Source: Thermoplasmatota archaeon (GTDB lineage Archaea; Thermoplasmatota; Thermoplasmata; Thermoplasmatales; Thermoplasmataceae). Taken from it: a stretch of DNA of 44,046 nucleotides. The notes beneath the pieces were generated by a model. That model was not told the DNA's origin. It saw only the letters and a program-made list of their open reading frames with translations, and searched no databases. The position numbers and the translations under genes were made by a program. Below, in pieces: positions 1-44,046 of the stretch; positions within the stretch are counted from its first letter, which is position 1; every line of letters starts with the position of its first letter. The stretch spans positions 1 to 44,046 of the forward strand of contig JAMCPQ010000035.1 in the NCBI GenBank assembly GCA_023379825.1, given 5' to 3'.

Positions 1-1317
1 TTCCAGTAATTGGTTATAAACTCTTCCAAAAGTTTCAGGAGCATACAGATGATAATCAGTAACTTTCTGAAATTCCGCAGCCAGTCTGCTGATGTAAAAA
101 TCGCCCATTCTCTTTCCGGATATCTGTAAACCTACAGGCATATCATTGAGATAACCACATGGAATTGTCAGGCTAGGGAAGGAACTGAGGTTGAAGGGGT
201 TAGTAAATTTCATGAATTTAAGAAAGTAATCAGGATCCCTGTTTACGATTTCCGAATAAAATGGGGCAGTATCAGGTAATGTTGGTGATATAAGTACATC
301 GTATATCTTGAAAAGAGAGGAAATAATTCTGGCCCATCTCTTTCTGAATCTCATAGCCTCGATGTACTGATATGCCTTTATCTCTGAAGCATTATTCAGC
401 TGCTTTCTGGAAAGCTCTGAATACATATGGGCATTGGCTGTGAAAAGATTTCTGTGTATTGAATAGTTCTCTGCACTGTCAATAAGGTCATCCTCCAAAG
501 CTGCATCTTCTATTTCAGGCAGAGATACATGATGAATTTCGATCATTCTCTCGCCCTCTATTCTGTCAAGGAATCTTCCCACAGTATCCTTTATACCCTT
601 TTCTGACTGCTGAAATAATTCATCTATAATGGCAACTTTTGCAGGAATTAATCTGTTGTCGTCTTGTGCTTCTCGTGCCCCCATCCATTTCAGAATCAAT
701 GGGAGATCAGAAGCGAACCTTGTAATTGGGCCAACAGTATCCAGTGAAGGCGCCTCCGGAAATATTCCATCAAGAGGGAAAAGTCCGAAGGAAGGTTTCA
801 AACCTGTAACACCGCAAAATGATGATGGAATTCTAATTGAACCAGCAGTATCTGTTCCAAGTGAAAAAGGGGAAAAACATGCTGCCACAGCAGCTGCAGA
901 CCCTCCACTGGATCCACCTGTGATTCTTTGAATATCCCAGGGGTTCCTGCTCTGAGGTGTGACTATACCCATGGCAAATTCATGGGTGTTTGTTTTTCCC
1001 TGCAACTGCAAGCCATTGGATCTTAATCTTCTAAGGATTTCTGCGTCCTTTGTTGGAATGTGATTATTGAAGATGGGACTCCCATAGGAAGTTTGCACTC
1101 CCTCAGTATCAATAATATCCTTCAGAGAGAATGGTACTGGAACTCCTTCAGATTTATCGGGATTATTTAATTCCAAAATTCTCGTAAACGATTTAACGTC
1201 TCCATCAAGCTGGATAATACTGTTTCTAAGTGAGTCGAAGTAATTTTTGGAAATGCTGTCTTTTCTGCGGAAATGGATGAGTAAATCAGATATTCTGAAA
1301 TCCCTGACTTTCAGCAT
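1..1317 (-). CDS. Amidase-signature family protein (GatA-like), 3' end off window
   Basis: Minus frame from CAT at 1315-1317 reads MLKVRDFRISDLLIHFRRKDS... with the amidase signature GGSSGGSAAAVAACFSPFSLGTDTAGSIRIPSSFCG; open to the left edge. Not in the supplied ORF track because it is truncated. Confidence 0.88.
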   Translation of the reverse strand, partial: MLKVRDFRISDLLIHFRRKDSISKNYFDSLRNSIIQLDGDVKSFTRILELNNPDKSEGVPVPFSLKDIIDTEGVQTSYGSPIFNNHIPTKDAEILRRLRSNGLQLQGKTNTHEFAMGIVTPQSRNPWDIQRITGGSSGGSAAAVAACFSPFSLGTDTAGSIRIPSSFCGVTGLKPSFGLFPLDGIFPEAPSLDTVGPITRFASDLPLILKWMGAREAQDDNRLIPAKVAIIDELFQQSEKGIKDTVGRFLDRIEGERMIEIHHVSLPEIEDAALEDDLIDSAENYSIHRNLFTANAHMYSELSRKQLNNASEIKAYQYIEAMRFRKRWARIISSLFKIYDVLISPTLPDTAPFYSEIVNRDPDYFLKFMKFTNPFNLSSFPSLTIPCGYLNDMPVGLQISGKRMGDFYISRLAAEFQKVTDYHLYAPETFGRVYNQLLE

Positions 1318-1395
1318 AAGTAACAAGAAACTCAGGATTAAAACAGTTTTGCAAAATGTGAATTGAATCTCTATTGAAATGGAAGAAAATTTATT

Positions 1396-1857
1396 CTAAA
1401 GATTTTGCAGTATCTCCCTTTCAGACATGCTCCTTTCGCAGTATTCGCATCTGATGGAGATGGGTGCCCTGCTAACCAGTTTGAATTCGCTGCTTACAGG
1501 TTCTCTGGCATTGCTGATGCAGTTAGGGTTGATGCACCTTATGAAGCCTATGACCTTTTCCGGAAGCTCCACTCTGTATTTCTCTGTGATGTTATAATTC
1601 TTAACAATGCTGATGGTGGCCTCCGGGGCAACAAAAGATATCTTGTCAACCTCAACCCGCTCAAGGTATCTGTTTTCAACCTTAATTACATCCTTCTGGC
1701 CCATCTTGCCACTTGGAACCCTTATTCCAATGCTCACCGAATTCTCATGAAGGTCATCAACCCTGAGAATCGACAAAACCTTGAAAGCCATCCCTCCTGG
1801 TACGTGATCAATGACAGTTCCGTCTTTTATCTTTGAAATCTTAAGTGTCGTGTCCAT
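1396..1857 (-). CDS. pyrI: Aspartate carbamoyltransferase regulatory subunit
   Basis: 153 aa, MDTTLKISKIKDGTVIDHVPGGMAFKVL and C-terminal CxnC zinc motif (CINPNCIS...CEYC); adjacent to pyrB. Confidence 0.95.
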   Translation of the reverse strand: MDTTLKISKIKDGTVIDHVPGGMAFKVLSILRVDDLHENSVSIGIRVPSGKMGQKDVIKVENRYLERVEVDKISFVAPEATISIVKNYNITEKYRVELPEKVIGFIRCINPNCISNAREPVSSEFKLVSRAPISIRCEYCERSMSEREILQNL

Positions 1858-2777
1858 TATTTTCCCCCCAGTATCATTGATAGAAGAGCCATCCTTACTG
1901 GAATACCATTTGCGGCCTGCCTGAAATATGCGGCCCTGGGATCTGCATCAACTTCCGGTGAAATCTCATTCACTCTTGGAAGTGGGTGCATTATTATGGA
2001 ATTCTTCTTCATGGTGCTTGCTATTTCAGAATTGACAATGTAGGAACCTATAACACTGTTGTACTCTGTTTCATCTGTGAATCTTTCCTTCTGTATTCTT
2101 GTAACATAGAGGACATCAGATTCAGAGATAACATCATTCAGGTTCTCTGTAACCCTGATCCTGATGCGTGAAGAAACCTGATCAAGGATATGCTGTGGCA
2201 CCCTGAGCAGAGGAGGAGATACAAGATTAATCCTGACATCAAACTCTGAGAGAGCGAGAAGAAGGGAATGCACTGTACGGCCGTATCTGAGGTCCCCAAG
2301 CATGGTGATCTCCTTTCCGTCAATGCCTGAAAGCTCCTTTCTTATTGTATATAGATCCAGAAGTGTCTGTGTGGGGTGCTGCCCCGATCCATCGCCTGCA
2401 TTTATTATGGGTTTTGAGGAGAATTTTCTTGCAAGTTTCGCAGCCCCGTCCATTGGATGCCTTATCACAATGATGTCAGAATAGGAAGCTGCCATCCTGA
2501 CAGTGTCCGCCAGTGTTTCACCCTTTGCAACAGAGGAGGACTTTGCCTCAGAAACACTGATGACAGAACCTCCAAGGCGATGCATTGCACTTTCAAAGGA
2601 AAGCCTTGTTCTTGTGCTTGGTTCATAGAAGAATGTAGCCATAATGGATCCATGCAGGGAATCAATCTTCTGCCCCTGTTCAACTGATCTGGAATAACTG
2701 TCTGCGAGCTTGAAGAGCTCAAACATCTCATCTTTTCCGATGTCTGAGATTGATACCACACTGTTTCCTTTCAACAT
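1857..2777 (-). CDS. pyrB: Aspartate carbamoyltransferase catalytic subunit
   Basis: 306 aa with FYEPSTRTRLSFESAMHRLGG and HPTQTLLDLYTI motifs; stop overlaps the pyrI start by 1 nt (TAATG). Confidence 0.97.
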   Translation of the reverse strand: MLKGNSVVSISDIGKDEMFELFKLADSYSRSVEQGQKIDSLHGSIMATFFYEPSTRTRLSFESAMHRLGGSVISVSEAKSSSVAKGETLADTVRMAASYSDIIVIRHPMDGAAKLARKFSSKPIINAGDGSGQHPTQTLLDLYTIRKELSGIDGKEITMLGDLRYGRTVHSLLLALSEFDVRINLVSPPLLRVPQHILDQVSSRIRIRVTENLNDVISESDVLYVTRIQKERFTDETEYNSVIGSYIVNSEIASTMKKNSIIMHPLPRVNEISPEVDADPRAAYFRQAANGIPVRMALLSMILGGK

Positions 2778-2884
2778 ATTGAAATCTCATCGTTCAAAAA
2801 CTTATAAATCTTTTAGAATAAACCAGATTAACTTTCTGCGTCTTCAATTATAAGATATGTGAAGCGAGAAGAATTTAAGGCTCA

Positions 2885-4186
2885 ATGGATCATGTGGTTT
2901 CTATGGAAAAAACCTCCAAGATTGAGAAATTCTATGATCTGAGCACTGACCAGAGACTGGAAAAAATAGCAGAATTCTCCGATCTTTCAGCTGAGGAGGC
3001 CAGTATACTCCGGGTTCAGGACAAGGAGAAAATGGAGATAATGGATCATATCATTGAGAATGTTTTTACCACTCTGGAACTTCCGGTGGGGGTTGCCACA
3101 AATTTCCTGATCAATGGGAAGGACTATCTTATTCCCATGGCGGTGGAGGAAGCATCCATTGTTGCAGCATGCTCAAATGCAGCAAAGATCGCAAGATCCT
3201 CTGGGGGATTTACTGCTGAAGCCGGTGAACCTGTCATAATTGGCCAGATTCAGCTTCTGGACTATGGTGATGCTGAAAAAGCAAAATCCTCTATATTGAG
3301 CAACAGAGAGAAAATTCTCAATCTTGCAAACTCCCGGAGCAGGACTCTCAGCAGTATGAATGCCGGGGCCAGGGACATAAATATAAGGGTCCTTTCTGAC
3401 CGGTCAAGAAGCATGGTGATACATCTTCTTGTTGACGTAAGGGACGCAATGGGGGCAAATGTTGTCAACACCATGTGTGAAACTGTCGCACCATTCATCG
3501 AGGAGATCACAGGAGGAAAGGTAAACCTTAGAATACTTTCAAATCTCACTCCTCAGAGGATTGCGAGAAGCAGGGCAGTATTTCCTGCTTCACTGATTGG
3601 TGGCAGCACTGTAGTCAGAAGGATAGTATCCGCGTATGAGATGGCCAATGTTGACCCTTACCGGGCAGCCACACACAATAAGGGAATAATGAACGGTATA
3701 GATTCTGTTCTCATGGTGACGATGAATGACTGGAGGGCCGCTGAAGCGAACGCACATACCTATTCACATATTTCCGGGAACCTCTCCCTTACAAGATACT
3801 ACGAGAACGAAACAGGCGATCTGGTTGGAGAAATAGATATACCGGTATCTGTAGGTGTTGTGGGAGGAACTACCGGAGCAATACCCAAGGTTAGAATATT
3901 GCGAAAGATACTGGGGGTAAGCAGCAGTAAAGAATTTTCAATGGTTCTGGCATCCGTAGGGCTTGCCCAGAATTTTGCCGCCCTCAGGGCCCTCTGCAGT
4001 GAGGGAATCCAGAAAGGTCATATGGCCCTTCATGCCAGGAATGTTGCTATCACTGCGGGAGCAAGAGGAGAAGAAGCTGAAAATATTGCGGAAATTATGA
4101 TCCGAAAGGGTAGCATCAGCGTCTCTAGCGCACTTGAAATTATGGAAGAACTTAGAAATGCTTATAATGAAAAGGATAATCACTGA
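2885..4186 (+). CDS. Hydroxymethylglutaryl-CoA reductase, class II type
   Basis: 433 aa; ENVFTTLELPVGVATNFLINGKDYLIPMAVEEASIVAACSNAAKIAR and MNAGARDINIRVL resemble class II (Pseudomonas mevalonii-type) HMGR. Confidence 0.92.
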   Translation: MDHVVSMEKTSKIEKFYDLSTDQRLEKIAEFSDLSAEEASILRVQDKEKMEIMDHIIENVFTTLELPVGVATNFLINGKDYLIPMAVEEASIVAACSNAAKIARSSGGFTAEAGEPVIIGQIQLLDYGDAEKAKSSILSNREKILNLANSRSRTLSSMNAGARDINIRVLSDRSRSMVIHLLVDVRDAMGANVVNTMCETVAPFIEEITGGKVNLRILSNLTPQRIARSRAVFPASLIGGSTVVRRIVSAYEMANVDPYRAATHNKGIMNGIDSVLMVTMNDWRAAEANAHTYSHISGNLSLTRYYENETGDLVGEIDIPVSVGVVGGTTGAIPKVRILRKILGVSSSKEFSMVLASVGLAQNFAALRALCSEGIQKGHMALHARNVAITAGARGEEAENIAEIMIRKGSISVSSALEIMEELRNAYNEKDNH

Positions 4187-4198
4187 ATTGAAACATAG

Positions 4199-4933
4199 AT
4201 GGTGGAAGCTGAGAATTTCATAGGAAACGGGGACACATTTTTTCAGAAGGAGAAGTACATTGACGCCATCAGAGAATATACAAAGGCACTGGAACTCATA
4301 GGTAAGAATGAAGACTCGGAAACAGCGGATCTATGTTACAGGTTGTCTCAGGCTTACAGTTCCCTGGATTCCAGGAATGATGAAAACTCAATAAAATTTG
4401 CAAGAATGGCCCTTGACATTCACAGGAAACTTGGAGAAAAGGACATGGAAGTGATGGACCTCCTGAATATAGGATACATTGAAATGGATTCTTCAAAGTT
4501 CAAGGAGACAGAGGAGGCATTCAACGAGGCTATAAGTCTGGCCGGCAAGATCAAGGATCTATTTCTGGAATCCAGTGCGAAAAACGCCCTTGCCGAACTG
4601 AAGCTGGAAAGAAAAGACACAAGCACAGCACAGAAGATATATGAAGAGGTAGCAGCAGCATCCCTTGCATCTGAGGACTGGGAAAATTATTTCGAGGCAA
4701 AAAGAGGTCTGATAGGGCTCATAAGAAAGAAGGACGAGGAGAAAGCTCTTGCAGTCTCACTGGAAGCTCTTGAACTGGTGGATAAGATTGCTGCTCACAT
4801 TAAGAACAAAAAAGAGAGGAAGGAGTTCAGAAAATCACTAATTTTCATGTACGATCTGGCTTCGGACATTGCCATGGAACTGAACGATGTGGATCAGGCA
4901 ATCAAGATTGCCCAGAGATTGAAGGCTGACTAA
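4199..4933 (+). CDS. Tetratricopeptide-repeat protein
   Basis: 244 aa with TPR-like periodicity (GDTFFQKEKYIDAIREYTKALEL...). Confidence 0.75.
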   Translation: MVEAENFIGNGDTFFQKEKYIDAIREYTKALELIGKNEDSETADLCYRLSQAYSSLDSRNDENSIKFARMALDIHRKLGEKDMEVMDLLNIGYIEMDSSKFKETEEAFNEAISLAGKIKDLFLESSAKNALAELKLERKDTSTAQKIYEEVAAASLASEDWENYFEAKRGLIGLIRKKDEEKALAVSLEALELVDKIAAHIKNKKERKEFRKSLIFMYDLASDIAMELNDVDQAIKIAQRLKAD

Positions 4934-5418
4934 TTCTTCTTTCCTGCAGATCTTTTTTCCATAATCTCTTTCAGGAACTGCCTGTTCTCAATAGAATTAT
5001 CTGACATGACAGCCAGGAGTGCGATCTCGAAATCAATATACTTCATGGAATTTGTGAGGTCCTTTGCAGCAGTAATGGCATCCTTCTTAGTCATCTTTCC
5101 TGAAGCAGTTATTGCTTCAAGCATCCTGTCCACTACAGGCCGGTCAGGAGATTCGCTGAAAAGCTCATCAGCATCCACTGTAAAATCAAGGGGAACAACA
5201 ATCCCGGATGTGCTGAAATTTGGCAAAAATAAATTATCCCTCTGAACAAGAAGACCCTCCTTTACTGAAGCTTCAACAAACTTTGCAACCACCTCAGGAC
5301 TCAGCAGTCCCCTTTTGAATGAGATGAGGTTTGTGATCTCCTGGGAGGTCATCCCGGAGTCCCTTTTCTTGCTTGAATAGGCAATTGCGATGAGCTTACG
5401 GGAAAGGTCTTTGTTCAA
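4930..5418 (-). CDS. Archaeal DUF2240-like protein
   Basis: 162 aa, MTSQEITNLISFKRGLLSPEVVAKFVEASVKEGLL; family recall only. Confidence 0.55.
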   Translation of the reverse strand: MNKDLSRKLIAIAYSSKKRDSGMTSQEITNLISFKRGLLSPEVVAKFVEASVKEGLLVQRDNLFLPNFSTSGIVVPLDFTVDADELFSESPDRPVVDRMLEAITASGKMTKKDAITAAKDLTNSMKYIDFEIALLAVMSDNSIENRQFLKEIMEKRSAGKKN

Positions 5419-5435
5419 AGGATACCTCTGACAGT

Positions 5436-5909
5436 TCAGTTAAGTTTAGCCAGTTCTGATTCTATGAGCTTGTAGTCAGGCTCTACTCCCGGGTTATCGC
5501 TGACCCACTTGTACCTTACAACGCCATCCCTGTCTAGAACAAAGACAGCCCTCTTGGAAGCTGTGAGTCCCGGCTTATCAAGGAATTTCTCGTGAAGTGC
5601 CCCATATTCCTTGCTTATCTTCCTCTCGGGGTCCGATAGCAGATCGAATGTTAACTTGTTCTGTTTTCCGAATTCTGCAAGGGAGAATGGCTGATCAACG
5701 CTTATGCCAACCACTGTGGCATTCAACTTATTGAAATTTGCCATTGAATCTCTGAATGTGCACATTTCCTTTGTGCATACAGATGTAAATGCTCCAGGGA
5801 AGAACGCAAGTACAGTCTTCTTTCCCTTATAATCTGCAAGGGTCTTCTCCTTGAGGTTCGAATCTAGTGCTTTGAATTCAGGTGCTTTTTTTCCTACTTC
5901 TACAGACAT
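5436..5909 (-). CDS. Peroxiredoxin (AhpC/TSA family)
   Basis: 157 aa; FFPGAFTSVCTKEMCTFRDSM peroxidatic-cysteine motif; strong Shine-Dalgarno AGGAGG upstream. Confidence 0.93.
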   Translation of the reverse strand: MSVEVGKKAPEFKALDSNLKEKTLADYKGKKTVLAFFPGAFTSVCTKEMCTFRDSMANFNKLNATVVGISVDQPFSLAEFGKQNKLTFDLLSDPERKISKEYGALHEKFLDKPGLTASKRAVFVLDRDGVVRYKWVSDNPGVEPDYKLIESELAKLN

Positions 5910-6065
5910 ATTAATACCTCCTTTTTAACTGGGAATATTCAGGAATACCATTTTTCCTTACTATCCTGGACAATTCCTGTATCCCGGCATCCAATTGGAC
6001 AATCAAATTTAAGGTTTTGTCATTGTGTGCCTCTCAAATAATTTATCAGTGATCCCAATAATGGG

Positions 6066-6719
6066 ATGATGAAATCTGTAGCTCTGATGTCAGGGGGAAA
6101 AGATTCCTTTCTTTCCGCCCTCATTGCAATGGAACAGGGGTTTGAAGTGGGACTTTCACTGACGGTCATTCCGGAGGAAGATTCATTCATGTATCATGTA
6201 CCTAATGCAGCAATGGCATCTTATTCTGCGGAGATCCTTGGCATTCAGTGGCAGAAGGTGAGGGAGGACAGAGTAAGAGAAACTATTGAGGGCCTTGCTC
6301 AGACCGGGTACAGAGCCCTGATAGCAGGAGCCATAGCATCAAGTTACCAGAAAACGAGGCTTGAATCTCTCTGCACCGAAATGGGGATGTGTCTTTTCAC
6401 TCCATTGTGGCTTCTTGATCAGGAGAAAGTTCTCAATGAACTCATTCTCAGGAACATAAGGGCGATAATAGTTTCCGCATCTGCAGAGGGTATGGAGGAA
6501 AAGGATATCGGTCGGGAGATTGATGAGGAGTTCATTGAAGAAATGAAACGCAGGAGCAGAAAAGTGGGGTTGAATATTTCCGGAGAAGGTGGTGAATATG
6601 AATCCTTTGTTCTTGGATTCATGAAGAAAAACATAAAGATTGTCCGATCGGAGAAATACTGGAATGGGCAGTCCGGGCATCTTCTTATCCGGGAGGCTCA
6701 TTTATCCAATGAAAAGTAG
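6066..6719 (+). CDS. Diphthine--ammonia ligase-like ATP-pyrophosphatase (Dph6 / DUF71 family)
   Basis: 217 aa; VALMSGGKDSFLSALIA PP-loop, GAIASSYQKTRLESLCTEMG, ISGEGGEYESFVL. Confidence 0.87.
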   Translation: MMKSVALMSGGKDSFLSALIAMEQGFEVGLSLTVIPEEDSFMYHVPNAAMASYSAEILGIQWQKVREDRVRETIEGLAQTGYRALIAGAIASSYQKTRLESLCTEMGMCLFTPLWLLDQEKVLNELILRNIRAIIVSASAEGMEEKDIGREIDEEFIEEMKRRSRKVGLNISGEGGEYESFVLGFMKKNIKIVRSEKYWNGQSGHLLIREAHLSNEK

Positions 6720-6731
6720 TGATTATGGAAG

Positions 6732-7316
6732 TCAGAAGTCAAGTTTTGTCTGAATGAATCTTTTCCCATGAGATTCATCAAGATTGAATGCCTGAAGAAT
6801 CAGCGACGATAGGTAATCTATGATCCTGTCTCTGTTCTTCAGATCATTTTCAGGTTCCATCATTCTGTCAGATGCCCTGGCTTCAACTCCAAGTGAATGT
6901 GCCCTGGAGAGAATTCCAGCCTTTTCACTATCCGGGACTATGAAATATCTGGTTGGCTGATCGACGCCACATTTTTCTATCTCGGATGTGAGAATAGGCC
7001 TCTTGAATATTGAATGAAGTATGAGAAGCGCATAGTTTCCAGATTCAATGGAGGACAGTTTTCTCGCACATATTCCAACCGCTCTGTAAAGATCCGTTCT
7101 AGGGTCCTTTGAAATTGAATAAACAATTGCCGGTTTTATGTTATTCTCCTTAAGCATCCCCAGTTCCTGAAGCGCTTTCAGGTATCCGCTCAGATAATGG
7201 CGTGATACCTTCACTCCGCCTGAATTGAGAGCAGAATTCAGGGCCGATATTGATTTCGGTCCCTTCTGAAGCTCTGCGAATATTATTTCCCGAAGTGGCT
7301 CTTCCTGTTTGAGCAT
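6732..7316 (-). CDS. Hypothetical protein with N-terminal winged-helix-like region
   Basis: 194 aa; helical N-terminus (KSISALNSALNSGGVKVSRHYLSGYLKALQELGMLKE); start abuts the purB stop. Confidence 0.55.
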   Translation of the reverse strand: MLKQEEPLREIIFAELQKGPKSISALNSALNSGGVKVSRHYLSGYLKALQELGMLKENNIKPAIVYSISKDPRTDLYRAVGICARKLSSIESGNYALLILHSIFKRPILTSEIEKCGVDQPTRYFIVPDSEKAGILSRAHSLGVEARASDRMMEPENDLKNRDRIIDYLSSLILQAFNLDESHGKRFIQTKLDF

Positions 7317-7317
7317 T

Positions 7318-8676
7318 CTACCAGTTATACGCCTCCGTTTTCATCTTTCTTGATTCGATGACTATGTTCCTGCATATTTCGGATGCCCTCCCGGTGAAAT
7401 GAACTGGATCCATTGCATAGTCAAATTCCTCCTTTGATAGTATCTTGAGAATTCCGTTCCTGACAAGACTCTCCTTAAGTGAAATCCCGTCTCTGTATCC
7501 GTCCATGGATGCCTTTCTCACCAGCTCATGTGCTTTGAGTCTTTCATATCCATTTCTAGTCAGAACTGTTACAACATTCTCTGACATTACATAGTCATCC
7601 TTCTGCAGATTCTCCCTCATTCTATCTGTATTCACAACCAGCGTTGTGAATATATTGCTCATCTTCTTCAGTATGTAATCAGTCAGTATACTCATATAAG
7701 GGATTGTAAACCTTTCCAGTGCAGAATTTGTCAGATCCCTTTCGTGCCATGTGACTGCTCCCTCCATCTCCGGGACAGCGAAACTCCTCACCAGTCTGGC
7801 CAGACTGCAGACATTCTCACTGTTTATGGGGTTAACTTTGCTTGGCATCGCGCTGGAACCAACCTGTGTTTCCCTGTTGAAATACTCCGATACCTCTCCA
7901 ATCTCTGGCCTCTGAAGGTTTCTCACTTCCGTGGCGAACTTCTCAAGAGATGTTGCTATACCGGCCAGTATTCCAGCATATTCTACATATCTGTCTCTGT
8001 TCACAATCTGTGAGGAAGCTCTCTCTGGAAAAATTCCAAGTATTTCCATGACTCTGTCCTGGATTTCAAGTGCAGCCTCACCAAGTGATGCCCCTGTCCC
8101 CACTGGCCCCATGATCTTTCCTGCTATGACCCTCTTCCTGGATTCTCTGACTCTCTCAATGTGTCTGTTCACCTCCGCAAGATAAACTGACATCTTCAGC
8201 CCAAAGGTTATGGGGCTTGCATGCTGACCGTGTGTTCTTCCTATCATTATTGAATCTGAAAATTTCTCTGCAAGATTTACAAGTGAATCCTGAAGCTCAA
8301 GAAGATCATCCACAAGGATGGAATAGAAATCCCTGAGCTGAAGGGCCGTTGCGGTATCTATGATGTCATTTGAAGTGAGTCCGAAATGAACATATGAGGA
8401 TCCACTCCCGCTGACTTCCCCCAGAGCTCTTATAAGGGCCATCATGTCATGCTTTGTCTCACTCTCGATTTCCTTGACTCTCTCAATCCTTACCTTACCA
8501 GATTTTACTGCGTAGGATATACTCTCATACGCCTCCTTCGGGATAAGATTGAATTCTGCCTCAGCCTGAGCCGCTGCCTCTTCGATCATGAGAAGGTAGG
8601 TGATCCTCTGCTCTTCACAGAATATCTTCTTTACCTCCTCCCTTCCATACCTGTAATCAATAGGAGAAACTATCAC
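7318..8676 (-). CDS. purB: Adenylosuccinate lyase
   Basis: 452 aa; fumarase/ASL signature GSSAMPSKVNPINSEN, THGQHASPITFGLK. Confidence 0.96.
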   Translation of the reverse strand: MIVSPIDYRYGREEVKKIFCEEQRITYLLMIEEAAAQAEAEFNLIPKEAYESISYAVKSGKVRIERVKEIESETKHDMMALIRALGEVSGSGSSYVHFGLTSNDIIDTATALQLRDFYSILVDDLLELQDSLVNLAEKFSDSIMIGRTHGQHASPITFGLKMSVYLAEVNRHIERVRESRKRVIAGKIMGPVGTGASLGEAALEIQDRVMEILGIFPERASSQIVNRDRYVEYAGILAGIATSLEKFATEVRNLQRPEIGEVSEYFNRETQVGSSAMPSKVNPINSENVCSLARLVRSFAVPEMEGAVTWHERDLTNSALERFTIPYMSILTDYILKKMSNIFTTLVVNTDRMRENLQKDDYVMSENVVTVLTRNGYERLKAHELVRKASMDGYRDGISLKESLVRNGILKILSKEEFDYAMDPVHFTGRASEICRNIVIESRKMKTEAYNW

Positions 8677-8985
8677 TGCTTTACTTTATTTATTCACACA
8701 ATATAATCTATTTCACTGTAAGTTCCCCTATAGTCAAAGCAGGCAGTTGGGTTCGGATAGAATGTCAGTTACTTCAAAATATGCCACAGGTCAATCATTG
8801 GATCACGGAACAGGAATAACCACAACCCCCTATTTCACCAATATTCAGGGTGATGATTCAGATGTTTGTCTAATTCACAAATGCGAAATTTTAGAATTTT
8901 CCAACTACCTGAGAAAATTAATTAAATATCTGAATATTGACACGTTTATCACGATTAAATCTTGGAACAGACAGGTTGCAGAGCA

Positions 8986-9948
8986 ATGAAGGTTGTAAAG
9001 AACAGGCCGGATGATCCCGCCGTGGCGGAAATAATAGGCGCTATTCTACTTTTTGGGATAGCCATTACGCTTGTGACAAGTTATCTTGCCTGGTACGTTC
9101 CAACTTCTCAGACCAGCAATGACCTTGCCTTTGTAAGATCATCCACCAGTGACATGTCATCACTCTCTGAGCAGATACATTCCTATTCACCAGGCTCCCA
9201 GATAGTCCAGAGCTTTGACCTCGGTATAGCAGGCACATTTCCCATCATACCAGCCCAGGATACTCAGCTTTCCATTTCAAATTCCTCGTCATTCTCTTAC
9301 CGCATTTCATATAACATCAGTGTGAAGCTGCAGAACATCACGGGTGCATTACACTATTACAATTTCACGGTTTCCAGTCTGGAAACAGGCTATGTTGTGG
9401 AATCAGCTCCCCTGCAGTACGCAGATGAGAATTCCCTTTATGGGGCAGATGGATTTATGATTCAGACTTACCATGGTATTCCCCCTTCTGTTTCCGGACC
9501 TCTTCCCATAACTTTATCCCGGTACGGTGGGAACGTGAACCTGACGGGGCAGTCTGTTGGATTCCGGTCAGATGGTACCAGTTATTCATCTACCACAACT
9601 GAGACACTTGTTCTGAATTCCTTCTCATATGTATCAACAGATATCATCAACGGGACACTGACATCACTGAACGGGAGTGTGTCTGTGGTGAAAGATGTGA
9701 AGATTGAAAACCTCAACTATACCATAACCACTCCATACAGCAATTCAGTGGATCTTTTCCTGTACAGGGGTATGAATGGTACATTGCTCAATTCTGCAGG
9801 AATCCTATCATTATCCGCATGGTACTCTTCTGGAGGATTCCTTAAGGTTTCCATGAAACACAACTCCATCTATATGACTGAAACTTCATCTGTACTGTAT
9901 CTCAACAGCATAAGGTTCGACTCAATTGGTCTGGCGGCAGTGACATAG
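8986..9948 (+). CDS. Archaeal type IV pilin-like protein (class III signal peptide)
   Basis: From ATG 8986: MKVVKNRPDDPAVAEIIGAILLFGIAITLVTSYLAWYVP, charged N-terminus plus A-x-x-E-I-I-G hydrophobic stretch, then Ser/Thr/Asn-rich extracellular-type sequence. Confidence 0.75.
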   Translation: MKVVKNRPDDPAVAEIIGAILLFGIAITLVTSYLAWYVPTSQTSNDLAFVRSSTSDMSSLSEQIHSYSPGSQIVQSFDLGIAGTFPIIPAQDTQLSISNSSSFSYRISYNISVKLQNITGALHYYNFTVSSLETGYVVESAPLQYADENSLYGADGFMIQTYHGIPPSVSGPLPITLSRYGGNVNLTGQSVGFRSDGTSYSSTTTETLVLNSFSYVSTDIINGTLTSLNGSVSVVKDVKIENLNYTITTPYSNSVDLFLYRGMNGTLLNSAGILSLSAWYSSGGFLKVSMKHNSIYMTETSSVLYLNSIRFDSIGLAAVT

Positions 9949-10046
9949 ATGACAATGCATTTCCCAGCAGTGTAATTTTTGATCTAAAATATGCAGCTGC
10001 ATTTTTCCCAGTAAAGATTTTTAAATCCTGTTTTCCTATCATTTTC

Positions 10047-11645
10047 ATGTTTCAGAAGAAATATGAGCTGACAGTGGACAAGATTTTTTATTCCTCTGTA
10101 CGAAACAATCCGGATCAGGTTATATGCTACAGAGATACAAGAATCACCTACAGGGAATTCAGGAATAAGGTTTATGCCCTTGCCAGAGGACTTGTGAAGT
10201 CAGGATTGCAGAAGGGTGAGAAGGTGGCTGTTCTTGAATGGGACGACCTGAACTATCTCATGCTGTATTACGCTGTGCCTCTTGCCGGTGGTGTGCTTCA
10301 TACAGTTAATATAAGATACTCTCCGGAACTCATATTCTATACAATGCAGCATGCAGGGGACAGAATAGTGGTAATCCGTGATGAGTTTGTTCCTCTAATT
10401 TCTTCAAGTGTTGGTCTTTTCCAGGGCGTCAGGACATGGATCGTATCCAGTGACTCCAAAACACCTTCATCAAGCATTGAGGGGGCACTGACGCTTAGCA
10501 ACCTCTTCGAGAATGACGATAATGTGAAGCTTCCGGAACTGAAGGAAGATGACCTGTGCACAATATTCTACACTTCCGGAACAACAGGAATGCCGAAAGG
10601 TGTAACGTTCACTCACAGGCAGATACTGCTTCACACACTGGGCATGGCTGTTGCCCTGGCTGATGAGCCTATAAACCTGAAAAGCACGGATGTTATAATG
10701 CCCATAGTGCCAATGTTCCACGTGCATTCCTGGGGAGTCCCGTATATGGCAATAATGAAAGGGATGAAGTATGTCCTTCCAGGGAGGTATGATTTTGATA
10801 CCCTGCCTTCCCTTATGGAAAAGGAAAAGGTCAATGTCAGCATGATGGTTCCGTCAATCCTTTATATGTTGATGGCAAAACCTGAAAATCAGGCAATTCT
10901 CAAGAAGCTTAAACTCAGGGTTACGATTGGAGGCGGCGCCCTTCCAAAAGGTCTGGCTGAAAAGGCAAGGTCTCTTGGAATAGAGGTCGGTGCAGGATAT
11001 GGTATGTCAGAAACGGCACCCATTTTGACACTGGGTCTATACTCAGCTAAGGTGATGGAAATGTCAGATTCCCAGAAGGAGAGTTTCAGAATCAAGACAG
11101 GTATTCCAATACCTCTGGTTGATCTCAGGGTTGTGGATAAGAATGGAAAGGACGTTGCCCCGGATGGCAGGAGCATCGGAGAAATTGTGGTACGGGCACC
11201 GTGGCTCACATCTGAATATTATAACGATCCGGAAAACACCAAGAAACTTTGGAAAAATGACTGGCTTAATACGGGTGACCTTGCAGTGGTTGATGAATAT
11301 GGCTACATCAATATTGTTGACAGGGAAAAGGACGCCGTAAAATCCGGTGGTGAATTCATACCTACACTGGTCATTGAGGATGTCATAAGTACCTATCCAG
11401 GTGTTGCTGAGGTGGCAGTCGTTGCAAGAAGGGATGAGAAATGGGGAGAGAGGCCTGTTGCTTTCATTTCCGGTCTAAAGGATCTCGATAAGGACGCACT
11501 CAACAAACACCTCATGAACTACGTCCAGTCCGGAAGAATCTCAAAATTCTGGATCCCGGACGATTTCTTCCTTGTTGAATCCTTCAACAAAACCAGTACA
11601 GGTAAGATTGATAAGAGATCGCTGAGGGCAAACCTTTCTTCATGA
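10047..11645 (+). CDS. Acyl-CoA synthetase / AMP-dependent fatty-acid--CoA ligase
   Basis: 532 aa; TIFYTSGTTGMPKGVTFTHRQ, GYGMSETAP, WLNTGDLAVVDEYGYINIVDREKD. Confidence 0.95.
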   Translation: MFQKKYELTVDKIFYSSVRNNPDQVICYRDTRITYREFRNKVYALARGLVKSGLQKGEKVAVLEWDDLNYLMLYYAVPLAGGVLHTVNIRYSPELIFYTMQHAGDRIVVIRDEFVPLISSSVGLFQGVRTWIVSSDSKTPSSSIEGALTLSNLFENDDNVKLPELKEDDLCTIFYTSGTTGMPKGVTFTHRQILLHTLGMAVALADEPINLKSTDVIMPIVPMFHVHSWGVPYMAIMKGMKYVLPGRYDFDTLPSLMEKEKVNVSMMVPSILYMLMAKPENQAILKKLKLRVTIGGGALPKGLAEKARSLGIEVGAGYGMSETAPILTLGLYSAKVMEMSDSQKESFRIKTGIPIPLVDLRVVDKNGKDVAPDGRSIGEIVVRAPWLTSEYYNDPENTKKLWKNDWLNTGDLAVVDEYGYINIVDREKDAVKSGGEFIPTLVIEDVISTYPGVAEVAVVARRDEKWGERPVAFISGLKDLDKDALNKHLMNYVQSGRISKFWIPDDFFLVESFNKTSTGKIDKRSLRANLSS

Positions 11646-12407
11646 GGTCTGTATAGCCTTCACCACTTCCCTTATTCCATCATCAATGGGAATGAAAGAA
11701 TCAAGCAGAGGCCTTGCTGCATGAAGGTCCTCAGCTTCAGGAAGAACATAGGGTTCGAAACGCACTGAAATCTTCCTTCCTGTGATCCTTTCCACCATTT
11801 CAAGAAGCTCCAGCACTGATGTCCCTGTCCCTGTTCCAACTTCAAGTTCCCTTTCAGTGTACCTCCCCATAATTGTATTCAGTATAATCTTTGAAACATC
11901 CCGGACATGTATGAAATCTCTGCGGTGTTTTCCATCACCATAGATAATTGCAGGCGAACCGTCAACAGCAGCTTTCGAGAACAGGTAAACAGCACCTTTT
12001 CCGCTTGTAGGCCCATAAACATTGTAAAATTTAAGAATGTATGATCTTGTTCCAAAAAGTTTGTAGTAAAGGTTCAGCCATTCGACTGTATGCTTTTTTG
12101 AAAGTGAATACGGGTTGGTGGCCTCCATAACTGATCCTGAAGTGGGGAATATGATGACAGACTGATCGAGCCTTGCTTTCTCTATTATTTTCATTGAAAG
12201 GCCCATGTTGTCCTCATAATATTCATATGGTTTTTCCAGGGATTTTCTTATCAGTGTCCTTGCAGCGAGATGAACAATGAAGTCATATTTCCCCGAAGGA
12301 AAGGCATCGCCAATGTCGAAACCCTCAACACTGAGCCCTGATTCCCTGAGATCATGAAAAACCTGTGTCCCTATGAATCCCTTATGTCCAGTAACAAGAA
12401 TCTTCAT
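11640..12407 (-). CDS. NAD-dependent epimerase/dehydratase (SDR, UDP-glucose 4-epimerase-like)
   Basis: 255 aa; MKILVTGHKGFIGTQV, YSLSKKHTVEW (YxxxK), RDFIHVRDVSK. Confidence 0.9.
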   Translation of the reverse strand: MKILVTGHKGFIGTQVFHDLRESGLSVEGFDIGDAFPSGKYDFIVHLAARTLIRKSLEKPYEYYEDNMGLSMKIIEKARLDQSVIIFPTSGSVMEATNPYSLSKKHTVEWLNLYYKLFGTRSYILKFYNVYGPTSGKGAVYLFSKAAVDGSPAIIYGDGKHRRDFIHVRDVSKIILNTIMGRYTERELEVGTGTGTSVLELLEMVERITGRKISVRFEPYVLPEAEDLHAARPLLDSFIPIDDGIREVVKAIQTS

Positions 12408-12543
12408 TATTTTCCTATGAGAATGGAAAAAGAACTATTAATATTAGTTCTGCCTTGGGACATTTCTAAAATCAGATAAAATCAGGTAAAACTGAAAAAA
12501 TGCACCAAAACGCTTTAATATGGTATACATATGAAAAGAACGC

Positions 12544-13761
12544 TTGATACTATTCACAATATACCTGATACTGGCTGCGCTGACTCTATCATCGCTCCTT
12601 TATTTCCTGGTTAATGCCATAATTTCATGGAAATACTCCAAGCCAACGGAGAAAGTTGATTCAAGTCCTGAGGATATAACTATACTTGTTCCTGTGTATA
12701 ATGAGGATCCTGAGATTTTCGATGAATGCATGCTGGCTGCCAAAAATCAGGGATGCAGTGTTATTGTTGTTGGTGATTCATGTGACCAGCCCTACAGGAA
12801 TATTGCTGAAAAGCATGGAGCAAAATTTATTTTCAAGGAGACAAGGGGAGGACAGAAAAAGGCAATTGAGAGAGGAATGCAGGAGGTTTCAACAAAGTTC
12901 ACCCTTCTCATTGACAGCGACACTGTACTTCCAGATGGGGCGGCAGTGGCCATGGCATCAAACTTCAGGCCGGAAGTGGGAGGCGTGGGACCCAATCTCG
13001 TTGTTAAGAACACAGGTCAGCCTCAGGCCTATGGCGCTGAGTTCATAGAAAGGTCAAGAGAAGTGGTTTACAGGGCCATGTCAGTCCACAATGCGGTATT
13101 GCACCTCGATGGTGCATGTATAATGTATCGTACTGACGTAATAAAGCCATTCATCCTTTCCGGGGAATTTGCAAATCTTAAGGTTGCAGGAAAGCACACA
13201 ATGCTTGGGGAGGACTGGCAGCTTGCAATGCATACAATTCAGAGTGGATACAAGCTTGTAAAGGATTATGATGTAAGGGTGATAACTCATCCCCAGAAGA
13301 CCATGAAGAAGTTCTTCCTTCAGAACATAAGGTGGTCCAGGTCAGAATGGATAAGGTTTGGCAGGGAGCTGAAGACTGGAAACGTTTTCAAGGCCGGGAA
13401 ATTCTATTCATTTGAGCTCATATACTCATACATGCTGCCATTAATTGCGCTTGCCCTGATTCTCATAAGGGTTTACGCCTTCTTCTCAAACCTCTCCGGG
13501 CCGGAATTCCTTCTTGACATTATCAGGGGGGTATTTCTTCTGAATAAGGGTGAACTCTCTTCAATCCTCTATGGAAAAATATCCTTTGGAATGGGCAGTG
13601 ACGTCGGTTCACTCATCTTTCTGGGAACAGTGATAAGCAACATAAAGAAAGAGAGACTCAGAACCCTCGGATACGGCGCTTTAGCTTCTGGAATACTTTT
13701 TGTTACTATGATCTACGGGCTGCTAACATTCTGGAAGACCACGAAATGGCTTACCAGATAA
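12544..13761 (+). CDS. Glycosyltransferase family 2, membrane (processive GT2-like)
   Basis: 405 aa, TTG start; ITILVPVYNEDPEIF, LLIDSDTVLPDGA, ENIRWSRSEW-like (QNIRWSRSEW) motif, C-terminal TM segments. Confidence 0.87.
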   Translation: MILFTIYLILAALTLSSLLYFLVNAIISWKYSKPTEKVDSSPEDITILVPVYNEDPEIFDECMLAAKNQGCSVIVVGDSCDQPYRNIAEKHGAKFIFKETRGGQKKAIERGMQEVSTKFTLLIDSDTVLPDGAAVAMASNFRPEVGGVGPNLVVKNTGQPQAYGAEFIERSREVVYRAMSVHNAVLHLDGACIMYRTDVIKPFILSGEFANLKVAGKHTMLGEDWQLAMHTIQSGYKLVKDYDVRVITHPQKTMKKFFLQNIRWSRSEWIRFGRELKTGNVFKAGKFYSFELIYSYMLPLIALALILIRVYAFFSNLSGPEFLLDIIRGVFLLNKGELSSILYGKISFGMGSDVGSLIFLGTVISNIKKERLRTLGYGALASGILFVTMIYGLLTFWKTTKWLTR

Positions 13762-13810
13762 ATCTGTTTCACAGATTCTGCAAAATCTATTTATCTTGAA
13801 GGGTTTACCA

Positions 13811-14884
13811 ATGCAGGAGATGAGTGATATCACTTTTGACGAAGAGGAGGATGACTTTGCAACTTCCGAAGAGGAGCTGAAAGACTACCTTGAAAAGCTC
13901 AGGGTTAAGATAAATATATTCGGGGCTGGTGGCGCAGGATCCAACACAATAAACAGATTGATGAAGGAGGGCATAAACGGTTCCACACTTATTGCATGCA
14001 ATACAGACGCAAAGCATCTCCTCAAAATAAAGGCCAACCATAAGATCCTTCTGGGAAAGAACCTGACCAGGGGACTTGGCTCCGGAGCGGAGCCAAAAGT
14101 GGGTGAGCAGTCTGCAAAGGAATCTGACCGGGATATTATGAAGTATCTGTCCGGCACAAATATAGTGTTCATTACCGCAGGACTTGGCGGTGGCACAGGT
14201 ACCGGTGCGGCACCATACATAGCATCAAGGGCAAGGGACAGCAACGTCCTTTCCATATCTGTTGTGACGCTTCCATTCAAATCTGAAGGGAGAAAGAGGA
14301 TGGAAAATGCAGAGTACGGGCTTTCCAGGCTTCTTAGAAACTCCGATAGTGTCATAATTATACCGAATGATAAACTTCTGGAACTTGTTCCTGATCTTCC
14401 TCTGGAGAAGGCATTCCGTTTTGCAGATGAAATCATAGTGAAATCCATCACCGGAATATCAGATCTCGTTACGAAACCCGGCCTAATCAATCTGGACTTC
14501 AATGATCTGAGGACAGTGATGAAGAATTCCGGCCTCGCCATGATTGGTATGGGAATGTCCGATGAGGAGGCAGGAGAGAGAATTGAGAAGGCAGTGGAAA
14601 AGGCCATAAACTCTCCTTTTCTCGATCTTGATCTATCCGGCGCTACTGGCGTAATAATCAATGTGACAGGGGGAAGAGACCTTCAACTGGAGGAAGCCAG
14701 CAGTGCTGTTGAGATGATAAGACAGAAGGTTGGCAAACATGCAAGGATTATCTGGGGTGCCACCGTGGATCAGAAGTATGACGGTACAGTGGAAATACTC
14801 ATAGTTGCCACTGGCCTTCCAAACCCATACAGAAGTGTAGAATCGGAGAGGAAGAGCGGGGACGATATAGACACAGTCACGTAA
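13811..14884 (+). CDS. ftsZ: Cell division protein FtsZ
   Basis: Tubulin/FtsZ signature GLGGGTGTGAAPYIA, GAGGAGSNTINRL; ATG 13811 preferred to the TTG at 13796 (TATA-like tatttatc about 25 nt upstream). Confidence 0.96.
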   Translation: MQEMSDITFDEEEDDFATSEEELKDYLEKLRVKINIFGAGGAGSNTINRLMKEGINGSTLIACNTDAKHLLKIKANHKILLGKNLTRGLGSGAEPKVGEQSAKESDRDIMKYLSGTNIVFITAGLGGGTGTGAAPYIASRARDSNVLSISVVTLPFKSEGRKRMENAEYGLSRLLRNSDSVIIIPNDKLLELVPDLPLEKAFRFADEIIVKSITGISDLVTKPGLINLDFNDLRTVMKNSGLAMIGMGMSDEEAGERIEKAVEKAINSPFLDLDLSGATGVIINVTGGRDLQLEEASSAVEMIRQKVGKHARIIWGATVDQKYDGTVEILIVATGLPNPYRSVESERKSGDDIDTVT

Positions 14885-14975
14885 TTAGCTTCTCCGGTTA
14901 AAAAATTAATTTAAACCACATGGGGATTCAGGGAATGTCAGGACTCTTTGCCCTGACTTTAATGGAGAAATCAAG

Positions 14976-15806
14976 ATGGAACAAATCAGTGTCAGTGATC
15001 TGAAGGGAATATCTGCACAGATAAGGAAGAGAGTCATAGAGATGGTATATTCCGCCAAGAGCGGTCATCCTGGTGGCTCTCTCAGTATTACAGACATTCT
15101 CACGGTTCTTTATTTCCGTGAGATGAACATTGATCCTTTGAAGCCTGATGATCCGGATCGGGACAGGCTTGTACTGAGCAAGGGGCATGCTTCTCCTGGG
15201 CTTTATGCTACCTTAGCCATAAGGGGGTTTTTCCCGGAGGAATATCTGAGCGGCTTCAGGAAAATATCATCAAAGCTTGAAGGGCATGTTCATCGTGGCG
15301 TACCCGGTGTGGAGGCATCCACAGGATCACTTGGTCAGGGCATCGGTATTGCTGTTGGAATGGCCCTGGCAGGGAAACTGGACAGAAAGTCATATCATGT
15401 TTATGCAATCATCGGGGATGGTGAACTTCAGGAAGGAAGTGTCTGGGAATCATTCATGGCAGGCTATAAGTACACTCTGGACAACATGACTGTAATACTT
15501 GACAGAAATCGTGTTCAGCTAGATGGCTTTACAAAGGATATAATGCCACAGAACAACATCAGGGAGATGGTTTCATCCTTTGGCTGGGAAGTTTTTGAGA
15601 TAGATGGTCACAACTATGATGAGATCATAGAAGCCATTGAGAAGGCTAAAAACTTCAGAGGCAAACCAACTTTCATTCTGGCAAACACAATAAAGGGGAA
15701 GGGGGTAAGTTACATGGAGAATAACCCGAAATATCACGGGAGCCCTCCTGCCAGCGACGAGGAATATGAAAGGGCTCTGAGGGAACTCTCAGGTGATGTT
15801 CCATGA
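14976..15806 (+). CDS. Transketolase, N-terminal subunit
   Basis: 276 aa; GHPGGSLSITDILTVLYF, LSKGHASPGLYA, IIGDGELQEGSVWES TPP motif. Confidence 0.95.
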   Translation: MEQISVSDLKGISAQIRKRVIEMVYSAKSGHPGGSLSITDILTVLYFREMNIDPLKPDDPDRDRLVLSKGHASPGLYATLAIRGFFPEEYLSGFRKISSKLEGHVHRGVPGVEASTGSLGQGIGIAVGMALAGKLDRKSYHVYAIIGDGELQEGSVWESFMAGYKYTLDNMTVILDRNRVQLDGFTKDIMPQNNIREMVSSFGWEVFEIDGHNYDEIIEAIEKAKNFRGKPTFILANTIKGKGVSYMENNPKYHGSPPASDEEYERALRELSGDVP

Positions 15807-16759
15807 CAAGTGAAAGCCTCAGGGACACATACGGGGAGGAGCTCAAAAGGCTTGGTTCAATCCACAAGGATATTGTGGTACTGGATGCTGATCTCTCCTC
15901 TTCAACGAAGACAGCATCTTTTGGAAAGGAGTTTCCCGACCGGTTCTTTAACATGGGGATTTCAGAGCAGTCCATGGTATCTGCTGCTGCGGGACTGGCA
16001 CTCTCAGGAAAGAAAGTATTCGCATCCACTTTTGCAGTATTCCTGATGAGAACTTACGAGCAGCTCAGGCAGTCTGTATGCTATAACAACGTTTCTGCAA
16101 ATTTTGTTGTAACCCATGCGGGTATAACTGTTGGAGAGGACGGGGCAACACATCAGATAGTTGAGGATGTTGGCATAATGGCTGGTCTTCCTAATATGAA
16201 GGTTACTGTCCCTGTGGATTCCATCGAAACAAGATCTGTTATAGACTATCTGGTTGAGAAGGGAACAGGTCCGAATTACGTCCGCCTGTCAAGGGAGAAA
16301 TTTCCGGTGCTTAATGAGCCGGATTACCAGTTCAGGCCAGGAAGATCAGTAACTTTTCTTGACGGTTCAGACATAACAATCATTGGAATGGGTGTTATGG
16401 TATCCTTTGCTCTAAAAGCAGCAGAGATTCTCCGTGGAAGGGGGATATCTGCAAAGGTCATTAACATGTCATCAATTAAGCCCATAGACAGAACTGCAAT
16501 CCTGAAATCTGCCAGAGAGACAGGAAAAATAGTAACTGTTGAGGAGCATTCAATATACAATGGTCTTGGAAGTCGGGTTGCAGAGATTGTTTCTGAAGAA
16601 TATCCGGTCAAGGTTGCACGCCTGGGAATGAATGATTCATTCGGAAAATCCGGGAAATCATGGGAACTCTTTGAATATTTTCATATGGGAGTTGATGATA
16701 TAGTGAAAACAGCAGAAACATGTTTCAGGGAGGAACCTAAGTATGAAAATATTTCTTGA
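15803..16759 (+). CDS. Transketolase, C-terminal subunit
   Basis: 318 aa; [33 protein letters not shown]; 4-nt overlap with upstream gene. Confidence 0.95.
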
Positions 16760-17414
16760 TACAGCAAGTGTAAAGGAAATTCAGGATGGAGTGGACCTGG
16801 GTCTGGTAGATGGTGTGACAACAAATCCTACCCTTGCCGCAAAGGAGGCCAAGGGAGGGAAGACATTCAGCGATATTGTGAAGGAGATCATCAAAATAAC
16901 ACCTGGCCCTGTAAGTGTTGAAGTAGTTGCAACCGATCTTGACGGAATGCTCAAGCAGGCCGGCAGAATATCTCAGCTTGGCTCAAATGCTGTTGTCAAA
17001 ATACCCATGACAACTGAGGGCTTGAAGGCAATCAAGATACTGAAGGAGAAGAGAGTAGCAGTTAACTGCACCCTTATATTCAACTCCCTGCAGGCTCTCT
17101 TTGCGGCAAAGGCCGGGGCAGAATTTGTCTCTCCATTTGTGGGAAGGCTTGACGACATCGGCCAGGACGGTATGCAGATAATAGAGGAGATCCGCGCTAT
17201 ATTCAACAATTATAAGATACAGACAAATATTCTTGTGGCCTCCATCAGAAATCCTGTCCATGTACTGAGGGCCGCTGTGATCGGGGCTGATGTTGTGACA
17301 ATGCCCTACGATGTACTCATGAAACTTCCGCATCACCCTAAGACCGACGAGGGGCTTGCCCGTTTCCTGGAGGACTGGAAGAAAGTCTCCCCAGACGGAT
17401 CTTTCCCACTCTGA
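16743..17414 (+). CDS. tal: Transaldolase / fructose-6-phosphate aldolase-like (MipB/TalC type)
   Basis: 223 aa; [68 protein letters not shown]. Confidence 0.95.
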
Positions 17415-17435
17415 TTTTTTTATATTTAAAAAAAT
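17415..17435. terminator. Bidirectional AT-rich terminator between convergent genes
   Basis: TTTTTTTATATTTAAAAAAATT between tal stop and the beta-CASP gene stop; gives U-rich RNA 3' ends on both strands. Confidence 0.5.
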
Positions 17436-19358
17436 TCAATAAACCCTTACTGTTTCAAGGTTTCTCAGTGCTATGGCTTCTATACCGAATTTTGACCTTA
17501 TCTGTTTTGCAAAATCCACAGCTTTGTCAGCCTCTCCATGATTTACAAGGATCTTGTGAGGTTTGGGCTGCATTGTTGCAATATATGACAGCAGCTGTCT
17601 CTTATCAGAATGTCCAGAGAATCCCTCTGCTGTCTCCACTGCCATTTTGATCTGGAATTTGTTCTGCTTTCCCCCCTCACTCAGAGTTATTTCTGGTGCT
17701 CCTCTCTGTATTCTTCTTCCAAGGGTGCCTTCTGCCTGGAATCCCACGAAGACCAGAGAATTCTGCTCTGACGCACACCATGTCTTGAAATACTCCATAA
17801 CAGGTCCGCCATTCATCATACCGGATGTTGCAAGAACTATGTTGTTATCAGCCGAATCGCAGATCTCCTCTCTCTGCTTTCTGGTCTCAACTCTCTTGAA
17901 AATTCCGCTCAGAAATGGGTTTTCCCTCTTCACCATAATTGATTCCCTGAGATTGCGGTTCAGATATTCCGGGTATGCTGCATGAATTGCTGTGGCCTCC
18001 ATTATCATTCCATCAAGGTATACCGGGACATTTTTTATCTGGCCTGTTCTTATTGCCTCCTCAAGAACAAGCATAACCTCCTGGCTTCTTCCCACGGCAA
18101 ATACGGGAATCACCACTGAACCTCCCCTGTCGAAAGTTCTGTTTATGATGTCAACCAGTGCCATTGAGGCTTCGCCCCTGGGATGGTGGTAATCCTCCCT
18201 CCCTGCGTAAGTTGATTCAGTCATGAATGTTTCCACTCTTGGGAATTTGTTATTGGCAGGGTTGAAAAGCCAGGTCCTTTCAAACTTGACGTCGCCGCTC
18301 AGTACAATATTGTAAAGCCCTTCACCGATATGAAGATGCACAGAGGCTGATCCCAGTATGTGGCCCGCGTTATAGAATGTAAGCCTCATATCTCTTGTAA
18401 TATCGGTTGTTTCATTGTACCTAAGGACAATTGATCTCTTCAGAGCTTCCCTTACATGCTTTGACTCATAAGGTCCCTTATGACCTTCCACATGTGCAAC
18501 TTTGATGTAGTCGTTCTGAAGGAGCGCAGATAGATCTCTGGTGGGGGCTGTCATGTAAACCGGCCCCTCATATCCATATTTGTAAAGTATGGGCAGTAGA
18601 CCGGAGTGATCTAAGTGGGCATGGGTGAGTATGACTGCGTCAAGGGCAGAGAATGGCTGTATCTCTGGCGCATACAGATAAGGTGCGCTCTCCCAGGGTT
18701 CATCCTCCACATCGTTAACGTTCATCATTCCGCAGTCCACAAGCACACGGGAATTTCTCGTGGATACCAGAGTAGCGCTTCTTCCAACCTCTCTGTGCCC
18801 TCCTAATGCAGTAATTCTAATCCAGTTCTCTCCCGGGTTCAAAGGTATGTTCAGTTTCTCACCAAGGTTATGCAGGAACTGTTTTCTTTCCTGTTTAACC
18901 TCCCTGAGAAATTCCCTCATTTCCTTTACTGTTCTGGAGTGCATAGGCGGGGCTCTGACAAATCTTGGAGACCATTTGGTCTGTTCCTTTATCTGAGCCA
19001 CATAATCCTGATTCTTTGCAGTCACTATGGATGGTTCATCCAGTTCAATAATTACTTCCCCAGTGTCAGGTTCAAAATAGGAATCCTTGAATCCGGCCTC
19101 CTCAGGTATAAGTTCCTGAATAATCTTCAGGGCCTCCTCCTCCGGCGACATTATGGAAGGATCGGGTCTGAGAAATAGCCTTCGCCTGATTTGCTGTGCT
19201 ATCTGCTTTACAATGTCCTCTCCCTTGGAAAACAGATCGAGATTCTTCGTATAGGCAACAATATTTGGCCCTTCGTAGTCAATCTCTGTGATCTGGTTCT
19301 CGGGAAATAGCTGATCAAACAGGCCTCTGGCCTCAGAAAGGTAATCCCTGAAAGACAT
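17436..19358 (-). CDS. KH-domain beta-CASP ribonuclease (aCPSF1/FttA family)
   Basis: 640 aa; N-terminal KH-like domains, metallo-beta-lactamase motif LTHAHLDHSGLLP, beta-CASP motifs, C-terminal VNHGEADKAVDFAKQI. Confidence 0.93.
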   Translation of the reverse strand: MSFRDYLSEARGLFDQLFPENQITEIDYEGPNIVAYTKNLDLFSKGEDIVKQIAQQIRRRLFLRPDPSIMSPEEEALKIIQELIPEEAGFKDSYFEPDTGEVIIELDEPSIVTAKNQDYVAQIKEQTKWSPRFVRAPPMHSRTVKEMREFLREVKQERKQFLHNLGEKLNIPLNPGENWIRITALGGHREVGRSATLVSTRNSRVLVDCGMMNVNDVEDEPWESAPYLYAPEIQPFSALDAVILTHAHLDHSGLLPILYKYGYEGPVYMTAPTRDLSALLQNDYIKVAHVEGHKGPYESKHVREALKRSIVLRYNETTDITRDMRLTFYNAGHILGSASVHLHIGEGLYNIVLSGDVKFERTWLFNPANNKFPRVETFMTESTYAGREDYHHPRGEASMALVDIINRTFDRGGSVVIPVFAVGRSQEVMLVLEEAIRTGQIKNVPVYLDGMIMEATAIHAAYPEYLNRNLRESIMVKRENPFLSGIFKRVETRKQREEICDSADNNIVLATSGMMNGGPVMEYFKTWCASEQNSLVFVGFQAEGTLGRRIQRGAPEITLSEGGKQNKFQIKMAVETAEGFSGHSDKRQLLSYIATMQPKPHKILVNHGEADKAVDFAKQIRSKFGIEAIALRNLETVRVY

Positions 19359-19380
19359 CTAATGACCTTTATAGAAAAAA

Positions 19381-20019
19381 TTAAAGGGAAAGTTTCAGCT
19401 TTTTGATTCTTTCCAGAACCTCTTCTTCGGAAAGCTGGACAAAACCGTTCTTCCTGTCTATGACTGCGACATCGATCATTCCTCCGGATGCGGAGTCTCT
19501 CGACTTTGCAGCTGTTATCCCTCTGATAGCGAGTTCCACTCCGGAATCCACGCTCATTTCCTTTGAGAAGCCATTCTCCAGTACTCCATATACATATGGG
19601 GATCCTGATCCAGTGCTTACATATACATCCTCAACTGAACCTCCTGCTGCATCAACGGAAAAGATATGCGGCTTTTTGTCAACTCCCCCGATAAGTATCT
19701 GCACCATGTACGGGTAATATTTTGATTGGTTCAGTATGTTTGAAAGAAGGGTGGCGGCCGCTTCTATTGGCATGTTAACTCGTCTCTGAAGCCTGTATAG
19801 TTCCAGCTCTGCAGACATATATCTCACAAGTACCTGAGCATCTCCCACCAGACCAGCAATTGTCATTGCTGCGTGAGTATCTATCTGGTGCAGTTTCTTG
19901 CCGTCCTTGTGAGCTATAAAGTGCTCCATGGTCACACGCCTTTCTGTTGCCATAACGACGGCATCCTTGACTGTTATTCCCACAGTCGTGGTTCCTGTCT
20001 GCATTAATTTCTGATCCAT
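19381..20019 (-). CDS. psmB: Proteasome subunit beta
   Basis: 212 aa; [39 protein letters not shown]-terminal Thr after propeptide. Confidence 0.95.
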
Positions 20020-20503
20020 ATGTTCACTTCCTAAAACATATCCTGTAGCCAGATCGCTTAATTAGTATTTTGCATCATGCACTGTTACATTCAGTCTGAA
20101 AATGCTGTATAACCAATGATCCACATCTGCTCTATACAGGAATTCAGTCTGGCATAGCACAATGCAGCTACTGGCCAGCATATATGTACTGAACGGAATT
20201 AAACTTTTCCTATACCATATGCAATATCTTCACTCAGGCATCATCAAATGATTGATGAATGTCTTTGGGTTCTACCTGAAATCATCTGGCAGAATGTTAA
20301 CACGAATCAACCTGAGGAATAAGGATATTTTGCTTACAAGCGGCCTCTATCTCATATGCATTTGAACAGTTACTGTCTTAACAGAGATAAACATCTAAAA
20401 GTTTCTTAAATAAGGTTATGTATAGTTAATTGATAATTATTACATCTCCTCAATGGATCCATCAGAAATAACATTAAAATAAATGGTCGAAGGGAGATAA
20501 TCT

Positions 20504-20540
20504 TTCCAGTTAAGGTTCAATTTCCTCTATTTAACTGGGA
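20504..20540. repeat. 10-bp inverted repeat / hairpin in intergenic region
   Basis: TTCCAGTTAA (20504-20513) and TTAACTGGGA (20531-20540), one G.U pair, 17-nt loop. Confidence 0.6.
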
Positions 20541-21006
20541 CGTATAGCAATCTTGTAAGACATGGTTATGAGGAAAACCCCTGCTATATGTTACTCCAGA
20601 CATTTACAGGTTATCGCAGCGTGAAGTTAGTGAAGCAGGGCAGGTAGAGTTGGAACTTGTGAAAGTTGTTGTCAAATCTATAAACAATAGACCCATATTC
20701 TTTTGCTATTATTTCCGTCAATTTCCAGGGAAAGTATCAGGGTACTTAAAAAGATGGAAGCAAAAATCATTCCTGTCAGAAGATGATGAGTCCTACAGAT
20801 ATGGGCTAAGAGCAGAGGTTGCCCATCTTCTCTACGAACAGGACTCGGCGGTTTTTGTTCAGTTCAGGGAAAAGCGGGCCTGAGTCGCCGACCGGAAATT
20901 GCGTAAAATCTTTTCATCTAAATACATGTTATCTACTTTTTTTGCAGGCTTGAAGGCCAGGTCCAATTATACGAAATAATATTATCTTGGAATCCGATCA
21001 TTGTTC

Positions 21007-21429
21007 ATGGTACTATATGCAAAGGATATAATGAAAGATTACAAACTCATGCTGAATGGCGATACAACTGCCCTTGAAGCTGCTAAAATTATGAGTCAGG
21101 ATCATACCGGTTTTGTTATAGTACAGAAGGATGGCAACCCCTATGGTATAGTAACTGAGTGGGACTTTATCAACAAGATTGTTGCTCCCGGTAAGGATCC
21201 TGCGCAGGTTAGATTGCATGAGATCATGACAACTCCTATCCTCTCTGTCTCTCCAAAGACCCCAACTGATCAGCTAACAGTGATGATGAGCAAACAGGGC
21301 GTGAGACGAGTTATAGTTCTGGAAAATAACAAACTCATAGGAGTCATAACTTCCAGGGATGTCCTGAGAATTTTCAAGGACTACATGGATAACCTTTCAG
21401 ATGTAATTGCCAGATTTGGGAATTTCTGA
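21007..21429 (+). CDS. CBS-domain protein (tandem CBS pair)
   Basis: Two CBS motifs: GFVIVQKDGNPYGIVTEWDFI and VRRVIVLENNKLIGVITSRDVLRIF. Start at ATG 21007 or TTG 21001. Confidence 0.9.
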   Translation: MVLYAKDIMKDYKLMLNGDTTALEAAKIMSQDHTGFVIVQKDGNPYGIVTEWDFINKIVAPGKDPAQVRLHEIMTTPILSVSPKTPTDQLTVMMSKQGVRRVIVLENNKLIGVITSRDVLRIFKDYMDNLSDVIARFGNF

Positions 21430-21464
21430 ATTTATTATTCATAGAATATTTTAGATTTGTAAAT

Positions 21465-21977
21465 TCAGAGAATCTTTTCCATGACAAGCTCATCATAGAA
21501 TTTTCCATTTACTTTCAACTCCTGTAAAAGTTTTCCAGAGATTTTAAACCCAAATTTTTCATAGAGATTTATCGCAGAATGGTTTTCACTGTTTACTGCC
21601 AGACTGACTTTTCTAACTCTTTCGCTTTTTCCAATCTCCTTCAGGGCCTCTCCCATTAGCAAAGAGCCTATACCTCCCCCACGATACTTTTTGCAAACAT
21701 AATAGCTGAAAATATCGGCTACATGTTCCGTTTTGACTCTACCCCTGATCAGGAAGCCAATCATTCCTACAATGACGCCATGATAGGAGGCGAATATCAT
21801 ATTCTGAATTCTGGATTTCCATATATCATCAGAAAATTGAATTTCCTCCTCATAAGAACTTCCAAAAGCCTCACTTGATTCTCTGAGAGATTCAAGCCTG
21901 AGTTCCTTGAATTCCCGGATTCTATCCTCTTTGATTCTTATTATTTCAATATCGTCTTTGAACGCGTGATTTTCTAT
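21465..21977 (-). CDS. GNAT-family N-acetyltransferase; coding extends upstream of the first ATG (21800)
   Basis: CKKYRGGGIGSLLMGEALKEI acetyl-CoA motif, SAINLYEKFGF. Upstream in frame: IENHAFKDDIEIIRIKEDRIREFKELRLESLRESSEAFGSSYEEEIQFSDDIWKSRIQNM, matching a normal GNAT N-terminus. Confidence 0.7.
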   Translation of the reverse strand: MENHAFKDDIEIIRIKEDRIREFKELRLESLRESSEAFGSSYEEEIQFSDDIWKSRIQNMIFASYHGVIVGMIGFLIRGRVKTEHVADIFSYYVCKKYRGGGIGSLLMGEALKEIGKSERVRKVSLAVNSENHSAINLYEKFGFKISGKLLQELKVNGKFYDELVMEKIL

Positions 21978-22042
21978 AGTATCTCCCTTATTCCAGCATG
22001 TCTTTTATGATATTAAAATCTCAATAGTATTAAATTAAGTGT

Positions 22043-22690
22043 TTAGGGCATCATTCTTCGAAAAATGAAATAAAAGATTGAGATCAGATCTCTGGTGTCA
22101 CCCGAACAGTATTCCCTGAAATTATCTGGCTCCTCTCTCCACATCAATTCAATGGCCTTGTTAACAGGCATGCCCTCTCTTTTTGTAAGATACTTGCTTC
22201 TCTGAAGTTTCAGAGCTTCATATCCCGGGTGTATAACAACATCAGAAAGCTTCCTTAATCTGTAGTCCCCATCAAATGCATAGAGGTCATCCGCTATTAC
22301 ATACATCATATCAAGGAGATAACAGACAGATAGAATCCGCTTGAGATTCCACAGCTGCTTTGAGTAGCCCCTTCTATTCATCTTTATCCTAATAAGTGGA
22401 ACATCATATCCCGAATGGTTGTACCCTATTATGATTGCAGGATCAAGTTCTCCCATCCTCCGATCAAATTCCTGAAGAATTCGATCCTCCTCTTCTTTCG
22501 ACTCATCCCTTGCCACAAGAACTTCAGTTTTAATGCCATTTTCATCCAGAAAACTCAGGGAAATGGCAATGATCCTCTCCCCTGTAAGAAAATCCGCAGG
22601 TGTGTCAATGAGTGTTTCAAGATCAATTGCAACGACACAGTTAGTTTTGTTTAGTTCCAGTATATGATTTACCACATTCCTGTAATCCAT
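22043..22690 (-). CDS. Stand-alone DEDDy-type 3'-5' exonuclease-like protein (family-B polymerase exonuclease/RNase H fold)
   Basis: 215 aa; Exo I AIDLET, Exo II IIGYNHSGYDVPLI, Exo III YCSGD. Confidence 0.65.
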   Translation of the reverse strand: MDYRNVVNHILELNKTNCVVAIDLETLIDTPADFLTGERIIAISLSFLDENGIKTEVLVARDESKEEEDRILQEFDRRMGELDPAIIIGYNHSGYDVPLIRIKMNRRGYSKQLWNLKRILSVCYLLDMMYVIADDLYAFDGDYRLRKLSDVVIHPGYEALKLQRSKYLTKREGMPVNKAIELMWREEPDNFREYCSGDTRDLISIFYFIFRRMMP

Positions 22691-22761
22691 GGGCTTACAC
22701 CTGACCTTTCAATGATAGATGATACCTGGAACATTTAAAACAGTTCCAGCCATTACCTTCT

Positions 22762-23157
22762 ATGAGATTTGCTCAGAGAGATTATTTCGGGAAGAAAATC
22801 AATATGGAGGGGCTCAAGAACATAATAATGGATTTCTTCGCCGAAGAAGGATTTAGGGTTAAATGGTTCTCGCACCCGGATGGATTTGTAATACAGGCAC
22901 ACAAAGGCGGGGTATTCCGGCCAATACTTGGAAAGGATGGCGCATTTACCCTGACAGTGGAGGGGGATGAGATAAATTACAAGGTTAGAATAGGAATCGC
23001 AAAATGGATGGAGAACCAGAATGAAAAGAGAATAGAGAAAATCCTGCATCATCCCTCCACAGAATACATGGAGGTACCGGAATCACTCTGGACATATGAG
23101 ATGGAGCACCATCTGTGGCACTACGTGGAAACTCAGATCGACCTTGGTGCGATCTGA
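22762..23157 (+). CDS. Hypothetical protein
   Basis: 131 aa ORF filling the gap between flanking genes, coding-like composition. Confidence 0.6.
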   Translation: MRFAQRDYFGKKINMEGLKNIIMDFFAEEGFRVKWFSHPDGFVIQAHKGGVFRPILGKDGAFTLTVEGDEINYKVRIGIAKWMENQNEKRIEKILHHPSTEYMEVPESLWTYEMEHHLWHYVETQIDLGAI

Positions 23158-23158
23158 A

Positions 23159-24052
23159 CTATCTCCATTTTTTGCCCGTTATTCTTTCATACATTGTGGA
23201 ATAAAGCTTTGATGTTTTATCCACCATTTCAGGGGGAAGTGCTGGAATTGGCGGTTCAGGAAGCCCTTTTTCCCTGGCCTCGTAAAGTTTTGAATGATGT
23301 CCTGTTGATCTGTAGTACTGCCTGACAAACTCCTTGCTGAGTTCGCTTATCTTCCCCTTTTCAAATTCTGATCTCTCCCAGAATCTATCCTCATCAACCG
23401 TCCCGAATGTGTCTATCAGAACCGGTTCCCTGGAAGGACCGAAGGCAAATTCCTTCTTTCCGTCCACGTGGATCAGGCCACGTTTCTCAACTTCTCTGGA
23501 AATTCTTCTGTCAACCAGGAGTACTGCTTCCTGTATATCTCTTAGCTCTGATTTTGACATGCCCCCTATATCAACGACATCTCCAGTCTTGAGGGGACGA
23601 TCAAATTTCTCAAACTTAGTGGTAACCTCGAAAAATGGGTCATAAAGTTCCTCCCCATACTCAGGCATATGCTTTAGCCCGACCTCTTCAGGTTTTACCT
23701 GTCCCTTCTTTATTCTGTCATAGAGGGTACCGGCGACATAATATCTCATTATAAACTCAAGCGGAATTACAAATTCCACCTCATACGGGTTTCCTTTGCC
23801 TTCAGGAACAAAATATTTCCTCACCCTCATTTCCGTTGGAGAGGGCGTTTCAATATAGTGGGTTGCCAGATTGCTGGTATCTTTTACAAGGTTGAACCAG
23901 AATGTTGCCGTTCTGCATAGGGATTCCCCCTTTCCAGGGATACTGTCCGGAATAATCTGATCAAATACAGATATCCTGTCGCTGAACTTGAAGAGAAGTG
24001 TTTCACCCTCATCATATACATCCTTTACCTTGCCCACTCTGATAGGTTCCAC
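23159..24052 (-). CDS. purC: Phosphoribosylaminoimidazole-succinocarboxamide synthase
   Basis: 297 aa, GTG start; VGKVKDVYDEG, FKFSDRISVFDQIIPDSIPGKGESLC. Confidence 0.95.
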   Translation of the reverse strand: MEPIRVGKVKDVYDEGETLLFKFSDRISVFDQIIPDSIPGKGESLCRTATFWFNLVKDTSNLATHYIETPSPTEMRVRKYFVPEGKGNPYEVEFVIPLEFIMRYYVAGTLYDRIKKGQVKPEEVGLKHMPEYGEELYDPFFEVTTKFEKFDRPLKTGDVVDIGGMSKSELRDIQEAVLLVDRRISREVEKRGLIHVDGKKEFAFGPSREPVLIDTFGTVDEDRFWERSEFEKGKISELSKEFVRQYYRSTGHHSKLYEAREKGLPEPPIPALPPEMVDKTSKLYSTMYERITGKKWR

Positions 24053-24091
24053 GCACCTTCAGTGAATATACCTAGTTAAATTCTTCAGTAT

Positions 24092-25147
24092 GTGAGATTC
24101 TTTTCTCTTAAGAGTGAAATGCTTAATCGATCACCGCATACCTCTCCATTGGCAGATAAATCCTTACTTGAGCGCAAGGTTGTTGAAAAAATACTGAAGA
24201 ACGATTCATATCGTGACAGGATAAATTCTGAAATTGACAGAGCTGTAGAGCTTATTGACTCGGGCCACTCAGGAAAGAGCCTGATGGATCAGATCAGCGG
24301 TGGAAAAAATGAAAAGGTTTCTGTGATTGAGCTTGCCAGATCAAGGATCAGTGCAAGAGGGCGCTTTAAATCCTGGGACAGGTTGTGGCTGGATTCATTC
24401 AGCTCCAGGTACGCCACACCAGAAGCCATTTCAATCCACAGAGCTGAACGGATCGTTGAAAGGAATGTTGTGGACATAGGCTCCGGAGCCGGTATTCAGG
24501 CCATATATCTGCAGAGTCATGGGGGTAACAAAGTCATTGGGATAGAAATAGACCACATTCGCCACCTTCTGTCCAGAATCAATGCTATGGAAATGGGTGT
24601 GAAGGGCATAAGGTTCCTGTCCGGTGATTTCTATAATATGAATATCGATTCAATTGTAACGACCGGCAGCGTTGTTTACTCAGATCCCCTCAGATCTGAG
24701 TCAGTGCCGCCAAAGCATCTTCACGACCTGGTCCCGAATCCAGAGATAGTCTTTCAGAACCTGTCAGCAATTACAGAAAACTTCTGCTTTGACCTCCCGC
24801 CGCATTTACCTGCGAATGCTGTGACAATTAGAGGGGAAATGGAATATATTTCTGTGGATGGTCTTCTAAGCAGGCTGACCCTTTACACAGGAAAACTTCA
24901 GGAATCGGAGACAAGTGCTTTCATTCTTCCGCGAGGAAGGCATTACTCAGGCCGGCCGATGAAGTTTGAATGTTCTGATTCCGAACCTAATGATTATATC
25001 TTTCTTGCAGACCAGGCAGTTGTTGCCTCAGGACTTCTTCATAAGGTAATTGCTGATGGCATGAGCTCAATTTATTGCGACAGCAGACGAACCATTCTTA
25101 CATCGTCATCATTAGTTAGAGATTTCCCAGATAGACCAGAGATTTAA
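24092..25147 (+). CDS. Class I SAM-dependent methyltransferase (THUMP-like-domain family), possibly truncated at C-terminus
   Basis: 351 aa; [29 protein letters not shown]; last residues FPDRPEI* lie in the inverted ribA copy. Confidence 0.8.
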
Positions 25148-25265
25148 TCAGCTGGTCCCTGCAGTCACACCTTCTTGAGCCAAGTACATCCCCTGTAAGG
25201 CATTCAGAATGAATTCTTACCGGGATATCCTGCCTTCCTTTCACATCTCCCTTAACTATAACTGC
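25123..25265. repeat. Left arm of 143-bp perfect inverted repeat (reverse copy of ribA codons ~31-78)
   Basis: Base-by-base comparison: reverse complement is identical to 25509-25651; flanking bases 25122/25652 and 25266/25508 do not pair. Confidence 0.97.
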
Positions 25266-25418
25266 TTATCTCTTCAACCTGAAAGGTGGGTTCTATCTTG
25301 CTGAAAAAATATTTCCGGATATGGTCATTTAACCCCGGAATCAGGGTTTTGGTAAAATTGATTAAGAATTTCTTGATGCATGTTATTATACTATACATTT
25401 ATATGGAGCCGTAATAAA

Positions 25419-25997
25419 ATGCTTGAACTATTTGCAAAGGCTAATTTGCCAACAATGGCCGGAAACTTTGTCATTTATGTTTTCAAGAATGACGAGAACA
25501 AGGATCACGCAGTTATAGTTAAGGGAGATGTGAAAGGAAGGCAGGATATCCCGGTAAGAATTCATTCTGAATGCCTTACAGGGGATGTACTTGGCTCAAG
25601 AAGGTGTGACTGCAGGGACCAGCTGATTAAATCTCTGGTCTATCTGGGAAAGCAGGACTACGGTATGCTGATTTACCTCAGACAGGAAGGAAGGGGCATA
25701 GGCCTGCTGAATAAAATCAAAGCTTACAGCCTTCAGGACCAGGGTTACGATACTGTAGAGGCAAATGTGCAGCTGGGTCTTCCAATCGATCAGAGGGAGT
25801 ATTCCTTTGCCGTGGATGTCCTTAAGTATTTTGGCATAAATTCCATAAAACTCATGACAAACAACCCTGCAAAGATAGATTTCCTGGCAAAGGCAAACAT
25901 AACTGTCAGCGAGAGAATCCCCATCAGAAGCGAGCCCACAGAGTATGATGAATTCTATCTATCCACTAAGAAGATCAGGATGGGACACCAGCTCTGA
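25419..25997 (+). CDS. ribA: GTP cyclohydrolase II
   Basis: [17 protein letters not shown]..., [24 protein letters not shown] zinc/catalytic motif, [21 protein letters not shown]-like atttatatgg about 25 nt upstream of ATG 25419. Confidence 0.93.
25509..25651. repeat. Right arm of 143-bp perfect inverted repeat (inside ribA)
   Basis: See left arm; 243-bp spacer between arms. Confidence 0.97.
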
Positions 25998-26069
25998 TAT
26001 AGGCAGATACTGGACAGTTTTTAGTTAAAAACCCCAGTCCATTTATATATTCTCTTTTCATATTCTATT

Positions 26070-27158
26070 ATGGGAAAAGTCAACAGCATTACTTCGCCGG
26101 CCCCAAAAGGTGGCGTATCATATAAGCAGATATCCATTGAATACGAGAATATGCCTGTCATACTGAAACCTGTATACACCGGAATATGTGGAACAGACAG
26201 AGGCATAGTGAATGGAGCCCTGCAGTTCGCATACTGCCCTCCCGGTTACAGTGATCTTGCTCTTGGACATGAAAGCATCTGCAAAGTAGTTTCAGCCAAG
26301 AGCAATGAGTTCGGAATACGATCAGGGGATCTGGTGGTCCCCCAGGTAAGGAGGCCGGGAAAATGCCTGAATTGTGCCACAGGAAGAAGCGATAACTGCA
26401 GCGATGGAGACAAACACGAAGCCGGGATTACTGGAATGCATGGATTCATGAGAGAGGAATTTGGCGATTATCCAGAGTATCTCCTTAAAGTCTCATCGGA
26501 CAGCATCAGGGAGGTGGGTGTATTGACGGAGCCTCTCAAGAACGTGGAAAAGGCTTTCGAGGTTTATGAGGTTGCCTCAAGGCGCTCCATCTCTACAGAC
26601 AGGTTCGGGTCTCTCAGTGAGAAAAGGGCCATTGTAATAGGAACTGGCAGTGAGGCCTTTCTCTATGCACTGAAATGCAGAGACTACGGTTTCCAGACTC
26701 TAATAACAAACAGGCATCCTGTAGATGACCTGAAGATGAAGTTTCTCGATGCTGCAGGTGTTGAATTCTTCGATTACACAAAGGAACACAGAGACTCAAA
26801 AGGATGGGACCTCGTGATTGATACCAGTGGCGATCCAGGCACGATACTGCGTTTCCTGAGAAAAACAAATAACAATGGAAACATCATCCTCTTTGGAACA
26901 AACGGGAAGGCCCCAGCTACTGGCATAGATGGCCAGGACATTGACTATATAATCGAAAGGAACATCTTTCTTATTGGTTCAGTGGACGGTGCACGGGTTC
27001 ATTATGAACGGGCACTGCAGGATCTGGAGAGATGGAATGCGCAGTATGGAGACAGGTTGAAATCACTGATAACACATCGCTTTTCACCACAAGACACATC
27101 GGTGTTCACAAAAAAAGACCCGCTCGAGATAAAGAGCGTAATCGACTGGAGCATGTGA
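26070..27158 (+). CDS. Zn-dependent glucose 1-dehydrogenase (Thermoplasma type, MDR superfamily)
   Basis: 362 aa; TGICGTDRGIVNG, LGHESICKVV, RRPGKCLNCATGRSDNC, GITGMHGFM. Confidence 0.9.
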   Translation: MGKVNSITSPAPKGGVSYKQISIEYENMPVILKPVYTGICGTDRGIVNGALQFAYCPPGYSDLALGHESICKVVSAKSNEFGIRSGDLVVPQVRRPGKCLNCATGRSDNCSDGDKHEAGITGMHGFMREEFGDYPEYLLKVSSDSIREVGVLTEPLKNVEKAFEVYEVASRRSISTDRFGSLSEKRAIVIGTGSEAFLYALKCRDYGFQTLITNRHPVDDLKMKFLDAAGVEFFDYTKEHRDSKGWDLVIDTSGDPGTILRFLRKTNNNGNIILFGTNGKAPATGIDGQDIDYIIERNIFLIGSVDGARVHYERALQDLERWNAQYGDRLKSLITHRFSPQDTSVFTKKDPLEIKSVIDWSM

Positions 27159-28006
27159 AATTGCAGCCAATAGATATTAATCCCCTCTATAACTCCATAA
27201 GAAATGGCCTCCGTGAGTTTCTCAGCAAATATAATGAAAAGAACTCTCCTCCAAAGGTTGCCTTCTTAATGGTTGGCTCCAATCCTGCATCTGCCTCCTA
27301 CCTGAACTCGAAGAGGAAACTTGCGGGAAAACTTGGAATAGAGTCTGTCACAATACAGCTGAATGAGGACATTGGAAGGAAAGATCTCCTTGGTAAGATA
27401 GAGGAACTTTCCTCAGATGACAGCATAAATGGCATAATGGTGGAGAATACAATCCCTGCGGGAACAGGCATAACCTATTCCGAGGCTGTTGATCACATAT
27501 CCCCATGGAAGGACCTTGATGGGTCCGGCACAGTAAATCTTGGAAGGACTGCCAAAGGCATCAGCTCCATAGAACCTGCTACTGCAAGATCGGTTATTGA
27601 AACTGTCCGGTTTCTGAAGGTCCCGGTTGGTACAAAGATATGCATAATTAACAGGAGTATCACGGTTGGTCGTCCCCTTGCTATGATGCTCCTGAACAGC
27701 GGATTCACCCCGGTAGTCTGCCACAGTAAAACCATTGATCTGAAAAGCATAACAAGAAGCAGTCCAGTTGTGGTGTCTGCAGTGGGAAAAGCTGGCATGA
27801 TCGATGCATCATACCTCTCCGATGGTTCCACAGTTATTGATGTGGGAATAAACAGCGTTGAAGGGACAATCAGGGGAGACCTGAATACCGGAGACATTTC
27901 TGCTATGAACATAAAATACACTCCTGTACCGGGAGGAATCGGGAAGCTTACATCCATCCTTATATTCGACAATCTCAGGCTGTCCCTCATGAGGTCTGAA
28001 ATATGA
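27155..28006 (+). CDS. folD: Bifunctional methylenetetrahydrofolate dehydrogenase/cyclohydrolase
   Basis: GTG at 27155 overlaps the upstream TGA; VKLQPIDINPLYNSIR...VGSNPASASYLNSKRKLAGKLGI, PVPGGIGKLTSILI. ORF-track start at 27032 is out of frame inside the upstream gene. Confidence 0.93.
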   Translation: MKLQPIDINPLYNSIRNGLREFLSKYNEKNSPPKVAFLMVGSNPASASYLNSKRKLAGKLGIESVTIQLNEDIGRKDLLGKIEELSSDDSINGIMVENTIPAGTGITYSEAVDHISPWKDLDGSGTVNLGRTAKGISSIEPATARSVIETVRFLKVPVGTKICIINRSITVGRPLAMMLLNSGFTPVVCHSKTIDLKSITRSSPVVVSAVGKAGMIDASYLSDGSTVIDVGINSVEGTIRGDLNTGDISAMNIKYTPVPGGIGKLTSILIFDNLRLSLMRSEI

Positions 28007-28132
28007 TTCCTCATCTGAACTGAGCGTAAAGCTGTTCCAGAAATCAATTTCCAATACTGCATAAATTTCCATAATTGCTGGTGAAGAAATACCGAGCATA
28101 CATAGATAAAAAAAATTAATAATTCACTAATT

Positions 28133-28894
28133 ATGAAGATTGCAATGGCTGATTTTTCACCTTCCTCCGCTTTTAAAGAAATTTCAAATTTCCTGATGAC
28201 GGAAATAGGTGAAAAGAAGGCAATTATAGGCATCAGTGGTGGCATTGACAGCGCAGTTGTGGCCTCACTTCTTGTAAGAACACTGGGGCGGGAACGCGTA
28301 ATTGCTCTGTTCATGCCTGACTCCAGGACCTCGCCATCAGATGCTGCTGATGTTGCCAGTCTTGGAGACAGTCTTGGAATTAACATCTGCAAAGTGGACA
28401 TAACCCCTGTGACTGGGGCATTCAGCACTCTGCTTTCCGTGAACGATCCCCGACTGCTGGGAAACATAAAATCCAGAACCAGGATGATTATTCTATATTA
28501 TCATGCCAATCTGCACAATGGCCTTGTAATAGGCACAACCAACAGGTCAGAGTACCTGACAGGCTATTTCACAAAATTTGGAGACGGGGCTTGTGATCTT
28601 GAACCCATAATGCATCTTTACAAGCATCAGGTGAGGTCCCTCGCTTCATTTCTGGGTGTTCCAGAGAGCATAATCAGAAAAAGCCCAAGTGCCGGATTGT
28701 GGGAATCTCAGACAGATGAGTCAGAAATGGGATTTACCTATGAGCATCTGGATGCTTTTCTCGAAAGATACGAATCAAATCAAGGGTCCGCAAAACCTCT
28801 CAATGAAGAGGAGACGAGGATGCTGTCCCTTGTGAAAGGGAGTTCCCACAAGAGAAAACCCCCAAGGTCCCTTCTGGAAAGTGAGATCCGATGA
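28133..28894 (+). CDS. nadE: NAD+ synthase (ammonia-dependent type)
   Basis: 253 aa; IIGISGGIDSAVVASLL, LVIGTTNRSEYLTGYFTKFGDGACDLEPI. Confidence 0.95.
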   Translation: MKIAMADFSPSSAFKEISNFLMTEIGEKKAIIGISGGIDSAVVASLLVRTLGRERVIALFMPDSRTSPSDAADVASLGDSLGINICKVDITPVTGAFSTLLSVNDPRLLGNIKSRTRMIILYYHANLHNGLVIGTTNRSEYLTGYFTKFGDGACDLEPIMHLYKHQVRSLASFLGVPESIIRKSPSAGLWESQTDESEMGFTYEHLDAFLERYESNQGSAKPLNEEETRMLSLVKGSSHKRKPPRSLLESEIR

Positions 28895-30180
28895 TCTCGG
28901 ATTTTGCAACGCAGTATTACCAGATCAGCCTTATTCTTATTCTGGCTGCCTTTGCAATACCAATATCCAGAAAGATAGCGATTGCTGATATCCCCATACT
29001 GATTTTCCTGGGGATAATCTTTGGGCCAATGCTTGGAATAATCAAGAGTTCATTCGCATCCTCTTTCCTTACGACATTCGGTGGAATAGGAATAGGGTTG
29101 CTTGGAATCATGATAATCCTCTATTATGAAAGCCATCACATGAACCTCAGGGTTCTGAGAAAACAGTTCTGGAACATTGTCTCACTGGACATCATCGGTG
29201 TCATAGTTACGGCACTCGTAAGTGCAGCAATATTCTCTCTTGTGTTCAGGGCCCCTATTTCCATAGGTTTTCTGTTCGGTGCTATTGTAGCCCCCACAGA
29301 TCCGGCTACCCTGATCCCCCTTTTCAAGAGGATAAAGATAAAGGAGGATGTATCGGGAACCCTTGTGGGGGAGAGTCTTTTCAACGATCCCATATCCATT
29401 ATTCTGGTATCAATCGCAATTATATTCATAACTCCGAATTCATCATATGTATCATCCTTTTCAGGAATTGTCTCATTTCTTGGCCTCTATGGAGGATCTA
29501 TCATATATTTCATAATGCAGATTTCCATTCCGGCTATAATCGGTGGTGTCATTGGATTTTCTGTCATCATCCTGAACAGATTCCTCAACTTTGAGAACCT
29601 CATCGTTGCACTTCTCCTTGGCCTGGTAATTCTTGAGTTCACAATTTTTGAAGCCGCCGGCATAACTCCCTTTCCCGCCATCATAGTAACGGGGGCAATT
29701 ATAGGGAATTTCTCGGATAAGAGCATATTCTGGAGCAGAGAGGAGGTATTTCAGGAAAACCTTTCATTCCTTGCCCAGGCACTGATTTTCCTCACTCTGG
29801 GAAGTATGCTCACAAGGGTGGACATAGGGGAGTTTGCACTTATTGGCTTTGGAATGACCCTTCTCCTGCTGTTCATTTCCAGGCCTGTTGCTGTTACAAT
29901 GTCACTGGGGCTTGTGTCAGTGAAGAAGGAGAGGAGAATACCGCGAAGAAGCATGCTGTTCTATTCACTGGTAGGACCAAGGGGGGTGGTATCTGTTGTT
30001 ATGTCCACAGTGCCATACACTGTGGGTCTGGAAACAGACAATAAGCTGCTTCTCCAGTATGGTCCATCGATTGCTGTAATAGTATCGTTCATTGTGCTCT
30101 TCTCAATAATACTGCAGACGATTTACGTGCCGTTCATCTCACGCAGACTTTTTGAAGGGGAACAGCAGAATCAGTCCTGA
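28891..30180 (+). CDS. Cation:proton antiporter (CPA1/NhaP-like)
   Basis: 429 aa polytopic membrane protein; GAIVAPTDPATLIPLFKRIKI, GESLFNDPISIILV. Confidence 0.92.
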   Translation: MISDFATQYYQISLILILAAFAIPISRKIAIADIPILIFLGIIFGPMLGIIKSSFASSFLTTFGGIGIGLLGIMIILYYESHHMNLRVLRKQFWNIVSLDIIGVIVTALVSAAIFSLVFRAPISIGFLFGAIVAPTDPATLIPLFKRIKIKEDVSGTLVGESLFNDPISIILVSIAIIFITPNSSYVSSFSGIVSFLGLYGGSIIYFIMQISIPAIIGGVIGFSVIILNRFLNFENLIVALLLGLVILEFTIFEAAGITPFPAIIVTGAIIGNFSDKSIFWSREEVFQENLSFLAQALIFLTLGSMLTRVDIGEFALIGFGMTLLLLFISRPVAVTMSLGLVSVKKERRIPRRSMLFYSLVGPRGVVSVVMSTVPYTVGLETDNKLLLQYGPSIAVIVSFIVLFSIILQTIYVPFISRRLFEGEQQNQS

Positions 30181-31574
30181 TCCTTTATACCAAATTCCTC
30201 AATTACTCTTCCGGGATCTCTTTCCATCATCAGAACCACTGAGGAGAGTTTGTTATAGTCTGTAATCCCCTTCTCCCTCAACTTTTCAAGAAGAAGTTTT
30301 CTCTGTTTCACCTGCTTCAGTAAATCCTCTTCTGAAATCCCCTCTCTGAAACTGATTCTCTGAAGAAGATAACTGTTTCCTGAAAATGTGTATGAATCTC
30401 CGTCGAGCCTGTAGAGAACATTGGTAACTATTTCACCGGTTTCTGAGTCCATTTCCACTAATTCCGAAATCTCCTGTACCTTCCTTACAAGGCCGTTTCT
30501 GGTGGATAATGACCGTATCAGTATAACCAGATCAAGGGAGGAAATAAGCTGTCTCGGGATATTTATGGGATTCGACTCCATCCTGTGAACGAAAGCTTCA
30601 AAATCATCAGCATGAAATGTTGAAAGGGCATATCTACCTGCAGACATTGCCTGAAATACTGTATAGGATTCACGGCCTCTGACCTCCCCCACCACCAGAT
30701 AGTTAGGCCTGTGCCTGAGTGAAGCTTCAAGAAGCTTGAACATATCGATCTCGCCTCCGTGGCTGCTTTCTGCAGTTCCTGGTGCCCCAGGGCGTGTAAC
30801 CATCTGAAGCCAGTTCTCGTGAATTATGTTTATTTCCCTGATATCCTCTATGGTTACCAGTTTCTTCGAAGCCGGGATGAACTGGAGAATGGAGTTGAGG
30901 AAAGATGTTTTTCCGGAAGCGGTACCTCCAATAACCATGACATTGCTTCCATACTGGATCGCCACCCATAGAAAGGCCATTATCTCGTCGTCAGCTGTCC
31001 CAAGCTGAATTAGATCAATAAAACTGAGGGGCTTCTCCCGGAATCTTCTTATTGTAAAGCTTGAGCCTTTAGTGGATACATAATCCCCAAGAAACGCATG
31101 AAGCCTGGAACCGTCAGAAAGGGTCGTATCAACCATGGGAACAGCAGAGGAAATCTGCTTCCCTGTTCCCTGTACAAGCCTTCTGACGAAACGGTCAAGT
31201 TCTTCCTCCTGGAAAATTATTCCGCTTGGGATGTATCCGTACTTCCGGAGAAATACCTGCACCTCAGATCCGGGGCCTTCGCATGAGATATCCTCGATAT
31301 TCGGGTCCCTCATGAGAACATCTATTCTGTCAAATCCTGCTGTGTCACGCCTGAGGTGATAATTTATCTCACTGCTGAGGCCGTTTTTATCATTGCGGGT
31401 ATATTCCCCGGCCTTACCTGACTTTATAATTTCCTGTATGACTTTAGCATCCTCATCTGTGAGTGAGGGTTCAGTGAAAGTATATCTGATCATATTTCCG
31501 GAAGATACAATCCTTACCGTTGATGTTCCCAGAATTGCTTCGACAGTGTACTCATCAAGCAGGTGCTTTTCCAT
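30171..31574 (-). CDS. Type II/IV secretion ATPase (VirB11/GspE/Tad-like), second ATPase
   Basis: 467 aa; Walker A GGTASGKTS, Walker B LVVGEVRGRE, STFHADD. Confidence 0.93.
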   Translation of the reverse strand: MEKHLLDEYTVEAILGTSTVRIVSSGNMIRYTFTEPSLTDEDAKVIQEIIKSGKAGEYTRNDKNGLSSEINYHLRRDTAGFDRIDVLMRDPNIEDISCEGPGSEVQVFLRKYGYIPSGIIFQEEELDRFVRRLVQGTGKQISSAVPMVDTTLSDGSRLHAFLGDYVSTKGSSFTIRRFREKPLSFIDLIQLGTADDEIMAFLWVAIQYGSNVMVIGGTASGKTSFLNSILQFIPASKKLVTIEDIREINIIHENWLQMVTRPGAPGTAESSHGGEIDMFKLLEASLRHRPNYLVVGEVRGRESYTVFQAMSAGRYALSTFHADDFEAFVHRMESNPINIPRQLISSLDLVILIRSLSTRNGLVRKVQEISELVEMDSETGEIVTNVLYRLDGDSYTFSGNSYLLQRISFREGISEEDLLKQVKQRKLLLEKLREKGITDYNKLSSVVLMMERDPGRVIEEFGIKDQD

Positions 31575-32401
31575 CAGAATCCCCCTACAAACGCAAGCAG
31601 AAGAGCACTTATCAGCAACATAAAGCCCCCCTCCAGGAATCCGCTAAGGGGGTTTCTGTCCCTGACAACGCCCATTGTTATTGCTATACCCCCAGCTTCC
31701 ACATAGAGGCCAAGGTCAAGTGCAGCCTTTATTGCCTTTACATCAGGATGGGCAAGGAATATCCCGGACCCGCTGGTCGGCCTAACAGAATTGAAGAAAC
31801 TCACTTCAATAATCACTATAACGATGAGAAATACAGCAAAGGAGATTATGAGGATCAGATCATAATTCTTCCTTTCATTTTCGGTCTGATACCTGAATAT
31901 CTCAATCTGAGACATAAACTCTGAAATGAGGGCAATCACATCGGAGGAATTGCTGCCGCTCTTGGAGGATTCCCTCAGAAGGTTTCCAACTCTCCTGGCA
32001 TTCATTGACCCGGAAAAATTTCCGAAACCTGATAGCGCATCTTCTACAGGAAGGCCGGAATCAAGCTTCCTTATGACAGATTCTATCTCCTTATTCAGAG
32101 GGCCATAGTTGTTTGAGGCAACTCTTCTGAAACCTTCAGAAAGAGGCACTCCAAACATGACATAGTCAGATAGATCCCTGAGGAGGTCATGCAACCTGCT
32201 GTCTGTATCACGTATGCCTGCCCTGTAAGAGGTTCTGATGTACCCAAATGGGATCATCAGTATTGCTAAAAAGGCTGGAATATAGAAGTACGGGGAATGA
32301 AAATTTCCATTAAACCTAGAGAACACAAACACGGAAAGAAATGTGAATACAAGGGCCGCAACTATTGCCACCGCAACAGGAAGTACTGTCCTTCTGTTCA
32401 T
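31574..32401 (-). CDS. Type II secretion F / TadC-like integral membrane protein
   Basis: 275 aa, TM segments plus cytoplasmic T2SSF-like helical region; embedded in the operon. Confidence 0.82.
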   Translation of the reverse strand: MNRRTVLPVAVAIVAALVFTFLSVFVFSRFNGNFHSPYFYIPAFLAILMIPFGYIRTSYRAGIRDTDSRLHDLLRDLSDYVMFGVPLSEGFRRVASNNYGPLNKEIESVIRKLDSGLPVEDALSGFGNFSGSMNARRVGNLLRESSKSGSNSSDVIALISEFMSQIEIFRYQTENERKNYDLILIISFAVFLIVIVIIEVSFFNSVRPTSGSGIFLAHPDVKAIKAALDLGLYVEAGGIAITMGVVRDRNPLSGFLEGGFMLLISALLLAFVGGF

Positions 32402-33318
32402 AGTTCAATACCTCCCGCCTCATCCTGCATGAAATAGGCAAAAACTGCTATCAGCACAGGAATAACCAAACCCGATATGAAGAAAAGTATGAGAGTGAGC
32501 CTGGATGTATTCAGGGGAAACAGATCAGCGATCACTGCAATGATTATGAGCAGAATCAGAGGAAAAGCCACTCCGACGGTGATGAAACTTTCCGAAAGGA
32601 CTCCCATGGATTCTGCATTCTGTCGGAGTCTTGCCCTTGTATCATCCTGCGACTCGCTGGCCCTGTAAAGAAAGTATTCCTTCACATCTCCTCCGGAATT
32701 TGTGCTGGTAACCACACCCTGAAGAAGATCGGCAAGCCTCTGAGAAGGGTTTGTCCTGACAGATTCACGTATTGAGCTTATGATATCCATCCCGAAGAGG
32801 TTCGTCCTTATGTAAATGAGCCTTGCCTCATCTGAGATTGCCCCATAAAGGCGGTTCTCACCCATGACACGCATCATTTCATCTATTGTGAGCCCTGATG
32901 AGGCCATTGTGGCAAAAAACCCGATGGAAAGCGTCAGTACTGAATCGATACTTTTGCGCAGCCTCGTTACCCTTAGGCCCGGCACCTCAAGCTGAACTGC
33001 AAGGAATATTACATTTATAAGGAAAACAGAAGATGCTATTATGAAGGCTAATCTCATCTCCAGTATTGAAACTGGAACTGCAGCGGCAATGCTGATTACT
33101 GCGAATATCAACTGGTAAAATGCTACAGAGGAATAAAACTGCGAGGAGTTTATCCCCATCCTTGAGCGCCGCAGTGTCATATCAAGTTTCCATGAATCCT
33201 TTGTCCTTTTTTTTGCGAAATACCCGGAGAAAACTCTCTGAGAGAACTTGACAGAGCTATTCTGGCCATTTTCCTGTGAATTTCCATGAGAATTCCTGAA
33301 GAGAGATATCCTGTTCAT
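32398..33318 (-). CDS. Type II secretion F / TadB-TadC-like integral membrane protein
   Basis: 306 aa, TM helices and T2SSF-like core (FFATMASSGLTIDEMMRVMGENRLYGAISDEARLI); 4-nt overlaps with both neighbours. Confidence 0.85.
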   Translation of the reverse strand: MNRISLFRNSHGNSQENGQNSSVKFSQRVFSGYFAKKRTKDSWKLDMTLRRSRMGINSSQFYSSVAFYQLIFAVISIAAAVPVSILEMRLAFIIASSVFLINVIFLAVQLEVPGLRVTRLRKSIDSVLTLSIGFFATMASSGLTIDEMMRVMGENRLYGAISDEARLIYIRTNLFGMDIISSIRESVRTNPSQRLADLLQGVVTSTNSGGDVKEYFLYRASESQDDTRARLRQNAESMGVLSESFITVGVAFPLILLIIIAVIADLFPLNTSRLTLILFFISGLVIPVLIAVFAYFMQDEAGGIEL

Positions 33319-34769
33319 TGATTCTCCTCTTCACCAGTTCTGTCAGAGTTTTCAGAGAAAAGCTCCATAAGATTCTTCTTTCTTTTCTCAAACAGAGCCC
33401 TCATTCCATGGGGTGTTTCGTTCATCCTCTCAGTCAGGCGGTCAAGAAACAGGCTCTCTCCTGCCATCAGCCATGACTCATTTATGGGGTTGAACCTGAA
33501 AACAGAGTTATACATGATATCTCCTGTTCTGCTGTCTACGCCGGAAATTTCATCGATCTCGGAGATCCTCCTTCTGATTTTGTTTCCACTTCTGTAATAT
33601 GTCAGGAAGATCACAATCCTGAGGCCGCTGATGAGAATTCTGGGTATGTTCATGGGCTCAGATTCCAGCCTGTTGACCAAAGACTCAATGGAATCTGCAT
33701 GAATTGTGGAATAGGTAGTATGGCCGGTTGACATAGCCTGAAACAGAGAGTAAGTCTCCTCCCCTCTCACCTCACCAACCACTATGTAGGTGGGCCGCTG
33801 CCTCATGGCAGATTTTACCAGATCAAAGAGAGTCAGGTTCTGCGTTCCGTAGCCCATCATCTCCGAAGGGACCTCCCTTGTGGCCGTGGAGACCCAGTTG
33901 GGGTGCTGAATGTTAAGTTCCCTCGTCTCCTCTATTGTCAGGATTTTTGTATTTGAGGGGGCGAAAGACATCATTGCGTTAAGGAATGAAGTCTTCCCCG
34001 ATCCCGGGGGTCCTGCAATCATGGCGCTCTCAAGGTTCTCTACTGCAAGCCAGAGATACGTGAGGATGTTGCTGTCGGCCATTCCGCTTTTAAGTATGTC
34101 AGAGGGGCCGAAGACCTTCTTCCTGAAAAGCCTTATGGTGAAGCTTGACCCGAGAGATGTTACCTCTCTACCATAGGTACCCTCTATTCTGTGGCCTTCA
34201 GCTGTAGTCCCGTCAAGAATTGGGTTCCTGACAGATATTGATCTATTGCACTTCTGTGCAAGCCTCACGAGATAGGAGGATAGGCTGTCAGATGTCCGGA
34301 AGATAAGATTTGTCTTCAGAACATCATACCTGGAATGGTATACGAACAGGGGAATACCGGGGCCAACACAGGAAATATCCTCAATCAGGGTGTCATTTAC
34401 GACAGGTTCAATGATCCCATAGCCAAAATAGTCTCTTTTTATATAGTAAAGGAGTTTTTCTTCAAGATCCGGATCTGACTTCCCAATGCTCTCACGGCAG
34501 TATCTCAGAACTCCCTCTCTGTCCAATTGAAATGCAGATCTGTTTTCAAGCATTATCTCTGGAAGAAAGGTCTCCACCTTCCTTTTCAGATCATCATACA
34601 ATTTCCACTGTTCCTTTGAAAGCTCAGGTTCCTGCACATAGTAATAAAGTTCCAGATCATCCTTATTCTCCAGGATCAATATGGAAGTTTTCCCATCTAC
34701 AGGATATCTCTCAATAATCCTGAAGCCATCCATGTTCAGGGATTCTTCCGGGGGACTGGTCTGAAACAT
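33315..34769 (-). CDS. Type II/IV secretion ATPase (VirB11/GspE/Tad-like), first ATPase
   Basis: 484 aa; Walker A GPPGSGKTS, Walker B IVVGEVRGEE, STIHADS. Confidence 0.93.
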   Translation of the reverse strand: MFQTSPPEESLNMDGFRIIERYPVDGKTSILILENKDDLELYYYVQEPELSKEQWKLYDDLKRKVETFLPEIMLENRSAFQLDREGVLRYCRESIGKSDPDLEEKLLYYIKRDYFGYGIIEPVVNDTLIEDISCVGPGIPLFVYHSRYDVLKTNLIFRTSDSLSSYLVRLAQKCNRSISVRNPILDGTTAEGHRIEGTYGREVTSLGSSFTIRLFRKKVFGPSDILKSGMADSNILTYLWLAVENLESAMIAGPPGSGKTSFLNAMMSFAPSNTKILTIEETRELNIQHPNWVSTATREVPSEMMGYGTQNLTLFDLVKSAMRQRPTYIVVGEVRGEETYSLFQAMSTGHTTYSTIHADSIESLVNRLESEPMNIPRILISGLRIVIFLTYYRSGNKIRRRISEIDEISGVDSRTGDIMYNSVFRFNPINESWLMAGESLFLDRLTERMNETPHGMRALFEKRKKNLMELFSENSDRTGEEENQ

Positions 34770-34928
34770 CTCTAGTTCAAGTATCTCAGAGCGTATAAAT
34801 TTTTAGCCAGTAGACTGAGAAATAAAGGAAGAAAAATGTGTAATGCTCTCACGATCCTGATGGAAATGTTTTCAATCATCTTAATAATAAGAATTGGAGA
34901 TGTATGAGGCAATCCTGTGGATGATTAA

Positions 34929-35453
34929 TCACACAAGATTCAGGTAGTTCCCAACAATTGTCACAAGTATACCTATTATCACCAGGGTAAGAACCCAGAA
35001 GACATAATTGCCAGAGACTGATTTTCCAATACCTCCTCCAAGTAGCGCAAGTGCGGAAATTGCCAGTATCACAGGGAAATATCCGCTTCCAGAAATGTAT
35101 ACACTTGAAAGGAGGGGGATAAGTGAGCCTCCAAAACCAGCAAATACCGATATGGTTGTTCCGGTGACTGCTTCTGTGAGTATCTCCTTTCCTATTTTTC
35201 CTCTGATCAGGTATCTTGGAGAGCGCAGCACCAGCTGTCTTGATGTTCTGGATATCTCCTCCCTCAATCTGGAATATTCGGCAACAAAGAAACTGAAACC
35301 CCCAACAAATGCACTACCCGAAGAAACACGGAGCGCCAGCCCGATGCTTATAGCCTCATGACTCAGCAATGTTCTTGAGACAAGCATGATAGTTGTGATT
35401 ATTCCATCTGACAGTCCCAGGGTAAGGGGAAAAAGGTAGTATTTCCTATTCAT
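34929..35453 (-). CDS. VIT1/CCC1-like membrane transporter family protein
   Basis: 174 aa; LGLSDGIITTIMLVSRTLL, several TMs; adjacent to DUF211 gene. Confidence 0.72.
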   Translation of the reverse strand: MNRKYYLFPLTLGLSDGIITTIMLVSRTLLSHEAISIGLALRVSSGSAFVGGFSFFVAEYSRLREEISRTSRQLVLRSPRYLIRGKIGKEILTEAVTGTTISVFAGFGGSLIPLLSSVYISGSGYFPVILAISALALLGGGIGKSVSGNYVFWVLTLVIIGILVTIVGNYLNLV

Positions 35454-35730
35454 CTCTTCTTATGCTTTCTATAAGTCTTCTTCCAACTGCTATCTCATCT
35501 ACGCTATGTATAACTGCACCTATATCCTCAATGCTGTTGATCAGAGCTTCGTAGTTGATCATAGTGCCCTCAACCGTGATTATTGTGCCCATGGTCTCCA
35601 TATCCATTTCGGTTACGCTTACATTTACAGCTTCAACACCTGGAACCTGTTCAATGGTTGCAGCAAGGTCAAGAAGCGTTGGTCTGTTCAACCCTTTGTC
35701 CACGTCAAGAATAACTCTCCTGACGTTCAC
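35446..35730 (-). CDS. DUF211 family protein
   Basis: 94 aa; MNVRRVILDVDKGLNRPTLLDLAATIEQVPGVEAVNVSVTEMDMETMGTIITVEG; overlaps the downstream gene by 8 nt. Confidence 0.87.
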   Translation of the reverse strand: MNVRRVILDVDKGLNRPTLLDLAATIEQVPGVEAVNVSVTEMDMETMGTIITVEGTMINYEALINSIEDIGAVIHSVDEIAVGRRLIESIRRDE

Positions 35731-35892
35731 AGAGAATCAACTCCGTTTCTGGCAATAAGAAATACAAATAGCTCTGTGAAAGGTGCCTTCAGGTCTGCGG
35801 TCTCATGATTAAATCTGGAAAAAGGCCTCAATTTCGATCTTGATATACCTATTGGATTTTAATATTAATTCTTTCTCATTATTGTCTCTGAT

Positions 35893-36507
35893 TCACTCTG
35901 ATTCTCCAGAGAGCTTCTTCATTGCTGTGTTTATTTTTCCAGCATATCTGGAGAGGTCCGCCACAATCACTATGACAAATATTGAGAATATTACAGTTAC
36001 TCCGAAAATTATTCCCACAAGGGACCTGCTTAGAGCAGTTGATGGGAATACTATGGAGAAAGTCACAAGAAGGTAGTCAACCGCGGCAATAGAGAAACCG
36101 TATATCCTGACCAGAATTTTGATCTGCTGTGAAACGAATTTGACTCTCTCATAATCGATCGATGGTTGCAGTGCCTCCTTCATGGAAACATATAGTGTTT
36201 CAATATCTCTGCTGGCTTTCTTAGAAGCGCCCTTTACCTTTTCCTCCACCTCTGTAGGTTTCCTTTCTGCGGACTCCGCAACATTTTCAGCAATCTGGCT
36301 TGTAGTGCTGGACATGAAGAAATTGAGCAGTTCCTTCATGAATGTGAGATTCAGAACACCCTCCAGCTCCTGCACCTTATCATTCAGTGCACTGAGATAG
36401 TCTCCAAAACCCTTTTCTATAAGCCTTGAAATAAAGTAGGTCAGCAGCACTATGGCTGTAGGAATTAAATAGAGAAGGTAATCATTCATTGGACTGATGG
36501 TGAACAA
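35893..36507 (-). CDS. Hypothetical membrane protein
   Basis: 204 aa with N-terminal TM, long polar helix, two C-terminal hydrophobic segments. Confidence 0.65.
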   Translation of the reverse strand: MFTISPMNDYLLYLIPTAIVLLTYFISRLIEKGFGDYLSALNDKVQELEGVLNLTFMKELLNFFMSSTTSQIAENVAESAERKPTEVEEKVKGASKKASRDIETLYVSMKEALQPSIDYERVKFVSQQIKILVRIYGFSIAAVDYLLVTFSIVFPSTALSRSLVGIIFGVTVIFSIFVIVIVADLSRYAGKINTAMKKLSGESE

Positions 36508-36716
36508 CCAACTAATTATTAAATTTTCCCGGTCTCATTGCGCAATTATTTCATATCCATTTACCAGGTTTTTACAGAATAGTAAAGGAAAACGCAGCAA
36601 GGTACTGCCATTTAGAGTCTCATTTCCAATGAATTCCCCTGAAACTCCATAAAAACCCAAAAGATATAAAAAAAAATAATTGACTGATATAAAGGGATGC
36701 GGGACTGAAAGTTAAT

Positions 36717-37451
36717 TCATTTATCCACAAAACTTAATTTTTTAAGGTCGCTCAGGAAAGTCAGGCCAGTTTCAGTTATTCTGAATTTCTTTTTTATGCC
36801 GCTGGATGACATTACCTCAATCAGTTTCCTCGAGACAAGATCATTGATGATTTTCTGTGCCGAGTTATAATTCAGGTTGCATCTGTATATTATTTTGGTA
36901 ATGCCAAGCGTTCCATTGGAATCGGCCAACTCAAGAATATCGTGAACTATCTTTGTTCTGTCCCTGCGTTTTCTGTTGGCATTATATTCACGTTTCTTCT
37001 TTGCCGCCTGCTGGTTCTTCACCGAGGACTCGGATTTCCTGACAGTCCTTATCTCATTTCTTGTCTTTCTCTCAGATTCCGATAATGAAAGTGGTTCAGT
37101 GGCGCTTTCCCTTATTATGCTGACGTTAAAAATCCCTGCGAGGAAATTCTCATAAGGTGTGCAGGAAGTGCTGGATATTGCTATTTTTCTGTTGGCATTT
37201 ATTGCCTTTGACTTCAGGTGGAGGCCAGCTATCTGATCCAGCCTTTCATTCTTTCCACCTTTCAGAAGCAAAATTGGGATTTTCTCATACCCGTCCTTGG
37301 AGACCAGAATATAGTCAAAGGTCAGGACTACTCCCTCCTTTCCGGTTGTGATATAATCTGTTTTCAGCTCCCAGTTGTTTTCCTCTGGCAGGACAGTGGA
37401 AAGAATGTTGTTTATGAATTCTTTCTCGTCAATGTATGTAGATTCGATCAT
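36717..37451 (-). CDS. Winged-helix regulator with N-terminal nuclease-fold-like domain
   Basis: 244 aa; C-terminal ITKIIYRCNLNYNSAQKIINDLVSRKLIEV...KFRITETGLTFLSDL (archaeal wHTH); N-terminal FDYILVSKDGYEKIPILLLKGGK...RKIAISSTSCTPYENFLAGIFNVSII. Confidence 0.68.
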   Translation of the reverse strand: MIESTYIDEKEFINNILSTVLPEENNWELKTDYITTGKEGVVLTFDYILVSKDGYEKIPILLLKGGKNERLDQIAGLHLKSKAINANRKIAISSTSCTPYENFLAGIFNVSIIRESATEPLSLSESERKTRNEIRTVRKSESSVKNQQAAKKKREYNANRKRRDRTKIVHDILELADSNGTLGITKIIYRCNLNYNSAQKIINDLVSRKLIEVMSSSGIKKKFRITETGLTFLSDLKKLSFVDK

Positions 37452-37488
37452 TTATACACCTGTAGGTAATAAATAATAACGCAGTAGT

Positions 37489-37500
37489 CTTATATAAACC
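37489..37500 (-). promoter_or_regulatory. Probable TATA box for the winged-helix gene
   Basis: Minus strand GGTTTATATAAG about 40 nt upstream of ATG 37451. Confidence 0.45.
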
Positions 37501-37530
37501 CTTAGTAAAAATGTTTTGAAATAATAAGTC

Positions 37531-37590
37531 TGACAATGGGAACTTAAAAAAGCAATCCTGTATTTTGAATATGACAATGGAACTCAAAAA
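37531..37590. repeat. Imperfect direct repeat TGACAATGG(G)AACT(T/C)AAAAA, two copies
   Basis: TGACAATGGGAACTTAAAAA at 37531-37550; TGACAATGGAACTCAAAAA at 37572-37590; 41-bp period. TGACAA again at 37632. Confidence 0.7.
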
Positions 37591-37668
37591 TAATTGGTCT
37601 GAAAATTAAAATTCTTAAAATATTTTCTGTCTGACAAAATTTATATATTTCCTGCGACATGCTTTTTT

Positions 37669-37767
37669 ATGAGCAAATCCGATTTTATGAGAACTTTGCA
37701 TGAGGAGTTAAGCAGGATAAAGAAAATCATTGACGAAACCCAGTTCAGAAAAGGCAAATACAACTGA
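37669..37767 (+). CDS. Small ORF, 32 aa
   Basis: MSKSDFMRTLHEELSRIKKIIDETQFRKGKYN*; TATA-like tttatata about 25 nt upstream of ATG, consistent with a leaderless transcript. Confidence 0.45.
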   Translation: MSKSDFMRTLHEELSRIKKIIDETQFRKGKYN

Positions 37768-37831
37768 TCCTGTATGAGTTAGAACTGATCAAATCCGACA
37801 TAATTTTATTATAGATTTATTGTACATAGAT

Positions 37832-38677
37832 TTAGAAGTTGAGCCTGAACTGTTTTCCTCCCCTGAATTCTGTATCAACTGAGTAAAGGGAACCCCCTGA
37901 GGAATCATCAGGACCAGCAGATGCGGAAGTTACGAAAAGGCGATGGTTTTCCTTCCCACCAAACGTACAGCACGTTATATTTTTAGCTGGAAACCTGATC
38001 TCATCCAGTTTTCTCTTTGTTTGTGGATCCCAGATAGATACTTTCCCTCCTCCCCAGTGAGACACAAAAATGGTGCCATCTTCGCTGATGCACATGCCAT
38101 CCGGAACGCCTTCTTCTGAGCTGATGTCTGCAGCAATTCCAAGATGTGTTAGTTCCATATCTTCGGTGTATGAATAGGCATCTACCCTTCTGCGTGGTGT
38201 GTCAATATGATAGAAAATTCTCCTCCCCTCATCCCATGCGAGCCCGTTTGATATGGTCATATTCTCTGCTATTTTCCTGAAACCTTTTCCATCAAATGAG
38301 TAAAGGGAACCTATGGGATGCGTTTCATTCATATCCATTGTGCCTGCAACATAATACCCCATAGGTGCAGCTTTTCCGTCATTGAATCTCTCTTCAGGCT
38401 CAAGAGGGAGAGTACCCATAGTTACAGGAGTCCCGTCTCTGGATATGGAATATATTGCGTGTTCCATAGTTGCGTAGATCTTTTCAGCTTTGCCAAGGGC
38501 AATGCTTGATATCTGTCCAGGAACTGAGAAGGTTTTCAGCTCTTCGCTTTTCAGATTAAATCTGTGATATCTTTTCCCCTTGATATCCACCCAGTAAAGT
38601 TCATCATGACGGGGGTCATAAACTGGCCCCTCACCTAGGAGATCCAGTGCCATGAAGAGAACTTCCGGTTTGTCCAT
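37832..38677 (-). CDS. SMP-30/gluconolactonase-like protein
   Basis: 281 aa; LLGEGPVYDPRHDELYWVDI, NDGKAAPMGYYVAGTMD, GVPDGMCISEDGTIFVSHW. Confidence 0.9.
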   Translation of the reverse strand: MDKPEVLFMALDLLGEGPVYDPRHDELYWVDIKGKRYHRFNLKSEELKTFSVPGQISSIALGKAEKIYATMEHAIYSISRDGTPVTMGTLPLEPEERFNDGKAAPMGYYVAGTMDMNETHPIGSLYSFDGKGFRKIAENMTISNGLAWDEGRRIFYHIDTPRRRVDAYSYTEDMELTHLGIAADISSEEGVPDGMCISEDGTIFVSHWGGGKVSIWDPQTKRKLDEIRFPAKNITCCTFGGKENHRLFVTSASAGPDDSSGGSLYSVDTEFRGGKQFRLNF

Positions 38678-38838
38678 TATGAGGCAGAGGCAATTGAAAT
38701 ATTAATTGTCACATGCCTTCATAACATGAAAAGATTGACAGATTTATGTGGATGGTTCAGAGTTAAGTGATTGCGCTTTCTATTCCTGTCTGCAGTCATG
38801 TTGCATAAATATAAATCTTCATTTACCATGTACAACAG

Positions 38839-38937
38839 TTGGAACTCAGAACAAAACAGTTCTTGATTGCACTTCTCATTGCTGCTCTCAACGTAGTGGT
38901 AATACTGCTCATAGCTTTTCTGAACGTCAGCGTTTGA
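38839..38937 (+). CDS. Small single-TM ORF, 32 aa (TTG start)
   Basis: MELRTKQFLIALLIAALNVVVILLIAFLNVSV*; TATA-like ataaatataaat about 30 nt upstream. Confidence 0.45.
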   Translation: MELRTKQFLIALLIAALNVVVILLIAFLNVSV

Positions 38938-39007
38938 GAACTATTCTGTCTCAATATTTATATGTGCATAAGAGTTGAGGATTTCAGTCTAATATTCCTT
39001 GGAGGTA

Positions 39008-39193
39008 ATGAAATTGGCCAAGCTTAGGGAACTGGAAAAATTTGAGAATAATGCCCTTGATCTTTGCAAGGATGAACAGTACAGGGAGAAACTGAAGAAG
39101 TGGGTGCAGAAGAAGAAAGAGCCACTGGACGCATTTGGCCTCAAGAAACTGAAGGATAAGATAGACACTCACGCAAGAAAAATGAACCGCTAG
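39008..39193 (+). CDS. Small Lys-rich hypothetical protein
   Basis: MKLAKLRELEKFENNALDLCKDEQYREKLKKWVQKKKEPLDAFGLKKLKDKIDTHARKMNR; SD-like GGAGGT upstream at 39000-39005 favours ATG 39008. Confidence 0.6.
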   Translation: MKLAKLRELEKFENNALDLCKDEQYREKLKKWVQKKKEPLDAFGLKKLKDKIDTHARKMNR

Positions 39194-39206
39194 AGCATAA
39201 CCTTCT

Positions 39207-39971
39207 ATGGAAATTGCCATAATATCAATAGGCAACGAAGTTTTAAAGGGTCACACATCAAATTCAAACTATACTTTTCTGGCAAGGCAATCTACCCTGA
39301 TGGGTAATCATGTCAAACGGGGCTACATCGTTTCTGACGATCCGGGTGAAATTTCATGGGCTATCGGGGAAGCGATGTCTCATGCAAGTCTCATAATAAC
39401 CACAGGGGGCCTTGGCCCTACCTACGATGACATGACGCTTGAATCAATTGCAAAGGCCCTGAATCTCTCTCTGGTAAAAAATGATGCAGCCTTGGAGATG
39501 CTCAGGAAGCGCATGATACCACGGAAAATACCGCTGACACCGGAGAGAATGAAGATGGCCGAACTTCCGGAAGGCTCAGAACCGATTTTTAACCCTGTGG
39601 GTTCAGCTCCCGGTGTTCTTATCAGACATTCAGGGAGGCAGATACTCTGCCTTCCGGGGGTTCCTCAGGAAATGGAGGCAATATTCAATTCAGTTAAAGA
39701 AAGATACCAGAACCCAGATCTCCATTATTATGAGGAATCTCTAGAATTTCCCGGAACCATGGAGGGAGAAATGGCCCCGCTGATAAAGGAGGAGATGAAA
39801 AAGTTCGGAGACAGACTATACATCAAGAGCCATCCTCTGTCAGGCTCGGCTTCAGGATACAGCGTGATGCTTGAAATCTCCTCATACAATAAAGATGCCA
39901 AAGAAGCTGAAAGACTGGTCAGGGAAGAGCTGGAACTCTTCAGAAAAAGATTCGGGAAGAATATTCAGTGA
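39207..39971 (+). CDS. CinA-like / MoaB-like molybdopterin-binding-domain protein
   Basis: 254 aa; ISIGNEVLKGHTSNSNYTFLAR, IITTGGLGPTYDDMTLESIAKAL, CLPGVPQEMEAIF. Confidence 0.9.
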   Translation: MEIAIISIGNEVLKGHTSNSNYTFLARQSTLMGNHVKRGYIVSDDPGEISWAIGEAMSHASLIITTGGLGPTYDDMTLESIAKALNLSLVKNDAALEMLRKRMIPRKIPLTPERMKMAELPEGSEPIFNPVGSAPGVLIRHSGRQILCLPGVPQEMEAIFNSVKERYQNPDLHYYEESLEFPGTMEGEMAPLIKEEMKKFGDRLYIKSHPLSGSASGYSVMLEISSYNKDAKEAERLVREELELFRKRFGKNIQ

Positions 39972-41005
39972 GCTCCAGGCGGGAAAACGATGGAGTCAAA
40001 ATCCAGATACCTTTTATCTTCAAACCTTAAAAGATCCGGGTTTATTCCATTTTCCAGCGCCATATAGTAGCACAGGGTATACAGAAATCCAATAGCGAGT
40101 ACAGGAAATAGCTCCATTCTTCCAGCTGAGGGAATATCAATTCTCATGCCTGCATCTGCATTTATTCCAAGTGTCCGGGTGCCGACCTCAACACATGCTC
40201 TTGATATCTCAGAGGCTCTTCTGTCATCCTTTCCTGAATTTAGGATTATGACAGCGGATCTGTCATCAATAACTGAAGTGCATCCATGGTTGAATTCTTC
40301 CAGTTCTATGCCTTCCGCATGGATGTGAGTGGATTCCTTAAGTTTCTGGGCGGTTTCCCTTGCTGCATAGTATGATGGGCCTGCGCCAAGGACGAATATG
40401 TTTCTGAGATTTCTTCCAAGGAACTCTGCAGCCTTCTTTGCATCAGGTTCCTTTTCCCGGATAACTGAATCAAGTTTTTCTGCAAGTGATCTTGTATCAA
40501 CTTTCACATCGGCAATCCTTCTGGATATTTCAAGGGCTGCAAAATAGTTATCAAAGAATGCCTTGGTGTTGCACAGGGACATGTCGGGGGAATCCCCTAT
40601 AACTATGCCTCTGCCGGATTCACTTATCAGTGGTGATTTTTCATAATGGCTTATCCCGACAGTTGTGCATGTTTTATTCAGCTTTTTAACCGAATCAACA
40701 GTTGATTTAGTCTTTCCAGTATGGGAAAAACCAACCACTGTCCCACTAAAATCGGAATAGTTCTCAAGTTCATAGGACTGCAGAACCATAAAATCATGCT
40801 TACTGCCGGGAATAATAAGTGATCCAAGGGCTGCGGCATGATATGCTGTTCCGTTACCTGTAAAACAGTAAGGTGGCTTCAGAAAGCTGTAATCAACTTT
40901 TTCCATTATATCTATGGTTTTCAGGACACCTGCCTTTGTAGATTTCAGCATATCATACATAACGTACGGATGCCCATTTCTCCTCTCCGGGAGATCATCA
41001 GTCAT
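39965..41005 (-). CDS. SIS-domain phosphosugar isomerase/aminotransferase-like protein (GlmS isomerase-domain type)
   Basis: 346 aa; TGNGTAYHAAALGSL, VVGFSHTGKTKSTVDSV, FVLGAGPSYYAARETAQKLKE, ELEEFNHG. Confidence 0.85.
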   Translation of the reverse strand: MTDDLPERRNGHPYVMYDMLKSTKAGVLKTIDIMEKVDYSFLKPPYCFTGNGTAYHAAALGSLIIPGSKHDFMVLQSYELENYSDFSGTVVGFSHTGKTKSTVDSVKKLNKTCTTVGISHYEKSPLISESGRGIVIGDSPDMSLCNTKAFFDNYFAALEISRRIADVKVDTRSLAEKLDSVIREKEPDAKKAAEFLGRNLRNIFVLGAGPSYYAARETAQKLKESTHIHAEGIELEEFNHGCTSVIDDRSAVIILNSGKDDRRASEISRACVEVGTRTLGINADAGMRIDIPSAGRMELFPVLAIGFLYTLCYYMALENGINPDLLRFEDKRYLDFDSIVFPPGAH

Positions 41006-41059
41006 GCTTTCTTAATGAAGTGGTTCATTTAAACTTTGGCAAAAATAATTTGGAATAAT

Positions 41060-41317
41060 TTACTCCTCGTGTGCCCTCTGAATTGGTTTTATCTCGGCTA
41101 TTGGCAGGTTGATCACCACAGACTCAACTTTCCTGGAAGTTCTCCGTTTGATAAGTTCCTCAATTGAGATCTGCTCCCTGTTAGCCTCTTCACAGAGAGC
41201 TCTTGACTCGTCCGGCCCCAGTACTTCCCTTTCCTCAGCAGCATAAGTACCTGGTCTGGTGGAGGCATAAAGTATAGTAATTTTCTGAATCTTCCCGCAA
41301 TTGTACATAAGTGACAC
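41060..41317 (-). CDS. Hypothetical protein
   Basis: 85-aa ORF in a gap between flanking genes; no recognised motif. Confidence 0.45.
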   Translation of the reverse strand: MSLMYNCGKIQKITILYASTRPGTYAAEEREVLGPDESRALCEEANREQISIEELIKRRTSRKVESVVINLPIAEIKPIQRAHEE

Positions 41318-41409
41318 CTTACCATTATGGCATCGTAATAAAAATCATTTACCATGTGAATCCTGTTTTCCGGAACTTATGTCAGGTTGAGGAATAACTG
41401 AATTACCAT

Positions 41410-42339
41410 CTATTTCAAAAGAGTTAGAGCATTTTCCATATGTGGCTGCATGATTTTTCCAATACTTTCCAGAGGTGTTTCACACAGGGTCACTCCCGGT
41501 GATATCATTATTGTAACTGTGCCTCCAAGCATTTTCAACTGAAAGGTATAGGGGCCGGTGCCTCTTCTGAAGGCCCATTTTGAATCATTTTCATCCAGAT
41601 TATAGTCAGTGTAGAGGTACCTGCCACCCCTCAAAAGGTATGACCCATGTTCCAATGAGGAACCGTCCCTTAGATATTCTATCCACAAAGCCCTGTTTTT
41701 GATGGAATCTTCATACACGCATATGAAGTGCTGATTCGATGGTTCCTTCAAAATGCCCACTCCTGAACCTATGAACATATTTTGTTCCAGTGTTATCCTA
41801 TCACTGAGACCCTGCCATGAAAGTCGTGAAATTCTTCTGTCCTCGAACCATCCCCCATCCCGGTTTCTTGAGTGAAAACTTCTCTGGTAGAAGTCTTTAT
41901 GGGATAATGAGTGTCTGTTTACAGTGGCCGGAATAAGGCTGTATGAGTATTCCAGTATGTCTTCAGGCGTGCATGGATTTTCAGACTCAATCTCTACAGT
42001 TGTACCGGAGGTATAGAAGGTTACTGAATCTCTGCCCCTGTAATTCTTTCCATAAAAGTAAACAGTATTGTTTAAACTCCTTACAAAAAGGTTGGAGTAT
42101 GTGTCAGCAAAGCTACTCATCAGGCTCTTGGGATATCCTGGGCAGAACCAGTCCAGAAAAAACTCTTTCACTCTGAATTCATGATGGTTATGGATATCTC
42201 TGAACAGTATGGATGACCATTTTTCACCTTCCGGCCTGTACTGAATATATCTATCCTGGGAATTGAATGGAACCAGAGGTGTGAAGTTAAGATCCAGTGA
42301 CTCAAGATCAGAAACTTTCAGATTAACTATATCCTGCAA
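41410..42339 (-). CDS. Hypothetical protein, partner of the downstream-edge ATPase
   Basis: 309 aa; overlaps the upstream ATPase gene by 13 nt; no recognised family. Confidence 0.7.
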   Translation of the reverse strand: MQDIVNLKVSDLESLDLNFTPLVPFNSQDRYIQYRPEGEKWSSILFRDIHNHHEFRVKEFFLDWFCPGYPKSLMSSFADTYSNLFVRSLNNTVYFYGKNYRGRDSVTFYTSGTTVEIESENPCTPEDILEYSYSLIPATVNRHSLSHKDFYQRSFHSRNRDGGWFEDRRISRLSWQGLSDRITLEQNMFIGSGVGILKEPSNQHFICVYEDSIKNRALWIEYLRDGSSLEHGSYLLRGGRYLYTDYNLDENDSKWAFRRGTGPYTFQLKMLGGTVTIMISPGVTLCETPLESIGKIMQPHMENALTLLK

Positions 42340-44046
42340 ATTTCATAAACCTCCTTCAGGGTAATATAGTCACTGTCCTTGCAGTATTTTTCCCTGAAAA
42401 TCCCCATGATTGAATGGTTCATGGGACTGCTGAAAATTTCCAGGATTTCTGCCCTGCAGCTGCCGTTCTTTACCATTGCATGAAGGGCCTTTTCCAGTAT
42501 GGGGCCATATCTGTTTCTCCTCACTGCAGTGAGAAGAGACCCATCCATGATATTCTCCATGTTAAGGAGCATTCTTCCGCCTGGAATTACGAGCCTGAAC
42601 CTCTGGTCAAATTCTGCAACAGCAGTTTCAAGGAAAGAGGAAAGAGAGTGTGATATTTGTTCCCTCTCCATTGCAGATATTCCCATGATTCTGTCAACCA
42701 TCTTTTCCATCAACTGCTCGCCAAAATTTTCAGGTGTGAGAAGTACTTTCTTCCATCCCTTATAGTGAAGTATTTTTTCCCATGTTCTCCTGGGATTCAT
42801 AAGGTCAGAGACCTCAACTTCAAGTATGATCTGGTTCCCGCCTGTCTGAAATATACCGTCCGGAACTTTTCCGGCCACAGAAATTCCGGTATCCAGGCGT
42901 ATGCCTTTCCTTTCCATGAAAAATGAAAATCTTGAAATAAGTTCCTCATGAAGGTCTACGGTTTCTGAATTTTCCCTTTCCTTCAAAGGAATTCCATACC
43001 TTCTGAAAGTTTCTCTTCTCAAAGCGGCTGAATCAAACTGCACATCAGGGACGGGCATTGTCTTAAAGGAGATTGGCCCGGAGATGCTACCACCGTTTTT
43101 AGACCATGCCACACATTCTCCCCTTAAAAGACCTTTAACCGTCTCCTTAACAGATTTTTCAGTTGCATCACTGAAATAAGAACCTGAAATAAGTGAGGAA
43201 TCCCTGTCAGATGTACCGAACATGAAAACACTGGCACAATTCCCAAGGACAGACCGTTTCCATGTTTCAGAGTTACCCGGTATCTGTTGAGTAGCAAGAG
43301 TCAGTGAAAAGCCAAATTTCCTGCCTTCAGTCATTATCTTTTCTATTAGGCTCTCCGGAATCAGCTGTGCCTCGTCAATGAAAACCCTCAGCCGGGTTTT
43401 CTCTTTCCCGTATCTAGAGAGGAGATAGCCCCAAAGTTTTACTATTATGAGAGAACTCAGAACTGTTGACGCTTCTCCGGAAAGAACGCTGTTCCATATC
43501 TCCGGTATAACGATCATTCTGTTTCTGAACACATCTTCAAGGCTGAATGAATCTTCCCTTCCGGATGTCAGTGACGAGATCAGAGGGTTGGATGTAACGG
43601 GGATTACTTTATTAAGGGTACTTGACACGAATTGGAGCCACCCTTTCCAGTCAGACATCTGCATTTTCATGTATTGGGCAAAGGAATCCTCTCCTGCATC
43701 CCGCAGTATGTTCCTGAGTTTCCTCTGATTCGTTAAAATTTCCACAAAATCAGAGAGACTGGCATTTCTGTCAGATTCGAGAAGTTTTGAGAGCAGGGAG
43801 GTAAACACAAGCTCCAGTCTTGGGCCCCAGGTGCCCTGTGACAGGGTTTGGTTCTCTGAAAAAACATCCCTTATCAGTCCTGCAGTAACATGGCTGTCAA
43901 GACCCGGTGTATGCATCGGGTTCATGAAAATAGCATGTTCAACACCATCTATATTCTCCTTTCCAGATGAAAGGAAAAGAACCTTCTCTGGGAAAGTGGA
44001 CATCAGGTTCATTGCAAAATCTCCGTGTGGGTCTATGATAAGAACC
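42327..44046 (-). CDS. VirD4/TraG/HerA-type ATPase with C-terminal putative PD-(D/E)XK-like domain (N-terminus off window)
   Basis: Open to the right edge; extended reading VLIIDPHGDFAMNLMSTFPEKVLFLSS, then RLRVFIDEAQLIPESLIEKIMTEGRKFGFSLTLATQQIPGN; C-terminal VPDGIFQTGGNQIILEVEVSDLMNPRRTWEKILHYKGWKKVLL. Walker A would lie beyond the edge. Confidence 0.8.
   Translation of the reverse strand, partial: VLIIDPHGDFAMNLMSTFPEKVLFLSSGKENIDGVEHAIFMNPMHTPGLDSHVTAGLIRDVFSENQTLSQGTWGPRLELVFTSLLSKLLESDRNASLSDFVEILTNQRKLRNILRDAGEDSFAQYMKMQMSDWKGWLQFVSSTLNKVIPVTSNPLISSLTSGREDSFSLEDVFRNRMIVIPEIWNSVLSGEASTVLSSLIIVKLWGYLLSRYGKEKTRLRVFIDEAQLIPESLIEKIMTEGRKFGFSLTLATQQIPGNSETWKRSVLGNCASVFMFGTSDRDSSLISGSYFSDATEKSVKETVKGLLRGECVAWSKNGGSISGPISFKTMPVPDVQFDSAALRRETFRRYGIPLKERENSETVDLHEELISRFSFFMERKGIRLDTGISVAGKVPDGIFQTGGNQIILEVEVSDLMNPRRTWEKILHYKGWKKVLLTPENFGEQLMEKMVDRIMGISAMEREQISHSLSSFLETAVAEFDQRFRLVIPGGRMLLNMENIMDGSLLTAVRRNRYGPILEKALHAMVKNGSCRAEILEIFSSPMNHSIMGIFREKYCKDSDYITLKEVYEICRI

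Follow-up and report, generated by a model that had tools for sequence, protein, structure and literature searches.

Short-range template-switch mutations are reportedly described by the four-point model of Loytynoja and Goldman from 2017. In a survey of such mutations in great apes (Walker et al., 2021; PMC7954356) the 1-4-3-2 order was among the two types that make up the majority of events and is said to generate single inverted repeats; the copied tracts had a median length of 12 nt and a maximum of 128 nt. Replication template switches that create or perfect inverted repeats are also reported as the basis of mutation at quasipalindromes, both in yeast and in E. coli (PMC7202029, PMC3820800). 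Inverted joins are further known as products of phi29 multiple displacement amplification (MDA), in which more than 85% of the chimeras are inverted, sites less than 10 kb apart form the commonest class (93.5% of these with complementarity at the junction) and approximately one chimeric junction arises per 22 kb (PMC1855051).

The locus described here lies in a window of 44,046 nucleotides (the whole stretch of DNA analysed) from the draft genome of an uncultured Thermoplasmatales-type archaeon (53 contigs containing N gaps; completeness 81.6%). It was compared with its nearest relative, UBA447, a 'Thermoplasmatales archaeon' MAG of the same genus with ~78% DNA identity; the genus is represented by two genomes in the collection, in which a same-species genome for comparison was not found. 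The locus is like the great-ape events in the local replacement of sequence by a nearby reverse complement, in an apparent 1-4-3-2 order, in the single inverted repeat and in a putative short homology at a junction, and differs from them in being archaeal, with 143 nt copied, ~171 bp replaced and the donor 243 bp away (PMC7954356). With quasipalindrome-associated mutation (PMC7202029, PMC3820800) it would share a replication template switch as the source of the inverted repeat, but no long imperfect inverted repeat would have pre-existed here, the methyltransferase–ribA region of UBA447 containing none. The MDA chimeras (PMC1855051) likewise join neighbouring segments in inverted orientation where there is short complementarity; those have one junction each, whereas here there are two, and the genome yielded no further case.

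Geometry and uniqueness of the inverted repeat

The coordinates of all features are given in Table 1. The preliminary description had reported a perfect inverted repeat of 143 nt with a 243-nt spacer, the right arm of which covers ribA codons 31–78. Both statements were confirmed, the arms being exact reverse complements (100% identity) and the codons being counted from the ATG. In shuffled versions of the window the longest reverse-complement match was 16 nt, so that a chance origin of a 143 nt repeat is excluded.

Table 1. Features of the methyltransferase–ribA region in window coordinates.
Feature	Coordinates	Strand	Remarks
Gene for a class I SAM-dependent methyltransferase, cut short at its 3' side by the left arm	24092..25147	+	351 aa from GTG 24092
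Left junction with short microhomology	25123..25128	+	TTTCC common to the UBA447 methyltransferase gene and the reverse complement of ribA
Left arm	25123..25265	-	Reverse-complement copy of ribA codons 31-78 inside the methyltransferase gene; 143 nt, 100%
Right junction	25259..25274	+	Exact match to reverse-complement ribA stops at 25265; gapped similarity to 25274
Methyltransferase 3' remnant	25266..25331	+	YLFNLKGGFYLAEKIFPDMVI-stop; the UBA447 homologue reads YLFNINDRFYLAEKMFPGET-stop
TATA-box-like ATTTATAT region between the arms	~25395..25402	+	~24 nt before the ribA ATG; found by eye; region conserved in UBA447
ribA, GTP cyclohydrolase II, intact	25419..25997	+	192 aa; PF00925 E = 9.7e-59; TIGR00505 230 bits versus cutoff 206
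Right arm, donor and original sequence in intact ribA	25509..25651	+	Collinear with ribA of relatives

The repeat has no further occurrence in the genome. No second exact inverted repeat of at least 22 bp was found in the window or in 1,222,717 bases of the genome (~98% of 1.25 Mb), and a further scan gave no other imperfect inverted repeat of at least 30 bp at E <= 1e-4; the sequence was scanned piece by piece, so that pairs straddling piece boundaries could have escaped. The genome pieces scanned contain 13 N runs of 236–870 bases each (for example L108 6902–7415), which are probably scaffold gaps; the window contains none. The genome of UBA447 has an exact inverted repeat of 42 bp elsewhere (L244, contig C60, 3522–3563 and 7961–8002), the right copy of which ends at the contig end; it looks like a contig break at a repeat boundary.

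Both ribA and the promoter-like region before it were left intact by the event. Two side observations were made on this part of the window. Firstly, the ribA promoter region together with the first ~28 codons (25337–25475) shares 93–100% identity with UBA447 in each 40-bp bin as far as 25464, and ribA dS between the two genomes is 0.39 for codons 1–28 and ~3 (saturated) for the rest of the gene; the conserved start of ribA could be an overlapping regulatory element or could reflect a recent exchange. Secondly, a dehydrogenase-like ORF (26070–27158) overlaps the next listed ORF (27032–28006, FolD-like by eye) by 127 bases, and the true start of the latter is probably located further downstream.

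Comparison of the methyltransferase gene with relatives

UBA447 has the same neighbouring genes as the window, and its orthologue of the methyltransferase gene upstream of ribA is intact, with 402 codons open. The alignment of the two genomes is collinear to ~25122 and resumes at ~25266. Between these points 171 bp of UBA447, flanked by TTTCC and TATCTT, correspond to 144 bp in the window, 143 of which are reverse-complement ribA; the sole match of the left arm in UBA447 is to ribA, in antisense orientation, at 83% identity. Collinear flanks and an exchange of 171 bp for 144 bp identify the left arm as a replacement and not an addition. The replaced ~171 bp had encoded 57 residues not far from the C-terminus of the methyltransferase. 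The preliminary description was correct in recognizing a reversed copy, but its placement directly upstream of ribA has to be amended: the arm overwrites part of the methyltransferase 3' region, the reading frame stopping inside the arm and the C-terminal codons resuming at ~25266.

The truncated protein ends with RDFPDRPEI, in which native codons extend to approximately DFP (25121–25129) and are followed by DRPEI and a stop codon at 25145–25147. Past the arm, the remnant comprises the last ~20 methyltransferase codons, which are still readable. With UBA447 as a proxy the microhomology at the left junction amounts to 5 nt (TTTCC) and would be 3–8 nt according to what the lost native sequence was; a probability of 0.005 obtained for it carries no weight, as the relative stands in for the lost sequence. 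The right junction shows little or no clear microhomology.

A 402-residue methyltransferase query had a match in 70 of 77 family genomes (34 of the 35 better ones). The matches reached at least residue 388 of 402 in 67 of 77 family genomes; that of the window ends at residue 328. All relatives aligned contain, with small variations, a block consisting of FPG, ~56 residues and Y-(L/I)-F, which is absent from the window. A profile search with the family alignment matched 3gdh_A (E = 5.3e-10) and 3ll7_A (positions 84–328, E = 1.3e-7). PDB entry 3ll7, a putative methyltransferase with an extra C-terminal domain, is matched in the core and beyond, and the window protein is without the last part of this C-terminal region. 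Judged by these matches, the family resembles trimethylguanosine synthase homologues and 3ll7, and its C-terminal domain would seem to have been lost in the organism of the window. When the genome was searched with the full-length methyltransferase, neither another, unbroken copy of the gene nor a separate C-terminal piece was found.

Comparison with related genomes, as suggested in the preliminary description, was extended to the 28 relatives whose ribA region gave a match, and the antisense arm was present in none of them.

Origin of the repeat

The repeat was probably made by a single replication template-switch mutation of the four-point type 1-4-3-2. During replication of the methyltransferase 3' region, a nascent strand would have left its template at the short microhomology and annealed to the complementary strand inside ribA, or snapped back on itself; it would then have copied 143 nt of ribA in reverse orientation before rejoining the original template ~171 bp further on. 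The switch points would be located at 25122–25128 (point 1), 25651 (point 2), 25509 (point 3) and 25266 (point 4). With a fork moving from left to right a switch between strands would be needed, and with a fork moving from right to left snap-back of the nascent strand would suffice. The outcome would be an inverted piece of ribA lying over 57 methyltransferase codons, with the perfect inverted repeat as a by-product. The donor tract is retained nearby, and what originally lay from point 1 to point 4 is replaced between collinear flanks; that the ancestral 171 bp were replaced, rather than an arm added, speaks for a template switch in which the template changed twice. The replication mechanism, and its occurrence in a living cell, are what we infer from the locus. 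Against a template switch fixed as a mutation, it is somewhat unexpected that a conserved single-copy gene should be broken in its only assembled copy, and the 143-nt tract exceeds the 128-nt maximum of the great-ape survey (PMC7954356). The scant microhomology at the right junction likewise counts against it.

The alternative that best survives is an origin in vitro, which we consider possible but rather doubtful: an inverted amplification or library chimera, formed by re-annealing of a displaced 3' end, would have passed into the consensus where coverage was thin. To our knowledge, a k-mer assembler alone cannot join sequences on an overlap of ~5 nt, and a chimeric join, if any, would consequently already have been in the reads. 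The perfect identity of the arms, the draft state of the assembly and the break in a near-universal gene are all in keeping with such a chimera, as is the predominance of inverted joins with short complementarity among MDA products (PMC1855051). A simple chimera, however, has one junction; two are present here, the flanking sequence is correct to the left and to the right, and the ribA original has stayed where it was. Moreover, despite an MDA rate of ~1 per 22 kb, the repeat is the sole one of its kind in ~98% of the genome, and this lack of a sibling makes an amplification artefact acting across the genome less likely. The preliminary description had listed an assembly or amplification artefact beside a recent inverted duplication. 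Both were reasonable proposals, the latter being the better supported; what the preliminary description had missed is that 171 bp of a conserved gene were replaced in the process.

The template switch would have been recent. The arms differ at 0 of 143 sites, which gives an upper 95% bound of ~2% divergence if gene conversion between the arms is assumed to be absent, compared with ~22% to the sister species. Before the arm the methyltransferase gene was under purifying selection (dN/dS ~0.1, at a dS close to saturation), and no decay is seen in the 3' remnant; taken together with the identical arms, this indicates that the event is recent and that the gene was functional until recently. Arms of inverted repeats tend towards homogenization (PMC8604942), and gene conversion could in this way have preserved the identity of an older inverted copy; past the arm the 3' remnant still looks intact and can be compared with its homologue, which speaks for a recent event and makes an older copy very improbable.

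A role in regulation had been put forward in the preliminary description, as cis-antisense or attenuation potential and as an invertible segment, and neither proposal fared well. As a functional cis-antisense element or attenuator, the left arm would be carried on read-through RNA from the methyltransferase gene, pair with ribA mRNA and lower riboflavin synthesis. The joint transcript is indeed predicted to fold very strongly (-344 kcal/mol for 25123–25651 versus -95 kcal/mol for 25300–25651 without the left arm, the two lengths being different), but any long perfect repeat gives such a fold. The arm breaks a conserved gene and is shared by none of the 28 relatives, and the TATA-like element (found by eye) lies between the arms, so that ribA RNA initiated from it would begin downstream of the left arm and contain the right arm only. 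This function is accordingly regarded as highly unlikely. A search against Rfam gave nothing above the gathering score; two matches below it, to eukaryotic miRNA and lncRNA models, were taken as spurious. Least credible of all is an invertible switch in which the perfect arms recombine, so that the 243-bp spacer, and with it codons 1–30 and the promoter of ribA, is turned round and the gene is off: inversion in silico leaves a truncated RibA of 79 aa on the minus strand, a gene under strong constraint (dN/dS versus UBA447 of 0.005) would be lost in the off state, no recombinase was recognized by eye among the translations of the window ORFs, and the repeat is absent from the relatives.

Implications

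If the repeat did act at the level of the strain, either as a reversible switch flipping the promoter and first 30 codons or through double-stranded RNA formed between read-through transcripts and ribA, riboflavin synthesis would vary between cells; we attach very little likelihood to this. Were the junction sequence a chimera, the methyltransferase of the species would be intact and the window sequence would need correction. As a template switch the event is ordinary in kind and of mild interest as a long and fresh archaeal scar of this type. Should the junctions hold in the reads, it would represent a clean and very young long template-switch mutation in an archaeon, lying over part of a conserved gene. 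It would then warn against taking a perfect inverted repeat for a regulatory element, and would be useful for estimating the frequency of such events outside eukaryotes and E. coli.
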